Shown here: one piece after another, positions 1-64,000 of the stretch
Numbering within the stretch: the stretch's first letter is position 1
Layout of the letters: every line of letters starts with the position of its first letter
Made by a program: the position numbers and the translations under genes
Notes under the pieces: generated by a model
Databases searched by the model: none
Told to the model about the DNA's origin: nothing
Seen by the model: the letters and a program-made list of their open reading frames with translations, nothing else
From: a bacterium
GTDB lineage: Bacteria; Myxococcota_A; UBA9160; SZUA-336
Direction of reading: 5' to 3'
Assembly: GCA_024226335.1 (NCBI GenBank)
Contig: JAAELY010000270.1
Location: forward strand, 1 to 64,000
DNA length: 64,000 nt

Positions 1-2
1 GT

Positions 3-161
3 GCGCCACCAGCTGATGCCCCCGCAGCAGAGGTGCGCCTTGTGATCGATCCCAGAACGACGATCCGTCTCTCGAAGCCCGAAACGGGCAACGAGCGCCG
101 TCCCATACTACGAGCCATCACCTACCAGCGCACAGCAGCCGCATGTGCAGAGCTTCCCTAG
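3..161 (+). CDS. possible 3' end of a gene cut by the window edge
   Basis: The frame is open from the window edge to a TAG at 159-161, giving about 52 residues with no recognisable domain. The residue mix (VRLVIDPRTTIRLSKPETG) looks protein-like. It would run convergently into the propeller gene on the other strand and overlap it by 4 bases, as other convergent pairs in this window do. With no start or family match, this may be a chance open frame. Confidence 0.3.
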   Translation, partial: APPADAPAAEVRLVIDPRTTIRLSKPETGNERRPILRAITYQRTAAACAELP

Positions 162-1099
162 CTGTAGTTCCCAAAAGCGTTGTTCATTCTGGGGGCTCTG
201 GGACGCGATACGCCCGCGAACCCGAGCGCCGCGGCGAGCAACGCGAGCGCCCAGGACTTCAGAGCCGGGATGGGCTCGGCGACGCACGTGATCGGATAGT
301 CCTCGTAACGCCAGACTTCTGCGGAGTCCTCGGAGATGAAGAGCGTCGCGTCCCCTGTAGGACAGCCGGGCAGCAGTGCGATGCCCTCCTGATCGTTTCC
401 CGCCAGGTCATACTCTCGCAGGAATGTTCCGTCGCTCTGCATCTCCACGATCACGTCAGATGAGTCGTAGGTCGCGTAGAGAATCTCGGTATCGGCATCG
501 AAATGCAGGCCTGAGATGTCCGTGCGCGAAAAGGGGGCGGGGAGGGTTTCGATGTGATTGACGGCACCGAGAGGCAGTAACTGGAACACGTAGATGTTCC
601 CGTCGGCCTGAAGCCCCGCATAGAACAACCCGTCGGCGTAGGTCAGCGCCTCGAGTCCCTGGTTGTTGGAGCCGGTGAGCCACGCAGTCAGGTCCCAGGA
701 ATTGCCTGTGAGTGTTCCCGTCCTCAGGTTGAACTCGAGCACGGCGTCCGGGTGTTCGCGAGCGAGGTAGACCAGATCGCTATCAGGATCCGCGATGGTG
801 ATGCCCTCGAGATCCCCACCCGGAGACCACGTGATGACATTCGTTCCGTCCGCGTCCATCTCGCTTACCTGGCCGCCGTCTCCAACGACTAACAACACAC
901 CCAGTCCTGTGTGCCAGACGGCACCGCTGGGTTCATAGCCCGACGGCAGGCCTCCGACTCCTCCGACGTCGCCGATCTCCACCCCCGAATCCCCCGGCCA
1001 GGGGTCCGCCTCTGCGCGGCCTGCTGCGAGAAAAGCGGTCAGTGACCACGCGACGAGTGCGACGAGTGCTTTGTGCCAGGAAGTTCCTTTCAAAGGCAT
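158..1099 (-). CDS. SdiA-regulated-like beta-propeller protein with IPTL-CTERM-like sorting tail
   Basis: About 313 residues. A signal peptide (ALVALVAWSLTAFLAAG, cleavage near AEA) is followed by a propeller-like repeat region with motifs such as LEGITI, QGLEALTY, DISGLHF and DQEGIALLP, resembling the SdiA-regulated family. The C-terminus has a sorting-tail layout: an IP-x-L-x-x-W motif, a hydrophobic stretch and an arginine cluster (IPALKSWALALL then SRPRAPR), close to IPTL-CTERM. The start at 1099 is chosen because the signal peptide begins there and a longer frame would run into the upstream methyltransferase. A further dozen residues follow the basic cluster, which is unusual. Export and surface anchoring are inferred; the ligand is unknown. 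Confidence 0.75.
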   Translation of the reverse strand: MPLKGTSWHKALVALVAWSLTAFLAAGRAEADPWPGDSGVEIGDVGGVGGLPSGYEPSGAVWHTGLGVLLVVGDGGQVSEMDADGTNVITWSPGGDLEGITIADPDSDLVYLAREHPDAVLEFNLRTGTLTGNSWDLTAWLTGSNNQGLEALTYADGLFYAGLQADGNIYVFQLLPLGAVNHIETLPAPFSRTDISGLHFDADTEILYATYDSSDVIVEMQSDGTFLREYDLAGNDQEGIALLPGCPTGDATLFISEDSAEVWRYEDYPITCVAEPIPALKSWALALLAAALGFAGVSRPRAPRMNNAFGNYS

Positions 1100-1121
1100 G
1101 CTGTACTCGACCACAGCGCTC

Positions 1122-2180
1122 TCACCGCCGCAGTTCGTAGTAGAAATTGAACGGATCACTATCGAAGTCCAGAATCTTGAACTGGCTGAAACCCGCGTCG
1201 GCCCCCATGCTCTTGCAAACGCCTGGAGGAAAACCCAGCGCGCCCAGGCCGGCGCCCCCGGGTTTCGACAAGGCAGACGACATGCAGTACATCACCGAAA
1301 ACCCGTACATCATCGCCGCAACCGGGTTCTCCAGATTCTCCTCATAGGTGTCTTGAGAGCGAATATCCTTGATCAGCCACGCCCCATCGTTTTTGATGGC
1401 GCGGTGAACGGCGTTCATCGTGCCTTTGGGATCCGTCATATCGTGCATGCAATCGAACGTCGTCACGAGATCGAACTTGTTCTTATCGGACATCTCTTCA
1501 CCGTAGCCGACTTCGAAACGGACGTTAGGTAACTCTCGATAGCGTTCCTTCGCCTCTGCAATCATATTGGTCGCTGGATCGATACCGTGAAACTGCGAAT
1601 TCGGAAACGCTTTTGCGAGTTCCGTCAAAGCCGTCCCGGAGCCACATCCGACATCCAGAACCGCGCCACCTGACGAGAGCCGCTCAACCATGCCATCAAT
1701 CAGCGGAATGACGCGATCGGCCAGTTGCAGGTGGAAAGGCCGGTTGGTGCGACAAAGAAAATGCGAAGCGCCGTCGCCATGCGCGCCCCAGCTGAGGCCG
1801 AGACCGGTTCGAAATGCGTCGATCGTTTTGTCGATTACTTCGTGTGACGGGGACTTGAAAAAGAAGCCCGCAATATTGGCGGGGCTGTCGGTATTCAACA
1901 GCGCATCCGTCGCGACGTCGGATAGCTGGAAACGTTCTCCTCCAAGGTGATCGATGATGCCGGCCGCCCCCTGGCCTCGCAGCCATTCAAGGACCCACCG
2001 TTCATTCAGGCCGGTCGCTTTCGAGAGGCTGGCGGCATCCACGCCTTCTTTGCCTGACATCGCTTCATACAGACCCAGTTCATCACCGATGTGGATCATC
2101 AGTGAGACGACTTCCCCCGTCTTGTAGCCAATGACCCGTTGAGCGTATTCCCTCATGCGCTCGGCATAATCATTTCCCAT
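1122..2180 (-). CDS. class I SAM-dependent methyltransferase with N-terminal winged helix
   Basis: 352 residues. The N-terminal ~100 residues look like a winged-helix dimerisation module (DAASLSKATGLNERWVLEWL). The SAM-binding motif I VLDVGCGSGTA lies near residue 175, followed by HGIDPATNMIAEA and a catalytic-domain core. The arrangement resembles the Rv2258c-type group of fused methyltransferases. The substrate cannot be read from sequence. The start has a good ribosome site (AGGAG, 7 bases upstream). The propeller gene begins 22 bases downstream on the same strand, so co-transcription is likely although no functional link is evident. Confidence 0.85.
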   Translation of the reverse strand: MGNDYAERMREYAQRVIGYKTGEVVSLMIHIGDELGLYEAMSGKEGVDAASLSKATGLNERWVLEWLRGQGAAGIIDHLGGERFQLSDVATDALLNTDSPANIAGFFFKSPSHEVIDKTIDAFRTGLGLSWGAHGDGASHFLCRTNRPFHLQLADRVIPLIDGMVERLSSGGAVLDVGCGSGTALTELAKAFPNSQFHGIDPATNMIAEAKERYRELPNVRFEVGYGEEMSDKNKFDLVTTFDCMHDMTDPKGTMNAVHRAIKNDGAWLIKDIRSQDTYEENLENPVAAMMYGFSVMYCMSSALSKPGGAGLGALGFPPGVCKSMGADAGFSQFKILDFDSDPFNFYYELRR

Positions 2181-2646
2181 CTAGATCTCCTGGCTAAGCG
2201 GTGGCTGAGACAGATTCCGAACTCACGGACCGTCGAGAGGAGTCTACTACCTTCATCTTTCGTTCTTCAAATCTCCTGGTCTTCCCTGAAAAATGGAACC
2301 GTTCGATGCGGGCATCGACATCGGCTCGAGGCTTCGCGTGCATTCCCGCGTGCATTCCCGCGTGCACTCCCGCGTTCACTCCGTATGGACGCTGCATTCC
2401 TCACTCTCGCTCGAGGACGCTGAAGAAGCTTCCGATGGGTATATGTTAGGCGTCGCCAAGCGACCGGGCTTGACCGGCAATCCCAAACCGGGTCTGACAG
2501 AAGCAACGCTGCATCGACTCCTCAGCGAGAAATGCTGGAGGTGGCGAGGATCGAATCATCCCACTGCCTCGCGTTTCAACTATTTGAACCGCCAGGCCTG
2601 GTCGCTTGCGTGAGCTACCGCGACAGGGACTCCGTCCCGTCTATCC
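2181..2646. other. non-coding stretch between methyltransferase and VOC genes
   Basis: No convincing gene is seen. Overlapping open frames exist on both strands, but they follow a short tandem repeat and have no ribosome sites or family resemblance. The stretch must hold the methyltransferase promoter. Around 2530-2560 the minus strand faintly resembles the 3' part of a tRNA, but no cloverleaf can be folded. Confidence 0.5.
2337..2384. repeat. 12-bp tandem repeat, four copies
   Basis: Two identical copies of CGTGCATTCCCG are followed by one copy with a single change and one more diverged copy. The array is intergenic, about 155 bases upstream of the methyltransferase start. A 12-base period keeps all frames open, which explains the spurious open frames here. 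Confidence 0.8.
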
Positions 2647-2700
2647 CGATACGAAAAACGTATCGACATTCCCGGACTTCTATGGTACAAAAATCGTATC
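2647..2700. promoter_or_regulatory. two operator-like TAC-N7-GTA boxes
   Basis: Box 1 (2647-2665) is a perfect 7-5-7 inverted repeat, CGATACGAAAAACGTATCG. Box 2 (2686-2700, TACAAAAATCGTATC) matches its core at 13 of 15 positions and keeps the TAC-N7-GTA outline. The box centres are 36 bases apart, and the pair ends about 50 bases before the VOC start. An HxlR-family regulator is encoded just downstream and could bind here, but that assignment is an inference. Confidence 0.5.
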
Positions 2701-2749
2701 ACTGGAATCGAGCGGCCTACGAAGCCCTCTACCAAGCGAAGGAGCCATC

Positions 2750-3166
2750 GTGTCGCAACCGAATGCTCGGATCCACCATACCCATCTGTTCGCCTCCGAC
2801 CTGGACGCGAGTCTCGACTTCTACCGCCAATGGTTTGGAGCGGAAGTGCTGGCAGACGAGACGGTGGCTGGAGCCCGAAACGTCATGGTGAGGATCGGAG
2901 ATGGTCGACTGAACTTCTACGACCAACTGCCGCGAGGCAACGGCAAGAACGGCATCCACCACATCGGTATCCAGACGGACGACTTGCTCGAGCTGGTGTC
3001 GCTCATGAAGGAGGGCGGAGTCCATTTTCGCACACCGATTCGAGGCGAGCCCGGTACTTGCTACATCATGGTCGAAGCTCCAGATGGAGTGCTGCTCGAG
3101 CTTCTGGAGTTTGATACCTCACGCCTGTCCGGCGGCGCCGCGGAGTGGTTCCGATGGGACAACTGA
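2750..3166 (+). CDS. VOC-family (glyoxalase/dioxygenase fold) protein
   Basis: 138 residues, the usual length for a single-chain VOC protein with two beta-alpha-beta-beta-beta modules. Metal-ligand positions are visible: His in HHTHLF near the start, His in GIHHIGIQ mid-chain and Glu in LLELLEF near the end. The reaction could be lyase, isomerase or dioxygenase and cannot be fixed by sequence. The GTG start at 2750 is chosen because AAGGAG lies 5 bases upstream and the domain begins right after it; the longer frame adds about 48 residues with no domain. Two operator-like boxes precede it. Confidence 0.85.
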   Translation: MSQPNARIHHTHLFASDLDASLDFYRQWFGAEVLADETVAGARNVMVRIGDGRLNFYDQLPRGNGKNGIHHIGIQTDDLLELVSLMKEGGVHFRTPIRGEPGTCYIMVEAPDGVLLELLEFDTSRLSGGAAEWFRWDN

Positions 3167-3298
3167 GCAGTCGCTCGGGTGATCGAGATCGGAACGAGAA
3201 CGGTCGGTTCGCTCTGCGGGATGCTCCTTGCAGACCAGGGCGCCGATGTCGTGAAGGTTCTGGCACCCGGCGGCGGCGAGCCCCTCGGCTGTGCCTGA
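3167..3298 (+). pseudogene. N-terminal remnant of a CaiB/BaiF family III CoA-transferase
   Basis: The frame directly after the VOC stop reads VIEIGTRTVGS, then GMLLADQGADVVKV and PGGGEPLG, and stops at 3296-3298. This is the typical start of family III CoA-transferases (a Rossmann-like beginning followed by LLADxGADVxKVE and PGGG). Full-length members have about 400 residues, and nothing downstream continues the family; the HxlR regulator follows instead. I read it as a decayed or deleted gene. Confidence 0.6.
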
Positions 3299-3406
3299 TA
3301 GTCAAGAAGAGGATTGCCGAGCGCATACTCTCCGAGGCGGGTGCCGCGTGAATGGCTCTGTGATCGCAGACTGCAGGGCCCGGGCGCGTCGCGCAAGGAG
3401 ATCGCG

Positions 3407-3760
3407 ATGACGGTCAGGAAGAAAAGGGCCGGGGCAAGTAGCGCCTCGCCTCCGGCGCGCATCGCGGACGGGGCCAAGAGCAACCGCCCAGTCATGCAGC
3501 TGCTCGATCTCCTTGGCCGGCGCTGGACCTTGAGGATTTTTTGGGAGCTCCGGTCTGGGCCTCGTGGGTTTCGTGAGCTCCGGGCACTCTGTGATGGTCT
3601 GTCGCCGAGTACCTTGAGCACAAGGCTCAAGGAACTCAAAAAGGCCGGCCTCGTGGAGAACAACCCGGATGGTGACCTCGCTATGACCAAGCTGGCCCGC
3701 GACGCCGAGCCGCTGATGATGGCCCTGGTGGATTGGGCCAACAAATGGGGCGGGTCATAG
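3407..3760 (+). CDS. HxlR-family winged-helix transcriptional regulator
   Basis: 117 residues, typical for HxlR/DUF24 proteins. The signature is clear: PVMQLLDLLGRRWTLRIFWEL, then GPRGFRELRALC, LSPSTLSTRLKELKKAGLV and a wing leading to LTxLARDAEP-like sequence. The ATG at 3407 has AAGGAG 6 bases upstream; a longer frame upstream lacks both a domain and a ribosome site. The only cysteine is in the RALC segment, so there is no N-terminal redox cysteine as in YodB-type members. A likely target is the VOC promoter region with its two inverted repeats (inference). Confidence 0.88.
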   Translation: MTVRKKRAGASSASPPARIADGAKSNRPVMQLLDLLGRRWTLRIFWELRSGPRGFRELRALCDGLSPSTLSTRLKELKKAGLVENNPDGDLAMTKLARDAEPLMMALVDWANKWGGS

Positions 3761-4114
3761 GGAGTGGTGGCCGGCGGTGTCCATCGTCATTACCCGAGAT
3801 CCACCTATTGAAGCACGGCGGGGTTCGCGCGAGTAGCGAGGGTGCAGCCCACCAACCCACCCAAGAGCGACCACGTGCGATGAGGTAGCGAAAACGGCGA
3901 CGAACCGGCAACATGTTTTCTTGCTCACGCAATCCGGGTGCGGATTCTCTAGCCGGGACTCTATGTCTCCGAAAAATATGTGGAAATCTCAGGAAAACCT
4001 GTGGAATTACTTGTCAAAACACCCCATAATCGCTGTGCGTAGGAGTTCCCACCCCCCCCTGGGAATGACGAGTTCGCAGTGTCGATTGTTGAGCAGGCAA
4101 GGGGGAGCGGGAAT
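3761..4114. other. non-coding stretch with inverted repeat around a C8 run
   Basis: No gene is seen. At 4046-4065 TTCCCA and TGGGAA flank eight cytosines, an inverted repeat about 50 bases ahead of the PEP-CTERM gene that could be an operator or a chance feature. The sequence around 3965-4035 is AT-richer than its neighbours and probably carries the promoter of the following gene, but I cannot place convincing -35 and -10 boxes. Confidence 0.45.
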
Positions 4115-4582
4115 ATGGAGGAGCGGGTGATGGTTCAGCCGGGAATGCGGTTATTGGTTGCAGTGTGTTTGATCGGTTGGGGGTTTCCGTCCGACGCACT
4201 TGGATTGAAATTCACACCGGGCCCAGAGGGTGGCCAGGGCTCCTACCGCGACAGCGAAAGCGGCGACGACAATCTGGTCGAATCGCTGTCCAGGAACGGC
4301 ATTCACTCCATCGATTTCGAGGTCGGGAATCCGACCTCGACGATGCAGGACCACGACTTCGCCAGATCGAAGAGGACGTCGAAGAAGGCCACCAGTTCGA
4401 AGAAGAAGTCGAAAAAGAAGTCGAAAAAGAAGTACAAGAAGGTCGGCAACCTGAAAAAGAAGTACAAGAAGTCCTGGAAGCCGAGGAAGCCCGGTGATCC
4501 GATTCCGGAGCCCTCGTCGATTGCCGTTTTTGCACTCGGGTCGCTGGTCGTGCTGTTCTTCATCGGAAGACCGCGCGAATAG
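4115..4582 (+). CDS. lysine-rich PEP-CTERM sorting-domain protein
   Basis: About 155 residues. A signal peptide (MRLLVAVCLIGWGF) is followed by a polar region and a strongly basic stretch with repeated SKKK, KYKK and KKKYKKSW segments. The end is a classic PEP-CTERM tail: IPEPSS, a hydrophobic segment AVFALGSLVVLFFI and GRPR. Such proteins are exported and processed by an exosortase. The ATG at 4115 has GGGGGAG upstream; ATG 4130 with GGAGGAG is an alternative start. The lysine block directly before the anchor is odd and could bind anionic polysaccharide (inference). A terminator follows. Confidence 0.8.
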   Translation: MEERVMVQPGMRLLVAVCLIGWGFPSDALGLKFTPGPEGGQGSYRDSESGDDNLVESLSRNGIHSIDFEVGNPTSTMQDHDFARSKRTSKKATSSKKKSKKKSKKKYKKVGNLKKKYKKSWKPRKPGDPIPEPSSIAVFALGSLVVLFFIGRPRE

Positions 4583-4612
4583 ACGCTCCGCGGTCCGGAG
4601 TCAGAGTTTCAA

Positions 4613-4648
4613 GCCCTCGCAGGCCAGCGCCTGCGGGGGCTTTTTCTT
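4613..4648 (+). terminator. intrinsic terminator after PEP-CTERM gene
   Basis: An 11-base-pair stem (4613-4623 with 4630-4640, one G-T pair) around a 6-base loop is followed at once by TTTTTCTTT. It lies 30 bases after the stop codon. Confidence 0.9.
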
Positions 4649-4722
4649 TGGTACTCGCCGGAACTTTCACATTGCATTCAAGGTTTTGAGCTTTCCGGGG
4701 TTCTTCGCAGGCTGACTTGAAC

Positions 4723-4764
4723 CGGGTAGCTATTCAACTGAACTAACGCTCTTCAAGCTACCCG
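4723..4764. repeat. 9-bp inverted repeat in convergent intergenic region
   Basis: CGGGTAGCT at 4723-4731 and AGCTACCCG at 4756-4764 form perfect arms around a 24-base loop. It sits between the two convergent genes, with no T run. Apart from this and the terminator, the 4583-4999 stretch shows nothing I can name. Confidence 0.5.
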
Positions 4765-4999
4765 TGAGTCAACTCCGCTCGTTTATGGGGCGGGTTCGCT
4801 TCAATGCACCGCTGACCGGTTCGGGACCTCGATCGCCGTCGCGATGATGGTTTGTTGCCCGATAGACGGCTCCTGAATCCAGGAGGAGATTTGCACATCG
4901 GGACGCGGTCTCCGGTTTCGGAGATGTCCCAGGAAGGGAAGGTCACCACCGCTTCGAGAAGGAACTCGAACAACCCTACGGGTCCGTATCGTTGCTACG

Positions 5000-6466
5000 C
5001 TACGGCCTGTAACGTCGGGCGACGGCGATCTTGAGTAGTTGCCCGGCCCGCAGGCGCGCGTCCGGTCGGATCGCGTTGACGATGGAAGTCTTCTCGGCGC
5101 TCCAGGTATTTCCGGTGCGCGCGGAAAAGCGAGCCAGAGTTTCTCCCGCACGCGCAGTCGCCGTTTCGAGGAGGTGTTTGTCGACGGAGTTGCGTTCGGG
5201 ACTCGTCAGTGGTCGAAAGCTCCTCGCGGCTCTTTCGAAAGCCGGACGATAGCTCTTGAACTTCGCGACCGCGGTCAGGCCCGTGATGCGGAAGACCGCA
5301 CCGTCGTGCACGATCCACGTCAGGTAGACGCCGGCTGAACTTCCTTGTGAGTTTGCCGTACCGGCTACGTGATAGGCGAGTAGGCCGGCGATTCGCCGAG
5401 CGCCGTGGTCTGCAATCTGGATCTGTTGCTCCTGCAGGAAGGCCTTCGCAGCGACGGCCGGGTCGGAACCGCGGCCCTGGGACTCGAGCGCGATCTGCGC
5501 GCCGCGATCCGAGCTGATCGCGGCGACGGCCGAACGTCCGTTCTGTACGTTCCAACCGTCGGGAAACTTCATGCGGAAATCCATTCCCACGTGCAGGAAG
5601 CTCGTGCCATCGACCACGCCCTCGGCCGGGTTCGGCCCGACCATGATCCCGCGAATGCGTCGCAGGAAATCGGCGCGATTGCGCGCAATTGGCGGCGTGG
5701 CAGCCCGGACCAGAGTTCCCGCCAGTGCAGCGGTATTCCCAACGCGCTCCGGTGTCGCCGGATGGGAGTCGAAGAAACTGGGCGCGCGATTGCCGTGCGC
5801 AAGCCGCCCGTCGGCTTCCAGCGTTCTCAAGAAGGTACTCATCTGATGGGGATCCCAGCCCGAGCGGGCCGAAAGGCGTTGACCGACCGAGTCCGCCTGG
5901 CGTTCCTGATCCCTCCCATAGGACGCGATCAGTCCCGCACCGGCAACCTGGCCGATCTGTCCGACGGTCTGGGCAGCCTCCGCGCCTCCGTAGGCGCCGG
6001 CCAGGATCGTGCCGAGTGCCGTCAGCAAGCCCGCCCCGGCTGCTCGCGTTTCTCGTTGAGCGGAGTGGCGAGCCGCCACGTGCCCGACTTCGTGCCCCAT
6101 CACATTGGCGAGTTCTTCTTCGGAGTTGCACAGCGTCAGCAGCCCGCGCGACACGTAGATGTATCCGCCCGGTAGCGCAAATGCATTGGCTTCGGGCATG
6201 TCGACCACGCGGAACTCGTAATTCGTGTCCTGTCTGGGGGAGTTCGCGGCGAGCCTCGCCCCGATTGCCCGTACGTACGCGGAGAGTTCCGGGTCGTCTA
6301 CCAGACCCATCTCCTGCTTGACCTGTTCGGCCGCCTGGGCCCCGAGGGCGGCTTCGCGCTCGGGCGACATCAATACCAGTTCGCTCTCGCCGGTGACCGG
6401 GTTGACCGTGCAGCCACCGAGCCAGGCGATGAGCGCAACGAGAACGAGTAGACGGGTTCGCTTCAT
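5000..6466 (-). CDS. M48-family metalloprotease lipoprotein with C-terminal LysM-like segment
   Basis: 488 residues. The N-terminus is a lipoprotein signal (LVLVALIAWLGGC, Cys19). The zinc site HEVGH is at residues 125-129, and a third ligand is in the later RDQERQAD segment, as in peptidase M48 (BepA/YfgC and LoiP-like). The C-terminus (RAGETLARFSARTGN then LRAGQLLKIAV) resembles a LysM or analogous wall-binding module. A periplasmic, membrane-anchored quality-control protease is the likely role. The start lies inside the stop of the upstream exonuclease gene (ATGA overlap), so translation is probably coupled. Confidence 0.9.
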   Translation of the reverse strand: MKRTRLLVLVALIAWLGGCTVNPVTGESELVLMSPEREAALGAQAAEQVKQEMGLVDDPELSAYVRAIGARLAANSPRQDTNYEFRVVDMPEANAFALPGGYIYVSRGLLTLCNSEEELANVMGHEVGHVAARHSAQRETRAAGAGLLTALGTILAGAYGGAEAAQTVGQIGQVAGAGLIASYGRDQERQADSVGQRLSARSGWDPHQMSTFLRTLEADGRLAHGNRAPSFFDSHPATPERVGNTAALAGTLVRAATPPIARNRADFLRRIRGIMVGPNPAEGVVDGTSFLHVGMDFRMKFPDGWNVQNGRSAVAAISSDRGAQIALESQGRGSDPAVAAKAFLQEQQIQIADHGARRIAGLLAYHVAGTANSQGSSAGVYLTWIVHDGAVFRITGLTAVAKFKSYRPAFERAARSFRPLTSPERNSVDKHLLETATARAGETLARFSARTGNTWSAEKTSIVNAIRPDARLRAGQLLKIAVARRYRP

Positions 6467-7332
6467 CCAGTCGGGTCTTGTCGTGCCAGGACGAGGTTCT
6501 GCAAGCGTTCCCACTCTTCCTGGTAGGCCATGAGGTGCGCTCGTTCGGGTCGCTTGCATTCTTCGTTGAGAAGGTCGCGCACCCGCTTCTGCTCGTCTTC
6601 GTATTGGTGGTCGCTGAAATGTCCCGAGAAGTGCGCCACGCGCAGCCACACCAGATACGTCGTGACCGCGTCGAATTCGTTGTACTGCACGATCTTGCGG
6701 TGATCGCCGTCGAGCCAGAGCGCCGCGACTTGATTGCCGTCGACCTCCATTTTTCCGGGGATGCCCGACTGCACGGCGAACTCGTGCAACGAAGGCACGG
6801 ATTTGCCGAAGCCGCCTAGCATGTCTTGAAGATCGATGTTCCAGTCGCTGCCCCGGGCGAAGTAGTCGATGCCTTCCCACGGCTTGTTCGGACGCTCGCA
6901 GAATCCCGGTGCGCGCAGGCCCAGCACCACGCCCCGTTGCACGAGAATCTTCAGGTCGGATCCCAGGGAGTTGTAGCCGACCAGTTGCGGTCGCTGTTCG
7001 CCGATCGCATCCATGAACGGACCGATCACTTCGGCTTCTCGGCGGCTCTTGGCATCGTCGGGATCGTGCGGCAACGATGTGAGGTTGAGGACGACTTCAC
7101 CGTCCTTGCGGACCTGCCGGGTAAGCGCCGCGATCGAGACGATGCGACAGCGGATCAGCTTGAGAAATGGCGTCGGGTCTTCTTCGCTCGCGCCCCCCTC
7201 CTGCCACATGCGTTGCATGGTTTCTCGGGCGCTGCTGGTTTCGGGAAGGTCGTACAGGATTTGACCCGCGAGCGGGTCTGGAATCCACTCGAGATCGAAA
7301 GCCCACACGCGATCTTTTACAGCCTTGAGCAA
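6463..7332 (-). CDS. predicted 3'-5' exonuclease, PolB-like (DnaQ fold)
   Basis: 289 residues. The exonuclease motifs are visible: FDLEW at residues 12-16 (Exo I, Asp and Glu), VGYNSLGSDL (Exo II) and YNEFDAVTTYLVWLR (Exo III, Tyr-x3-Asp), matching the group of predicted PolB-related 3'-5' exonucleases. There is no polymerase domain. A role in DNA repair or processing is inferred. It is the first gene of a two-gene unit with the M48 protease, which overlaps its stop by 4 bases although the functions look unrelated. Confidence 0.85.
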   Translation of the reverse strand: MLKAVKDRVWAFDLEWIPDPLAGQILYDLPETSSARETMQRMWQEGGASEEDPTPFLKLIRCRIVSIAALTRQVRKDGEVVLNLTSLPHDPDDAKSRREAEVIGPFMDAIGEQRPQLVGYNSLGSDLKILVQRGVVLGLRAPGFCERPNKPWEGIDYFARGSDWNIDLQDMLGGFGKSVPSLHEFAVQSGIPGKMEVDGNQVAALWLDGDHRKIVQYNEFDAVTTYLVWLRVAHFSGHFSDHQYEDEQKRVRDLLNEECKRPERAHLMAYQEEWERLQNLVLARQDPTG

Positions 7333-7491
7333 AGTGCCTACAACCCCCGTGCCATACTATCAGAGGTTCGGCTTGCCCGACATGAACTCCTTCAGCGGTT
7401 TCCTGTTCGTTGAACACTTTCGAGTGTAGCTTCAAAAGCGCCTTCGAAGAATGCGCATCAGACCGGCAAGTCTCCGGAATATTTATGTTTC

Positions 7492-7521
7492 TTGACCTTT
7501 TCCGGGCTGGCTGGGTAGAGT
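7492..7521 (+). promoter_or_regulatory. candidate sigma70 promoter for the PP2C-like gene
   Basis: TTGACC (7492-7497) and TAGAGT (7516-7521) are separated by 18 bases in the divergent intergenic region, leaving a leader of about 130 bases before the TTG start. The match is moderate. The rest of 7333-7656 shows no gene. Confidence 0.35.
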
Positions 7522-7656
7522 CAGGCGAAGGGAAAAGCCGATTCGCCCCAGCTGGCAGGTTGCGGAAGAACCCTGGATCGAAGCACGCCGCGTAGTGACG
7601 GGAGCAGGTTTTTCTGCAGCCGGCTAGGTGCGCAGCGGAATTGAGAGGATGAGCAG

Positions 7657-9363
7657 TTGCTGAGCAGGTCAAGGGTGAAACGACCCGAAACAGCCCCCGC
7701 GAGCGACCCGGGTCGCAGTCGCCCTCAGACGCCGGACTCCAGCGGAGTCTTCGAAAACGAGAAGGCGGAGCGTCTACTGGTCGTCGCAGAGGGATGCGAT
7801 GGCGCCGGCGGTCAAGGCGGGAGGGAGACCGCGGCGGGAATCTGTGTCGAGGCGATACGGCGCGCTTTTGGCGATGGTGACGGCTTTCCCGACGAGCGCC
7901 TGCGAGACGGTTTTTTCTGGGCGAACAGAACGATCTGGGATACGGCTCGGGAGGAACCGGGATGTGCCGGGATGGTCGCGACGGCCGCGGCGCTGATCCA
8001 CCAACCCGACGGTCCAGCCTGGCTCGGCTGGGTGGGCGACTGTCGCGCATATCGCTATCGATCCGGTCGCCTGCATCTGCTCTCACGGGATCACTCGGTG
8101 GTTTCCGAGTGGCTTCGCCTCGGAATTCTGACCGCCGAAGAGGCCGTGAACCATCCTAGATCTGGAGAACTCCTGCGCTCCCTGGGGGTCTCGCAGCGGG
8201 TCGAGCCGGAGGTGCGTCGCGTCGAGGTGCTTCCCGGTGATCGCATTCTGCTCTGTAGTCGGGCGCTCAGCGAGGCGCTACCTGAGGAAGAGATCGCAGC
8301 AGTGCTCGATTCTGCTGAACCCGGCCTCGCGGTCGAGAAGCTAACGGCCAGAGTTGCCGACAACTCCGGCGGGCGCGAGAACGCGACCGTGCGGATACTG
8401 GCGTTGCCCGCGCCGAAAGAGATTTCGCCCCCGGCGATCGCCGCACCCGTGTCCGATCGCGTCCTGCTTCGGCCCTCGCGCCGCAGCGGCCTGGGCCGCG
8501 CGATTCCCAGTGTGGCGGGCCTCGTCTTGCTACTCGCGATCGCCGCGGCGGCCTACACCGTGAGCGGAGGAGACCGGACCGTCGCTCAGATCCTGGCCAT
8601 GGTGACGGGACAGCCTGGAGAGCAAGCGCGAATCGCGGAGGTTCGTCGAATCCAGGAGGAACAGGCGCGGAGACAGCACCGCGAACCGACTGCCGCACGC
8701 GAGCGGAGTGTATCCGCCGCTCCCATTCCCGACGAAGCGGAGAGCGCGGCGGCAAAGCCGAAGCCCGATCCGATTCCTGTGGTGGCGGCAAAGCCGAAGC
8801 CCGATCCGATTCCTGTGGTGGCGACAAAGCCGAAGCCCGATCCGATTCCTGTGGTGGCGACAAAGCCGAAGCCCGATCCGATTCCTGTGGTGGCGGCAAA
8901 GCCGAAGCCCGATCCGATTCCTGTGGTGGCGGCAAAGCCGAAGCCCGCCCCGATTCCTGTGGCCGAAAAGCCTTCCGGCGAGTCCCTCCTGCCCGAGGTC
9001 GGCAGCGCTCCTCCTTTGAAATTGGAGCCACCCCTGGATGACGCGTCGTTGCAACGTGAGATCGCCTACTTCCTCGCGGACTGGGCTCTGTCCGTCCGGG
9101 ATCGAAACTTCGAACTCGGTCAGTCCCTCGGCTTTGTTCAGAGCGAACAGGATTTTCACCGGATATACCGCGGCTCCAATTCCATCGACGTTCGCTTCGA
9201 GCTGCTCGAGTACCGGACGATCGAGGCGCGTCTGCATCGCGTTCGCGTTCGCAAGATTCTCTCGTTTCAAAAAGGTGAGGCGATCCGCAGCGAGCGGGAA
9301 GAGCAGGAACTGCTGCTGCGGGAGACCGAAGGTGGATTGCGCTACGAAGAGATCGCCGAATAG
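7657..9363 (+). CDS. PP2C-like phosphatase domain, one TM helix, Pro/Lys repeats and NTF2-like C-terminus
   Basis: 568 residues. Residues ~38-250 follow the PP2C (PPM) pattern: CDGAGGQGG with Asp48, GWVGDCRAYRYRSG, LLSRDHS, ILLCSRALSE and NSGGRENAT. The last motif normally reads DN; here it is EN, and the first motif is also divergent, so activity is uncertain. A membrane helix lies near residues 286-305. Six copies of a 12-residue KPKPDPIPVVA unit follow (extracytoplasmic by the usual topology). The final ~100 residues look like an NTF2/SnoaL-type alpha-beta domain. The TTG start has a GAGAGG ribosome site; GTG at 7675 is an alternative. Confidence 0.7.
   Translation: MLSRSRVKRPETAPASDPGRSRPQTPDSSGVFENEKAERLLVVAEGCDGAGGQGGRETAAGICVEAIRRAFGDGDGFPDERLRDGFFWANRTIWDTAREEPGCAGMVATAAALIHQPDGPAWLGWVGDCRAYRYRSGRLHLLSRDHSVVSEWLRLGILTAEEAVNHPRSGELLRSLGVSQRVEPEVRRVEVLPGDRILLCSRALSEALPEEEIAAVLDSAEPGLAVEKLTARVADNSGGRENATVRILALPAPKEISPPAIAAPVSDRVLLRPSRRSGLGRAIPSVAGLVLLLAIAAAAYTVSGGDRTVAQILAMVTGQPGEQARIAEVRRIQEEQARRQHREPTAARERSVSAAPIPDEAESAAAKPKPDPIPVVAAKPKPDPIPVVATKPKPDPIPVVATKPKPDPIPVVAAKPKPDPIPVVAAKPKPAPIPVAEKPSGESLLPEVGSAPPLKLEPPLDDASLQREIAYFLADWALSVRDRNFELGQSLGFVQSEQDFHRIYRGSNSIDVRFELLEYRTIEARLHRVRVRKILSFQKGEAIRSEREEQELLLRETEGGLRYEEIAE
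8755..8961 (+). repeat. 36-bp in-frame tandem repeat, six copies
   Basis: Near-identical units encode KPKPDPIPVVAA with Ala/Thr variation; the last copy changes Asp to Ala and is shorter. Near identity at DNA level suggests recent expansion or ongoing copy-number change. It forms a Pro/Lys-rich linker between the membrane helix and the C-terminal domain. Confidence 0.92.
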
Positions 9364-9476
9364 GAGCCTCTTGCGAAGACTCTCGGCCCCGGAAAAGTAC
9401 CCACGGGTACAAGATTTCCCACGGTAGACGGATCGCGCTGCTAAGATTCCGGTGGGTCAGTCATAGGGGGGATACG

Positions 9477-10337
9477 ATGGCCACCAAGCGCAAGAAGACG
9501 ACGGCACGCAAGAAGAAGGCTCCAGTTCGCAAGAAGACGAGCGCTCGCAAGAAGGCTCCCGCACGCAAGAAGACGACAGCGCGCAAGAAGGTTACCCGCA
9601 AGAAGGCTCCCGCGCGCAAGAAGGTTACCCGCAAGAAGGCGGCGCGGAAGGTTACGCGCAAGAAGGCGGCGCCGAAGAAGGCCGCGCGGAAGAAGACGGC
9701 TGGCAAGAAGGCCGCGCCGAAGAAAGCCGCGCCGAAGAAAGTCGTGAAGCACGTCGCAAAGAAGCCCGCTCGAAAGAGTCCGGCGCGCAAGAAGGTCAGT
9801 GCGAGTTCCGCGCCCGCGGTGGATCCCATGAAGGCACTCGCGCGCAAGATCGTGCAGGCCGGACAAACTCCCGGAAGCGTTCCTCTGGAAGATCTGTATT
9901 CGACGGATTGTGAATCCTATGAAGCGGGTTCGAACGAGCCTGCAGTCGGAATCATCGGGCTGGAAGAGAAAGCTGAGAACTGGTCGCAGATTCAGGAAGA
10001 AGTCGTCTTCACTGCGCTCAACGTCTGGACCGGCCCGAACACGATTACGATCGAATGGGATGGTGAGGTAAAGCTCCGCGGCGGCCCGAAGGTCAACCTG
10101 CGCGAAGTGGCCGTGCACGAAATCCGCCGGGGCAAGATCCAGCGCGAGCGGTACTACTACAATCCCGCTGCGCTCGTTCCACCCGAGGATGTCACAGTTG
10201 CAGTCCCGCCTCCGCCGCCACCAGAGCCCGAGATCGTCGCGGTTGTGGAGAGTCCGCCGAGTGCACAGGCCGCGCCTGATCTTCCGCCCTGGGCAACCAG
10301 TCGCGACGAAGATCCCGACGGATCGAACTCCAGCTGA
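9477..10337 (+). CDS. histone H1-like Lys/Ala/Arg tail fused to an NTF2-like domain
   Basis: 286 residues. Residues 1-110 are almost only Lys, Arg, Ala, Pro and Thr in repeats of ARKK, TRKKA and PKKAA, as in bacterial histone H1-like proteins (HctB, AlgP), and should bind DNA. Residues ~115-235 form a globular region (IVQAGQTPGSVPLEDLYS, GLEEKAENW, RGKIQRERYYYN) resembling SnoaL/NTF2-like folds. The tail is proline-rich, then acidic. The ATG at 9477 follows a GGGGGG stretch. A GTACCC-AC-GGGTAC inverted repeat lies at 9397-9410 upstream. The fusion is unfamiliar to me, and the role (nucleoid binding plus ligand or partner binding) is inferred. Confidence 0.75.
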   Translation: MATKRKKTTARKKKAPVRKKTSARKKAPARKKTTARKKVTRKKAPARKKVTRKKAARKVTRKKAAPKKAARKKTAGKKAAPKKAAPKKVVKHVAKKPARKSPARKKVSASSAPAVDPMKALARKIVQAGQTPGSVPLEDLYSTDCESYEAGSNEPAVGIIGLEEKAENWSQIQEEVVFTALNVWTGPNTITIEWDGEVKLRGGPKVNLREVAVHEIRRGKIQRERYYYNPAALVPPEDVTVAVPPPPPPEPEIVAVVESPPSAQAAPDLPPWATSRDEDPDGSNSS

Positions 10338-10343
10338 TTCCTG

Positions 10344-10392
10344 CGCATCGCACCTGGGGTGTCCCGGGTGCGATGCGGGCCGGGCTTTCTTT
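10344..10392 (+). terminator. strong hairpin after the histone-tail gene
   Basis: Perfect 11-base-pair arms (10344-10354 and 10367-10377) have extra GGG/CCC pairing inside the loop, and a GCTTTCTTT stretch follows. It starts 6 bases after the stop. The gene on the other strand ends at 10430, so it may serve both. Confidence 0.65.
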
Positions 10393-10429
10393 CGAGAGCA
10401 TCGAGACGCGCCCGGTTCGCAGAGGTTCC

Positions 10430-11260
10430 CTAGGCCCTGAGCATGTTCGAAGGGGCTTCGCGCGGTTTTCCCGCGAACACCGGGCGCAGGTGCAGGTAGA
10501 AGAGATTCCGGCTCAACGCGTAGATCGCATAGCCCATGAAATAGGCTGCGATCACGTCGACACTGTAGTGGTTCTTCGTGAGCAGCACGGCGGTCGCCAT
10601 GACCAGCGATCCCGCGAGCAGGATGCCTTTCTGGATCCGAGTCTCAAAGAACAGTGCAAACAGGAAGGGCATAGCCGTGTGCCCGGAGAATATGAACTCG
10701 TTTTGAAAGGTGTAAACGCCGACCACTTCTGGGAACAAGTAGTCGAGTTCGCGCATGTCGAGCATGCGTTCCGGCGCGCCGATCGGCGAGAGGAAAACGA
10801 ACACGGTGCGGACGAGGAAGTACACGCCCAGTACGAAGAGCAGGAAAGGCATCTTGCGCGGGTAGTAGAGCACCGCGATTCCGATGGCATAGGCGTGAAG
10901 TCCGAGCCAACCCCACGAAAGGAGTGGAATCAAGTCGACTGCGGGCAGGCGGTCGAGCAGCCAGTCGGAACTCGGCGGTAGACTGCGCTGATCGGCGTAC
11001 CAACCGAGTTGCGTGTAGAAGAAGTAGGCGAGTAGCAGGAACGCGACCGCAGCGGCGGCGATGAAGATCCAGGCTTTGTAGTGCACCCCGTCCCACTCGT
11101 CGCGGATCTCGGCGATCTCGGCTCGGACTTCGGAGCGCGCTCTTTCGAAGCGGAAGCGCTCGCGAATCTTGCGCAGGTGTTCGGCCGATTCGAGAAACTG
11201 CGCTTCGAGCCGGGCGATCTCGCCCTCGAGTTCTTCAGCTTCGTCGTCGGAACGTTTCAA
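10430..11260 (-). CDS. PAP2/sphingomyelin-synthase-like membrane phosphatase or phosphotransferase
   Basis: About 276 residues. An N-terminal charged coiled coil (EAEELEGEIARLEAQF to IRDEWD) is followed by about six membrane segments. The catalytic motifs FSGHTAMP and NHYSVDVIAAYF fit the PAP2_C group, which includes sphingomyelin synthases and inositol-phosphoceramide-type enzymes. A lipid-phosphate substrate is inferred. I chose the TTG at 11260 because it overlaps the TGA of the upstream TetR gene (TTGA), a typical coupling arrangement; a longer frame would run inside the regulator gene. Confidence 0.75.
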   Translation of the reverse strand: MKRSDDEAEELEGEIARLEAQFLESAEHLRKIRERFRFERARSEVRAEIAEIRDEWDGVHYKAWIFIAAAAVAFLLLAYFFYTQLGWYADQRSLPPSSDWLLDRLPAVDLIPLLSWGWLGLHAYAIGIAVLYYPRKMPFLLFVLGVYFLVRTVFVFLSPIGAPERMLDMRELDYLFPEVVGVYTFQNEFIFSGHTAMPFLFALFFETRIQKGILLAGSLVMATAVLLTKNHYSVDVIAAYFMGYAIYALSRNLFYLHLRPVFAGKPREAPSNMLRA

Positions 11261-11871
11261 GCGTTTCCGGCGCTCGACTTTCCCAGCTGCGTAAGATCGA
11301 GCAGGGCCATGTACACCTGAACGTGCAGGTCCGGATCTAGTCGGGGCAGCCCGAGGAGAGCCGACAGCCACAGTCCATCCGCAGCGAGTCGCACCAGAGC
11401 CGCCGTCGTGGGATCCAGACCGTCGGATTGCAAGCGCTGGTGCCACTCCTCGAAACGCTCGCGCACCATTTCGAGTTGTGGGGAGTCGCGGCCGATGGCG
11501 GCCAGGATCGCGGCCATCAACTGGGCGGAGCTATCGGCCGGTTCGCCGTCCAGTCGGACGGTGGTCGCCAGATAAGCCCTCGTGCCCGCGCCGGGAGTGC
11601 CTCCCTCGGCGGCGATCAGTTGATCGAGAGCGGCGTCGAAGACGTCGAGCATGCGCTCGGTCAGGCCCGTGACCAGCGCGTCCTTGGAAGGAAAGTGATA
11701 GAGCAACCCGCCCTTGCTGATCCCGGCATCGCTGGCCACGGCTTCCAGCACGAGGCCCGCCGGTCCCATGGCCAGCAGTCGGATTTCAGCTGCGTCGAGG
11801 ATGCGAGCGCGAGTTCCCGTCGTCTGCTCGGGCTTGCCGGGCTTGCGGGACTCTTGGGATCCGGTTTTCAT
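11257..11871 (-). CDS. TetR-family transcriptional regulator
   Basis: 204 residues. The N-terminal helix-turn-helix is clear (RARILDAAEIRLLAMGPAG, VASDAGISKGGLLYHFPSKD, ALVTGL). The ligand domain begins near residue 80 and resembles the TetR_C group with a LRxAxDGLWL-type motif (LVRLAADGLWLSALLG). A perfect palindrome lies just upstream of its start, between it and the divergent phosphoesterase gene, so it probably represses itself and its neighbour. The PAP2-like gene follows with a TTGA overlap and should be in the same transcript. The effector is unknown. Confidence 0.92.
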   Translation of the reverse strand: MKTGSQESRKPGKPEQTTGTRARILDAAEIRLLAMGPAGLVLEAVASDAGISKGGLLYHFPSKDALVTGLTERMLDVFDAALDQLIAAEGGTPGAGTRAYLATTVRLDGEPADSSAQLMAAILAAIGRDSPQLEMVRERFEEWHQRLQSDGLDPTTAALVRLAADGLWLSALLGLPRLDPDLHVQVYMALLDLTQLGKSSAGNA

Positions 11872-11878
11872 GTTCTCT

Positions 11879-11900
11879 CTGTACCGTCCGGACGGTACAG
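11879..11900. promoter_or_regulatory. perfect 22-bp palindromic operator (TetR type)
   Basis: The core GTACCGTCCGGACGGTAC is extended by CT and AG, making a perfect 22-base palindrome with no spacer. It lies 8 bases upstream of the tetR-family start and 35 bases upstream of the divergent phosphoesterase start, where a TATACT (11920-11925) could be the -10 box. This length and symmetry are standard for AcrR/TetR operators. Confidence 0.85.
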
Positions 11901-11934
11901 TTGCAAGTGCCGGGCTCGCTATACTCGCGATCCG

Positions 11935-13212
11935 ATGGAAGAGTTTCTGACCTGGAGCCTCCGCGCAGCGGCACTCGTGACGCTGGTGGCGGTTCCCGCC
12001 TATGCTGCCCGGGTTCGCAGCCGTGCGTTCGGCATCTTCGGGCTCGTGATCCTGGCGACATCCCTACCCGGGTTGCTGCTCATGGACTATCGACTGCGCG
12101 GTCTGCTGGGGCCCGTTCCGGGCTGGATTCTGACCTCGGTGCTCGTCTACGGCCTGCTGGCAGCGGCGATCCACCTGGCCTCCCTGGTGACGGCCCGCCT
12201 GAGGCCTCATGCGTTCCGATGGGCAATCAGCATCCCGGGGCAGGCCTTCCTGGCGGCCGGCTTCGTTTCGGGGGCCTGGCTGCTTCTGCTGCTGCCGCTT
12301 CGGGCGCTGCTGGGCGGGCTCGGATTCGATGCAAGCGTGGAAGCGCTGCGCTGGGCGGATTGGTTCCCCTTTGTGCTGGCGAGCGCATCGCTGGTGACCT
12401 CCACGCGTCCGGTCGACGAGCTGGTCCGCGTTCGGCTCGGTACGGATGGTCCCGATCGTGTCCATCGCGTGCCGCTCGAACGCTATCGCCGGCGTCAACC
12501 GGAGAGGCTCGAGAACAGGCCGTTGCGCATCGCACAAATTGCCGATCCCCATCTCGGCCCGTGGCAGCCGATCCGCAAGCTGCGGCGTCGCATCGACGAG
12601 CTGATCGATCGGGATCCAGACCTGGTGCTGCTGACGGGCGATTTCTTGACGATGGAAGGGCAGGAGACGCCCGGTGCTCTGGAACAGGCTCTGGATCCAC
12701 TGCGGCGTCTTCCGGGCCGATGTTTTGCGATCTTCGGGAATCACGATCACGAGTCTCCCGACGAAGTCCGGAAGGCACTGGCCGGGGCCGGTGTGCGCCT
12801 CCTGATCGATGAAGAGGTCGTGGCTCAAACGCCCGTCGGTTCGGTTCAGATCGTGGGCGCGGATTACGTGGGTCGGGGTCGCAAAGAGCACATCCAGGGA
12901 TTATTGCGACGCCATGCGCGTCGCGAAGATCACGTGCGCATCCTGCTGCTCCACGATCCTCTGGGCTTCCAGCACGTTCCCAAAGGCGATGTCGACCTGA
13001 CGCTCTCGGGTCATACTCACGGAGGCCAGGTGGGCCTGGTCAGTCTGGGTCTGAACTGGACGGTTTTATCGCGTTCGCGCTGGCCGGATCACGGATTGTT
13101 TGGCCACGGCAGCAACCGGCTCTATGTTCACAGGGGTACGGGCTTCTACGGGTTCCCGCTGCGCATCGGCGTTCCCGGAGAGGCGTCGTTGCTGGAACTG
13201 GTAACCGACTAG
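11935..13212 (+). CDS. membrane-anchored metallophosphoesterase (YaeI-like)
   Basis: 425 residues. Four hydrophobic segments occupy residues ~1-165, followed by a calcineurin-like phosphoesterase domain: IADPHLGP, LLTGDFL, FGNHDHE, LLLHDP and SGHTHGGQVGL give all five metal-binding motifs in order. The layout matches YaeI/YkuE-type phosphodiesterases, which act on lipid-linked substrates such as UDP-diacylglucosamine or similar. It is divergent from a TetR/PAP2 pair, and both sides carry a putative lipid-phosphate enzyme, suggesting shared control of an envelope lipid function (inference). Confidence 0.88.
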   Translation: MEEFLTWSLRAAALVTLVAVPAYAARVRSRAFGIFGLVILATSLPGLLLMDYRLRGLLGPVPGWILTSVLVYGLLAAAIHLASLVTARLRPHAFRWAISIPGQAFLAAGFVSGAWLLLLLPLRALLGGLGFDASVEALRWADWFPFVLASASLVTSTRPVDELVRVRLGTDGPDRVHRVPLERYRRRQPERLENRPLRIAQIADPHLGPWQPIRKLRRRIDELIDRDPDLVLLTGDFLTMEGQETPGALEQALDPLRRLPGRCFAIFGNHDHESPDEVRKALAGAGVRLLIDEEVVAQTPVGSVQIVGADYVGRGRKEHIQGLLRRHARREDHVRILLLHDPLGFQHVPKGDVDLTLSGHTHGGQVGLVSLGLNWTVLSRSRWPDHGLFGHGSNRLYVHRGTGFYGFPLRIGVPGEASLLELVTD

Positions 13213-13274
13213 TCCAGGCTTCTTCGGGCCAGGAAGTTTCGAGCCGGGAAGACGGACAGGAATCAGGAGATCCC

Positions 13275-14306
13275 ATGCCAGGAGCGCTTCGATCCGCACT
13301 TGCCCTGGCGGCTCTGCGCCTGCCCGAGAACCTGGCCCAGATCGTCTTGCTGGGTCGCCGCAAGACACTCGGCTGGCGCGTGATGGACGCCAAGGCCCAG
13401 CTCGTGGGACAGGCCATCAATGCCGTTCGTGTGCCGGGTGAACTTCCATCCGTGCACGACTCCCGCGAGCAGATGCGCGCGATGACCGCGCGACTGGACC
13501 GCCCGCACCCGAAACTCGCTCACAAGGAGAACCGCAGTATTCCCGGGCCCGAAGGGGATATCGCCGTGCGGGTCTACAAGCCACGAGACGCGGCACCGCG
13601 CCTTCCCGTGCTCTGCTATTTCCACGGGGGTGGGTGGGTGCAGGGCGATCTCGATACACATGACGGTGTGTGTGGAAAGCTGGCCGCCTGGGGCCAGTGC
13701 CTGGTCGTCTCGGTCGATTACCGACTTGCGCCCGAACACAAGTTTCCCGCCGCCGTCGATGATGCGATCGCAGCGTACAAGTGGCTGGTGCAGAACGCGA
13801 ATCAGTTCGGAGGCAATCCGGAGCGGGTTGGCGTGGCCGGTGATAGCGCCGGTGGAAACCTATCGGCAGCACTGTGTCAGGCTATTGCGGAGCAGGGCGG
13901 ACGGGGCCCGCGCTGCCAGGTTCTGATCTATCCGGCCCTGGACTTCCGCCTCAACACACAGTCCCACGATGAACTTCGGGACGCGTACGTGATTCCACGG
14001 GAGCGTATCGTCTGGTACACCGAGATGTATCTGAAGGATCCCTCGCAGAGTCGCCACGTTCGGGCATCGCCTCTGCTCGCACTCGATCTCCGCGGTCAGC
14101 CACCGGCCTATATCGTTACTTGCGGTTTCGACCCACTGCGTGACGAGGGGGCCTCCTATTCCGAGAAGCTGCGCGCGGCCGGTGTCGAAGTTCGACACCG
14201 CGAATTCGAGGGCCAGATCCACGCATTCGTTTCGTTGACGCGGGCGATCCCGCAGGGCGAGGTCTGCCTGCGCGAGATTGGCGAATACCTGCAGGCCAAT
14301 CTCTAA
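13275..14306 (+). CDS. alpha/beta hydrolase, hormone-sensitive lipase (HSL) family
   Basis: 343 residues. The oxyanion motif HGGGWVQGD, the nucleophile elbow GDSAGGN and the later Asp (CGFDPLRDEG) and His (GQIHAF) complete the catalytic set of family IV carboxylesterases. The N-terminal ~90 residues form the expected cap region. Short-chain ester substrates are usual. It has an AGGAG site and starts 62 bases after the phosphoesterase gene. Its stop overlaps the convergent monooxygenase gene by 4 bases. Confidence 0.9.
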   Translation: MPGALRSALALAALRLPENLAQIVLLGRRKTLGWRVMDAKAQLVGQAINAVRVPGELPSVHDSREQMRAMTARLDRPHPKLAHKENRSIPGPEGDIAVRVYKPRDAAPRLPVLCYFHGGGWVQGDLDTHDGVCGKLAAWGQCLVVSVDYRLAPEHKFPAAVDDAIAAYKWLVQNANQFGGNPERVGVAGDSAGGNLSAALCQAIAEQGGRGPRCQVLIYPALDFRLNTQSHDELRDAYVIPRERIVWYTEMYLKDPSQSRHVRASPLLALDLRGQPPAYIVTCGFDPLRDEGASYSEKLRAAGVEVRHREFEGQIHAFVSLTRAIPQGEVCLREIGEYLQANL

Positions 14307-15895
14307 CGCGGGTATTTCAGCAGATTGCGGAAGGCCTGCGCCACTTCCAACGCATTGCCCGGTTCGAAAACCGCGGCCACCAACCGGTCCGGGCGGATCG
14401 CGAGGATCGGGAATCTTCGCTCGATCGCCTCGCCGAGTGCACCGCTCACGTCTTCGACGCTCTCGCCGGTCGGCGCGATTCCTCTCGGCACGATGTGGAG
14501 CGTTTTCGCACCGAGTTGGGCCCAGAACGTGCGGGCGCCGTCGTCTTCGAGCGCGAGCTTTGGATCGATTCCGTAACAGAGCAGGGCGAAGCCGGGGCCC
14601 AGCTTCTCGTCGAGCGGTACCAGTTTCATCTCCTGATCACGCACCTGCGGTTGGATCAGTTTTTTTCCCACGAGTGACTGCCCCGGGGCGACGAATACTC
14701 CCTGCTCGTGCGCGGGCTCGTTCATGCGCCGGAGCATCGAGTCTGCGAACGCGCGCCGGCCCGATCTCGTCGCATTGATCGCGAAGAAGCAGATGTCTCT
14801 GATGAACGCACGTATGCGCGGCACGGGATGGATCAGCTCTGCGAGGCGCATCCCCCATTCGATCTCGCGGATCACGTGCGGTCGTCGCTCGACCTGATAG
14901 CTGTCGAGGAGCGTCTCGCTCGCCTGTCCGTCGAGCACGAGACCGAGTTTCCAGAAGAGATTCCAGGCATCGCTCAATCCGCTGTCGAGTCCCCGTCCGC
15001 AGAAGACCGGCATCGTGTGGGCGGCATCGCCTGCGATCAGTACACGGCCTTCGCGAAAGCTCTGGGCGACGATCGGCTCGAGTGTTTCGATGCACTTACG
15101 TTCGATCTCGACGTGATCGGCCCGGGTGTGGGGTGCAAGCAGGCGCCTGATGGTGCGATCTTCGAGCAACTGCTCTTCGGTCTCGCCGGGCAGCAACAGG
15201 AATTCCCAGCGCCGCCGGGGTCCTTTCTCGTGCAAGGTCATTCCGGGCCGAGCCGGGTTGCAGAAGAAGCGACCCGGCAGGTCGTCCATCAACGCGACGT
15301 CGAGTACGTCGATCACCAAACAGCGCTGAGGCGCCGCTTTCGATGTCGATGGAATACCGATCGCCTCGCGAACCGTAGAGTCGCTGCCGTCACAGCCTAC
15401 CAGGTACTCCGCCTCGACCTCGAAGACCGTTCCATTCGCGTCGATGCCTTTGATGTGCACGGCGTCGGAATTCTGCGAGACGGATTCGACCGTGTGTTCG
15501 AAACGCACCTCGACGTATTCGAAGCGGTCCAGGCCCGCGAGGAGTTGTCGCTCGAACACGGGTCGGTCGAAAGAGCTGAGCCGAGGACCTCCGACATCTG
15601 ATTCGCCGCTGGCCAGTTCGTACAGACGCCGACCCCGGCCGTTCACGTACTCGACGGAAATTCCCAGTTCGAGGTCAAGGGCAATCTCGTCGTACAGTCC
15701 CAGCGCCCGCAACTCGCGCAGGGATTCCGCGGCGATTCCGATCGCGCGGGGCTCCTCGGCCGTACCCGGGTCGCGCTCGAGCACCAGAGTCGGGACGCCG
15801 TGCGTTCCCAGCAGATTGGCGAGAACCAGTCCGACCGGTCCGCAGCCCACGATGGCGACTCGCGCTCGCTCTGTAGCCAATTGGCGTTGCCCCAC
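14303..15895 (-). CDS. FAD-dependent aromatic-ring monooxygenase (MhpA/PheA-like)
   Basis: About 530 residues. The dinucleotide motif RVAIVGCGPVGLVLANLLG opens the domain, and GDAAHTMPVFCGRGLDSG is the FAD-ribityl motif of group A flavin hydroxylases. Length and the C-terminal thioredoxin-like region fit the MhpA/PheA/TfdB branch, which hydroxylates phenolic substrates using NAD(P)H. The start is uncertain: GTG at 15895 and TTG at 15880 are both possible; anything longer adds a Cys-rich leader unlike the family. Substrate not determinable. Confidence 0.85.
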   Translation of the reverse strand: MGQRQLATERARVAIVGCGPVGLVLANLLGTHGVPTLVLERDPGTAEEPRAIGIAAESLRELRALGLYDEIALDLELGISVEYVNGRGRRLYELASGESDVGGPRLSSFDRPVFERQLLAGLDRFEYVEVRFEHTVESVSQNSDAVHIKGIDANGTVFEVEAEYLVGCDGSDSTVREAIGIPSTSKAAPQRCLVIDVLDVALMDDLPGRFFCNPARPGMTLHEKGPRRRWEFLLLPGETEEQLLEDRTIRRLLAPHTRADHVEIERKCIETLEPIVAQSFREGRVLIAGDAAHTMPVFCGRGLDSGLSDAWNLFWKLGLVLDGQASETLLDSYQVERRPHVIREIEWGMRLAELIHPVPRIRAFIRDICFFAINATRSGRRAFADSMLRRMNEPAHEQGVFVAPGQSLVGKKLIQPQVRDQEMKLVPLDEKLGPGFALLCYGIDPKLALEDDGARTFWAQLGAKTLHIVPRGIAPTGESVEDVSGALGEAIERRFPILAIRPDRLVAAVFEPGNALEVAQAFRNLLKYPR

Positions 15896-16013
15896 TCGCC
15901 GGGTTCCTGTCCTGGCGCGCCACGAGTGTAGGTTCGCGCCTCGGAGGCAACAAGCCACAGAGGCGGCTACCTTCTCCACTCAACCGATCCGCATCCGAGC
16001 CGAGGGAAACAGT

Positions 16014-17747
16014 ATGGAGCGCCAAAAGCCCGACTCCCGAACCAACGAGATCGACCTCTATATCCGTACCTACTATTCGCTCTTGCGCAGTAGCGGTGAG
16101 GTCCGGTTGCGCTCTTTCGAAGAGGCGCATTGCTTTAGCAACTCGAGCCTGCACGCGGGGGCGCGAGAGCCCGAACCCGACATCGCCGCCTTTGGCTACG
16201 CTGCCGGCCGGCTCCCCGAGTGCATGCCGGACGTCGAGCGCACGGTACTGGGGCAGTCGAACGAGACCTTCGAGGCGTTCGGCTACGACGTGGGCCGCTG
16301 GGAGAGCCTGACCACGCGGGGCCGCCGTCGTCTGATTCGCTACGACGGACGAGGCACGCTCGCCGCCTACATCGCCAGTGCTTCGGATATCGACGATCTA
16401 TTGCCGATCATGACCGCGTATCAGATCGAATGGAACAAGATGCACGATCTGCTTCGCGCGAGTCCGATCGGCACTCTGCTGGAGTCCGAGTCGAGCAAGG
16501 AAGAAGATCTGGACGAACGTCTCGCGTCGACCTTGCTGATCACCCGCGCCGACCTCGACCGTCTGCGCGAGGCGCTCGGCGTCGAGCACGTCACCGCACT
16601 TCGAGCACTCGCCACGCGTCGCTTCGATATGCGGGTTCGATTGCTTACGGGCTCCTTCAGTGAATACCAGCGCGCAGCCCAGGTCTGGTGGAAGGGTCTC
16701 GAGCGTACCTACCTCCGATCGGGCCAGGGCCAGCGTCCTCCCGTCTACTTCGTTTCTTCCAATACGCATTCGCTGGTCAATCTCCTGGGAGGCTACGCCA
16801 GATCGCACCGAGACACGTTGCTCGAAGCGGTGCGCAATCAGGGCCCCGCCGAACTTCAGCAACTACTCGATGAAACCGAGCGCGCGGGTGGGGAGCCGAG
16901 CGAGAACCTCTTGTATTTCGCGTTGCGCCATCACCTGTCGAGCCATCCCGAGGCGCTGGCCGAAGTCCAGGTCTGGGACGAAGAATCCGGTGTGATCTCG
17001 GTAGAGAATCGCGCGCACGTCGATGTGGACGCGCAGGTATTCGAGATTGGCCGATTGAAACCCGAGCGATTCGACCCGCGTCTCCAGATGCCGGGGCTCG
17101 AGCGAATCGCGGACAGCGACGCGCGCATCATCAACATCGACTATCCGTTGGGGATGGCGTCCTATCACCTCCTGTCGCGGGTCGGCCAGGGTGTGGGCCC
17201 CCTCCTGGGGCTCTACGTGATGGGCAAGGCCGCGACCCTGAACGGCCAGGTCGGCGATGTGATGATCTCGCGCGTGATTCACGACGAGCACTCCGACAAT
17301 ACCTATCTGACCCAGAATGCCTTTACGGTCGACGACGTGGCCTGCAATCTCGAGTACGGAAGCGTTCTCGACAATCAGAAAGCCGTGACGGTGAGAGGCG
17401 CATTCCTGCAGAACCCAAACTACATGGGCGTGTTCTATCGCGAGGGCTATACGGTTCTCGAGATGGAGGCGGGTCCCTATATGTCGGCAATCTACGAACT
17501 GGTCGACCCGCGTCGCCATCCGAATGACGAGATCATCAACCTCGGCGAGCGCACCGGTTTTGATCTGGGCACGCTTCACTACGCCTCGGACACTCCCTAC
17601 AGTCGCCGGCAGAGCCTGCTCTCGAAGAGTCTGGCGTACTTCGGTATGGATTCGACCTACGCGTGCGCGATTGCGATCACCCGCCGGATCCTCGAACTCG
17701 AATTACAGCGTCTTGGAGCCGGTCCCGGAGCCCCTCCGGGAGCCTGA
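16014..17747 (+). CDS. large uncharacterised protein with nucleoside-phosphorylase-like C-terminal half
   Basis: 577 residues with no signal peptide or membrane segment. The N-terminal half (DIDDLLPIMTAYQIEWNKMH at 125-144, VSSNTHSLVNLLGGYAR at 247-263) is helical and unknown to me. The C-terminal half has RIINIDYPLGMASYHLL at 371-387, GKAATLNGQVGDVMI at 404-418, YGSVLDNQ at 448-455 and LEMEAGPYMSAIYE at 482-495. This order (ordered loops, GD motif, ME-containing helix) recalls the phosphorylase/nucleosidase superfamily, where the Glu of a ME motif contacts the ribose. I recall similar DUF6909-type proteins but cannot verify that. The ATG at 16014 follows GAGGGA. It is divergent from the monooxygenase. 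Confidence 0.7.
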   Translation: MERQKPDSRTNEIDLYIRTYYSLLRSSGEVRLRSFEEAHCFSNSSLHAGAREPEPDIAAFGYAAGRLPECMPDVERTVLGQSNETFEAFGYDVGRWESLTTRGRRRLIRYDGRGTLAAYIASASDIDDLLPIMTAYQIEWNKMHDLLRASPIGTLLESESSKEEDLDERLASTLLITRADLDRLREALGVEHVTALRALATRRFDMRVRLLTGSFSEYQRAAQVWWKGLERTYLRSGQGQRPPVYFVSSNTHSLVNLLGGYARSHRDTLLEAVRNQGPAELQQLLDETERAGGEPSENLLYFALRHHLSSHPEALAEVQVWDEESGVISVENRAHVDVDAQVFEIGRLKPERFDPRLQMPGLERIADSDARIINIDYPLGMASYHLLSRVGQGVGPLLGLYVMGKAATLNGQVGDVMISRVIHDEHSDNTYLTQNAFTVDDVACNLEYGSVLDNQKAVTVRGAFLQNPNYMGVFYREGYTVLEMEAGPYMSAIYELVDPRRHPNDEIINLGERTGFDLGTLHYASDTPYSRRQSLLSKSLAYFGMDSTYACAIAITRRILELELQRLGAGPGAPPGA

Positions 17748-17789
17748 TATACTCGGTCGGCGAGCGCTTGACGCGCCGGAGGGCAGGGT

Positions 17790-19196
17790 ATGCACGAGCT
17801 TCTGGGTCTGACACTGCTCGAGCTCAGGGCTCGACTGCGCGATCGCCGTTCTTCTCCAGTCGAACTCATGGAAGCGGCGCTGAAGCGCATCGAGGAGACG
17901 CGCGAAACCTACAACGCCGTAGTGGCCGTTCGCGATCGCGACGAACTCATGAGCGAAGCGCGTGAGGCAGAGGCGCGCATTGTGCGCGGCGAGGCTCGAC
18001 CGCTCGAGGGCATTCCTCTGGGCGTCAAGGATCTGGAAAACGTGGCCGGAATGGTCACGAGCATGGGGTCCCGCCTGTTCAAGGACAATGTGGCCCAACG
18101 CGACGACGTTCACGTGGAGCGATTGCGTGCAGCGGGCGCGATCCCCATGGCGAAGACCAATGCGCCGGAGTTCGGCCCAACGGCCATCACGAAGAATCTC
18201 TTGCACGGTGTGACGCGCAATCCCTGGAACCTCGACCGGACACCCGGCGGTTCGAGCGGCGGCTCGGCCGCGGCGCTTGCGGGTGGCGTTCTGCCGCTGG
18301 TCACTGCGAGCGACGGCGGCGGATCGGTTCGAATTCCCGCTTCGTGGACCGGTGCGTTCGGTCTCAAGCCTTCGCACGGTCGTGTGCCGATCGGTCCTAG
18401 CCCTGCGTGGGACGCGTCGATGATGGGTGTCTATGGTCCGCTGACCCGCAGTGTCGACGATGCGGCTCTGTATCTCGATCAGGTCGTTGGTGCCACACCA
18501 CACGATCCGGTCGCGCTGCCGCATCCGGGCTACTCGTATCTCGACAGATTGCGCGAAGAGGAGCCCAGGGGATTGCGCATCGCGTACTCGCCCGACTTCG
18601 GGCGCATCCTGGTGCAGAACGATGTCGCGAGTGCGGTCGAAGAAGGTGTGAAGGTCTTTGAGAAGCTCGGCCATTCCGTGGAGCAGATCGAAGGCGGGCC
18701 GCCGCCACTGGCCGAGGAGTGGAACCAACTCGCGGGCTGGGGGCTCGCGGGACGCCTGCGCGATTTCCTTCCCGAACGCGAAAACGAGATCCAGCGCTAT
18801 CTATCGCATCTGATCGAGCAGGGGAGGGCCCTCACGCCCGAAGTTTCGGCGCGCATCAACGAAACGCGCGCGCAGGTTCGGGACTGGGCGACGAGCGTAT
18901 TCGAGAACTTCGATCTTCTGATCACCCCGACATTGCCCTACGATCCGCCACCGGCTCGCGGTCCATTTCCAACCGTAACCAATGGCCAGCCCCAGGATCC
19001 GATGGCCGCGGGTGGATTCACTCAGCCCTTCAATCTGGCCTGGCATCCCGCCGCAACCCTGCGCGCGGGTCTGTCGCGTGCGGACCTGCCCATCGGCATG
19101 CAGATCGTCGCTTCGCATCACCGCGACGATCTGGTTCTGGCGATTTCGAAAGTCTTCGAACGCGAGCGGCCGTGGAACGACATCTGGCCGGTCTGA
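17790..19196 (+). CDS. amidase-signature family amidase (first)
   Basis: 468 residues. The Ser-cisSer-Lys triad is complete: Lys80 in GVKDLENV, cis-Ser155 in TPGGSSGGSAAAL and nucleophile Ser179 in SDGGGSVRIPAS. Length matches GatA/acylamidase-like enzymes. No gatB or gatC is nearby, so it is probably a catabolic amidase, not a tRNA amidotransferase. It begins 42 bases after the phosphorylase-like gene and probably shares its transcript. It ends 9 bases before the convergent fucosidase. Substrate unknown. Confidence 0.92.
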   Translation: MHELLGLTLLELRARLRDRRSSPVELMEAALKRIEETRETYNAVVAVRDRDELMSEAREAEARIVRGEARPLEGIPLGVKDLENVAGMVTSMGSRLFKDNVAQRDDVHVERLRAAGAIPMAKTNAPEFGPTAITKNLLHGVTRNPWNLDRTPGGSSGGSAAALAGGVLPLVTASDGGGSVRIPASWTGAFGLKPSHGRVPIGPSPAWDASMMGVYGPLTRSVDDAALYLDQVVGATPHDPVALPHPGYSYLDRLREEEPRGLRIAYSPDFGRILVQNDVASAVEEGVKVFEKLGHSVEQIEGGPPPLAEEWNQLAGWGLAGRLRDFLPERENEIQRYLSHLIEQGRALTPEVSARINETRAQVRDWATSVFENFDLLITPTLPYDPPPARGPFPTVTNGQPQDPMAAGGFTQPFNLAWHPAATLRAGLSRADLPIGMQIVASHHRDDLVLAISKVFERERPWNDIWPV

Positions 19197-19205
19197 GCGC
19201 GGACG

Positions 19206-20447
19206 CTACTCGAATTCGACGGCGATGATGGTGGCCAGCGGATCGAGCACCCGTTCGGGAACTTCGATGACGAGATCGCCGACTGGATCGTCATTGGACA
19301 GGCGATCCCGGGTCGAGGTTCGAGAGAAATGCTTGAGCTGCCAACCGCTGCGCAGTTCGCGCACGCGCAACACGCGGTTGACGTGTATCCCGCGCACGCA
19401 TACCGATTCGTAAGGTCGAGACAATAGATGCAGGTAGACGATCTTGCCCCGGCGGGTCGTGGGCCCGTAGAACTGCCAGGCTTCGAGCCCGGGTTCGCTG
19501 CCGTAGATGGCGTCTGCGTAGGCATCCATCCACGGTATAATCTCGTCGATCCGCTCGATCTGCTCTTCGGGTAGCTCGCCACTTCCCATCGGCGACACGT
19601 TCAGCAGCAGATTTCCACCGCGACTCACGGTCTCGCAGAGGGCGTGGACCAGGGTGCGGGAAGACTTGTAGTGCGTGTCGGACCGGTTGTACCCCCAGCT
19701 TTCGTTCATCGGCAGACGGGTTTCCCAGCGACCTTCGGGCGCTTCGCGCGGAGAGAACGGCTCGACGCTGGAAAAATCTCCATAGCCGGGAAGACGCTCG
19801 TTGATCAGCACGCCGGGCTGAAATGAGCGAATCAAATCGTGCAGTTCCCGAGCTTCCCACTCTTCGGAGCTGCGCTCCCATTGACCGTCAAACCAGAGGA
19901 GATCGAGCTGGCCGTACAGAGTCAGCAGTTCTCTCACCTGTGCGAACATGAACTCCAGATAGCGGTTCCACTGGGCTTGTGAGGGCCGCTGTTTCTGTCC
20001 GGACGAATAGGGGCGATGCTCGTCGACGAAAGCCGGGTAGTCGGCGTGATGCCAGTCACTCAGCGAGAAACTCAACCCCAGTTTGATATCTAGTTCGCGA
20101 GCGGCTTCCACGAACTCGCGTACGATATCTCCGCGGTACGCACTGTGTTCCACCGAGAAGTCTGATTCGCGTGTATGCCATAACGCGAAACCGTCGTGAT
20201 GTTTTGCCGTGAGAACTGCGTAGCGCATGCCGGCTCGACGGGCGCGTTCGAGCCAGGTGCGCGGACTCTGTGGTCGCGGAGAAAAAGACCGAGCGCTCTC
20301 GTGGTAGGTCTCGGCCGGAACATCCTGGCAGAGTGGGAGCGCGGCTGAGCCGCCGACGAGTGGCCACGACAACTCCCAGCCGCGCTGGCTGATATGTCCC
20401 CAGTGAATGAACATTCCGAAGCGCGCATCATCGAACCAACTCGGCAT
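19206..20447 (-). CDS. alpha-L-fucosidase, GH29 family
   Basis: 413 residues. Family features in order: WFDDARFGMFIHWG at the start, YAVLTAKHHDGFALW near residue 76, LGLSFSLSDWHH, and the nucleophile in LLWFDGQW (Asp187). The acid/base region is less conserved, as usual. It lacks a signal peptide and the C-terminal carbohydrate-binding module of larger members, so it likely acts in the cytoplasm on imported fucosides. The upstream amidase ends 30 bases before its start, giving a two-gene unit. Confidence 0.92.
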   Translation of the reverse strand: MPSWFDDARFGMFIHWGHISQRGWELSWPLVGGSAALPLCQDVPAETYHESARSFSPRPQSPRTWLERARRAGMRYAVLTAKHHDGFALWHTRESDFSVEHSAYRGDIVREFVEAARELDIKLGLSFSLSDWHHADYPAFVDEHRPYSSGQKQRPSQAQWNRYLEFMFAQVRELLTLYGQLDLLWFDGQWERSSEEWEARELHDLIRSFQPGVLINERLPGYGDFSSVEPFSPREAPEGRWETRLPMNESWGYNRSDTHYKSSRTLVHALCETVSRGGNLLLNVSPMGSGELPEEQIERIDEIIPWMDAYADAIYGSEPGLEAWQFYGPTTRRGKIVYLHLLSRPYESVCVRGIHVNRVLRVRELRSGWQLKHFSRTSTRDRLSNDDPVGDLVIEVPERVLDPLATIIAVEFE

Positions 20448-20477
20448 AGCCCGACCTCTGAGTGTGAGAGTAACTTG

Positions 20478-21905
20478 TTATGCGCGAGGAGTTCGCTCGA
20501 ACCAGGGTTGTACCGTTTCGAGTTGTGCCGCCAGCTGGAAGAGTGTGGCTTCGTCGCCGAAGCGTCCGGCGAACTGGACGCCGATCGGCAAGTTCTCCGC
20601 ATTCCAGGCCAGCGGAACCGACATTGCCGGGTGTCCCGAAGCGTTGAATAGAGAAGTGTAGCCGACGGTCTTGTTCAGATCGGCAATCATCTCGAAGATC
20701 TGCGGATGCGACAGGGACAGGCGCCCGAGTTCCAGCGGCGGCGTGGCCATGGTGGGCGTCAAGATCAGGTCGTAGTCGACCAGGAAATTCGAAACCTGTC
20801 GACCTACGGCGTGGATCACGCGCACGCTTCGCGCGTAGTCGGCTCCGGTCGTCTGGTCGACGCTCTGGGCCATGGCGTAGGTCAGTGTCTCGACGTCATC
20901 CTCACGGAGTTCGCGCCCCAACTCTTCGGCGCGCGCGTCCAGGGATGCGCGCAGGTTAGAAGCAATGATGGCTCGCGTGGCGGTGCCCAGCGTTTCGGAA
21001 TCGATCTGGAGGCTCGCGGCTTCCACGTCGTGGCCGAGTTCCTCGCAGAGTCGCGCGGCGTTCTCTGCTGCGGACTTGCAGTCGGCATGGGTCTCGGCTC
21101 CGTTGAAGGACTCGGTGATCAACGCGATTCGCAGCCGTCGGGGTTCGGTCGCGGCTTCTTTGAGATAAGGTCGTTTCTGCGGCGGTGCGCAGTAGGGAGC
21201 TCCCAGTTCCGGTGCGCTGATCACATCGAGCAGGGCCGCGCTGTCGCGTACCGAACGAGTGACTGCGTGTACCGAACTCATTCCGCTCCAGCCTTCACCT
21301 GCATCGGGTCCGAACGGGTTGCGACCCCGGCTCGGCTTGAGCCCGAACAGTCCGCAGCAGGAGGCGGGGATGCGGATCGAGCCACCGCCGTCGCTGGCAT
21401 TCGCAGCGGGAAGCATGCCTGCTGCGACGGCCGATGAGGCGCCGCCCGATGAACCTCCGGAAGTGTGCGTGATCTTCCACGGATTGCGCGTCTGGCCGAA
21501 GATGCGTGACTCGGTCGACGTGGTGAGTCCGAATTCCGGCGAAGCGCTCTTGCCGAAGATGACCAGGCCCGCCTTGCGATAGCGCGTGACCAGTTCGCTG
21601 TCGTGATCCGGGACGAAATCTTCGAAGATGCGAGATCCAAAGGTGGTGCGCGTGCCCGTGTAGAAGGCGTGCAGGTCTTTGAGCAGGAAGGGGACTCCCG
21701 AAAACGGACCCTTGGGCAGGCCCGCTTCGATGGACTTGCGCGCTTCGGTGTACATTGGGATGACGACGGCGTTCAGTTCGGGATTGAGCTTCTCCACGCG
21801 ACTGACCGCGGTGTCGAGAAGATCGCTGGGGCTAACCTGCTTTTTCGCGACCAGTTCGGCCAGGCCCAGGGCATCGTAGCTTTCGTAGTCGTCCAGACGT
21901 CCCAT
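20478..21905 (-). CDS. amidase-signature family amidase (second)
   Basis: 475 residues. The catalytic elements are visible: Lys in VPFLLKDLHAF, SGGSSGGASSAV and SDGGGSIRIPAS. It differs clearly from the amidase at 17.8 kb, so this is not a recent duplication. I chose ATG 21905 because GAAGGAG lies 8 bases upstream; the longer frame adds only 8 residues. The fucosidase follows after 30 bases. Confidence 0.92.
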   Translation of the reverse strand: MGRLDDYESYDALGLAELVAKKQVSPSDLLDTAVSRVEKLNPELNAVVIPMYTEARKSIEAGLPKGPFSGVPFLLKDLHAFYTGTRTTFGSRIFEDFVPDHDSELVTRYRKAGLVIFGKSASPEFGLTTSTESRIFGQTRNPWKITHTSGGSSGGASSAVAAGMLPAANASDGGGSIRIPASCCGLFGLKPSRGRNPFGPDAGEGWSGMSSVHAVTRSVRDSAALLDVISAPELGAPYCAPPQKRPYLKEAATEPRRLRIALITESFNGAETHADCKSAAENAARLCEELGHDVEAASLQIDSETLGTATRAIIASNLRASLDARAEELGRELREDDVETLTYAMAQSVDQTTGADYARSVRVIHAVGRQVSNFLVDYDLILTPTMATPPLELGRLSLSHPQIFEMIADLNKTVGYTSLFNASGHPAMSVPLAWNAENLPIGVQFAGRFGDEATLFQLAAQLETVQPWFERTPRA

Positions 21906-21968
21906 GGAGTTCTCCTTCGCCCGCAGCATATCACGTGCGCCGAAGCCACAGAAAAGCCCGACAGTCCG

Positions 21969-23393
21969 TCAGTCGCGGAGTTCCTTCCAACCGGGCAGGG
22001 GTGCCAGCAAGCTGCGAAGCAATCGCGCTGTGGGTTCGAATTCTCGTTCGCCCCTTTCGGATACGAGTCGCAACCGCCTTTCGATCGGAAAGACCTCCAG
22101 CAGTGGTGGGGCCTTGCGAAAGGCGACGTGCAGATCCCAGAACGGTTTGTCGCGGTGCGACGTCGAGGAGATCGTGCGCAACAAGGGAGCGAGCAGGGCA
22201 TTGCTTCTGCTCGGTTCCGAAAGCGCATCGAGCGCCAGGATGCAGGTATTCGTCGTATCGATGCGACCCGCTTCAATTGCCTGCCAGGCGTAACGTGCGG
22301 GAACCATGCTACTGAGCGCGCCGTCGACCACCCCGACCAGTTCGTGACGTTCGAAAAGCGCTTCCAGGATCGCGGTACTGCTGCGGTCCGCCGGATCGAT
22401 GTCGTGCTGCAATACCGCCGGGATCGCGGCGCTAAAAGCAGCAGCGTCGAGGGCCGGAAGCTGCCGGGTCTCTGGTGTGGAACCGAAGAAGATGGGAACG
22501 AGCACCTGGCGACTCATGGCCATCGACACGAGCGCACTCACGACCCGCGCCAGAACCCGGCCCCGAATTCGCGAGAGTTCGCTCGCATCGCGCAAATCCT
22601 TGCCGAGCACTTCTGCGAATTCGGCCCTGGGCCTCCCGAGGGCTCCCGGGCCGAGCCCCGTGGCGAGGGTGTCTACTGGAATCGCGAGTTCCCCGAGCGT
22701 GAGCTGATCTCCATCGGGAGTCGCGAACAGTTCGCCCAGCGCGGCCTTCAGGTCGAGTCGCAGAGCTGCGGGAAGTCCGAAACGGGTGTTTGGATCGGGA
22801 GCGCGGAAGACCCCGTTCAAGCGAATGCGGCCGATCTCCCGGTAGATCTCTTCGACGTCGTAGTCGCGGGTCCGGCCGCGGATGACCGCAAGGATCGCGC
22901 CCAGACTGCATCCTACCATGTAAGCGGGCTCGATCTCGAGGTCCTGCAGGCGCTGGAGTGCGCCCAAAAAAATGTAGCCCGAGCCCGCGGCGCCGCCGAG
23001 CACCAGTGCAAGGCGCTTGTTCGCAATTTCCGCGTCCAGGCGTTCTTCGCTGGCGAGCTGGTTCTCGATGATCTGCGTCCGTGCTTCGCCGACCAGAGCC
23101 TCGACCGTGGGCAGCAGACCGTGAAGCTCGCGGCCGTCGATTTCTTCTTGATTCGTCGGAAGCACCGGTGCGAGCAGCTGCAACAAGCGCAGGCGAAACG
23201 TACCGATGTGGAAGACGAGCGAATCTCGTCCCCCTCCGATCGTCGTGAGCTGCGCGAGTCGCAGCGCGTAGCGCAGTCGGTCCAGATCCCGCGGGTTCAT
23301 GAAAAAGGGCTCTTCGACGCTCTTGCGCGCGAGTGCGAGTTCGCCGCGGCGAAACGGTCTGAATTCGTCGAGGAAGGTCGCGACATCGATCAC
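21969..23393 (-). CDS. patatin-like phospholipase family protein
   Basis: About 474 residues. The patatin core lies mid-protein: LVLGGAAGSGYIFLGAL (glycine-rich oxyanion region), VGCSLGAI (GxSxG elbow) and VVDGALSS (Asp of the Ser-Asp dyad, DG[AG]). About 125 N-terminal residues are helical and unassigned. Patatins hydrolyse acyl esters of membrane lipids. The GTG at 23393 is preferred; a longer frame would reach into the divergent modA gene region. The ribosome site is weak, so the start is approximate. Confidence 0.8.
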   Translation of the reverse strand: MIDVATFLDEFRPFRRGELALARKSVEEPFFMNPRDLDRLRYALRLAQLTTIGGGRDSLVFHIGTFRLRLLQLLAPVLPTNQEEIDGRELHGLLPTVEALVGEARTQIIENQLASEERLDAEIANKRLALVLGGAAGSGYIFLGALQRLQDLEIEPAYMVGCSLGAILAVIRGRTRDYDVEEIYREIGRIRLNGVFRAPDPNTRFGLPAALRLDLKAALGELFATPDGDQLTLGELAIPVDTLATGLGPGALGRPRAEFAEVLGKDLRDASELSRIRGRVLARVVSALVSMAMSRQVLVPIFFGSTPETRQLPALDAAAFSAAIPAVLQHDIDPADRSSTAILEALFERHELVGVVDGALSSMVPARYAWQAIEAGRIDTTNTCILALDALSEPSRSNALLAPLLRTISSTSHRDKPFWDLHVAFRKAPPLLEVFPIERRLRLVSERGEREFEPTARLLRSLLAPLPGWKELRD

Positions 23394-23443
23394 GGATCCA
23401 GAATACACCCAGCCCCTATTCCTTTGGTACCTTTCGTGCGCGC

Positions 23444-24235
23444 ATGATCTGCTCAACAGCTCCCCCCCTGCCCGCAATCGCTCTCCTGCTGCTAATCGCG
23501 ATCGGAGCGTGTGGCAAGCAGGGCGACGCGCCCGCCGTGCTCGCGGTCGCGTCCAGTCTTCGGAACGTCATGCCCGAGCTCATCGAGCGCTTCCGGGTCT
23601 CGCACGGGACCGGAGAGTGGGTTGCCACCTACGGGGGCTCAGGAACCCTGCGAGCCCAGGTGGAGGCGGGGGCTCCGATCGATGCCATCGTTTTCGCCGG
23701 TTCCGAGCCGGTCGATCTGCTGATCGGTTCCGGCGCCTTGCGGGCCGCCTCGCGCCGGGAGGTCGCGCAGAACTCTCTCGTACTGGTCGGGCCCATCGAG
23801 TCCCGGGGGCTGCGCTTCGAGAGTCTGGCTCAGCTCGGATCCGACCAGAAGCTCGTGATCGGTCTGCCCGACTCCGCTCCCGTCGGATCCTACGCGCGCC
23901 AGGCCCTGAAAGAACTCGAACTCTGGGAGGATCTCCAGGATCGCATCGTCTACGCCGGACACGTTGCCGCCGTGCTGGCCTATGTGCGCAGAGGCGAAGC
24001 CGCTGCTGGAATCGTCTACCGCACCGACGCGCAGACAGCCGATGACGTCGAACTCCTCGACACCCTTCCGGAAAGAGCGCGCATAGCGACGGAAATCGTC
24101 GCGGCGGTGAGCAGTCGTGCGAGGCACCCCCAACGAGCGGATGCCTTCGTGCGCTTCCTCGGGTCTGCAGGCGCCTCCGGGATCCTGAAGCGCGGTGGTT
24201 TCGAGGTGACCCTCGACGACGGGTCAGGAAGTTAG
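23444..24235 (+). CDS. modA: molybdate ABC transporter substrate-binding lipoprotein
   Basis: 263 residues. A lipoprotein signal (ALLLLIAIGAC) is followed by the ModA pattern: AVASSLRNVMPELIERF, YGGSGTLRAQVEAGAPIDA, PVGSYARQAL and a GIVYRTDAQ segment. Members bind molybdate or tungstate in the periplasm. It heads a tight modABC set (modB starts 2 bases after its stop) and then the lutABC run. No ModE-type operator was recognised upstream. Confidence 0.92.
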   Translation: MICSTAPPLPAIALLLLIAIGACGKQGDAPAVLAVASSLRNVMPELIERFRVSHGTGEWVATYGGSGTLRAQVEAGAPIDAIVFAGSEPVDLLIGSGALRAASRREVAQNSLVLVGPIESRGLRFESLAQLGSDQKLVIGLPDSAPVGSYARQALKELELWEDLQDRIVYAGHVAAVLAYVRRGEAAAGIVYRTDAQTADDVELLDTLPERARIATEIVAAVSSRARHPQRADAFVRFLGSAGASGILKRGGFEVTLDDGSGS

Positions 24236-24237
24236 AA

Positions 24238-24903
24238 GTGGGTTCCGGCGACGCATTTCCGATTCTGCTCTCGCTGCGCGTCGCCACGATTGCATTGCTC
24301 GTGGTGGTCCCGTTTGGACTCGCACTGGCACGTCTGCAATCCCGCCACTACGCCGGGCGGCGCATCGTCGATGCATTCGTGCTGCTCCCCCTGGTTCTGC
24401 CTCCGTCCGTAATCGGCTTCTTCCTCGTGCTCCTTCTGGGTCGAAACGGTGTTCTTGGCCAGTGGCTCGACCGATTCTTCGACGTGCAGCTCGTGTTCAC
24501 ACCCGCGGCGGCAGTTATCGCATCGGCGATCGTTGCATTGCCCATGCTGGTCAAGACGGCGCAGCCCGCCCTCGAAGCCGTTCCCGCGGAACTCGAGAAG
24601 GTCGGCCGCTCGCTGGGACTCGGGCCGATTGAACTTTTCATGCGCGTCACCTTGCCCAGCGCCTGGCGCGGTGTGCTCGCGTCCGTCGTACTCGCGTTTG
24701 CACGAGCCAACGGGGAGTTCGGTGCCACGCTCATGTTTGCCGGAAACATTCCCGGTCGCACCAATACGATGCCGCTCGAGATCTTCGCGGCCTACGAAAC
24801 GGGAGCTACGGGACGTGCAGCTCTCTACGTGGGTGTGCTGACCCTGATCTCGCTGGTGGTTGTGGTCGCAGCGGCGCGCCTGAATCCGGGTGAGCGCGGA
24901 TGA
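24238..24903 (+). CDS. modB: molybdate ABC transporter permease
   Basis: 221 residues with about five membrane helices. The cytoplasmic EAA-type loop that contacts the ATPase is visible (AELEKVGRSLGLGPIELFMRVTLPSAWRGV, read in two parts as VGRSLGLGPIELF and VTLPSAWRG). The NGEFGATLMFAGNIPGRT segment is typical of ModB. It starts with GTG, 2 bases after modA, and its stop overlaps the ATG of modC by 4 bases. Confidence 0.93.
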   Translation: MGSGDAFPILLSLRVATIALLVVVPFGLALARLQSRHYAGRRIVDAFVLLPLVLPPSVIGFFLVLLLGRNGVLGQWLDRFFDVQLVFTPAAAVIASAIVALPMLVKTAQPALEAVPAELEKVGRSLGLGPIELFMRVTLPSAWRGVLASVVLAFARANGEFGATLMFAGNIPGRTNTMPLEIFAAYETGATGRAALYVGVLTLISLVVVVAAARLNPGERG

Positions 24904-25775
24904 AGGCCCTGGATGCCAGTCTGTTGATTCGTGTGGCAGACGAACGCTCCGAATTCGCAGTCGAGTCGGAGCTCTCGCTGGATCACGGTGTACTCGTGAT
25001 GTTCGGTCCCTCGGGCGCGGGAAAGTCGTTGACGCTTCAGGGATTGGCCGGTTTGATTCCCGCCGAAAGCGGCTTCATCCGGGTCGGGGAGGAGACGCTC
25101 TTCGATTCCCGGGCTGGCGTGAATCTGCCTGCGTATCGGCGAAGAATCGGCTACGTGCCGCAACAGGATTCGCTCCTGCCTTTCTGTGACGTGGCCATGA
25201 ACATCGCTTTCGGTCTTCCTCGGTCCGAGCGACGTCGGGACAATCCGAAGCTCGAAGGGTTGCTTCAGGAGTTCGGACTCGCGAAGCTGGCTCGCGCGCG
25301 CCCTAAGTCCCTCTCCGGGGGAGAGCGGAAACGCGTCGCACTCGCCCGAGCTCTCGCGGTCGAACCCCGTCTTCTCCTGCTCGACGAGCCCTTTGCCTCC
25401 ATCGATCAATCGGGTCGGGAACAGCTGTACGGGATCTTGCGCGAAACACTCAGAGAACATGCAACCCCGGCCGTGATCGTCACCCACGATGCGCGGGAAG
25501 GCGCCAGCCTGGGCGATCACGTGGTGCGTTTCGAGCGCGGGCGCACCGTAGCAACGGGCTCGCCCGCGGAAATGCTCCCCCACGGCCAGCCCATTCGACT
25601 CTCCGGCCGGCGACGCGCGGCGCCCCAGGTGTTGAGCGACGGTCGCGTGCGCGTCGAACTGGATTCGGTGACGCTCGAAGTTTCCGCTGCGTTGCTGGAT
25701 GCCGACGAGCAGGAGATCGAATTGAACCTTCGCGATCAAGCGCACTCCACGAGCGACGGACCGGAGGAGGAGTGA
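24900..25775 (+). CDS. modC: molybdate ABC transporter ATP-binding protein
   Basis: 291 residues. Walker A GPSGAGKS, signature LSGGERKRVALARAL, Walker B LLLLDEPFASID and the switch His in IVTHDAREG are all present. ModC proteins usually have ~350 residues with a C-terminal molybdate-binding (TOBE) domain; here only ~70 residues follow the ATPase, so that regulatory domain is reduced. ATGA overlap with modB. Confidence 0.92.
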   Translation: MKALDASLLIRVADERSEFAVESELSLDHGVLVMFGPSGAGKSLTLQGLAGLIPAESGFIRVGEETLFDSRAGVNLPAYRRRIGYVPQQDSLLPFCDVAMNIAFGLPRSERRRDNPKLEGLLQEFGLAKLARARPKSLSGGERKRVALARALAVEPRLLLLDEPFASIDQSGREQLYGILRETLREHATPAVIVTHDAREGASLGDHVVRFERGRTVATGSPAEMLPHGQPIRLSGRRRAAPQVLSDGRVRVELDSVTLEVSAALLDADEQEIELNLRDQAHSTSDGPEEE

Positions 25776-25872
25776 TACCGCGCGTTGCAGGAATGCGATG
25801 GAAGCGCGAACGCGATTCTGGCATACAAGAGTCCGGCGCCGCGATGATATGGCGTGCAGGAGGCGACTCTCC

Positions 25873-26598
25873 TTGGCCGATACCGCACTATTCGTAACCT
25901 GCCTGGTCGACCAGCTCTTTCCCCAGGTGGGCGAGGCGACGGTCGATCTTCTGGAACAGTCCGGATGTACGGTCGCTTTTCCCTCGGCGCAGACTTGTTG
26001 CGGACAACCTCTGTTCAATACGGGCTACCGCGCGGAGGCCGCGCCGCTGGCCAGGCGTTTCATCGAGATCTTCGAAGACTTCGAACGGGTTGTCACTCCT
26101 TCCGGTTCCTGTGCCAGCATGGTTCGCGTTTTCTACACGGACCTGTTGCGCGACGAACCCGAATGGGCACGGCGTGCCGAAGCACTGGCGGCCAGGACTT
26201 TCGAGTTGACTGAATTCCTGGATCGCACATCGTTTTCCTCGGGTGCGAACCTGGAGGCCAGGGTCGTCTACCACCCTTCCTGTCATCTGAAACGCGAACT
26301 CGGGGTCGATGAGGCCCCGCGACGTCTGCTTCGACAGGTGCGCGGGCTCGAACTGATTGGACTCGACGATGGGGATCGATGTTGCGGATTTGGAGGTGCG
26401 TTCAGCGTCAAGCTCCCGGAACTTTCCAGCGCGATCCTCGAAGAGAAGCTGAAGGCGCTCGAAAATTGTGATGCGCAGTTCATTACCGCTGCGGATACCG
26501 GCTGTCTGATGCAACTGGGCGGTGCACTGAGTCGCAGGGGCTCCGGAGTGCGTGCCGTGCACATTGCCGAACTGCTGGCGGGAAGAGTCGCGTTGTGA
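25873..26598 (+). CDS. lutA: lactate utilization protein LutA (CCG-domain Fe-S subunit)
   Basis: 241 residues. Two CCG domains are visible: TCCGQPLFNTGYR and, later, RCCGFGGAFSVKLPELS, as in LutA/YkgE. With LutB and LutC it oxidises L-lactate to pyruvate at the membrane. I chose the TTG at 25873 because AGGAGG lies 9 bases upstream and the resulting N-terminus (ADTALFVTCLVDQLFP) matches the family, which starts right at this strand. ATG 25849 would add 8 residues. It follows modC by 97 bases. Confidence 0.9.
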   Translation: MADTALFVTCLVDQLFPQVGEATVDLLEQSGCTVAFPSAQTCCGQPLFNTGYRAEAAPLARRFIEIFEDFERVVTPSGSCASMVRVFYTDLLRDEPEWARRAEALAARTFELTEFLDRTSFSSGANLEARVVYHPSCHLKRELGVDEAPRRLLRQVRGLELIGLDDGDRCCGFGGAFSVKLPELSSAILEEKLKALENCDAQFITAADTGCLMQLGGALSRRGSGVRAVHIAELLAGRVAL

Positions 26599-28022
26599 AG
26601 ATCGAATCCGAGCAGTTCGATCGGGCCGCGAGTTCGGCGATGGCAGATGAACGACTGCAGGCGGCGCTCTCGGATGCAACCGATCGCCTGCGCGATCGCC
26701 GCGCACAAGCCTTCGCAGAGTTTCCCGAAGGCGAGCGGTTGCGAGATAGGGCGAGGCAGATCAAACGCCACACGATCGATACGCTCGACACGCAACTCAG
26801 CCTGCTCGCTGAGCGTTTCGAGGCCGTCGGTGGAGTCGTGCACTGGGCCGAAGACGCCGCGCGCGCTAAGGAAGTGATTCTGGGCCTCGCGACCGAACGC
26901 AAGGCGAAGCTTGCGGTGAAGAGCAAGTCGATGACCACCGAAGAACTCGGACTGGCCGATGCCCTCAGCGACGCGGGGATTACTCCGCTCGAGACGGACC
27001 TGGGTGAGTACATCATCCAGATCGCCGGAGAGACTCCCTCGCACATCATCGTTCCGGCGATTCACAAGACCTTCGACGACGTGGCCGACCTGCTCGAGGA
27101 AAAGCATGGGACGGCGCGCTGCGAGGAACATCAAGCAATTACACAGGAGGCGCGCGATCGGCTTCGCAGCAGCTTCCTGGAAGCTGATCTGGGGATCAGC
27201 GGCGTGAACTTCGCCGTCGCCGAGACGGGAAGCCTGGTGATCGTCGAGAACGAGGGCAACGCTCGGCTCAGTACGAGTTTGCCGCGTTGCCACATCGCCG
27301 TGATGGGTATGGAAAAGGTCGTTCCTGACCTGGAGGCGGTTTCGGTCTTCCTGCGCATTCTGGCGCGCAGTGCGACGGGCCAGAAGATGTCGAGTTACGT
27401 CTCTGTGATCACCGGCCCCCGGCGCTCTGGGGAGGAGGACGGGCCAGACGAGCTGCATCTGGTCATCGTCGACAACGGGCGTTCGAAACTCTTGGCGGAT
27501 CGGGCACTCCGCGAATCGCTGTACTGCATTCGTTGCGGCGCCTGCCTGAATATCTGTCCCGTCTACCGACACGCTGGTGGGCACGCCTACGGCTGGGTCT
27601 ACCCCGGACCGATCGGCTCCGTGATCAACCCGACCCTGCTCGGGCCCGAGCGGGCAGCACCTCTCCCATTCGCATCTTCGTTATGCGGCGCGTGTCGCGA
27701 CGTCTGTCCTGTGCGCATCAATCTTCCGCACCTCCTGCTGCATCAGCGCGATGCCGTGGTTCGCGCCAGTTCGACGGCTCGAATTCCCGGCCGAAGCGGT
27801 TTCAAGGGTTGGGTCGAGCGCAGCCTGGTGCGAGCTTACGCTCGTGTGATGAGGTCCGAGCGGCTCTACGGCCGGGCCGGCCGTCTGGCCCGGGGGATCG
27901 GGGCGCGCTTTGCCAGCGGAGGACGCATCCGTCGAGCACCCGGGCTGGGAGCGTGGATGTCGACGCGCGATTTTCCGGAGCCTCCAAAGAAGAGCTTTCG
28001 CGAGCGTTGGGAAGAGAAATGA
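26595..28022 (+). CDS. lutB: lactate utilization protein LutB (ferredoxin-like Fe-S subunit)
   Basis: 475 residues. The N-terminal LUD domain includes KSKSMTTEELGL, GVNFAVAETGSLVIVENEGN and MGMEKVVPDL. Two 4Fe-4S motifs follow, YCIRCGACLNICPVYR near residue 315 and LCGACRDVCPVRINLP near residue 365, then a C-terminal helical region. This is the normal LutB/YkgF layout. GTGA overlap with lutA and ATGA overlap with lutC indicate coupled translation. Confidence 0.95.
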   Translation: MKIESEQFDRAASSAMADERLQAALSDATDRLRDRRAQAFAEFPEGERLRDRARQIKRHTIDTLDTQLSLLAERFEAVGGVVHWAEDAARAKEVILGLATERKAKLAVKSKSMTTEELGLADALSDAGITPLETDLGEYIIQIAGETPSHIIVPAIHKTFDDVADLLEEKHGTARCEEHQAITQEARDRLRSSFLEADLGISGVNFAVAETGSLVIVENEGNARLSTSLPRCHIAVMGMEKVVPDLEAVSVFLRILARSATGQKMSSYVSVITGPRRSGEEDGPDELHLVIVDNGRSKLLADRALRESLYCIRCGACLNICPVYRHAGGHAYGWVYPGPIGSVINPTLLGPERAAPLPFASSLCGACRDVCPVRINLPHLLLHQRDAVVRASSTARIPGRSGFKGWVERSLVRAYARVMRSERLYGRAGRLARGIGARFASGGRIRRAPGLGAWMSTRDFPEPPKKSFRERWEEK

Positions 28023-28759
28023 GGGATCCGCTAACCCGCGGCGTGGACCGTCAGACTTTCCTCACCCGCGTGACCAAAGCACTTGCTGCGCTTCCGGGCG
28101 CGGCCGCTGACCCACTCGAACCGGCGCCTGCAATTGCCGTGGATGCACGATCCCGGGAAGAGATCGTGACCGAGTTCAGTGAAGAGGCAAGTGCAGCGGA
28201 TGCGACACTTGCACGAGCGGGATCCCTTTCCGAACTGCGAGAGCAGATCGTGAGCTTTCTCGCCGCGCACGAACACGCCACGCTCGTGCGAGCCGACACT
28301 CCCCTGATTCGCCGTCTCGAGTTGGATCGTCCTCTCCAAGACGTCGGAGTCTCCGTGATCGCCGCGGACGCTAGAGCTCTCGAGTCACGAGACTCACTCC
28401 GAGCCGCGACAGAGCGTTCGCCCGTGGGGCTGACCGAGGTCGACTGGGCCATCTCCGAGACGGGAACGCTGGCGATTCTGCATCGGCCGGGGCAGGGCCG
28501 TGCGGTATCGTTGCTGCCTTCGACGCATCTCGCGATTCTACCCACGTCGCGAATTCTGCCGGACATCGGAGCGGTGCTCGGGCGTCTAGCGCCGGGGGAA
28601 CTGCCCAGTGCAGTCACGTTCATTACGGGCCCGAGCCGCACTGCCGACGTCGAGATGGTCATCATCAAAGGAGTGCACGGCCCCAGGGAATTGCACGTGA
28701 TCTTGTTCGACGATTCCGGGGATCCGGCCTCGCCGTCCCTGAAATCACGGATCGGGTAG
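28019..28759 (+). CDS. lutC: lactate utilization protein LutC
   Basis: 246 residues with a LUD domain: VGLTEVDWAISETGTLAIL, SLLPSTHLAILPTSRILPDI, FITGPSRTADVEMVIIKGVHGPRELHV (in parts). This is the third subunit of the LutABC lactate oxidase. The ATG overlaps the lutB stop (ATGA). No lutR or lctP/lldP permease gene is adjacent, so control and uptake lie elsewhere. Confidence 0.92.
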   Translation: MRDPLTRGVDRQTFLTRVTKALAALPGAAADPLEPAPAIAVDARSREEIVTEFSEEASAADATLARAGSLSELREQIVSFLAAHEHATLVRADTPLIRRLELDRPLQDVGVSVIAADARALESRDSLRAATERSPVGLTEVDWAISETGTLAILHRPGQGRAVSLLPSTHLAILPTSRILPDIGAVLGRLAPGELPSAVTFITGPSRTADVEMVIIKGVHGPRELHVILFDDSGDPASPSLKSRIG

Positions 28760-28803
28760 AATTCGCAGGCTCGAATTCCGGGCCAATAGGGAGGTGACGT
28801 TCG

Positions 28804-29196
28804 ATGAGTGACCGAGAGATCATTCTGCCCAAAGGCAGCGAGGCCACGTACACGCAACTCCACTTTGCACCGGCGGTGCGCATGGGTGACACGCTCCACT
28901 GTTCCGGGCAGACGGGAAGCGGAGCCGACGGAAAACTGCCAGAGAATCCCGAAGAACAGTTCGCCAATGCGTTCAAGAACGTGGAAACCGTACTGTCTGC
29001 AGCAGGTGCGAGTCTGAGTGATATCGTGGAACTCGTCACCTATCACGTCGGTTTCAACGAGCACATCGCCAGCTTCATGAAGGTGAAGGACGCCTTCATC
29101 AAGGAGCCCTATCCCGCCTGGACCGCGGTCGGGGTGAGTGAGCTGGCATTTGGTGCCGTCGTGGAGATCAAGGCCACGGCCCGGACCCGCGATTGA
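28804..29196 (+). CDS. RidA/YjgF/YER057c-family protein, catalytic Arg missing
   Basis: 130 residues. The fold signature is present: FAPAVRMGDTLHCSGQTG, NPEEQFANAFKNVETVLSAAG, DIVELVTYHV and a C-terminal VVEIKATA strand. In true RidA imine deaminases the stretch before that strand is P-x-R-[ST]-x-V; here it reads YPAWTAVGV, so the Arg that binds the imine acid carboxylate is absent. It may belong to one of the non-deaminating subgroups. GGAGG lies 8 bases before the start. The stop overlaps the GH3 start. Confidence 0.85.
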   Translation: MSDREIILPKGSEATYTQLHFAPAVRMGDTLHCSGQTGSGADGKLPENPEEQFANAFKNVETVLSAAGASLSDIVELVTYHVGFNEHIASFMKVKDAFIKEPYPAWTAVGVSELAFGAVVEIKATARTRD

Positions 29197-31553
29197 TGGA
29201 TCCGGAGCCCTATAGGCGAGCCGATCTGCCGATCGAAGAACGCGTCGAGGATCTGCTCGCCCGCATGACTCTGTCGGAGAAGCTCGCGCAGATCGGTTGT
29301 GTGTGGTCGACCAATCTGGTCGACGATCAGGGCTTCTCCGAGGAGCAGGCGCGCGAGCATCTCGCGCACGGGATCGGTCACGTTACACGGCTTTCGGGCA
29401 ATACCGGTCTGCAACCAGAGCAGGCCGCGGAGTTGATGAACCGGATCCAGAAGTTTCTGGTCGAGGAATCCCGACTGGGGATTCCCGCCGTCGTTCACGA
29501 AGAATCGTGTGCGGGATTCCTCTCTCGTGATGCGACTCAGTTTCCACAGGCCATCGGGCTCGCCAGCACCTGGGAACCCGAACTGGTCGAGGCGATGTGC
29601 GGCGTGATCCGCGAACAGATGCGGGCCGTCGGTGCGCTGCACACGCTCGCGCCCGTGCTCGATGTAGCACGTGACCCGCGCTGGGGGCGAACGGAAGAGA
29701 CCTTCGGAGAAGATCCCTATCTGGTGGGCCGAATGGGTGTCGCCTACGTGCGCGGACTGCAGACCGACGACCTGACTCAGGGTGTCGTGGCGACGGGCAA
29801 GCACTTCCTCGGCTACGGCGCCGGGGAAGGCGGAATGAACTGGGCTCCCGCACACATCGGAGAGCGTGAGTTGCGTGAGATCTACGCAGTGCCGTTCGAG
29901 GCGGCGATTCGCGAGGCGGGCCTGGCTTCGATGATGAACTCCTACGGCGAGATCGACGGCGTGCCCTGTGGTGCGTCCCCTCGTGTTCTCGACGATCTAC
30001 TGCGCAAAGAACTGGGATTCGAGGGCGTCGTCGTCGCGGACTACTTCACGGTGCTCACTCTCCTGACCTACCACAAGATAGCCGCGACCCCGGGAGAGGC
30101 GGCGCGCATCGCGCTCGAAGCGGGCATCGACGTGGAGTTGCCCAAACTCGAGTGTTACGGGGAACCCTTGGGGCAGATGGTCGAAAGCGGCGTTGTTCCG
30201 GTCGAATGGGTCGATCGTGCGGTGGCTCGGCTTCTGCGCATGAAGTTCTCCGTCGGCTTGTTCGAGCAGCCCTTCGTCGATGCCGAGCGGGCGGCCGCGG
30301 TTTTCGACACACCCGCGCAACGAGGGCTTGCGCGGCGCATCGCGCAGAAATCCATCGTGTTGTTGAAGAACGAAGCGCAGGTGCTTCCGCTCGATCGCGA
30401 CATCACATCGATCGCGGTGATCGGGCCGAGTTCTGATAGTGGGCGCCTGCTACTGGGAGACTACAGCTATCCCGCGCATCTCGAAATCCTGTACGAGGGT
30501 GAGCAAGCACCGGACGCACTCGCACCGGTCAGCGAGAGCAGTTCGTTGAAGGCGGGGCCGTACTTCGTGGAGATCGTCTCGGTGCTTCAGGGCATCTTGT
30601 CGGTGGTCGGTGACTCGACCGATGTTCGCGTGGCTGCCGGTTGTGCGACGACCGGCGACGATACTGAGGGCTTTGCCGCTGCGGTCGAAGCGGCGCGCAG
30701 CGCACGTGTGGCGGTCGTCGTCGTAGGCGGCCGGTCCGGACTTACCGAAAACTCGACCAGCGGCGAATTCAACGATCGCGCCGATCTCGGTCTGCCGGGG
30801 GTGCAGGAGCAGTTGGTCGCAGCCGTGATTGCGACGGGAACGCCGACCGTCGTGGTTCTGATCAACGGTCGACCTCTCGCCCTCGCGCAGATTGCGCAAG
30901 ATGCGGCCGCAATCCTCGAAGCCTGGCTCCCCGGAGAGGAGGGCGGCGCGGCGGTGGCCGATATCCTGTTCGGCGACGTGAATCCAGCCGGTCGTCTGCC
31001 CGTTTCGTTGCCTCGTTCCGTAGGGCAGGTGCCCGTGTTCTACAACCACAAACCTTCCGGCGGGCGCAGCCAGATTCGCGGTCATTACAACGATTTGTCG
31101 AACGAGCCCCTTTTCCCGTTCGGATTTGGACTCAGCTACAGCACTTTCGAATACGCGAATCTCGAGATCAGCCCGACGCGAACGACGGCCCCCGGATGCG
31201 TTTCGATCTCGGCCGACGTGCGAAACATCGGACCGCATGACGGAGAGGAGGTCGTTCAGCTCTACGTAAATGACGTGGTCGCGAGCATCACCCGTCCGGT
31301 CAAGCAACTGGTCGGCTTCGCGCGCATCGCACTCGACGCAGGGCAGGTGCGCCGGGTTCGTTTTGAACTCGATCTGAACCAGCTCGCCTTTCTCGACGCG
31401 CAGATGCAGAGAATCATCGAACCCGGGCAGTTTCACTTCATGCTGGGCGCATCCTCACAGGACATCCGTCTCGAAGGGGACCTCGAGATCGAGGGAAAGG
31501 TCCAGGCGGTCCGATCGGCCGATCTGCAACCGACGCGCGTCGAAGTGCAATAG
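29196..31553 (+). CDS. GH3-family beta-glycosidase (glucosidase/xylosidase)
   Basis: 785 residues. The N-terminal TIM barrel shows RLGIPAVVHEE, APVLDVARDPRWGRTEETFGEDPYL, ATGKHFLGYGA and the nucleophile Asp in GVVVADYF. The alpha/beta sandwich (IAVIGPSSDSGRLLLGDYSYP) and a fibronectin-III-like C-terminal domain (VRNIGPHDGEEVVQLYV) complete the long GH3 form. There is no signal peptide, so it likely acts in the cytoplasm. It overlaps the ridA-like stop by 1 base and precedes xylulokinase, pointing to xylosides or related oligosaccharides. Confidence 0.93.
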   Translation: MDPEPYRRADLPIEERVEDLLARMTLSEKLAQIGCVWSTNLVDDQGFSEEQAREHLAHGIGHVTRLSGNTGLQPEQAAELMNRIQKFLVEESRLGIPAVVHEESCAGFLSRDATQFPQAIGLASTWEPELVEAMCGVIREQMRAVGALHTLAPVLDVARDPRWGRTEETFGEDPYLVGRMGVAYVRGLQTDDLTQGVVATGKHFLGYGAGEGGMNWAPAHIGERELREIYAVPFEAAIREAGLASMMNSYGEIDGVPCGASPRVLDDLLRKELGFEGVVVADYFTVLTLLTYHKIAATPGEAARIALEAGIDVELPKLECYGEPLGQMVESGVVPVEWVDRAVARLLRMKFSVGLFEQPFVDAERAAAVFDTPAQRGLARRIAQKSIVLLKNEAQVLPLDRDITSIAVIGPSSDSGRLLLGDYSYPAHLEILYEGEQAPDALAPVSESSSLKAGPYFVEIVSVLQGILSVVGDSTDVRVAAGCATTGDDTEGFAAAVEAARSARVAVVVVGGRSGLTENSTSGEFNDRADLGLPGVQEQLVAAVIATGTPTVVVLINGRPLALAQIAQDAAAILEAWLPGEEGGAAVADILFGDVNPAGRLPVSLPRSVGQVPVFYNHKPSGGRSQIRGHYNDLSNEPLFPFGFGLSYSTFEYANLEISPTRTTAPGCVSISADVRNIGPHDGEEVVQLYVNDVVASITRPVKQLVGFARIALDAGQVRRVRFELDLNQLAFLDAQMQRIIEPGQFHFMLGASSQDIRLEGDLEIEGKVQAVRSADLQPTRVEVQ

Positions 31554-31561
31554 TCGAGTTT

Positions 31562-33040
31562 ATGTACCTGGGCATCGATCTCGGAACTTCTGCGGTCAAG
31601 GTCGTACTCGTCGACGAGCGGCAGAGCATCCTGGCGCAGGAGAGCGCTTCGCTCGAAGTGCAACGCCCGCACCCTCTTTGGTCGGAACAGGATCCCGATT
31701 CCTGGTGGGAGGCAACAGCGACCGCGATCGGACGAATCGCGCAGACGCGGAGCACCGAACTGACGGGACTGCGGGGCATCGGTCTGGCGGGACAGATGCA
31801 CGGCGCGACTCTACTGGATGCGGCCGATCGTGTGCTGCGACCTGCAATCCTCTGGAACGACGGACGCTCGGCCGAGCAATGCGTGGAACTCGAACGCCGC
31901 GTGCCCGATAGCCGCAAGCTCACCGGAAATCTGGCGATGCCGGGATTTACGGCACCGAAACTCCTGTGGCTTGCACGTCACGAACCGGAGGTGTTCGCGA
32001 GCGTCGCGTGCGTGCTACTGCCGAAGGACTATCTGCGCCTTCGCTTGTCCGGTGATCGCGCGACCGACTTATCCGACGCTGCGGGTACGCTCTGGCTCGA
32101 CGTCGGCCGTCGTTCCTGGTCAGACGAGATGATCAGCGCGACCGGGCTTTCTTGCACGGCGATGCCCGAACTCTTCGAAGGCAGCCAGCCAACCGGCGTG
32201 CTGTCCGACGGCCTGGCGGATGAATGGGGCATCCCGCACGACGTGCCGATCGCAGCCGGTGCCGGAGACCAGGCCGGTGGTGCGGCCGGGGTCGGTGTCG
32301 TGCGCCCCGGATCTGCTCTGCTCTCCCTGGGAACCTCGGGCGTGTACTTCGTTTCGAACGAACGCTACGCTCCGAATCCCGATGGCGCAGTGCACACATT
32401 CTGCCACTGCGTTCCGCAGACCTGGCATCAGATGTCGGTGATTCTCAGCGCCGCGAGTTGTCTGAGCTGGGTGTGCGAACTCACCGGCGCCGCCGACGAA
32501 GCGGCCATGCTGGCCGAGATCGAAGCCGAACCCGGCGGAGCGGGAACGGAGATCTTTCTGCCCTATCTGACCGGTGAACGCACCCCGCATAATGATCCGC
32601 ACGCCCGCGGCGTGTTTTTCGGCCTGGATGCGTCGACCACGCGTGCAAGGCTCGGGCGGGCCGTGCTCGAGGGCGTGGCCTTTGCGCTTGCAGACGGCCA
32701 ACGCGTTCTACTGGAGGCGGGGGCCAGAATCGACTCCGTGGCCGTGATCGGGGGCGGGGCGCGTAGTGCCTACTGGGGCCAGATGTTGGCCAGCGTTTTG
32801 GGGCGCACACTCGATTACCCGCGCGATGCCGAGGTAGGCCCTGCGTTTGGAGCCGCGCGCCTGGCCCGGCTCGCCGTCACGAGAGAGGATCCGCTGCAGG
32901 TCTGCGGCTCGCCGCCGCTCGAACGCAGCGTGGATCCCGAACCCGGACAACAGGCGCTCTACGCCGAAGGCTACCTGCGTTATCGGGAACTCTACTCCGA
33001 TCTACGCCAGGCGTTTGTGCGAAGCGGTTCGCGCATTTGA
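31562..33040 (+). CDS. xylB: xylulokinase (FGGY kinase)
   Basis: 492 residues. MYLGIDLGTSAVKVVLVD is the first ATP/sugar motif; GQMHGATLLD is the hallmark of xylulokinases, GAGDQAGGAAGVG contains the catalytic Asp, and VAVIGGGARSAYWGQMLA is the FGGY adenosine motif. It phosphorylates D-xylulose for the pentose phosphate pathway. It begins 8 bases after the GH3 gene. No xylA is in this window. Confidence 0.93.
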   Translation: MYLGIDLGTSAVKVVLVDERQSILAQESASLEVQRPHPLWSEQDPDSWWEATATAIGRIAQTRSTELTGLRGIGLAGQMHGATLLDAADRVLRPAILWNDGRSAEQCVELERRVPDSRKLTGNLAMPGFTAPKLLWLARHEPEVFASVACVLLPKDYLRLRLSGDRATDLSDAAGTLWLDVGRRSWSDEMISATGLSCTAMPELFEGSQPTGVLSDGLADEWGIPHDVPIAAGAGDQAGGAAGVGVVRPGSALLSLGTSGVYFVSNERYAPNPDGAVHTFCHCVPQTWHQMSVILSAASCLSWVCELTGAADEAAMLAEIEAEPGGAGTEIFLPYLTGERTPHNDPHARGVFFGLDASTTRARLGRAVLEGVAFALADGQRVLLEAGARIDSVAVIGGGARSAYWGQMLASVLGRTLDYPRDAEVGPAFGAARLARLAVTREDPLQVCGSPPLERSVDPEPGQQALYAEGYLRYRELYSDLRQAFVRSGSRI

Positions 33041-33106
33041 TCTCGAGACCGAAGCCCGGCAAGATCATTCGCCCTTCGCGAATGCGCACGGAGTTCCCGA
33101 CCTCAT

Positions 33107-34000
33107 ATGAGTGACAATCCACCGAGCGGAGATCGAGTTTCCATCTGGCTCCTGGGCCTGGGCGCGGTGCTCGGTCTGGTGGTCGCTTCGGCCAGTCTGA
33201 TTGAAAACCGGGGCGATGCGATCGTCCTGCCAGAACAGGACGTGGCCCACGTGAATTCCGTACCCATCCGTCGCGCGGATTTCGAGCGTCTGGTCGCGGG
33301 ACTCGAAAGCGACACCCGACGCCGGGCGGACGAGCAGACCCGTCGACGCGTACTGGATCGCATGATCGAAGAAGAACTGCTGGTCCAACGCGGCGTGGGA
33401 CTGGGCTTTCTCCAGGCCGATCGGAAAGTGCGCGCCAATCTCGTCTCCGCGGTGATCGCGGCCGTTACCGGCGACGCCGAAGATCGCGAACCCAGCAAAC
33501 GCGAACTGACGGAGTTCTACCGGGAAAATATGGATTTCTTCACCCAACCCGGACGCATTCGCGTTCGCCAGGTGTTCTTCCGCGTCCCGGATCCCGCAGC
33601 GCAAGACGAAGTGGCGGCGCGCGCAAGTCAAGCCGCGAAACGATTGCGAGCTGGCGATGATTTCTCGAGCGTGCGCACGGAGCTGGGCAGTGCAGAGGTC
33701 TCGATTCTGCCGGATGCGCTCCTGCCGGCGACCAAGTTGCGCGAGTACGTCGGCCCGACCGCGTTGCGCACGGCTCTCGCGCTGGCCGATGGTGAGTTCA
33801 GCGATCCCGTGCGCTCGGGGATGGGGTATCACGTTCTCTGGCGCCTGGCGTCGGAGCCCGATTACACGCCCGAGCTGAGCGAAATCGAAGTCCCGGTTCA
33901 GTCGGAGTGGCGGCGTCGCACAGGAGACCGAGCTCTCCGGGAGTACCTCGACGAACTCCGGACAGATGCCGAGGTCGCCGTCGCTCCCGAGCTGCGCTGA
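33107..34000 (+). CDS. membrane-anchored PpiC-type peptidyl-prolyl isomerase
   Basis: 297 residues. An N-terminal anchor (IWLLGLGAVLGLVVASASL) is followed by a SurA_N-like helical part (RRRVLDRMIEEELLVQRGVGLGFL) and a parvulin domain from about residue 145 (RIRVRQVFFRVP, FSSVRTELG, GEFSDPVRSGMGYHVLWRL). It is probably a periplasmic chaperone/foldase. The sequence between the helical part and the parvulin core is typical of PpiD/SurA-like deltaproteobacterial proteins. It lies 66 bases after xylB. Confidence 0.85.
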   Translation: MSDNPPSGDRVSIWLLGLGAVLGLVVASASLIENRGDAIVLPEQDVAHVNSVPIRRADFERLVAGLESDTRRRADEQTRRRVLDRMIEEELLVQRGVGLGFLQADRKVRANLVSAVIAAVTGDAEDREPSKRELTEFYRENMDFFTQPGRIRVRQVFFRVPDPAAQDEVAARASQAAKRLRAGDDFSSVRTELGSAEVSILPDALLPATKLREYVGPTALRTALALADGEFSDPVRSGMGYHVLWRLASEPDYTPELSEIEVPVQSEWRRRTGDRALREYLDELRTDAEVAVAPELR

Positions 34001-34184
34001 ACGAACTCGGCTTCCAGCCATGGCTCGCTCCGGGCTCCAGTCCCACGGCCAGTTCCCCCGAGCGCAGCAACCGGACGACACAGGCTGTCGCCTGAGTCCT
34101 GCACCCGGGTCTCAAAACCTCCCCCGCGCCCCCGAATCGCTGGCATGGGAGTTGCTCCATGAAGCGGATCTCCAGGAGGTAGCC

Positions 34185-34766
34185 ATGGATCGAACTCTGC
34201 AAGCCGAAGCCACCATCAGCGATCACGTCCTGTACGCGATTGGCGGAGCGGCGATCCCATTGCCATTGCTCGATATCGCAGCGGTCAGCGCCATTCAACT
34301 CAATCTCGTGCGGGACCTGTCTCAGATCTACGATGTCGAGCACGACATCACCGCCGGTCGGACCTTGATCACTTCCCTGGTGGGCGCCTCGCTGCCACGG
34401 CTGGGGGCTAGTCTGGTCAAGCTCCTGCCCGGTGCGGGCTGGCTGGCGGGTACGCTCACCCAGGTGGCGCTCTCCGGCGCGACCACCTACGCCGTGGGCC
34501 ACTCATTTCGCACGATCTTCGAGTCCGGTCGCGAGATCTCGAGTGTTCGCGTCGAGGAGGTGCGCGGCATGTACGACGAATTCGTCGCCGAAGGGAGTCG
34601 CGTGACGGAACAGGTCCGCGAGCGCGAGCGCGAAGACACCGAACGCCGTCCTCGTCTGCGCGGGATTGCCCGTGCCCTGGCTCGACTCGAGCGTATGCGC
34701 GACAGCGGTTCGATCACGGATCTGGAGTTCGAACGCCTCAAGGCTGTCGCGCTGTCTCACGTCTAG
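34185..34766 (+). CDS. DUF697-type membrane protein with C-terminal SHOCT-like motif
   Basis: 193 residues. The DUF697 pattern is visible: VLYAIGGAAIPLPLLDIAAVSAIQLNLVRDL (in parts), IYDVEH and two hydrophobic segments around GASLPRLGASLVKLLPGAGWLAG. The last ~30 residues (LARLERMRDSGSITDLEFERLKA) match the SHOCT pattern, an oligomerisation motif found at the ends of membrane proteins. The ATG at 34185 has GGAGGT 5 bases upstream; longer frames have no support. Function unknown. Confidence 0.75.
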   Translation: MDRTLQAEATISDHVLYAIGGAAIPLPLLDIAAVSAIQLNLVRDLSQIYDVEHDITAGRTLITSLVGASLPRLGASLVKLLPGAGWLAGTLTQVALSGATTYAVGHSFRTIFESGREISSVRVEEVRGMYDEFVAEGSRVTEQVREREREDTERRPRLRGIARALARLERMRDSGSITDLEFERLKAVALSHV

Positions 34767-35149
34767 CAGGGAAGTGCGATACCACAGGGATTAGCGATCT
34801 TCTCCCTCTGCCATGCGATTGTCCTCGCCTCCGAACAGACCACTGAACAACGGAGCCAGCCTGCGCCGTAGATCCTCGGGCTTGGTTCTCGGGTGGGTAA
34901 GTCGTTCGAGACCGAATGCGCGGCTGATTGCCAGGATCGTACGAGCCGAGTCCATCGGACGCGATACGACGACCCTCTCGAGAGCTTCGCGATCTGGCCG
35001 GTGCACAGGCGCGCTCGGCCCCGGCCGGACGTAGGTCACACTCGGAAGCCCAGCTCTGGCAGCTCCACAACTGGATGCTCGACCAGCTCGCGAAAGACTA
35101 GCCCGTTCGAAGATTCACTTTCCAAACGGAAGGTCAGATCCGCGCAGGC
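34767..35149. other. unresolved 383-base stretch with competing short open frames
   Basis: Minus strand 35039-34791 reads 82 codons from a GTG with plausible codon use (DSARTILAISRAFGLERL, RRRLAPLFSGLFGG). Plus strand ending at 35101 reads about 57 codons ending LWQLHNWMLDQLAKD. Both look protein-like and cannot both be real; neither has a clear ribosome site or family. One may be the remnant of a longer gene. Confidence 0.4.
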
Positions 35150-35992
35150 TCAACCGATCCGGTTCTTGACCTCCGCGTACTGATCGAGGATTGCCACGAC
35201 CTTTTCTCGATCCACCGGTGGCAGTCCAAATACGCAGCGCGTGATGCCCGCATCGCGGAATTTCTCCAGCACCTCGGGTGTGGCCGGACAGGCGAATACC
35301 GAGACCTCGAGTTTCTCGGGATCTCGTCCGGCTTCTTCGGCCATCTTGCGGAACTCCGGCAGGTATTCCTTAATGTCGTCGCGCCCGTAGATCGGCATCC
35401 AGCCGTTGCCGAAGCGGATCGCTCGTTTGGCGGCGCCCGGAAAGCCTCCGCCGACGTGGATCGGTGGATGGGGTTGTTGAACCGGCTTGGGCCAGGCGAA
35501 CATGGCGTCGAAATTCACGAACTCACCGTGGTACTCGGCCTGGTCTTGTGACCAGATGGCCTGCATGGCTTCGATACGTTCGCGAATCAGCTTGAAGCGG
35601 CGTTTGAAATCCGTGCCGTGGTCTTCCATTTCTTCGGCATTCCAGCCGGCGCCCACGCCAAATAGCACCCGCCCCTTCGACACGTGATCCAGCGAAGCGA
35701 CTTCCTTTGCGGTGTGGATCGGGTCCCGCTGGACCACCAGGCAGATGCCGGTCGCCAGTTTGATCCGGCTGGTCACTGAGGCCGCAGATGCCAGTGCAAC
35801 GAACGGATCGAGGGTGTCGTAGTACATCTTGGGTAGTTCGCTGCCTCCGGGCCAGGGAGACTTGCGAGACGCCGGGATATGGGAGTGCTCGGCGAACCAG
35901 AGGGATTCAAAGCCTCGTTCCTCGGCGGAAACCGCCAGATCGGCGGGGGAGATCGAGTAGTCGGTCGGAAATATCGTGACACCGTATTTCAT
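35150..35992 (-). CDS. LLM-class (luciferase-like) F420-dependent oxidoreductase
   Basis: 280 residues. TIM-barrel LLM features: SLWFAEHSHIP, SRIKLATGICLVVQRDPIHTAKEVASLDHVSKGR (in parts) and GVGAGWNAEEMEDHG, typical of the F420-binding Rv2161c-like group. The C-terminal part reads KPVQQPHPPIHVGGG. Whether F420 or FMN is used cannot be proved here. It is divergent from threonine ammonia-lyase with about 70 bases between them. Confidence 0.9.
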   Translation of the reverse strand: MKYGVTIFPTDYSISPADLAVSAEERGFESLWFAEHSHIPASRKSPWPGGSELPKMYYDTLDPFVALASAASVTSRIKLATGICLVVQRDPIHTAKEVASLDHVSKGRVLFGVGAGWNAEEMEDHGTDFKRRFKLIRERIEAMQAIWSQDQAEYHGEFVNFDAMFAWPKPVQQPHPPIHVGGGFPGAAKRAIRFGNGWMPIYGRDDIKEYLPEFRKMAEEAGRDPEKLEVSVFACPATPEVLEKFRDAGITRCVFGLPPVDREKVVAILDQYAEVKNRIG

Positions 35993-36065
35993 GGGGGCTC
36001 CTTCGATCAGCGATTGCGGAGATTATGGATTACGCTTCAGCAGAGATTCAAGCGGGGGCTCGAGT

Positions 36066-37265
36066 GTGGCGGTGACCTTCAAAGACGTGAGCAACGCCGC
36101 CGACGTGGTTCGCGATCACGTCGAGCGCACGCCGACCAAGCTCTCGCGCACTCTGTCTCGGATTTCCGGTGCCCAGGTGTTTCTCAAATTCGAGAACCTG
36201 CAGTTCACCGGCGCATTCAAGGAGCGTGGCGCGCTGGTCAAGCTGGATTCATTGCTCCCATCGGAGCGCGAATCAGGTGTGATTGCGCTGTCCGCAGGCA
36301 ATCACGCACAGGGTGTGGCCTATCACGCGAAGCGGCTCGGAATTCACGCGACGATCGTCATGCCGAGATTCACTCCCAACGTGAAGGTGGAGCACACTCG
36401 CGTGCTCGGCGCCGAAGTGCTGCTGGTCGGGGATGATCTGGAGCAAGCGCGCGCTCACGCGCACGAACTCGCGCGGACTCGTGGATTGGTGCTGATCCAT
36501 CCCTACGACGATGAACGGGTGATCGCCGGCCAGGGAACGATCGCACTCGAGATGCTCGAAGATCAACCCGAGATCGACACACTGCTGATTCCGATCGGGG
36601 GCGGTGGGCTGATTTCGGGCAACGCGATAGCCGCACACGGAATTCGCAGCGATATCGACGTGGTCGGGGCGCAGGTCGACTCCTATGCCTCGATGCGGCA
36701 AGTGATGCGAAACGAGCCGGTCGATTGCGGCGGTGCGACGATCGCCGAGGGCATCGCTGTGGCGCAGCCGGGGAAGTTGACCGTACCGATCGTGCGCGAG
36801 CACGTTCGCGACATACTCCTGGTAAACGACGAACAGATCGAAGAATCCGTCCGCCTGTTGCTCGAGATCGAGAAGACCGTGGTCGAAGGTGCCGGAGCGG
36901 CCGGGCTTGCGGCGCTGTTGAGGCATCCAGACCAGTTTGCCGGAAGACGGGTCGGCTTGATTCTCTCCGGTGGCAACATCGATCCGCTCGTTCTCTCTTC
37001 GATCATTCAGCGCGGTCTGGTGCGTTCCTCGCGCCTGGCGCGCATCAAGGTCGAGTTACGCGACGTTCCCGGAGTGTTGGCCGAGATCTCGCGTATCATC
37101 GGAGAGGCCGACGGCAATGTGGTCGAGGTGCATCACCAGCGCGCATTTACTACAGCGCCGCTGAGTCGTGCAGAGGTGTTGTTCGTGCTGGAGACGCGCG
37201 GAGACGACCATCTGGCCAAGATCATCGAAACCCTGCAAGAAGCCGGTTTCCCGACGCACGTCTGA
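36066..37265 (+). CDS. threonine ammonia-lyase (threonine dehydratase) with ACT domain
   Basis: 399 residues. The PLP lysine lies in FTGAFKERGA, the phosphate-binding loop is GGGGLISGNAI, and LSAGNHAQGVAYHA is typical of IlvA/TdcB. The C-terminal ~80 residues are an ACT-like domain (RIKVELRDVPGVLAEISRIIGE, in parts). Length and layout match the medium biodegradative form that deaminates threonine (and serine) to 2-oxobutyrate. The GTG at 36066 is the first start at the beginning of the domain; the longer frame overlaps the divergent gene. Confidence 0.92.
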   Translation: MAVTFKDVSNAADVVRDHVERTPTKLSRTLSRISGAQVFLKFENLQFTGAFKERGALVKLDSLLPSERESGVIALSAGNHAQGVAYHAKRLGIHATIVMPRFTPNVKVEHTRVLGAEVLLVGDDLEQARAHAHELARTRGLVLIHPYDDERVIAGQGTIALEMLEDQPEIDTLLIPIGGGGLISGNAIAAHGIRSDIDVVGAQVDSYASMRQVMRNEPVDCGGATIAEGIAVAQPGKLTVPIVREHVRDILLVNDEQIEESVRLLLEIEKTVVEGAGAAGLAALLRHPDQFAGRRVGLILSGGNIDPLVLSSIIQRGLVRSSRLARIKVELRDVPGVLAEISRIIGEADGNVVEVHHQRAFTTAPLSRAEVLFVLETRGDDHLAKIIETLQEAGFPTHV

Positions 37266-37333
37266 GGGTTGAGCATCTCGGTTGCGCATTCCCGAGTGTC
37301 GCAACTGACTCAAGTGTGTCCCATCGGTCGCCG

Positions 37334-37777
37334 ATGACCCATCTGTCAGCTGATGGCTCTTCAATGACGGATGGGAATATGAAAGACGGAAAGACCCGAG
37401 AGATACTCAGTTCGCAACGGGGAACCGATGGTTTCCTTTCGCTGTATCGCGTCACTCTAGTGGTCGTGCAGGGCGGAGCGGAAGGATCGGAGTTCGAGAT
37501 CGAGAACGAGCGCGTAACGCTGGGTCGCGGGATCGATGCTGATCTGAGATTCGAAGACGATACGCTTTCGCAGATCCATATGGCTCTGGAAGTTGCTGCC
37601 GACCTCGTACGGGTTCGCGACCTCGACAGCACCAACGGCGTGCACGTCAACGGAGCCGAGGTAAAGCTGGCCGATCTGAAGCACGGCGATCGGATCGAGG
37701 CCGGTGGCTACACATTCCTGATTCTGATCGACGAACGAGAGCCACAGACGCGCACCATCCGCTACTTCGAAGAGTAG
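37334..37777 (+). CDS. FHA-domain protein
   Basis: About 147 residues. A forkhead-associated domain fills residues ~35-140: VTLGRGIDADLRFEDDTLSQIHM, then RDLDSTNGVHVNG, with the conserved GR, S-x-x-H and NG elements. FHA domains bind phosphothreonine peptides. It sits 26 bases upstream of a Ser/Thr kinase, a likely partner. The start is uncertain: ATGs at 37334, 37364 and 37379 are all in frame and none has a strong ribosome site. Confidence 0.88.
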   Translation: MTHLSADGSSMTDGNMKDGKTREILSSQRGTDGFLSLYRVTLVVVQGGAEGSEFEIENERVTLGRGIDADLRFEDDTLSQIHMALEVAADLVRVRDLDSTNGVHVNGAEVKLADLKHGDRIEAGGYTFLILIDEREPQTRTIRYFEE

Positions 37778-37803
37778 GTTGCCGCTCCTTAGCGGGTGAT
37801 CTC

Positions 37804-38970
37804 ATGAAAGAAAGCGGTCCAAAAAAGATAGGTGGCTTCGAGGTCGAGTCGGAGCTGGGGCAGGGCGGAATGGGGATTGTCTTGCTCGGCCGACAGGTGA
37901 GTCTCGGTCGGCCGGCGGTGTTGAAGAAGCTGCATCGGGATCTCGCGGACTCCGCTGAGATCAACGAGCGTTTCGAACGCGAGGCTCGAACGGCAGCGGC
38001 TCTGCACCATCCCAACGTAGTGGCCGTCTACGACCGCTTTTCCTGGCGCGGTCACACCTATATCGCCCAGGAATACGTGGAAGGGCTCGATCTGCGGACT
38101 GCGCTGGAACGGGTGCCTCACATCCCCGCCCGCATCGCCGCGCTGATCACACTCGAGGTCGCTCGAGGCCTCGAAGCAATTCACTTTCACGGTACGGTGC
38201 ACCGGGATCTAAAGCCTGCGAACATCCTCCTTGGCCGTAACGGTGAAGTGAAGATCGCAGACTTCGGAATCGCGCTGGAGCGATCCGGGTCGGCGCTCAC
38301 GAAACCCGGTATCGCAATCGGCACACCTGCCTATATGTCCCCAGAGCAGATGCGCGGTGAGCGTGTGGACGAGCGGGGAGATCTGTTCTCGCTGGCTGTG
38401 GTTCTCTACGAGATGTTGTCCGGCAACCTTCCGTATGCCGGGTCGAGTGACGCCGATACCGAAGCCTTGCTGAGCCGAGTCGAACGCGAGCACTACGAAC
38501 CCCTGCGAAAAATCGCCCGCCGCACTCCGCGCTACTTGTCTCGCATAGTGGGTACCTGTCTGCACGCACGCGCCTGCCAGCGCTTCGAGACGGCCAGAGT
38601 CTTGCGTCGTCTGCTCGAACGGAATCTCGGCTGTCGTTCACCCGCCGACGTTGCGTCGGAGATCGCGGAGTGGTTATCCGAAGCGGGACTGATCGAGAGG
38701 TCTCCAGATCAAACCGAGATCCGGCCGTACCAACAGCGGCCGCCCGGAGTGCTCTCGCGCGCGGCTGCGCTGGGAGCGGTTGCGTTCGTTCTCGGATCCG
38801 TGCTCTGGATAGGGGAGCAGCACACAGGAGCCAGCATCGAACCCGCCGAGCCCGCGATAGATGAAATGTCCAACAACTCGCTGTCCTCGCTGGAGCCTGA
38901 AGTTCCCGTCGACCTGGCCCCGAAATTGGAGACCCAGGAGGTCTCCGAGGCTTCTCGCAAATCGTTCTGA
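37804..38970 (+). CDS. Ser/Thr protein kinase, PknB-like, one TM helix
   Basis: 388 residues. The kinase domain covers ~10-275: glycine loop LGQGGMGIVLLG, catalytic lysine around 41-42, HRDLKPAN with Asp135, DFG at 153-155, and the activation-segment end GTPAYMSPEQ. A membrane helix follows near 316-334 and only a short extracytoplasmic tail remains, with no PASTA repeats, so direct ligand sensing is unlikely. An FHA protein is encoded just upstream. Confidence 0.93.
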   Translation: MKESGPKKIGGFEVESELGQGGMGIVLLGRQVSLGRPAVLKKLHRDLADSAEINERFEREARTAAALHHPNVVAVYDRFSWRGHTYIAQEYVEGLDLRTALERVPHIPARIAALITLEVARGLEAIHFHGTVHRDLKPANILLGRNGEVKIADFGIALERSGSALTKPGIAIGTPAYMSPEQMRGERVDERGDLFSLAVVLYEMLSGNLPYAGSSDADTEALLSRVEREHYEPLRKIARRTPRYLSRIVGTCLHARACQRFETARVLRRLLERNLGCRSPADVASEIAEWLSEAGLIERSPDQTEIRPYQQRPPGVLSRAAALGAVAFVLGSVLWIGEQHTGASIEPAEPAIDEMSNNSLSSLEPEVPVDLAPKLETQEVSEASRKSF

Positions 38971-39024
38971 GTCCCTCGTTCTGCTGGATTGGCTCTGCTT
39001 TCTCTCCTAGAATCGAGATCCGAG

Positions 39025-39774
39025 ATGCCCAAGTCGATTCTCGTCGTTCCGTGCTACAACGAAGCGAGCCGCCTCCAACCCGAGGCGTTTCAGCGCTATG
39101 TCGTCGAAGACCCGGCGACCCGCATCCTGTTCGTCAACGACGGAAGCACGGACACCACGCTGGAGGTCCTGCACAAGCTCGAAGCTTCCGATCCGGCGCA
39201 CCTGGGCGTCTTGGATCTGCAACCCAACCGCGGAAAAGCCGAAGCCGTGCGTCGGGGCATGCTCGCCGCGTTTGCGGACTCTCCTCAGTACGTGGGTTAC
39301 TGGGATGCGGATCTCGCAACGCCACTCGAGGAGTTTCCGGACTTCGTGCACCTGCTGGACGAGGAGGCTGGGCGTGAAGTCATCTTCGGTGCACGCGTGG
39401 CTCTGCTCGGACGTCAGATTCACCGCCGCGCCATTCGTCACTACCTGGGGCGAGTTTTTGCGACCGTGGTTTCCAATGTGCTGGACCTCCGCATCTACGA
39501 TACGCAATGCGGAGCCAAGTTGTTCAGAGCCTCCGATGATATGAAGGCACTCTTTGAAGAGCCCTTCTCCACGAACTGGGTCTTCGACGTGGAGATTCTC
39601 GCGCGGCTCATTCGTAGTCGACGCAATACGGATAAGCCGCAACCAGCCCAGATAATCTGCGAGCACCCGTTGAAATGCTGGCGGGATGTCGCCGGTTCGA
39701 AGGTGAGAAGCGTCGACTTTTTTCGCGCACTTGCCGAAATCGCACTCATCTATCGCCGCTACCTAGCGACCTGA
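39025..39774 (+). CDS. GT2-family glycosyltransferase (dolichol-phosphate-sugar synthase-like)
   Basis: 249 residues. GT-A motifs: VVPCYNEASRL, LFVNDGSTDTT, NRGKAEAVRRG and the DxD-like WDADLATP. The C-terminal half includes IYDTQCGAKLFR and FDVEILARL, as in polyprenyl-phosphate glucosyl/mannosyltransferases. No membrane helix is seen, unlike many Alg5-type enzymes. The ATG at 39025 begins the domain directly. Its 3' end overlaps the convergent aminotransferase by 12 bases. Confidence 0.88.
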   Translation: MPKSILVVPCYNEASRLQPEAFQRYVVEDPATRILFVNDGSTDTTLEVLHKLEASDPAHLGVLDLQPNRGKAEAVRRGMLAAFADSPQYVGYWDADLATPLEEFPDFVHLLDEEAGREVIFGARVALLGRQIHRRAIRHYLGRVFATVVSNVLDLRIYDTQCGAKLFRASDDMKALFEEPFSTNWVFDVEILARLIRSRRNTDKPQPAQIICEHPLKCWRDVAGSKVRSVDFFRALAEIALIYRRYLAT

Positions 39775-40914
39775 GAGCATTTTCCCGAGGCGTCGGAGCG
39801 CTTCCCTGATCTCCTCTTCGCTGCGCGTGACGGAGAACCGGATATACCCCTCTCCGGCCTTCCCGAAGTCGATCCCGGGCGTCAAGGCGACATGGGCTTT
39901 CTCGAGGATCTCGAAGGCAAAGTGGCGGGAATCCGCATCGAAGCGCGTTGCATTCGCGAACACGTAGAACGCGCCCCGCGGAGCGCAGGAAACTTCAAAG
40001 CCCAGCGCGCGCACACCGTCGAGCAGGAGTCTGCGTCGGGTCTCGTAGGCCGTACGGATATCTCGTGTCGTGGCGGCGCCGTGTTTCAGGGCGGCGATTC
40101 CAGCCCTCTGGACGAAGCTCGTTGCGGAGATGAACAGGTTCTGCGCCAGGCTCTGGAGGGGTCGCATGGCTTCGATCGGAGCGATCAAGTAGCCGAGCCG
40201 AAAACCGGTCATCGCGTAGCGTTTGGAGAAGCCGTCGAGCACGAATACATCCGCGTCGAGTGAAAGCCCCGAACAGACCTCGGTTCCGTCGTACACCAGT
40301 CCGTCATAGATCTCGTCGCTGACGATCGGGACACCCAGCGCGGCAATCGCCTCGAGTGTTTCGCGATCCTGTACGGCACCTGTCGGGTTTGCAGGTGAGT
40401 TGATCAGGATCGCGCGTGTGCGGGGCGTGATGGCCTGTCGAACGGCGTCTGGATCCAGGCGATATCCGTCACCCGGAGAGGTCCGGACCAGAATCGGCTT
40501 GCCACCAGCGAGTCGGATCAAATCCGGGTAGCAAGCGTAATGCGGAGTTCCCAGGACGACCTCATCGCCGTGTTCTACCAACAGCGAGAAGACCAGTACC
40601 ATGGCGGGCGAGGTTCCGTTGGTGACGATCACGCAATCGGGGTCGACGACGCTACCGTGGCGGCGTTCCTGATCCGCGGCAATCGCCTCTCTCAACTCGA
40701 GCAGGCCGCGACTATCTGTGTAGCGGGGTTGGTTCTCGTTCATGTCCGCCCGACACGCGTCGACTGCCGCCTGCGGTGGTGGAAACTCGGGCTCGCCTAC
40801 CTCCAGATGGATGATGTTCACACCGCTGCGTTCGAGCACCAGGGCGCGTTCCATCACTTCCATTGCGAGGAAGGGTTCGACCTGGCGGGCACGACTTGAA
40901 AACATCAGAGACAT
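39763..40914 (-). CDS. PLP-dependent class I/II aminotransferase
   Basis: 383 residues of fold type I: VTNGTSPAMVLVFSLL, INSPANPTGAV, SDEIYDGLVY and the PLP lysine in DGFSKRYAMTGFRLGYL. The N-terminal IIHLEVGEPEFPPP is typical of AspC-like subgroup I-gamma enzymes. Donor and acceptor cannot be fixed. The ATG at 40914 gives a normal N-terminus; a longer frame adds 42 unlike residues. Confidence 0.9.
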   Translation of the reverse strand: MSLMFSSRARQVEPFLAMEVMERALVLERSGVNIIHLEVGEPEFPPPQAAVDACRADMNENQPRYTDSRGLLELREAIAADQERRHGSVVDPDCVIVTNGTSPAMVLVFSLLVEHGDEVVLGTPHYACYPDLIRLAGGKPILVRTSPGDGYRLDPDAVRQAITPRTRAILINSPANPTGAVQDRETLEAIAALGVPIVSDEIYDGLVYDGTEVCSGLSLDADVFVLDGFSKRYAMTGFRLGYLIAPIEAMRPLQSLAQNLFISATSFVQRAGIAALKHGAATTRDIRTAYETRRRLLLDGVRALGFEVSCAPRGAFYVFANATRFDADSRHFAFEILEKAHVALTPGIDFGKAGEGYIRFSVTRSEEEIREALRRLGKMLSGR

Positions 40915-40973
40915 GGCTACAGGTTCGGGCTCCGGTCGGGCGAGTGTCAACTCGTCGTGTTGTCTGTTCAGGT

Positions 40974-41525
40974 CTACGTGAAAACTAGCGTCATTGCCAG
41001 TGCGGCCAGAGCCAGGCTGAGTACGCCGCCGATCAGGCATACTCCGATCGCCCGAAACCGGCCCGTGTAGTCGAGTGCCTGGCGCACGGCGACCACCATT
41101 GCAGCCAGCATCCAGATGTGAGCCACAGCGAGTAACGCTGTCTGCAAACCCGGGATCGGCAGGATGGCTCCAGCGCGGATGATTCCGGGAGCGCTCGAAA
41201 AACCGATCGTGCGCAGGACTTCACCGACGCTGCTCCGGGTTTGAGGCTCGGGCAGTAGTTTCGTACCTATCAGATACGTCAGCAGCACCCAGAAGTACCA
41301 GCCAATCAGCGATACGACCGTCATTCCGATCAGGGCCTCCGTTCCACCGCTGGGAAGGGCTCCGATTCCTGCGGCCGTCGATGAGAGCACGACCGCGCCA
41401 GTCGCTTGCAGCGTCGCGCTCGAATCGGCTTCGACCTCTTCGTAGACTTCGACCTCGAGCATGGCGGCGCGCAGCATCCGCTTGTGAAAACCGCTACGAG
41501 AGGCGCCCTCCGGTGGCTCTTCCAT
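40974..41525 (-). CDS. Yip1-family integral membrane protein
   Basis: 183 residues with about five membrane helices: ATLQATGAVVLSSTAAG, LIGMTVVSLIGWYFWVLLTYLIG (in parts), LLAVAHIWMLAAMVVAV and VCLIGGVLSLALAAL. The arrangement with an amphipathic N-terminal part and the SSVGEVLRTIGFSSAPG loop matches Yip1-domain proteins. Function in bacteria is unknown. It starts 8 bases after the phosphoesterase gene ends and probably shares its mRNA. Confidence 0.75.
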   Translation of the reverse strand: MEEPPEGASRSGFHKRMLRAAMLEVEVYEEVEADSSATLQATGAVVLSSTAAGIGALPSGGTEALIGMTVVSLIGWYFWVLLTYLIGTKLLPEPQTRSSVGEVLRTIGFSSAPGIIRAGAILPIPGLQTALLAVAHIWMLAAMVVAVRQALDYTGRFRAIGVCLIGGVLSLALAALAMTLVFT

Positions 41526-41533
41526 CCGGAGCC

Positions 41534-42754
41534 TCAGGCACTCGGGTAGACGGCAAAGCTGCGGTCTCTCAGCGAACCCAGCGAAAACATCCGATATCCA
41601 CCGTTGAAGAATCCCCTACAGTGACGCGAGTGTGCGAGCGCACGCCGGGTGGATGTTCTGCGGGCTTCCTGCCGGAAATGCCCGTCGTCGTACAGGGAGT
41701 AGTGAGCGAAGCCGCCCGGGTAGTCCTTGACGCAATGCACTTCGATGAGGGGTACGGGTCCCGAACGGGAATCCACACGAACGCGATTTCGATGGGTATG
41801 CCCGATCAGCACACCATGTACCTGTGGGTTGCGCGAGAGCAGATCGAAAAAGCGCAGAGAGTGTTCGGGAGTGATTCCGATCGAATTGGGATAACTATCG
41901 ACGTGCTCCGGTGGGACCGGCTGATGGTGCATGAGCAATAGCGTCGGGGTGTGGAGATCTCGGGATTCCTCGAGCTGTCGCTCCAGCCACTTGATCCGTT
42001 CCTCCGGAAAAACTCCGTGGTGTTCCCCCGGTTCGACCGTATCGAGCAAGATCATGCGCCAGCCCGCGAGGTCGACGGCTCTCGGCGCGCGCGGTTGATT
42101 CAGGAGTGCGTAGCCGTCGACCTCCTGGTCGACTTCTAGCGCGTAATGGTCGTGGTTTCCCAGGAAGGCGTGATGCGGCTTTTCGAAGCCCGCGAAGGTC
42201 CTCGCGGCGTTCTCGAACTGCTCCGTCCGTCCGCGATCGGCGATATCGCCCTTGATGAAGATCATGTCGACATCCGCGCGATTGATTTCGGATACGACGT
42301 CTTCATTCATCAGCTGCCAGTAGGGAATTGCCGCACCATCCGCCTGAACTGAGGGGAAACCCGGTGCATCATCACCGTAGTTTCCGTCATCCAGCAGGGT
42401 GCCACCAAATTTCGGCTCGCCGAAGTGCAGGTCGTTGATCGTTGCAAAAGTGGCGACGCGCTTTGCACTGGTGCCGGGCAGGGTGCGAGCCAGCGGCGAG
42501 AAGTAGTTGTCCGGCTCCGGCATCTCGGCACCCTGAACTTCGATACCGATACTGTACTCGGTGTCAGGGGTAAGTCCTTCGATGCGAACGTGACGCGTAC
42601 CTGCGTGGCCCTCGCAGGTCGCGCGGGTTTCGCCGTTGAGTAGAATCCGGGCCGTTGCGTCCACGAGACCCGATTCGTCTTCCACGTCGAAATACAGGGT
42701 GATGCTATCGGCCGTGACGCCGAAAAGCTCCGGATGGGTGATTTGAAGCTTCAT
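41534..42754 (-). CDS. calcineurin-like metallophosphoesterase with N-terminal FN3-like domain
   Basis: 406 residues. The first ~110 residues look like a fibronectin-III/purple-acid-phosphatase-type sandwich (LTPDTEYSIGIEV). The phosphoesterase motifs follow: INDLHFGEP, IKGDIADRG, LGNHDHY, LLMHHQP and IGHTHRNR, all metal positions kept. CpdA-like cyclic-nucleotide or other phosphodiesters are possible substrates. No signal peptide. ATG 42754 starts right at the sandwich domain. Confidence 0.87.
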   Translation of the reverse strand: MKLQITHPELFGVTADSITLYFDVEDESGLVDATARILLNGETRATCEGHAGTRHVRIEGLTPDTEYSIGIEVQGAEMPEPDNYFSPLARTLPGTSAKRVATFATINDLHFGEPKFGGTLLDDGNYGDDAPGFPSVQADGAAIPYWQLMNEDVVSEINRADVDMIFIKGDIADRGRTEQFENAARTFAGFEKPHHAFLGNHDHYALEVDQEVDGYALLNQPRAPRAVDLAGWRMILLDTVEPGEHHGVFPEERIKWLERQLEESRDLHTPTLLLMHHQPVPPEHVDSYPNSIGITPEHSLRFFDLLSRNPQVHGVLIGHTHRNRVRVDSRSGPVPLIEVHCVKDYPGGFAHYSLYDDGHFRQEARRTSTRRALAHSRHCRGFFNGGYRMFSLGSLRDRSFAVYPSA

Positions 42755-42841
42755 TCCCAAAGAGTAGACGGAGAACGGGTCCGCGCACAAGCGGAACACT
42801 TCTGGATGCAGACCGGAAATCCAGTGGCGACTGCAGGCCGG

Positions 42842-44629
42842 CTAGGAACCTTCCGACTGGCCCTTCGCGATGAATTCCGCAACCAGTCGCAGTAGTTCAT
42901 CCCTGATGATCGGCTTCGTCGTGTACTCGTCGCAACCGATTCCGAGGCACTTCTCGCGATCGCCGGTCATGGTCTGCGCGGTCAGGGCAATGATCGGTCC
43001 CTGGTAGCCGTCGCGTCGCAGGGCTCTCGTGGCGTCATAGCCGTCCATCTCGGGCATCTGCATGTCCATCAGGATCACGTCGAAGGGATCTCCCGCATCC
43101 AGAGCTGCCGCCGCTTTCTCGTAGGCGACCAGGCCGTTCTCGGCTACGGTCACAGAGAGTCCGGCCTTCTTCAGGACCAGTGAGATGAGTTTCTGATTGT
43201 CCGGTCCGTCTTCAGCAAGCAGAACTCTGCCTTCGATGTTCTGCACGGGGACCTGGACCTTCAGCTCTTCCTTGGGGGCTGCGATGATCTCCGTCTCGTC
43301 GTCGGCCTCGATGATCTCGATCCCTTCGAGCGAACCGGTCGAGACCGTCACGCGAAACACGCTTCCGCTTTTGGGTGCACTTTCCACGGTGATGTCGCCG
43401 CCAAGCATCTGCGCGAGCTTCTTCGAAATCGCCAGGCCCAGTCCCGTGCCGCCGAACCGGCGTGTCATGGAGTTGTCGGCCTGCGTGAACGCGTCGAAGA
43501 TCTTGTCCTGCTGTTCATCGTTGAGGCCGATGCCCGTGTCCAGCACCTCGAAAGCGATCACCGGGTTGCGAAAGCCCGCTGGGTCGACCAGTCCGACCCG
43601 GATGGTGACCCAGCCGAATTCCGTGAACTTGATCGCGTTACCGGCAAGATTGAGCAGTACCTGCCTAAGCCGTGTTGGATCGGTGTGAATCGTCACCGGA
43701 ACGGCTCCGCGGAATTTGCCTTCCAGGCGAAGCTGTTTCTCGATGGCGCGCGGGCGCAGCAACTGAATCACGTCCTGCACGAGAGCAGCCGGTGAGCAGG
43801 GGATGCGTTCGAGCGGAAGCTTCCCAGCTTCGATCTTCGACAGATCCAGAATGTCGTTGATGATCGTCAGAAGGTGCTCGCCATTGCGCTTGATCGTGAC
43901 CAGCGCCGGATCCGGATATTCTGCACCGGCGGCGGCCTGTTCCTCCAGGAGCTCGTCGGTGAATCCCAAAATGGCGGTCAGGGGTGTGCGAATCTCGTGA
44001 CTCATGATCGCGAGGAACTCGGATTTCGAGACTGCCGCGTCCTCGGCACTGCGGCGCGCGGCCTCCGATGCGGTAAGGGCGTATTCGGTCGCGTCTCGCG
44101 CATCTTCGGCTCTGCTGCGCGCTGATTCCGCAGCGAACTGCGCGTTGTACAACTCCGCCCAGGCGTGGCGTTGTGACTGGCAGGCCAGCGCGCCGATGCC
44201 CCCAAAGACCATGCAGATGCCCATCCCGCCCGCCGCGCCGATCTCTTCGATGCCGGTCGTGAATTGCACCGAATAGGCGTACAGCGCCCCGACCCAGATT
44301 CCCAGAAGCACCGACATCTGCGGACGCCACGGTGCGAGTGCGGCGACGATCAGCGGAACCGCCAGCCCGAAGGTCGGTAGCGGGCTGCGGCCCGAATAGG
44401 ACTGCCAGCCGGCCATGAACAGGTACAAAGAGATGATGGTCGAGATAGCCCAGAGCAATCCCTGGGGATTTTGACCGATGATCCGAAGATGTGAGAACGC
44501 GAACAGCGCTCCGATGGATGCGATCGTGATGCTGCTGTAGATCGTCGTGTGAAGCAGGTCGTCTCCACCTTGCAACACGCGGAGAACGGCAACCAGGGGA
44601 AGCAGGACCAGCGCCCACGCGCACGCCAT
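42842..44629 (-). CDS. hybrid sensor histidine kinase with C-terminal receiver
   Basis: 595 residues. Five to six membrane helices (1-150) form a MASE-like sensor without a periplasmic domain. A coiled linker leads to the dimerisation helix with His211 ([10 protein letters not shown]), the HATPase motifs ([25 protein letters not shown]) and a receiver with Asp522 ([11 protein letters not shown]) and Lys572. ATG 44629 has GGGGAG 5 bases upstream. The frame stays open 45 more codons upstream with protein-like sequence but no standard start codon. No partner regulator is adjacent. Confidence 0.92.
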
Positions 44630-44872
44630 CCGCGCTCCCCGGAGGACGACCTCGGGAAGAGTGGCCAGATCCTGATCCGCGACCGGCTTCAGGATACTGA
44701 GGATCGAGCGCCGCTCGGGCGGGTCCTCAATTTCTTCAAACGGCTCTTCGATGGCGAAGATCCTCCCTTGATCTCATCTATCGGCCCAAAGAGGGGGGTT
44801 CTGTGATTTCAAACGCACCGAGTTGCGTGTTCGAGAGCCACTACCGCCTGCCGCGCAATCTAGAGGCGGGAG

Positions 44873-45529
44873 TCAGGGAGTTCCGGGTCGTTGCGCGGAA
44901 AGCCGCCGGGCCAGGTCCGCGATACGCGCGCGCCGCTCCGGATCCTCTTCCTCTTTTTCGAGAGAGGAGACGATACGTCCCACGCGCGCCGCAGTGCGCC
45001 TGCTCTGCCTCTTGGCGCCGGAGGCAATGTCCTCGAAAAAGTCCAGGATGGCACTGCGCAGGGATGGATTCGGTGTCGTTCCGTAGGCTCGCCAGGGGAC
45101 GGCGATCAGCTTGGCGGCCCGGAAAGAATTCCTCAGGTAGTTCTCTCCGCCTCGCTCTGTCTCGGCGCGTAGATTCACGGCGAAATAGGCCAGAGCTATC
45201 GAATTGAGGGAGTCGTAGTTTGTCCGGGAAATCGGTTCCCGCTCCAGGTCGTCACGCAGCGTGAGGAGGTCCGGATCGCTGAAATTCGAAGGGTCCATAA
45301 CGACGGCGAAAAACTCCGGATAGCGCTCTCGCAGGTCGGCCGGAATTTCCTCGATTGTCACCGCGACTGTCGATTCACGCAGCCGATAGCATTCGGGAGA
45401 CGGCGGAGAAGCCGCCGAGCACGCCAGTGCCATGATGGCCAGGAGCACGGCCAACTCCAGAGCCAGGCGGTTCGCTGGAGTCTGTCGCGCAGCAAACGAA
45501 ACGGCCAAACCGTGATTCCAAGGAGTCAC
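44873..45529 (-). CDS. uncharacterised lipoprotein coupled to the DUF3179 gene
   Basis: 218 residues. A lipoprotein signal (ALELAVLLAIMALAC) precedes a helical, charged region (IPADLRERYPEFFAVVMD, RTNYDSLNSIALAYFAVN, RRARIADLARRL) with no family I recognise. I chose the GTG at 45529 because it overlaps the TGA of the upstream DUF3179 gene (GTGA), so the two are translationally coupled. The joint presence suggests a shared envelope function. Confidence 0.65.
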   Translation of the reverse strand: MTPWNHGLAVSFAARQTPANRLALELAVLLAIMALACSAASPPSPECYRLRESTVAVTIEEIPADLRERYPEFFAVVMDPSNFSDPDLLTLRDDLEREPISRTNYDSLNSIALAYFAVNLRAETERGGENYLRNSFRAAKLIAVPWRAYGTTPNPSLRSAILDFFEDIASGAKRQSRRTAARVGRIVSSLEKEEEDPERRARIADLARRLSAQRPGTP

Positions 45530-46500
45530 GGTTTGGAGTTCGTTGCTTCGGTGGCCGTGAATACGGATGTGTTCGGGTGGAATGCGCTCCACGCGAACCA
45601 ATAAGCTTCGATGACCTCGACATCGTCCGGAGCTTCGACGTCGAAAGTCTGAGTATCGGGGTCGTAGCGGATCACGATTTCGCGACCGCTCAGATTCCCC
45701 GAGATCTCACCCCCGCCTTTTGAAACTTCGCTCGCTGGATAAGCTCGTGCGAGACCATCGACCAGCCGGACACCCAGCGTGGGCATCTTCGGGTGGTAGC
45801 GTGGGTCCAGTGGTGCCGGGAAGATGAGCGACGTCGAAGTGGCGTAGCTTCCGTAGGGGGAACGATCGTAGTCGCGCGCATGCCCTGTCTGAAGCGAAAG
45901 AACGCTCGTCTTCGGATATCTCTTCTTCCAGGCTCCCCAGGATGTCTGTACTGAGCGCAGAAGTTTCAGGCGTCGACCGAGGGCGGGTCCTGTGAGTGCG
46001 CGAGATTCGATCTGCGACCAGAGGCTTTCCGTCTCGCGGTCGTAGAGGAGCATATCCGACTGGTAGAGCAATCCCGATACACCGAACGTTCGTACCTGCT
46101 TCTGGACGCGCCTATCGAAGACCATTCCGGTGCCACAGAGCGGGCAATAGCTCACCAGAATCGGTTCTCCGCCCAACGTATCGTTGACGAGTTCATGCCA
46201 GTTCAGGATCGCGAGCGGATACGCGCGGGCCTGGCTGCCTCGGAGCACGCCGATCACGATCTCTTCGTCGTTCCAGGGTGCGGTCGCAGCGCTCAGGACC
46301 TGGGGATTGCTCAGTGCAGGGATGCCATCGCGCGGTGGCCCGCCGCTCAAGATCTGTTCTACAGGCACGGATGAGTTTTTCAGCGTGAAGCCGTTCAGGC
46401 TGGGGCTTTCGCCGCCCGAAACGGTCGAGCAGGCGCCTGCCGCCCAGAGGAACGCGAACGAAGCGATTACGAAGGGCCGTAGTATTGCTCTACCAGGCAT
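45526..46500 (-). CDS. DUF3179-family lipoprotein
   Basis: 324 residues. A lipoprotein signal (FVIASFAFLWAAGAC) is followed by the DUF3179 pattern: RAYPLAILNWHELVNDTLGGEP (in parts), SYCPLCGTGMVFDR with its Cys pair, FGVSGLLYQSDMLLYDRETESLWSQ (in parts) and HARDYDRSPYGSY. The conserved Cys, His and Asp residues suggest a metal or redox site, but no activity is established to my knowledge. It is first in a two-gene unit with an uncharacterised lipoprotein. Confidence 0.88.
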   Translation of the reverse strand: MPGRAILRPFVIASFAFLWAAGACSTVSGGESPSLNGFTLKNSSVPVEQILSGGPPRDGIPALSNPQVLSAATAPWNDEEIVIGVLRGSQARAYPLAILNWHELVNDTLGGEPILVSYCPLCGTGMVFDRRVQKQVRTFGVSGLLYQSDMLLYDRETESLWSQIESRALTGPALGRRLKLLRSVQTSWGAWKKRYPKTSVLSLQTGHARDYDRSPYGSYATSTSLIFPAPLDPRYHPKMPTLGVRLVDGLARAYPASEVSKGGGEISGNLSGREIVIRYDPDTQTFDVEAPDDVEVIEAYWFAWSAFHPNTSVFTATEATNSKP

Positions 46501-46646
46501 ATCGGCAATACGAAGCCCGTTCGCCCCCAGTTACAGATGAGGTGTGCTCAGAGAGTTGTCTCTGATACGGACCGGTTGGTCGGCTGGTGGCCACTCTCCT
46601 CGCTTGACAGAGTTCCGCGTGCTTGTTCAGCATGGTGGATATGGGG

Positions 46647-47483
46647 ATGATCACGTCAGTCTTGTTGGATGGTCTGTGTTTTCCCGAAGGTCCGCGCTGG
46701 CACGAAGGGAAGCTTTTCTTCTCGGATATGCACGCCGATGCGGTGATATCTGTCGACCTCGATGGCAACACCGAAACGATCGTCGAGGTTCCAGCGCAAC
46801 CTTCCGGTCTCGGCTGGCTGCCCGATGGTCGGTTGTTGGTCGTATCGATGACGGATCGGCGCCTGATGCGACTGGATTCCGGCGGACTTTCTGAGGTCGC
46901 GGACATCAGCACTCTCGCGAGTTACCACTGCAACGACATGGTAGTCGATGCTCAGGGGCGCGCGTACATCGGAAACTTCGGATCGGATCACGAGACCGGC
47001 TCGCCCGATCCCGCAGAACTCGTGCTCGTGGAGACCGATGGTCGAGCACGAGTCGTCGCGGATGATCTCGTATTCCCCAACGGTGTCGTCATCACACCTG
47101 ACGGCCTCACGCTGGTCGTCGCCGAGACTTTTGCCGCCCGGCTCAGTGCATTTGATATTGAATCCGACGGATCGCTGAGCAATCGGCGCGTATGGGCCCA
47201 GTTACAGGGTGCAGTTCCCGACGGGATCTGCCTGGATGCGGAAGGCGCGATCTGGGTCGCCTCTCCAACGAGCCGGAGTTTTCTGCGCGTACTCGAAGGG
47301 GGAGAGGTCACGGATTCGATCGAAGTTCAGCAGATGGCGATCGCCTGTATGCTGGGCGGGCCCGACGGTCGGACTCTGTTCATGCTGACTTCGGAGTCGA
47401 CGAAGCGCGAGGAATGTCTGGAAGCGCGCAGTGCGCGCATCGAGATCGCCCAGGTAGCCGTTGGCCACGCCGGCCGTCCCTGA
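46647..47483 (+). CDS. SMP-30/gluconolactonase-like beta-propeller
   Basis: 278 residues. The SMP-30 six-bladed propeller signature is visible: CFPEGPRWHEGKLFFSDM (metal Glu), SYHCNDMVVDAQGRAYIGNFG (metal Asn), VFPNGVVITPDG and VPDGICLDAEGAIWVASP. Members are calcium- or zinc-dependent lactonases. In-frame ATGs at 46632, 46641 and 46647 compete; 46647 has GGTGG 8 bases upstream. An SDR gene begins 11 bases after it, so both likely act in one pathway. Confidence 0.88.
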   Translation: MITSVLLDGLCFPEGPRWHEGKLFFSDMHADAVISVDLDGNTETIVEVPAQPSGLGWLPDGRLLVVSMTDRRLMRLDSGGLSEVADISTLASYHCNDMVVDAQGRAYIGNFGSDHETGSPDPAELVLVETDGRARVVADDLVFPNGVVITPDGLTLVVAETFAARLSAFDIESDGSLSNRRVWAQLQGAVPDGICLDAEGAIWVASPTSRSFLRVLEGGEVTDSIEVQQMAIACMLGGPDGRTLFMLTSESTKREECLEARSARIEIAQVAVGHAGRP

Positions 47484-47494
47484 AGGAGCAACGG

Positions 47495-48340
47495 ATGGAC
47501 GTGAGAAACCTGCATGGAAAGACCGCCATGGTCACAGGCGCGGGCAGTGGGATCGGCCGTGAGACCGCCTATGCACTCGCGCGAAGGGGCGCGGATCTGT
47601 TCATCTGCGATCTCGACGAATCAGGCCTGAAAGAGACACAGGAGACCATCGCAGCAATCGGTCGCGACTGTTTCGTGCAGAGGGTCGACGTCTCGATATC
47701 CGAAGAGATGCGGGCCTTCGCCGAAGGCGTGCATGCCCAGGTCGAAGCGGTCGACATCCTCGTGAACAACGCAGGAGTGGGTCTCGGCGCCAGCTTTCGC
47801 GATACCCGTCTCGAAGACTGGAACTGGATCGTCAGTATCAACCTCATGGGCGTGGTCCACGGTTGTCACTTCTTCACGCCGAAGATGATCGAACGATCCC
47901 AGGGTGGCCACGTCGTCAACGTTTCTTCAATGGCCGGTTATGTATCGGGTGAGATGCTGTGTGCGTATTCGACGACGAAGTACGCGGTTCTGGGTTTGAG
48001 CGAAGCGCTTCAGCAGGAGTTGAAAAGAGAGGGGATCGGCGTGACCGCGATCTGCCCCGGAATCATCGATACACCGATCACACGGAGTTCGAGGTTGCGC
48101 GGCGCGGTGGACTCGACCGAGATGCGCGAGCGTATGGTCGATACCTATCGCAAACGCGGTTACGGCCCGGAGCGCGTTGCGCGCAACATCCTCAAGGCGG
48201 TTCAGCGCAATCGAACCGTGGCACCCGTCTCCCCGGAGTCCTGGGTAATGTACTACGTGAAGCGCGCTGCGCCCTGGCTGGTTCAATGGATGGGACAAAA
48301 GGGAAATGAACGCGCCATGCACGAGTTAGAGCAAGGCTGA
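47495..48340 (+). CDS. short-chain dehydrogenase/reductase (SDR)
   Basis: 281 residues. Classical SDR motifs: TGAGSGIG (cofactor loop), NNAGVG, the catalytic Ser in NVSSMAG and YSTTK. CDLDE after the second strand suggests NAD(H) preference. The C-terminal tail (MYYVKRAAPWLVQWMG) is long and hydrophobic. AGGAG lies 9 bases upstream. It is very similar in layout to the SDR at 61.0 kb (both have VVHGCHFF), so the two may be paralogues. Confidence 0.93.
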   Translation: MDVRNLHGKTAMVTGAGSGIGRETAYALARRGADLFICDLDESGLKETQETIAAIGRDCFVQRVDVSISEEMRAFAEGVHAQVEAVDILVNNAGVGLGASFRDTRLEDWNWIVSINLMGVVHGCHFFTPKMIERSQGGHVVNVSSMAGYVSGEMLCAYSTTKYAVLGLSEALQQELKREGIGVTAICPGIIDTPITRSSRLRGAVDSTEMRERMVDTYRKRGYGPERVARNILKAVQRNRTVAPVSPESWVMYYVKRAAPWLVQWMGQKGNERAMHELEQG

Positions 48341-48351
48341 ATCTGTAAATC

Positions 48352-48834
48352 GTGGATGCGTACTCGAAAGCGATCTATTGGACCGCGGCCTTCCTGAACA
48401 TGACGCTGATCATCGGGTTCGGATTGATTGGCGTTCGTGACATCCGTCGCCGACACGTCGCCCTGCATCGCCGTCGGATGCTCACTGGCGGCAGCCTCGT
48501 AATTGCATTTCTGGTCTCATACCTGTTCAAGGCGCTCCTGCTCGGGCGCGAGCAACTCGAACTCTGGACGTCTATCCATATCTACACACTGCGTTTCCAC
48601 GAGACCTGTGTGGCCGCAATGCTCCTTGCGGGGGGAGTTGCGTACTATCTGGCCACGCGTCTGGAACTCGCGGCTCCCGCCATGGATCCCGAGAAGCAGC
48701 CAGATGACGATTCCCCGCACTTCGCTCGACGAGTTCGCTGGCACAGATACGCTGGCTGGACTTCGATCGGATCGGGGGTCCTGGGGTTGACCGCTGCGCT
48801 AGTCGTGCTCTACGGGATGTACGCGCGCCTCTGA
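48352..48834 (+). CDS. DUF420-like membrane protein
   Basis: 160 residues with four predicted membrane helices. HRRRMLTGGSLVIAFLVSYLF, a His in the IHIYTLRFHE loop and RRVRWHRYAGWTSIGSGVLG (in parts) follow the DUF420 pattern, in which conserved His residues are thought to face the membrane interior; CtaM-type members aid cytochrome oxidase maturation. That role is only an analogy here. GTG start 11 bases after the SDR stop. Its end overlaps the convergent YfiR-like gene by 36 bases. Confidence 0.7.
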   Translation: MDAYSKAIYWTAAFLNMTLIIGFGLIGVRDIRRRHVALHRRRMLTGGSLVIAFLVSYLFKALLLGREQLELWTSIHIYTLRFHETCVAAMLLAGGVAYYLATRLELAAPAMDPEKQPDDDSPHFARRVRWHRYAGWTSIGSGVLGLTAALVVLYGMYARL

Positions 48835-49503
48835 GGCATCATCTGCCTCTCCCACAATCAGGGCGAGTTTCAACAACTTGGAGCTGATTCGCAGTCCCGC
48901 ACCGTCGGTCGCGCCCATATTGATCTCGAAGCGGACCTTGTTCTCCTCGACCACCAGATTGATCATCGCCTGGCCCTGTCCGAACGCCTTCGCTTCGCTC
49001 ACGATCAGGAGTCCACTCTCCTTGGCCCGTCGGTCGAGTGTCTTGATATGCTTGCGACGCGATTGGCTCACGAATACCAGGTGGCACGTCTCCGCAGTAC
49101 TGCCGGCGGCAAGGGTTCGCACTGTGACGGGGTTGCCGCGAACGGGTTTTCCTTCGACGGTGCTGCGCACGATCTGATCGATGGACTCTTCGGCCAGGAC
49201 ACAGAGGACCACGTTTTCATCTGAGCCTGCCGAGGCCGTTTCCGGCCAGCGAATGAATTTCGTGAAGTTGTAGACGAAGGCTGCTTTCAGCCGGTATTCG
49301 CGCGTGTTGTCGGGTTCCGCGAGACTTCGAGTGGGAAGGACGGCGAAAAGGAGCGACAGGACCGCAAGGGCCAGGTGCAGGAAATGTCGGCTACCGGCGT
49401 ACCGTGGACGCACCTGTGCACCGCTGTCCTGCGAACAGGTGCCGGGACGCACTCGTCTTGTGCAGCCGAGCAAGGCTTTCCTCCTGAAAAGATCAATCGG
49501 CAC
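48799..49503 (-). CDS. YfiR/DUF4154-family periplasmic protein
   Basis: 234 residues. After a long leader, a hydrophobic signal (LALAVLSLLFAVLPTRSLA) is followed by the family hallmark EYRLKAAFVYNFTKFIRWP, then LCVLAE, LVFVSQS, GLLIVSEAKAFGQGQAMINLVVEENKVRFEIN (in parts) and a final AGLRISSKLLKLA. YfiR-like proteins restrain a membrane diguanylate cyclase, but no cyclase gene is adjacent. The start may lie further in, since the ~38 residues before the signal are unusual. Confidence 0.85.
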   Translation of the reverse strand: MPIDLFRRKALLGCTRRVRPGTCSQDSGAQVRPRYAGSRHFLHLALAVLSLLFAVLPTRSLAEPDNTREYRLKAAFVYNFTKFIRWPETASAGSDENVVLCVLAEESIDQIVRSTVEGKPVRGNPVTVRTLAAGSTAETCHLVFVSQSRRKHIKTLDRRAKESGLLIVSEAKAFGQGQAMINLVVEENKVRFEINMGATDGAGLRISSKLLKLALIVGEADDASEARVHPVEHD

Positions 49504-49776
49504 GCGGTTTCTAATCGTGAACTGCTAGTGAAACGGCTCTGACTTGCGGGTCAGTCAGGGACACACGAGAGGCATCGGGACATTTCGCCGCCGGTCGGCG
49601 GCCGGTGGGTTCGAAAACCTGACGCGTCTGGCATCTTCGTCGAGTCTGGCAGGCGTGCGGCCGGATAGGCGCTCCGTTTCCATAACAACGCGCGCACTTT
49701 TCGATCGACTTGACCCCTGAAGCGGGTTTGAAGTCCACTGGAAAAAGGCGATGCAGACGAAACGGAAGGAGATTCG

Positions 49777-50721
49777 ATGAGCGCCTTTCCCGATGCCCGC
49801 ATGATCCAGAGCAATGGAATCCGCATGGCAGTCTACGAGCGCGGCGAGGGCCTGCCCGTGGTGTTTTCTCACGGATTTCCGGAGCTGGCCTACTCCTGGC
49901 GGCACCAGGTCGATGCGCTGGCGGGGGCCGGCTACCGAGCGATCGCGCCTGATCAGCGCGGCTATGGTGCTACCGATCGGCCTCCGCGAATCGAGGACTA
50001 CGATCTGGTGCACCTGACCGGAGATCTGATCGGTCTACTCGATGCGCTCGAGATCGAAAAGGCGGTGTTCTGCGGGCACGACTGGGGAGGCATCGTCACC
50101 TGGCAACTGCCTCTTTTGCATCCCGATCGCGTCGCCGGTTTGATCGGTGTGAACACTCCGTTTCTGCCGCGCGGACCAGCGGCCCCGATCGAGCTGATGC
50201 GCCAGACCCTGGGCGGGAACTTCTACATTGTGCACTTCCAGAAGCCGGGTGAGGCCGATGTCGAGCTTGCGTCGGATGTGCCGCGGGTGTTTGAAGCTCT
50301 GATGCGCAAGCTCGACCCGGCCGAGCTCGACACGGGGGCGCCGGTCCGGAACATGGTCGAGATCGTGCGGGCTGAACCCATGCGAGGAACAGCCTTGCTC
50401 TCGAGCGAAGATATGGATGTGTACATACGCGCGTTCGAAGCCAGCGGGTTTACCGGAGGGATCAACTGGTATCGCAACCTCGATCGCAACTGGGAGTTGA
50501 CGGCCGGAGTCGAACAACTCGTCACAGCACCCGGTTTGATGCTATCGGCAGCAGACGACCTGGCGCTGCCGCCTTCACTTGCAGACGGCATGGAGGCTTA
50601 CGTACCCAATCTGGAGAAGCACCTGATTCCGGGATGTGGCCACTGGTCCCAGCAAGAGAAGCCCGACGAGATCAACGCCCTGATCATCGATTGGTTGAAG
50701 CGCACGTTCCCGGACGCCTGA
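49777..50721 (+). CDS. epoxide hydrolase-like alpha/beta hydrolase
   Basis: 314 residues. HGFPELAYSWRHQ is the oxyanion region of epoxide hydrolases; the nucleophile is Asp102 in GHDWGGIVTW, and the catalytic His is in GCGHWSQQEKP. The cap includes FYIVHFQKPGEAD and GGINWYRN, the latter holding one of the two substrate tyrosines. Length and motifs match EphA-type soluble epoxide hydrolases. GGAG lies 8 bases before ATG 49777. Confidence 0.92.
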   Translation: MSAFPDARMIQSNGIRMAVYERGEGLPVVFSHGFPELAYSWRHQVDALAGAGYRAIAPDQRGYGATDRPPRIEDYDLVHLTGDLIGLLDALEIEKAVFCGHDWGGIVTWQLPLLHPDRVAGLIGVNTPFLPRGPAAPIELMRQTLGGNFYIVHFQKPGEADVELASDVPRVFEALMRKLDPAELDTGAPVRNMVEIVRAEPMRGTALLSSEDMDVYIRAFEASGFTGGINWYRNLDRNWELTAGVEQLVTAPGLMLSAADDLALPPSLADGMEAYVPNLEKHLIPGCGHWSQQEKPDEINALIIDWLKRTFPDA

Positions 50722-50910
50722 GTGTCGGCGCCAGGCCTTGAATTCGAGCAGCCGGTCGCCGGGTTTGGCGTGTAGCGATGTGGTCTGGGCCAGGAGAAGT
50801 CTCGAGCAGCAAGCCGCGAGATGGGATCCGGGGTCGCGCTGGCGCGCGAGGCTCTGAGCGAAGCGGGGAGGGCGGGTAACGTCAAGGCTGGGGCAGGGGC
50901 CCCATGAGAA

Positions 50911-50953
50911 TCTCCGTCGCGGAGTCCATGCGATGGACTCCGCGACAGGGAGA
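50911..50953 (-). terminator. long-stem hairpin downstream of PEP-CTERM gene
   Basis: A perfect 14-base-pair stem (50916-50929 with 50933-50946, loop GCG) is extended by 5 more pairs across a 2-base bulge. It lies 11 bases past the stop of the minus-strand gene. There is no clear T run, so it may stabilise the mRNA end rather than act as a simple intrinsic terminator. Confidence 0.6.
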
Positions 50954-50964
50954 CTCCAGAGTGT

Positions 50965-51747
50965 TTAGTCCTGCTTCGTGACCAGCAGAGCGCGAACCCG
51001 CGTGCTGTCGATGCCGGTCACTACGATGGCCAGGCCGATCAGGAAGGCCAACAAGGCTTCGGGCTCGGGAACCGGGTTGCTCGAGCCGCCGCCGCCGCAT
51101 ATGCCGAGTTCATTGCAATCGTAATCGTCCTGAGGACGGGGTCCGCCGCCTCCGCTCTCGCCTCCGCCGACTTCACCCACGGTGTGCGATACCACGCCAG
51201 TCACCAGGTTCATGGCCACGGTCGTTCCTTCGTGTTCGAAGACCAGAACGTAGCTCTCGCCGTCGCCTGAAGCGTGTGTGGCCACTGCATCCACCAGGCC
51301 GGCATTGAGCCCCGGTACCGAGTGCAGGACGAGCGGTCCGCTGCTCGTGTCGATTCTCAGGTAGAAGCCGATCGGATCACCGAGGTGATACGGCGTCGGG
51401 TCGAAGAATGAACTCGGCACCGTAGCCGCTGCATTCTGCACCATGCCTCGGTAGAGAACGATTTCCGCCTGCTCGCTCGGCGTCGCAGAGCTGAAGACGG
51501 GAATCAGCGTGCTCGGAGAGGATCCGAAAAAGAAGCCGAATTCTGATCCAGGAGCGAAGCTCGCCTCGTCGAAGAGTTCAAGCGATATCACGCTCGTGCC
51601 CGTGGGGCTCCATAGGTGAGTTCCGTCATCGGAACCGTAACCCGCGGGAAGCGTCGGAGCCCCCGTCGTCACAGCCATCGCTGGCTGCGCGCAAAGAGCC
51701 AAGAATGCACCTAGCATCAGCTGAAAGACAAATCTCTTCTGCAACAT
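50965..51747 (-). CDS. PEP-CTERM sorting-domain protein
   Basis: 260 residues. A signal peptide (FQLMLGAFLALCAQPAMA) is followed by a beta-rich region (SVISLELFDEASFAPGSEFGFFFGS, in parts), a Gly/Ser-rich linker with CNELGICGGGG and a sorting tail NPVPEPEALLAFLIGLAIVV ending in basic residues. The exosortase would cleave at PEP. The tail continues about 10 residues beyond the Arg. Function unknown; probably surface or matrix. Confidence 0.83.
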   Translation of the reverse strand: MLQKRFVFQLMLGAFLALCAQPAMAVTTGAPTLPAGYGSDDGTHLWSPTGTSVISLELFDEASFAPGSEFGFFFGSSPSTLIPVFSSATPSEQAEIVLYRGMVQNAAATVPSSFFDPTPYHLGDPIGFYLRIDTSSGPLVLHSVPGLNAGLVDAVATHASGDGESYVLVFEHEGTTVAMNLVTGVVSHTVGEVGGGESGGGGPRPQDDYDCNELGICGGGGSSNPVPEPEALLAFLIGLAIVVTGIDSTRVRALLVTKQD

Positions 51748-51869
51748 TGGACCATCTCCCTACAAGTGCAGCAATTCAGAAATGCACGCACCTGCGGAAA
51801 AGCAAGTACGGCGAAACCTCTACGGAATATGAGTGGCGGGTCGTGCGATCTGGTGGCGGGAGTTGCACA

Positions 51870-52184
51870 TCACCCGCGGATTCCTTCGACCAGAGCCGTC
51901 TTGCGGTGTTCGAACTCCACCGCGCAAATGATCTCTTCTGCCTCTTCAAAACTCGTAGTTGCGCGCAAGCGTTCCATCAACGCATTCCAACCCGAACTAG
52001 ATCGCATCTCGTCGAGATCTGAGATCTGACGCGGTATGACCGGCGTCAAGCGGACTGTGTCTCCGTCGATTTCGATCAGTGCCTGCACGGGATGGCCCGT
52101 CTTCGGGTCCACGATCTGGAGCTCACCGCGGCGCACGAGGCGTCGCAGATAACCTGCTTGCTGTCTGGGGGTCGGTGAAATCAT
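51870..52184 (-). CDS. small uncharacterised protein
   Basis: 104 residues, soluble and charged. The start MISPTPRQQAGYLRRLVRRG suggests an N-terminal helix; QIVDPKTGHPVQALIEIDGD is a beta hairpin-like stretch; the rest is helical (WNALMERLRATTSFEEAEEI). I recognise no family. ATG 52184 has GAGGAG 6 bases upstream; the longer frame would overlap the TVP38 gene without support. Confidence 0.6.
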   Translation of the reverse strand: MISPTPRQQAGYLRRLVRRGELQIVDPKTGHPVQALIEIDGDTVRLTPVIPRQISDLDEMRSSSGWNALMERLRATTSFEEAEEIICAVEFEHRKTALVEGIRG

Positions 52185-52318
52185 TCGCTCTCCTCGCTCG
52201 GGTACGGCAGAGGAGATGTGCAAGGTGCGCGCCATGCCTGAAACGGCCGGTAAAGCGCTTGCCGAGGCTTGTTGCGGGTCAAAGACGCGCAACAAGCGGA
52301 AGCCAAAGGGAGTGGTGG

Positions 52319-53032
52319 TCAGTCTGTTTCCACCGTTGCCTCGTCCAGTGCTCGTCTGGCCGTACGCGTGACCAGGACCGTGACCGCTACAGTCATGAGC
52401 AGACCGAAGGCAAGAAACGCCCATTCGAGTGGGCTCTTTTCTTCCCCGCCGCTCGCGGCGAGTCCGGCCAATGAACCCAGGTATACGTACAGCAGAGTGC
52501 CGGGAAGCATGCCGATCGAGGCGATTGCGTAGTCCATGAAGCTCACGCGCGTGAGTCCCAGTGAGTAGTTCAGCAGGTTGAAGGGGAATACCGGAGAGAG
52601 CCTCAACAGGAACGTGATCTTGAGCCCTTCCTTTGCAATCGCGTGATCGATGGCTGCGAACTTCGGGTTTCCGGCAATCCTTGCTTCGATCGGTTTGCGC
52701 GCAAAATAGCGGGCAACGAGAAAGGCACCGCAGGCACCGAGAGTCGCGCCGATCAGTACCCAGGCGGTTCCCGAAATCACGCCGAAGATCGCCCCGGCGG
52801 CCAATGTGAGTACGACGCCGGGAACGAAGGCGACCGTGGCAAGGGCATAGCCAATGATGAAGACGATGGGCCCCCAGGCTTCGAGGGTCTGTACCCAGAT
52901 CTTGAAGTCCTCTAGATAGGCACCGGCAAATCTGCGCATCACGAGGATCGCCGCGATGCTGGCGATTCCTACCAGGACCCAGTGGAGGGCAGAATTCTTG
53001 GCTGGAGTCTCTGGGGTATCACTCTGCGTCAT
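52319..53032 (-). CDS. TVP38/TMEM64 (DedA-like) membrane protein
   Basis: 237 residues with about six membrane segments. The family core is visible: VAFVPGVVLTLAAGAIFG, GATLGACGAFLVARYFAR and LLRLSPVFPFNLLNYSLGLT (in parts), ending in GTLLYVYLGSLAG. DedA/TVP38 proteins are thought to move lipids or ions across the inner membrane. A small unknown gene follows 134 bases downstream on the same strand. Confidence 0.9.
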   Translation of the reverse strand: MTQSDTPETPAKNSALHWVLVGIASIAAILVMRRFAGAYLEDFKIWVQTLEAWGPIVFIIGYALATVAFVPGVVLTLAAGAIFGVISGTAWVLIGATLGACGAFLVARYFARKPIEARIAGNPKFAAIDHAIAKEGLKITFLLRLSPVFPFNLLNYSLGLTRVSFMDYAIASIGMLPGTLLYVYLGSLAGLAASGGEEKSPLEWAFLAFGLLMTVAVTVLVTRTARRALDEATVETD

Positions 53033-53090
53033 GCTTGCCTTTGTCTCAGTTCACCCTTGATACGTTCCGGGGGCTCCAAGGGTTTCCGGA

Positions 53091-53651
53091 TTACCAGCAG
53101 CCGCGGCGCTCAGAACGAAACACGTAGGGACTGCGTGTTGGCGAGAACCCCGCCTTCCGAAAAGCCGCCTTCCACCAGGCCGAGGATTTGAGTGTGACTC
53201 GGTAGCGGTCCCCGGGTTCGTAATCCTCGCGCGTGCTGCTGAAGAAGTGGAAATGACCCGCGATGCGGCTGCAATCCTCGAGGAAGCCCGGAATCTCAGC
53301 GGCTTCCAGGTACACCAGAGAGTTCGAGAAGATCAGGTCGAAGCTCTTTCGGGAGTCCAGCAGTGAGGGCACGAAATCGCGCATGTCCGAGCACTTCACC
53401 CGCGCCCGGAAGCGCGTCGCAATGCGCTCGTGGGCCCAGCGGCTGATCTCGCAACCGTATGGCTTCACACCCCAGCTGTCCTCGAAGTGGCTCAGGATCT
53501 CGCCAGTCGCAGCGCCCAGAACGACGACTGATTTCACGCGGATATCCAATCGCCTGAAAATCGAGATGCAGTGCTCGATTCCGCTGTGGAACAGGTAGTT
53601 CTCCGCGTAGGCGCCATGTCCGCAGTAATTCTGGAAGTACTCCCGATCCAT
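53091..53651 (-). CDS. class I SAM-dependent methyltransferase-like protein
   Basis: 186 residues. Motif I reads VVVLGAATGEIL, with Ala replacing the first usual Gly; the acidic end of strand 2 is PYGCEISRWA; LIFSNSLVYLEAAEI covers motif IV-V. The fold is likely but the SAM loop is slightly unusual, so activity is not assured. ATG 53651 is preferred although GGGGGAG is only 3 bases away; GTG 53666 is an alternative. Substrate unknown. Confidence 0.7.
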   Translation of the reverse strand: MDREYFQNYCGHGAYAENYLFHSGIEHCISIFRRLDIRVKSVVVLGAATGEILSHFEDSWGVKPYGCEISRWAHERIATRFRARVKCSDMRDFVPSLLDSRKSFDLIFSNSLVYLEAAEIPGFLEDCSRIAGHFHFFSSTREDYEPGDRYRVTLKSSAWWKAAFRKAGFSPTRSPYVFRSERRGCW

Positions 53652-53882
53652 CTGCTCCCCCGCCACTGTTCGGCGGTCCTGATCGTAGTGCAGAGAGGCA
53701 TACCAAAGGCATGATTCAAATCAACCAGTCGCAAATGAATCGAAATAGGGCTCAAGCAAGTGGCGAAGCTGTCGAAGAGATTGCATGCCGGGCGGTGCTG
53801 ACCGGCTCTGATACCCAGAGCGGGGTTACGGCACCAGTTGACGGCTTCCGGCCACAGAGTCGGTAATAGGAGGGGGTTTCAA

Positions 53883-54104
53883 ATGTCGGACAATCTGATC
53901 ACCGTTCGTGAAGCAGCGGATTTCCTGCGAATTTCGGCACGTACCGTCTACCGGCTGATCGAGTCGGGCCAGATCGGCGCCGTTCGCATCGGCAAGCAGT
54001 GGCGCATCCCGTCTAGCGACCTTCCCGGCGTGGCTCTGGGCGAGTTGGGGACGACCTCGGCCGCTTCCACACCAGCCCAGCCCAGCCCGACGATCAACGT
54101 CTGA
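53883..54104 (+). CDS. excisionase-type HTH (HTH_17) DNA-binding protein
   Basis: 73 residues. The MerR-like excisionase helix-turn-helix is clear: LITVREAADFLRISARTVYRLIESG, then IGAVRIGKQWRIPSSDL (each in the usual order). The tail is Ala/Ser/Pro-rich. Such proteins occur as phage excisionases but also as stand-alone chromosomal regulators; no integrase is nearby. GGAGGGGG precedes the ATG at 53883. Confidence 0.85.
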   Translation: MSDNLITVREAADFLRISARTVYRLIESGQIGAVRIGKQWRIPSSDLPGVALGELGTTSAASTPAQPSPTINV

Positions 54105-54182
54105 GGCTCACTCAGGGGTATGGGGACCGGTCCCGGCGGGGACCGGCGCCCCGTTCCCTGCGGATTTGCGGGTCTTCGCAGG

Positions 54183-55364
54183 TCACCCACCCGAGACCGC
54201 ATCTCCGGCGTCTTCGGGTAGCGGTGTCATATCGTTCGGGTCGTCGAGCCAACCCTCGGGCAGGACCACACGCTGGGTACCCGCCGATTTTCCACGAGGA
54301 ACGCGCACCGCGCTGGGCGGGAATGGTGTCTCGCGCTCGATGTCGCCCAGGACGCTCACCAGATTCTCGAGTGAGCTGATCCGCATCAGGTCCCGACGCA
54401 ACGGTTTCGACTGGGGAAAGCCCTTCGTGTACCAGGCGGCGTGTTTGCGGAAACCGCGCATCGCGTAGTCTTCGTCGAACCATTTCGCGAGCAAGCGCGC
54501 GTGCTCGAGCATGATATCCGCGACCTGCCCCTGCGTCGGAGGTGTTTGCGGCTCACGACCTTCGAACACATCGGCCAGATCGCGGAATAGCCAGGGTCGG
54601 CCCAGGCAGCCCCGGCCGACCACCACGCCATCGCAACCGGTCTGGCGCATCATGCGCAGGGCATCTCGTGCCTCCCATACATCGCCATTGCCCAGGACCG
54701 GAATCCGCGTCACGTGTTGCTTGAGTTCGGCGATCGCGGCCCAGCGAGCTTCGCCATCGTAGAGTTGGGCAGCCGTGCGCGCGTGCAGGGCAACGGCTGC
54801 GCAGCCTTCGCCTTCGGCGATGCGCCCGGCCTCGAGGAAGGTCGGGTGTTCGTCGTCGATGCCGAGGCGGAACTTGATCGTGACCGGCACCGTCCCCGCC
54901 GCCTGTACCGCCGCGCGTACGATGCTGCGCAACAGTCCCCGCTTCACGGGCAGGGCCGCGCCACCGCCGCGTCGGGTGACCTTGCGCACCGGACAGCCGA
55001 AATTCATGTCGATGTGGTCGACCAGGCCTTCACCGACCAGCCTGGCGACCGCCTTGCCTGTGTAGTGCGGATCGACGCCGTAGAGTTGTAGGCTGCGCGG
55101 CTTTTCTTCGGGGCTGAAGCCCGCCAGTTTCAGAGTCCGAGAGTGTCCTTCGACCAGCGCGCGTGCGGTGATCATTTCGCTTACGTACAGGCCTGCACCG
55201 AAACGGCCACACAGCAGGCGAAAGGGCGCGTTGGTCACGCCGGCCATGGGCGCAAGTACGACCGGAGGCCATACCGACAGTCCTCCGATTGCGACCGGTG
55301 AAAACTCCCCGGGTGCAGCGACCGCGATGTTTCGGTTCAGATCACTGGTCGCGTAGCTGGTCAA
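54183..55364 (-). CDS. dusB: tRNA-dihydrouridine synthase (DusB-like)
   Basis: 393 residues. FMN-barrel motifs: LAPMAGVTNAPFR, DHIDMNFGCPVRKVTRRGGGAAL (in parts, with the catalytic Cys), VPVTIKFRLGID, ALHARTAAQLYDGEA and GNGDVWEARDALRMM, as in DusB. The C-terminal ~60 residues (REPQTPPT and LPEGWLDDPNDM) extend past the usual core. I chose TTG 55364 because it overlaps the stop of the upstream PIG-L gene (TTGA); a longer frame lies inside that gene. Confidence 0.93.
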   Translation of the reverse strand: MTSYATSDLNRNIAVAAPGEFSPVAIGGLSVWPPVVLAPMAGVTNAPFRLLCGRFGAGLYVSEMITARALVEGHSRTLKLAGFSPEEKPRSLQLYGVDPHYTGKAVARLVGEGLVDHIDMNFGCPVRKVTRRGGGAALPVKRGLLRSIVRAAVQAAGTVPVTIKFRLGIDDEHPTFLEAGRIAEGEGCAAVALHARTAAQLYDGEARWAAIAELKQHVTRIPVLGNGDVWEARDALRMMRQTGCDGVVVGRGCLGRPWLFRDLADVFEGREPQTPPTQGQVADIMLEHARLLAKWFDEDYAMRGFRKHAAWYTKGFPQSKPLRRDLMRISSLENLVSVLGDIERETPFPPSAVRVPRGKSAGTQRVVLPEGWLDDPNDMTPLPEDAGDAVSGG

Positions 55365-56113
55365 AACATCTCGTCCGCGTCGGGGTTCACGTGCAGATGA
55401 GCCGGATGCAGTACCTTGAGCGCTTCGCCGTGGGAAAACGATTCTTGCGCCGCCCATTGGCGCTCCTTCACATCGAGTCCGGCGTGAACGACTGCCAGTG
55501 ATTCCGCCGTGAACTGAGCGCGGTACGCATCGATCGCCCGGTGTTTGGACTCCCGGGTATTACTGATGTCGAAGACGAGATTTGGTCGCGCAGTGAAGTA
55601 GAAAGCGACGCCTGCAAGAGAGTAGGGTTCGTAAGCTCGATCTACTTCCGGATCCGACGACGGCAGACGTTTGTGCGCGTGAAGCAGACAGGCTTCCGCC
55701 GTTGCGCGTCCGACCCGCGTGTGATCTCCGTGGGCCTCGTAGGGCACCCAGGGATCCACGCTGAAAACAAAGTCGGGTTTCACCCGGCGAATCTGTCCGA
55801 TCAGTCGCGCGCGGATTTCGAAGTAATCGTAGACACCCGCATCGGGATATTCCAACCAGGTTTGTTCACACACGCCGATCGCTTCGCCGGCCTCGTGTTG
55901 TTCCGCGCGTAACTGCTCGGTGGCTGCAGCCTCCGAGAGGCTCTGGTCCAGTACGCCGACGAGGTCGTCAGTGGCGGTAACGTAGAAAACCTCCGCGCCT
56001 TCGGAAGCGAGTCGCGCGATCGTGCCTCCGGCGCCGATGTCATTGTCATCGTAGTGCGGTTGGATACAAAGCAGGCGACGGGCCCGGCTCAGATCTGGAA
56101 TCGGAATCAGCAT
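55361..56113 (-). CDS. PIG-L (LmbE-like) deacetylase family protein
   Basis: 250 residues. The metal motif reads QPHYDDNDIGAGG where the usual form is PHPDDE; the second site is EAHGDHTRVG (His-x-Asp-His), as in LmbE/MshB N-deacetylases. The substrate is probably an N-acetylglucosaminyl compound, but this is not fixed. It is followed with a TTGA overlap by dusB and preceded by the helicase gene end on the same strand. Confidence 0.88.
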   Translation of the reverse strand: MLIPIPDLSRARRLLCIQPHYDDNDIGAGGTIARLASEGAEVFYVTATDDLVGVLDQSLSEAAATEQLRAEQHEAGEAIGVCEQTWLEYPDAGVYDYFEIRARLIGQIRRVKPDFVFSVDPWVPYEAHGDHTRVGRATAEACLLHAHKRLPSSDPEVDRAYEPYSLAGVAFYFTARPNLVFDISNTRESKHRAIDAYRAQFTAESLAVVHAGLDVKERQWAAQESFSHGEALKVLHPAHLHVNPDADEMF

Positions 56114-56140
56114 GGGCGGGGAGGGTACGAGGCGGTTGGC

Positions 56141-58585
56141 TCAGCCGCCAGCACGGTCTTCAGTCTTCCGACCTCGCTGCCAGAACGCCTCGATCTCGGC
56201 CGCAGGGTCGTCGGCAACGATGATCTCCTGCTGCCACCAGGCCGGCATGCGCTCGCGATAGGCCGGTTCGCCAAAACGCCTCCCCATCAGGACGATGACT
56301 GCGCGGTCGGTCGGCGTGCGCACCGCACGACCCCCGGCCTGTACCACGCGATTCATACCCGGAGCGACATAGGCGTGTTCGAAGCCCGAGCCGCGCTCGT
56401 GCTCGTAGTATTCGCGAATCAGTTCGCGCTCGAGACTCACGGCCGGAAGTCCGGGGCCGATTACGAAAACGCCGATGGCCATGTGCGCGGGGTAATCGAC
56501 CCCTTCCGAGAACACACCCCCATGTACCGCACACAGCAAAAGGGTCTCGTCCTCGTTCTTTTCGAGTTGGTTCAGGAAAGGGGCGGTGGGCATGCCCGGA
56601 ATCTGTACGAGCACTCGCGCCACGCTGCGAGTCAGGTGCTGCATGACTTCGTCGCGATAGGCGAAGCTGCTGAAGAACGCCAGGTAATTACCCCGCCGCT
56701 TCGACATGCAGCGCTCCAGTATTTCGGCGACCCGCGGAGCATCTTCGGAGCGCCTTCGATAGGTCGTGTCGATGTCAGGAACGCTCAGTAGCAGGCGATT
56801 CGAGGCGGGGAATGGCGAAGGGAGGTCGAGTTGCACCGTTTCGGGCCCCTGGATGCCCAGTGCGCGCGTGTAGAAGTCCGCTGGATGAAGCGTGGCGCTC
56901 ATGCAGACCGCCGCGTGAAATCCCTGCAGGCGCTCGGCGATGCGCGGCGCTGGATCCAGACACAGCAGTCGTGCGCTGGTCGCTGTCCAGAGTGCAGCCG
57001 TGCGCTCCGGGTCTCCCTGAGAGAATCGGCAAAAATCGCGAATTGCACCGAGAGCTGTGCGGATCGGATCGCGCGGGCGAGGCTCCCCAGTAGCGCCCGG
57101 AAGCGTATTCGAGCGAGCGAAGCGATTCTGCGCAGCGAAGCCCGGCGCGAGTGACTCGGGTCGGCCGTCGGTCGCGATCTGCGCGTGGTAGTCGAGTGCT
57201 GCGCCGGCGACGCGAGTGCTCAGGGATTCCCAGAATTCCCGTTCAGGAGCTTCGACCCAGGGTGCGGCATCACCGCGAACCGCCGCAAGAGTCTCCGCGA
57301 ATATTGTGCAGTGGGCTACGACATCGCGTAAGAGTTGGGCGATACCTCGGTACGCGTGTGCGCGCAGAGTCTCGCAGCGTTGTGCAAGTGCAGAAAGAGT
57401 GCCGAGGTCGAGTTGCGGAGAGTAGTAGTCCTGCGCGCGCGCGGGGAGATTGTGGGCTTCGTCAACGACGAGCAGGTGCTGCGCGTAGCTCTCGTCGAAG
57501 AAACGACGCAGGTACACATTGGGATCGAAGACGTAGTTGAAGTCACCGATGACCACGCTCGCATCGAGGGTGAGTTCCAGCCCGACTTCGAAGGGGCAGA
57601 GATCGGCCAGGTTCGAGTGATGTGAGATCGCGTCCGCATCCGCGACGCCCAGTTCCGCCAGGTCGTGCAAGAGACCGGATTCGTCCAGGCGTTCGCTGAA
57701 ACGCCGCATCTGCGGACAGCGTCCGGGCAAGCAACCGTGTTCGTCGATCGGGCAGATGCGCTCGCGCGCGGAAATCTGCACCGCGAAGGCCCCGGAGTGT
57801 GGCGGTAGCATGCGTCCCAGAGTTTCGAGTGCGAGTTTCTGCTGTGATACCTTCGAAGTCACGAAGAAGATCTTGCGATCTTCGAGTAGCGCACGGCGCA
57901 ACATGGGATGCAGTACGGCCGCCGTCTTGCCAATGCCGGTCGGGGCCGAGCACAGCATCATCAGTCCAGAGGCCGCCGCCCCTTCGACGTCGCTCATTAT
58001 TATGTCTTGACCGGGGCGGATCTCGTCAAAGGGGAACGGGAGTTCTGCGGCGAAACCCGTGCGCGTCCGGGCACGACTGCGCACGCCCAGGCTCTCCCGT
58101 TCGATGCGATCCAGGCGCTCTTCGAGTGTGCGTCCGTAGGCAGAGGTCGAGAACGCGACATCGATGAATGTGGTTCTCGTTTCGAGCATCGAGAGTTCTG
58201 CGACCCGGCCTTTATGGACCTCGTGGCCGGTCCGGGAACGCAAGAGACACAGCAGACCGGCGCGCTCGATGGCACGCTCAGGTCCACCGGAGGCAGGCAC
58301 GCAGCGTACGACTTCGACCACTTCGCCCGAGGAAGTCTCGAAAAGACCGTCGGCCACGCCGTCGAGGTGTACCGTGTATTCGCGCCAGGCAAACTCGAAA
58401 GCGATGCGAGTGCTCGCCAGGTATCCTTGCGGTGCTACGTGATCCAGGTACTGCGATAGCGCGTCTGCCGCGAGCGCTTCGCGGCCCGGATCGATCTCAT
58501 CGTCCCAGGGGCGATGAGGGCCCGAGTCGAGCAGATCCTCGATCGAAAGATGAAGGGTCCGCGCCGTCTCGTCGAATGCGATCAA
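56141..58585 (-). CDS. XPD/Rad3-like (DinG-family) Fe-S DNA helicase with nuclease-like N-terminus
   Basis: 814 residues. Walker A SAPTGIGKTAA at ~213-223; four Fe-S cysteines at 278, 285, 290 and 330; DEAH at 375-378; C-terminal helicase motifs include YLAFFSSFAYRDEV, GVFSEGVDYP and QAGGRAVRTPTDRAVIVLMG (in parts). The first ~190 residues contain VHLDGVADGLFETSSGEVVEV (in parts), resembling the PD-(D/E)xK core of Cas4/RecB-like nucleases, but the catalytic Lys position reads Val/Arg. A role in DNA repair or structured-DNA processing is inferred. Confidence 0.88.
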   Translation of the reverse strand: MIAFDETARTLHLSIEDLLDSGPHRPWDDEIDPGREALAADALSQYLDHVAPQGYLASTRIAFEFAWREYTVHLDGVADGLFETSSGEVVEVVRCVPASGGPERAIERAGLLCLLRSRTGHEVHKGRVAELSMLETRTTFIDVAFSTSAYGRTLEERLDRIERESLGVRSRARTRTGFAAELPFPFDEIRPGQDIIMSDVEGAAASGLMMLCSAPTGIGKTAAVLHPMLRRALLEDRKIFFVTSKVSQQKLALETLGRMLPPHSGAFAVQISARERICPIDEHGCLPGRCPQMRRFSERLDESGLLHDLAELGVADADAISHHSNLADLCPFEVGLELTLDASVVIGDFNYVFDPNVYLRRFFDESYAQHLLVVDEAHNLPARAQDYYSPQLDLGTLSALAQRCETLRAHAYRGIAQLLRDVVAHCTIFAETLAAVRGDAAPWVEAPEREFWESLSTRVAGAALDYHAQIATDGRPESLAPGFAAQNRFARSNTLPGATGEPRPRDPIRTALGAIRDFCRFSQGDPERTAALWTATSARLLCLDPAPRIAERLQGFHAAVCMSATLHPADFYTRALGIQGPETVQLDLPSPFPASNRLLLSVPDIDTTYRRRSEDAPRVAEILERCMSKRRGNYLAFFSSFAYRDEVMQHLTRSVARVLVQIPGMPTAPFLNQLEKNEDETLLLCAVHGGVFSEGVDYPAHMAIGVFVIGPGLPAVSLERELIREYYEHERGSGFEHAYVAPGMNRVVQAGGRAVRTPTDRAVIVLMGRRFGEPAYRERMPAWWQQEIIVADDPAAEIEAFWQRGRKTEDRAGG

Positions 58586-58603
58586 CGGCGCGGACCTATC
58601 GAG

Positions 58604-59824
58604 TTACTTACCAGGCGGTGCCGTGGGGATCTCGCGGAACGCGACCTTCTTGTCCATGCGCGGTTCCGGCGGAAGGCGAAGCACCCGCTCCGCCAGGATA
58701 TTGCGCAGGATCTCGTCGGTGCCTCCGGCGATTCTCAGACCCGGCGAGCCCAGGTAGGTCTCCTGTGGGCCGGAAATCTGCGAACCGGTGATACCCATGA
58801 GTTCGGTTGCGAACGAGCCCAGTTCCTGGGCCATTGGAGCGCCGACCATCTTTCCGATCGAGGACTCCGGGCCCGGCGTCGTACCACGCGAAAGCGCGGT
58901 CAGGGTGCGGTAACCGGTGTACTTCAAGCCCGATGCGTTCACATAGAAGTTGGCGATCTTCTGGCGGACGGCCGAATCCTCGATCGCCGGGCGACCATTC
59001 AATGTGCAGTCCTGCGCCAGACGAATCAGGTCTTCTGCCCGCATTCCTCCGCCGCCTGCGCCGATCGAAGAACGCTCGTTCATGAGCGTGGTGAGGGCGA
59101 CGGCCCAACCATTGCCAACGGCGTCGACGCGATTCGAGTCCGGAACGCGTGTGTCGCTGAAGAAGACTTCATTGAAACCGCTGTCGCCGTTGATCTGTTT
59201 GATCGGACGGATCTCGATACCCGGCGACTTCATGTCGACGATGAAGTACGTCAGCCCTGCGTGCTTGGCCACATTGGGATCGGTGCGTGTGACGATCATG
59301 CCCCACTCACTGAACTGAGCGCCGGTCGTCCAGATCTTTTGACCGTTCAGCAGCCAGTCGTCGCCGTCCTTGACGGCGCTCGTGCGCAGACCCGCAAGAT
59401 CGGAACCGGCGGAAGGCTCGCTGAACAACTGGCACCAGACATCGTCACCGCGCGCCATCCTCTCCAGATGCTGGCTCTTCTGCGCATCGGTTCCGTGGGC
59501 CATGATCGTCGGTCCGAGCATGCCGATACCGATGCCGAAGATATTTGCGGCCGTGGCGTACTTGCCCTCTTCCTGGTTCCAGACCACGTTGAGGTTGGAT
59601 GCGACCGCGCGGCCGCCAAATTCCTTCGGCCAGGTCAGGCAGGCCCAACCGTTGTCCTTCTTGCAGGCCTGCCATTCCTTGGCCTGCTTCACGATTTCCG
59701 GATCATCGCGCTCCAGGACTCCGCCCGCTGTTTCGCCCGGCTTGAGGGGGCGGACGTGCTTGTCCAGGAAGGTCCGTGCTTCTGCGCGGAACTCAGCTTC
59801 TTCAGGTGTGTCGTTGAAATCCAT
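58604..59824 (-). CDS. acyl-CoA dehydrogenase (subunit-type, first)
   Basis: 406 residues. CQLFSEPSAGSDLAGLRTSA is the acyl-CoA dehydrogenase signature region; WLLNGQKIWTTGAQFSEWGM and the C-terminal GGTDEILRNILAERVLRLP complete the fold. It lies 18 bases after a second, shorter dehydrogenase gene, a pairing seen for heterotetrameric FadE-type enzymes that act on steroid or branched acyl-CoAs. Pairing is inference. Confidence 0.93.
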   Translation of the reverse strand: MDFNDTPEEAEFRAEARTFLDKHVRPLKPGETAGGVLERDDPEIVKQAKEWQACKKDNGWACLTWPKEFGGRAVASNLNVVWNQEEGKYATAANIFGIGIGMLGPTIMAHGTDAQKSQHLERMARGDDVWCQLFSEPSAGSDLAGLRTSAVKDGDDWLLNGQKIWTTGAQFSEWGMIVTRTDPNVAKHAGLTYFIVDMKSPGIEIRPIKQINGDSGFNEVFFSDTRVPDSNRVDAVGNGWAVALTTLMNERSSIGAGGGGMRAEDLIRLAQDCTLNGRPAIEDSAVRQKIANFYVNASGLKYTGYRTLTALSRGTTPGPESSIGKMVGAPMAQELGSFATELMGITGSQISGPQETYLGSPGLRIAGGTDEILRNILAERVLRLPPEPRMDKKVAFREIPTAPPGK

Positions 59825-59842
59825 GTCTATTCCTCCTTGCGC

Positions 59843-60955
59843 TCAGGCCGCGTTCTTGGCCACGAGGCGCTGGACCAGCTTTTCTCGCCACTCTGCCGGC
59901 GAACCGAGCACGACCGAGTCGTGCTTCGCGCGGCGGTAGAACAGGTGGCAGTCGTACTCCCATGTGTAGCCGACGCCGCCGTACATCTGGATCATCTCGA
60001 CGGCGCCTAGATCGAAAGCGGTCGAAGCCGAGACGCGCGCATTGCACGCTGCGATGCCCAGTTCGTCCGAGTCCGTCGAGAGCGCCCACGCACCGTAGAA
60101 GCAGTTCGACTTGGCGAGTTCGACGGCTGCGTAGAGATCGGCGAGCCGATGCTTGATCGCCTGGAAGCTGGCGATCGGTCGGCCGAAAGCGTAGCGACCC
60201 ATCGTGAAGTCCTTGGTCAGTTCGAGCACGTGGCTCGCGCCGCCGAGCTGTTCGAAGGCCAGCATGATCGCGCCGCGATCGAGCACTCGCTGGAGGACCT
60301 CCCAGCCCTGTCCGGCGTCGCCGAGTGGCTCTGCAGGCGTATTCTTGAACTCGATGTTCGCGATCGAACGAGTCGGGTCGATTGAATCGACTGGACTGCG
60401 CGTGACGCCGTCAGCACTCAGGTCGACCAGCGCGAGAGCCACTCCGTCGCCCGCTTTGGCTGCGACGATCGCGAAACTCGCAGTATTGCCATTCGCCACC
60501 GCGAGCTTCGTGCCCGTGAGCTTGCCGCCTTCGAAGCGGGTCTCGATGTTGTTCGGGTGGACTTCGCCTCGACCCTCAGCGAGCGCCAGGGTGCCGATGG
60601 CTTCGCCCGCGGCGAGAGCTGAAAGGCGATTCTTCTTCTGCTCGGGGTTTCCGGCGAGCAGGATGGCTTCGGTGGCCAGGTAGACCGATGAGTCGAAGGG
60701 GATCGGCGCGAGAGAGCGTCCGACTTCCTCGGCGATCAATACCAGTTCCAGATAGCCGAATCCCGCGCCCCCGTACTCTTCGGGGATCGTTGCGCCCTGC
60801 CATCCCATTTCGGCTGCGGCGCTCCACAGATCGGCGTCGTAGTGAAGGTCGGATTCCAGGACGTTGCGGTTCACGGCGAGAGGGGAACGCTCCTCCAGAA
60901 AGTCCCTGGCCGTCTTCTGCAGGAGCTTCTGGTCATCGGAGAAATCGAAATTCAT
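59843..60955 (-). CDS. acyl-CoA dehydrogenase (subunit-type, second)
   Basis: 370 residues. The N-terminal DFSDDQKLLQKTARDFLEE, a reduced mid-domain and GRYAFGRPIASFQAIKHRLADLYAA (in parts), then MIQMYGGVGYTWEYDCHLFYRR are typical. The mid signature is weaker than in its neighbour, fitting the non-catalytic or shortened partner of heteromeric FadE pairs. It is first in the two-gene unit and is divergent from an SDR gene 86 bases away. Confidence 0.92.
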   Translation of the reverse strand: MNFDFSDDQKLLQKTARDFLEERSPLAVNRNVLESDLHYDADLWSAAAEMGWQGATIPEEYGGAGFGYLELVLIAEEVGRSLAPIPFDSSVYLATEAILLAGNPEQKKNRLSALAAGEAIGTLALAEGRGEVHPNNIETRFEGGKLTGTKLAVANGNTASFAIVAAKAGDGVALALVDLSADGVTRSPVDSIDPTRSIANIEFKNTPAEPLGDAGQGWEVLQRVLDRGAIMLAFEQLGGASHVLELTKDFTMGRYAFGRPIASFQAIKHRLADLYAAVELAKSNCFYGAWALSTDSDELGIAACNARVSASTAFDLGAVEMIQMYGGVGYTWEYDCHLFYRRAKHDSVVLGSPAEWREKLVQRLVAKNAA

Positions 60956-61041
60956 GGGGGTCTCCGGTCAAGATTGTGACTTTGGCGAGGCTGATTCTGG
61001 CCTGTGTTGACCGGAGAATCAAACGCGCTCAATCTCCTGTC

Positions 61042-61860
61042 ATGAAACAGCTTCAGAACCGCGTGGCGGTCATTACTGGAGGGGCGAGTGGGATCGGTCG
61101 AGCGCTGGCGCTGGAACTCGCGGGGCGCGGTTGCGATCTGGCCCTGGTCGATCTGAATCGGGCGGGTCTGGACGAAGCCGCCGAGCGGGCTCGCGCCAGT
61201 GGGCGCAAGGTGTCCACCCATATTGCCGACGTGGCCGATCGCGAACGTATGGCGAAGCTACCGGAGGAAGTGCTGGCCGAGCACGGGCGCGTCCACATCC
61301 TGGCCAATAACGCGGGTGTGAACGCGAGCGGTGCCATTGGCGAGATCTCGGTCGAAGACTTCGAGTGGGTGATCGGGATCAACTTCTGGGGAGTCGTGCA
61401 CGGCTGTCACTTCTTCCTCCCCCATCTGAAGCAGCAGGACGAGGCTCATATCGTCAATCTTTCGAGCATGTTCGGATTCATCGGTGTGCCCGAGTCCGCG
61501 GCCTATTGCTCCACGAAGTTTGCGGTGCGCGGTTTCAGCGAAACGCTCTGGACCGAACTGGCCGGCACCGGGGTCGGAGTTACCAGTGTGCATCCGGGTG
61601 GAGTGAAGACCAACATCGTGCGCAGTCAGCGCACGCACGATCCCGAGAATCACGCGGAATTCGTGGACCAATTCGAAAAGGCTGCGCGCATGTCGCCTGA
61701 AGCCGCGGCGAAGCGCATCGTCCGGGCGATCGAGAAGAACAAGCAGCGCCAGCGGATCTGTGCCGAGTCCTATCTGACGGACTGGCTCAAACGGGCTCTT
61801 CCCAATGCCACGCAACACCTCATGGCCACGATCTACCGACGGCGAGGTGGGGTTCTATAG
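61042..61860 (+). CDS. short-chain dehydrogenase/reductase (SDR)
   Basis: 272 residues. Classical motifs: TGGASGIG, NNAGVN, NLSSMFGF with the catalytic Ser, and YCSTK. LVDLNR suggests NAD(H). It shares VVHGCHFF and the general layout with the SDR at 47.5 kb. It is divergent from the acyl-CoA dehydrogenase pair, which suggests a linked beta-oxidation-type pathway. A strong hairpin follows. Confidence 0.93.
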   Translation: MKQLQNRVAVITGGASGIGRALALELAGRGCDLALVDLNRAGLDEAAERARASGRKVSTHIADVADRERMAKLPEEVLAEHGRVHILANNAGVNASGAIGEISVEDFEWVIGINFWGVVHGCHFFLPHLKQQDEAHIVNLSSMFGFIGVPESAAYCSTKFAVRGFSETLWTELAGTGVGVTSVHPGGVKTNIVRSQRTHDPENHAEFVDQFEKAARMSPEAAAKRIVRAIEKNKQRQRICAESYLTDWLKRALPNATQHLMATIYRRRGGVL

Positions 61861-61902
61861 CAGTCCGCGGATACTGGACCGGTGCGCGCAAAGCGAGGAA
61901 TC

Positions 61903-61938
61903 GATCGGGGGCGGGGCACCGCCCCCGATCTTCCTTGG
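61903..61938 (+). terminator. hairpin after SDR gene
   Basis: A perfect 12-base-pair stem (61903-61914 with 61919-61930, loop GGCA) of GATCGGGGGCGG and its complement is followed by TTCCTT. It lies 42 bases past the stop codon; the stem is strong but the T run is short. Confidence 0.65.
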
Positions 61939-62359
61939 TCCCTTCGCTAAACCTGGACAACGCGTCAGTCCGCCTGTGGGTTCGCGAACTCTGTTCAGAT
62001 TGGCCTGGAGCGTCCTATTCGCTCGAGTGTTGCGGATCGCCCGAATCGCGGCCCTGCTCCAGTACTCGCAGGGACCGACCGCAGTGTCACCTGCCCTGTG
62101 GCGGGTCTTGACCCTGCGACGAGGAACGCGGAGTCTTCTGAGTCGAATCAGTCGAGATTCCGCAGCTTCCTCGGAACAGACTAACATCAATGAGCATGCA
62201 AGAGACACGCAAGATTTCGGCAATCATGCCAGAAGCGCCTACTCGGAATTTCGAAAGTCCAGCGTTGTGAGCGCCTTGCCTTGCAGCTTGCACGACGCTT
62301 GCGGGTCCATGAGATGCGAGGTTTCCTCGGATCCGTGGGCGTCTCGCCCGCCGGATCTC
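61939..62359. other. non-coding stretch between SDR and mlaC
   Basis: No gene with a ribosome site or family resemblance is seen on either strand, and open frames here have Arg/Ser-rich noise composition. The AT-richer part around 62160-62290 shows no clear promoter for the flanking genes, both of which end towards it. Confidence 0.5.
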
Positions 62360-62995
62360 CTACTGGGCTTCCGCGTGATTGGCTGTGGCCGTCTTCTGGT
62401 TCTTCTCGCGAAGAATTGCGATCAACTGCTCTACGCCCTTGTTGCTGACGATGTCCTGGATCTGGGAGCGGAAGTTCTGGATCGTGGAGACTCCCTCGAT
62501 CACCACATCGATCACTCGCCATGGAGCGCCATTCTTGGAGTGGAGGCGGTAGGTGATCAGCACACCGTCGGCTGCGCCACCGATGACCTTGGTCTGGACG
62601 GTCACATCGCTGTTCTTTTCTACGCGCGCCTTGCCGATCTCGATGGTCTCGTCGGAAAACGACTCCAGATTGCTTCCGTAGGTGAGCGCAATATGCTCCT
62701 TGAACTCGTCGCGAAACTCGATCTGTTGCGCCTCGCTCAGCTTTCTCCGGTTCTTGCCCAGGACCAGCTTGGTCATGCGGTCGAGGTTGAAGCGCTCGAT
62801 CGCGAGCGCTTCGACCTGTGCGAGTCGCTGCTCGGGAGTGACGCTCTCAGCTCGCAAGATTGCGAGGAATTCATGGACCGTCTTCTCGAGGAAGGCGCGC
62901 CCCTCCGCCGCGCGATCTGCGCTGGCGGGCAGGGCAAAGAACAAAGCCGCCAGAATTCCAATGGCCACAACCGCAAAGCGTGAAAATCTACTCAT
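62360..62995 (-). CDS. mlaC: MlaC-like periplasmic phospholipid-binding protein (ABC toluene-tolerance Ttg2 type)
   Basis: 211 residues. A signal peptide (FAVVAIGILAALFFALPASA) is followed by the MlaC fold: FNLDRMTKLVLGKNRRKLS, EFRDEFKEHIALTYGSNLESFS (in parts), TVQTKVIGGAADGVLITYRL and VIDVVIEGVSTIQNFRSQ. MlaC shuttles phospholipids between MlaA in the outer membrane and MlaFEDB in the inner membrane. The ATG at 62995 overlaps the mlaA stop by 8 bases. Confidence 0.93.
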   Translation of the reverse strand: MSRFSRFAVVAIGILAALFFALPASADRAAEGRAFLEKTVHEFLAILRAESVTPEQRLAQVEALAIERFNLDRMTKLVLGKNRRKLSEAQQIEFRDEFKEHIALTYGSNLESFSDETIEIGKARVEKNSDVTVQTKVIGGAADGVLITYRLHSKNGAPWRVIDVVIEGVSTIQNFRSQIQDIVSNKGVEQLIAILREKNQKTATANHAEAQ

Positions 62996-63758
62996 CTTCT
63001 TCCTCATCGAGTTCGTACAGGGATTCGTCCGGTTCGGTGCTTTCACCACTGCGATCATTGGCGACCTGGGCTTCGCGGTTCTGCCGATACGCACCGCGCG
63101 CAAACACGTAGAAGTCCAGCGCACCCTTGCGCGCTTCGTCGATCTGTTCGAGCGCGAGGGTGCGACTGTTGATCTGGCGCACGCTGCCTCCGGGCAACAG
63201 CGGCGATGAGCCCACATTCAAGACCCAATCGATCGGCTTGGCCGTAAGATCGCGACGCCCGCTGGGTCCCATGAAAGGCAAGACCAGATATGAGCCGGCA
63301 CCGAGCCCCCAGACTCCCAGGGTTTGACCGAAGTCCTCATCGCGCGTCGGCATGCCCCAACCAGTGGCCGGATCAAAAAAACCCGCGATGCCAATCGTCG
63401 AGTTCGTCACGAAACGGCCCACATCCCTTCCCGCCTGTTTGACCTCGCCCTGGAGCAGGTTGTTCACGAGCTGCCCGGGGAAATTCAGATTCAGGAACAT
63501 CTGCTGCAGATGGACCCGGAAGTACTCGGGAGTGATCCAACTCCAGCCGATGGCGACCGGCTTCAAGAAGAAGCGATCCAGCGTCTCGTTGAAGTTGAAA
63601 AAGCCGCGATTGATGCCTTTGATCGGATCGATGTCCGCTTGCTCTTGCTGGGCTTCCTCGGTGATCAGCCGTTCAGGGGCCGTCGAGCCGCAGGCACTGG
63701 CCAATATCGCCAGGACCGCCAACACCCATCCACAGCGTCTCGGCGCGAACTCTCGCAT
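62988..63758 (-). CDS. mlaA: MlaA/VacJ outer-membrane lipoprotein
   Basis: 256 residues. A lipoprotein signal (VLAVLAILASAC) is followed by DPIKGINRGFFNFNETLDRF, FLNLNFPGQLVNNLLQGE, FVTNSTIGIAGFFDPA and TLGVWGLGAGSYLVLPFMGPS (in parts), all hallmark MlaA segments. The C-terminus is strongly acidic. It overlaps the mlaD stop by 1 base (TGATG) and runs into mlaC, so it is embedded in the Mla operon, whereas in E. coli mlaA lies elsewhere. Confidence 0.95.
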   Translation of the reverse strand: MREFAPRRCGWVLAVLAILASACGSTAPERLITEEAQQEQADIDPIKGINRGFFNFNETLDRFFLKPVAIGWSWITPEYFRVHLQQMFLNLNFPGQLVNNLLQGEVKQAGRDVGRFVTNSTIGIAGFFDPATGWGMPTRDEDFGQTLGVWGLGAGSYLVLPFMGPSGRRDLTAKPIDWVLNVGSSPLLPGGSVRQINSRTLALEQIDEARKGALDFYVFARGAYRQNREAQVANDRSGESTEPDESLYELDEEEDE

Positions 63759-64000
63759 CACTCGCCGTCTCCGCTGCCAAAGCTCGTCAGGAGCTTGCCG
63801 ATCAAACGCTCGAGAACGACCGCGCCCTGCGTATAAGTGATCGTGTCGCCATTCCCCAGCAAATCGGGGGATCCTCCGGGTTCCAGCGACAGATACTGGT
63901 CGCCGAGCACACCCGCGGTCAGGATCGACGCCGAGGTGTCGTCGGGCAACTCGAGCGAGTCGTCTACTTCCAGGGTGACGATTGCGCGGAAGTCCTCTTC
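63758..64000 (-). CDS. mlaD: MlaD-like MCE-domain protein, C-terminal part (cut by window edge)
   Basis: 81 residues before the stop, open to the edge. RAIVTLEVDDSLELPDDTSA, ILTAGVLGDQYLSLEPGGS and DTITYTQGAVVLERLIGKLL are the second half of the single MCE domain of MlaD. The rest, and probably mlaE and mlaF, lie beyond the window. Confidence 0.9.
   Translation of the reverse strand, partial: EEDFRAIVTLEVDDSLELPDDTSASILTAGVLGDQYLSLEPGGSPDLLGNGDTITYTQGAVVLERLIGKLLTSFGSGDGE

Follow-up and report, generated by a model that had tools for sequence, protein, structure and literature searches.

A SnoaL subfamily with a conserved histone H1-like tail, and its possible role as a nucleoid tether

The protein described here, encoded in a 64,000-nucleotide stretch of bacterial DNA (the window), joins a histone H1-like basic tail to a SnoaL/NTF2-like domain, and evolution has kept the two together as a specific SnoaL subfamily. 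Independent genomes encode proteins of this layout with 35–53% identity in the domain, so the architecture of the window protein is more than chance. It is not an already catalogued one: neither Pfam nor NCBIfam has one model that spans all of it, and no description of a tail combined with a SnoaL/NTF2-like domain was found in the open-access literature. From the analysis as a whole, we hold it an even prospect that this undescribed subfamily uses its tail, bound to nucleic acid, to keep a folded, likely dimeric NTF2-like module on the nucleoid; for the window protein itself, such tethering is plausible.

The open reading frame is intact (Table 1), and the start of the protein (P0001), MATKRKK, resembles those of its relatives (MATRKK, MAARKK and MAGRKK). 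A preliminary description of this DNA had reported a Lys/Ala/Arg tail of about 110 residues and a proline-rich, acidic end. Both are present; the tail measures 116 residues, of which 46% are Lys or Arg and 22% Ala, with a net charge of +52 and one acidic residue, and the DNA encoding it contains imperfect tandem repeats. It is H1-like in the loose sense of being Lys/Ala-rich and nearly free of acidic residues. Membership of the HctB family is rejected, as the histone H1-like profiles all score below their cut-offs on the window protein (HC2, PF07382, 21.3 bits against 40; NF038052, 15.6 against 135; NF038053, 24.6 against 80). Elsewhere in the same genome, a separate H1-like frame of near-pure (RKKAT)n is found at a contig edge (L119; genome G000, contig C458, bases 11–322).

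Table 1. Features of the tailed SnoaL gene, with positions in the window.
Feature	Residues	Positions	Strand	Basis or remark
Whole open reading frame	286 plus stop	9477..10337	+	Intact; program-made ORF list and translation
Shine-Dalgarno-like site AGGGGGGA		9465..9472	+	Upstream of the ATG; read from the sequence
Histone H1-like basic tail	1–116	9477..9824	+	Composition; weak, sub-threshold matches to HC2/H1-like models
SnoaL/NTF2-like domain	117–228	9825..10160	+	Pfam above cut-off; AlphaFold; Foldseek, VIA-align
Proline-rich acidic C-terminal end	229–286	10161..10334	+	58 residues, net −9; without DP(L/M/I)DL terminus

Profile search and structure prediction agree with the proposal that the globular region has NTF2/SnoaL character. 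Pfam SnoaL_5 (PF20409) matches residues 138–228 with 30.4 bits, above its cut-off of 24.1; the SnoaL_2 and SnoaL models also match, both below their cut-offs. An AlphaFold model of residues 110–245, calculated as a single chain from 24 sequences taken from the window and the fetched loci, has a mean pLDDT of 94 and a pTM of 0.84. Its top Foldseek match is Mlr7391 (PDB 3hk4; E 1.5e-7), and VIA-align gives Z values of 13.5–15.8 over 112–127 residues with many NTF2-like chains, including those of ketosteroid isomerase, LinA and limonene epoxide hydrolase; the domain thus has the NTF2-like cone fold. Conserved charged and aromatic positions are Tyr141, Glu149, Glu193, Trp194, Glu210, His214, Glu215, Glu224, Arg225 and Tyr228. 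A common fold alone does not mean a common function.

Searching genome contigs with a single sequence found nothing, and an alignment-based scan found relatives. At a threshold of at least 125 bits with one combined profile, the close family comprises 28 distinct members, and a basic tail is clear in 26 of them (net +5 to +52, the window tail being the longest), partly masked in one (L003) and absent from one (L002). Start codons were picked by a simple Shine-Dalgarno rule and tail lengths are therefore approximate; charge is preserved across the members while length varies. Among distant SnoaL relatives (at most 69 bits), 30 of 32 lack a basic tail. Two distant SnoaL proteins (L077 and L079), from another family of the window's class, have a Lys-rich N-terminal tail of different sequence, which is probably an independent gain.

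In the window's class, which probably belongs to the Myxococcota, the domain profile finds close relatives in seven further genomes at E 1e-50 or better, which belong to two families, the window's own and another; a sample of 379 genomes of the window's phylum yielded no more close relatives at E 1e-15. A second group (L018–L029), obtained by scanning named genomes, falls in one other class, probably the Binatia, in which 18 of 148 genomes carry the gene. Most tails of L018–L028 are short (25–44 residues, net +5 to +12). L027, labelled as a Klebsiella pneumoniae metagenome-assembled genome, groups with the sequences of this second class, and its label is probably wrong. The survey of other genomes that the preliminary description had called for thus recovers the layout in two bacterial classes, and what could be read as a single fusion is a conserved family spanning at least two. 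In the domain tree, the window copy lies on a long branch (1.19) with forks left open, and the tree does not fix its placement.

In the window's clade, six proteins (L002 and L005–L009) end in DP(L/M)DL, and the DPIDL terminus of L013 brings the relatives with such an ending to seven; the window copy, L003 and L004 do not have it. When five carrier genomes were searched with a DNA pattern for DP(L/M)DL followed by a stop, the sole true match in each was the subfamily gene, a second match in the window's genome having TGG in place of the stop. The window copy is most identical to L003, itself without the peptide, and so may never have had one; it may also have lost it, and the domain tree does not decide between the two. 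The window's genome also encodes a paralogue, L002, which is situated at a conserved trpS locus and has a DPMDL end and no tail, placing the tail on one paralogue and the C-terminal peptide on the other. The tail is thus dispensable to at least one copy. That an ancestral two-ended tether was split between these paralogues, which might pair as a hetero-dimer via their NTF2-like domains, strikes us as improbable; the window copy would then have kept the DNA-binding tail, enlarged to +52, but no docking peptide, and the acidic end with its DPMDL would have stayed with the tail-less trpS-locus copy.

Flanked by genes for a PP2C-like protein on one side and a PAP2-like protein on the other (Pfam), the window copy has no neighbours in common with the related loci compared, and its gene context gave no function. 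The PP2C-like phosphatase gene (7657–9363, forward strand) contains six near-identical 36-base repeats (KPKPDPIPVVA) at 8748–8962. By eye, the C-terminal stretch of its product looks like another NTF2-like domain; a fold model of the last 120 residues reaches a pLDDT of only 55, and a search with them for sequence matches to solved structures found none. Relatives of this protein are widespread in the window's class. At the trpS locus, the members L091, L096 and L098 have an aminotransferase class IV/ilvE-like gene, trpS and a Gfo/Idh-like oxidoreductase gene as neighbours. In the second class, the order is fixed: DUF4079, RNase H, a chlorite-dismutase/HemQ-like protein, the SnoaL-tail gene, a weakly LplA-like and a BioB-like protein. 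The weakly LplA-like protein, between the SnoaL-tail and BioB-like genes in L018–L028 (for example L028, 6285–7409), is itself conserved.

In the mechanism we propose, the N-terminal tail would bind DNA, or another nucleic acid, without sequence specificity, as suggested by its composition and by the precedents of AlgP, PhaF and CarD. Dimers are common in the NTF2-like superfamily, also among the structural relatives of the module, which most likely forms them too; the result would be a particle with two tails. Such a particle could bridge DNA, or the cone could hold a small ligand or a protein partner. The proline-rich acidic linker of most proteins in the window's clade ends in DP(L/M/I)DL, probably for docking to a partner. 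The near-universal tail of the subfamily, compared with 2 of 32 among the distant SnoaL relatives, speaks for tethering. Against it, most tails of the second class are weaker than classical H1-like tails, and the trpS-locus paralogue of the same genome is tail-less. Nor is binding by Lys-rich tails confined to DNA: RNA, ribosomes, polyphosphate and acidic proteins are other possible targets.

A rival reading, unlikely in our estimate, is that the tail binds RNA, the ribosome or polyphosphate instead of DNA, which would make the protein a factor associated with polyphosphate granules or ribosomes. The H1-like protein AlgP associates with polyphosphate granules (PMC9239181), and PPK1 is present in 11 of 14 genomes searched; however, one carrier (G005, 93% complete) encodes the protein without a PPK1 match, so polyphosphate is not required. 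In the window's clade, trpS adjoins the subfamily gene at its conserved locus, but proximity to trpS is by itself weak evidence. We rate it somewhat less unlikely that the protein works as an ordinary enzyme of the SnoaL type or binds small molecules, and that the tail is a mere appendage for solubility, localisation or crowding, with no role on nucleic acid. Conserved positions such as Tyr141, Glu149, His214 and Glu224 would fit this, as would the nearest structures, which include putative polyketide cyclases as well as ketosteroid isomerase and limonene epoxide hydrolase, and the HemQ-like, LplA-like and BioB-like neighbours in the second class suggest metabolism; yet nearly all members keep the tail over a large divergence, its charge preserved despite changes in length. 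A tether of PHA granules, similar to PhaF and PhaM in its logic of tail plus module but with the granule-binding part swapped for the NTF2-like domain, is scarcely credible. PhaC_N was found in none of 14 genomes, 10 carriers among them, while a Caulobacter control was detected, making PHA granules an unlikely cargo; the absence of PhaC from all 10 carrier genomes searched strongly disfavours this tether, and the window protein has no phasin match in Pfam or NCBIfam.

If nucleoid tethering is true, the conserved pairing would bring into the set of nucleoid-associated proteins a module that is small, probably dimeric and possibly able to bind a ligand; the carrier groups are represented in this analysis mostly by metagenome-assembled genomes. 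Few globular modules in bacteria are known with H1-like tails, examples being phasins, AlgP and CarD, and the DP(L/M/I)DL terminus offers a concrete handle for a partner search.

Novelty with respect to HctB and AlgP, as originally claimed, holds for the NTF2-like partner, which is the new element; joining an H1-like tail to a globular module is a known theme, seen in PhaF, AlgP and CarD of Anaeromyxobacter. The histone-like tails of PhaF, PhaM and AlgP serve to place cargo on the nucleoid (PMC9239181, PMC13052382). The window protein shares with Pseudomonas AlgP and PhaF the joining of a Lys/Ala-rich, H1-like tail to a separate module, but in those two the tail is C-terminal and the module helical or a phasin, not NTF2-like; they also differ in that no PhaC was found in the searched carriers of the window subfamily. 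In two myxobacteria, the C-terminal domain of CarD (the orthologues CarDAd and CarDVi) is a comparable K/A/P-rich, H1-like region (PMC9304148). These proteins, probably from the same phylum, share with the window protein the combination of a bacterial globular interaction domain and an H1-like region, but their tail is C-terminal and their globular part is the RNA-polymerase-binding CarD/CdnL domain, for which a Pfam search of the window protein gave no match. A 2009 paper cited in PMC9304148, going by its title, reportedly found HMGA- and H1-like domains to be functionally equivalent. Chlamydial HctB (Hc2) and the H1-like proteins of Burkholderia resemble the window protein in their Lys/Ala/Arg repeat composition; it differs from them in scoring far under the profile cut-off and in its extra SnoaL domain. 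With SnoaL_5 proteins such as Mlr7391 it shares the fold, a profile score above the cut-off and a conserved ERxYY end; the SnoaL-like proteins examined outside the subfamily have, with two exceptions, no basic tail, whereas the window subfamily has one.
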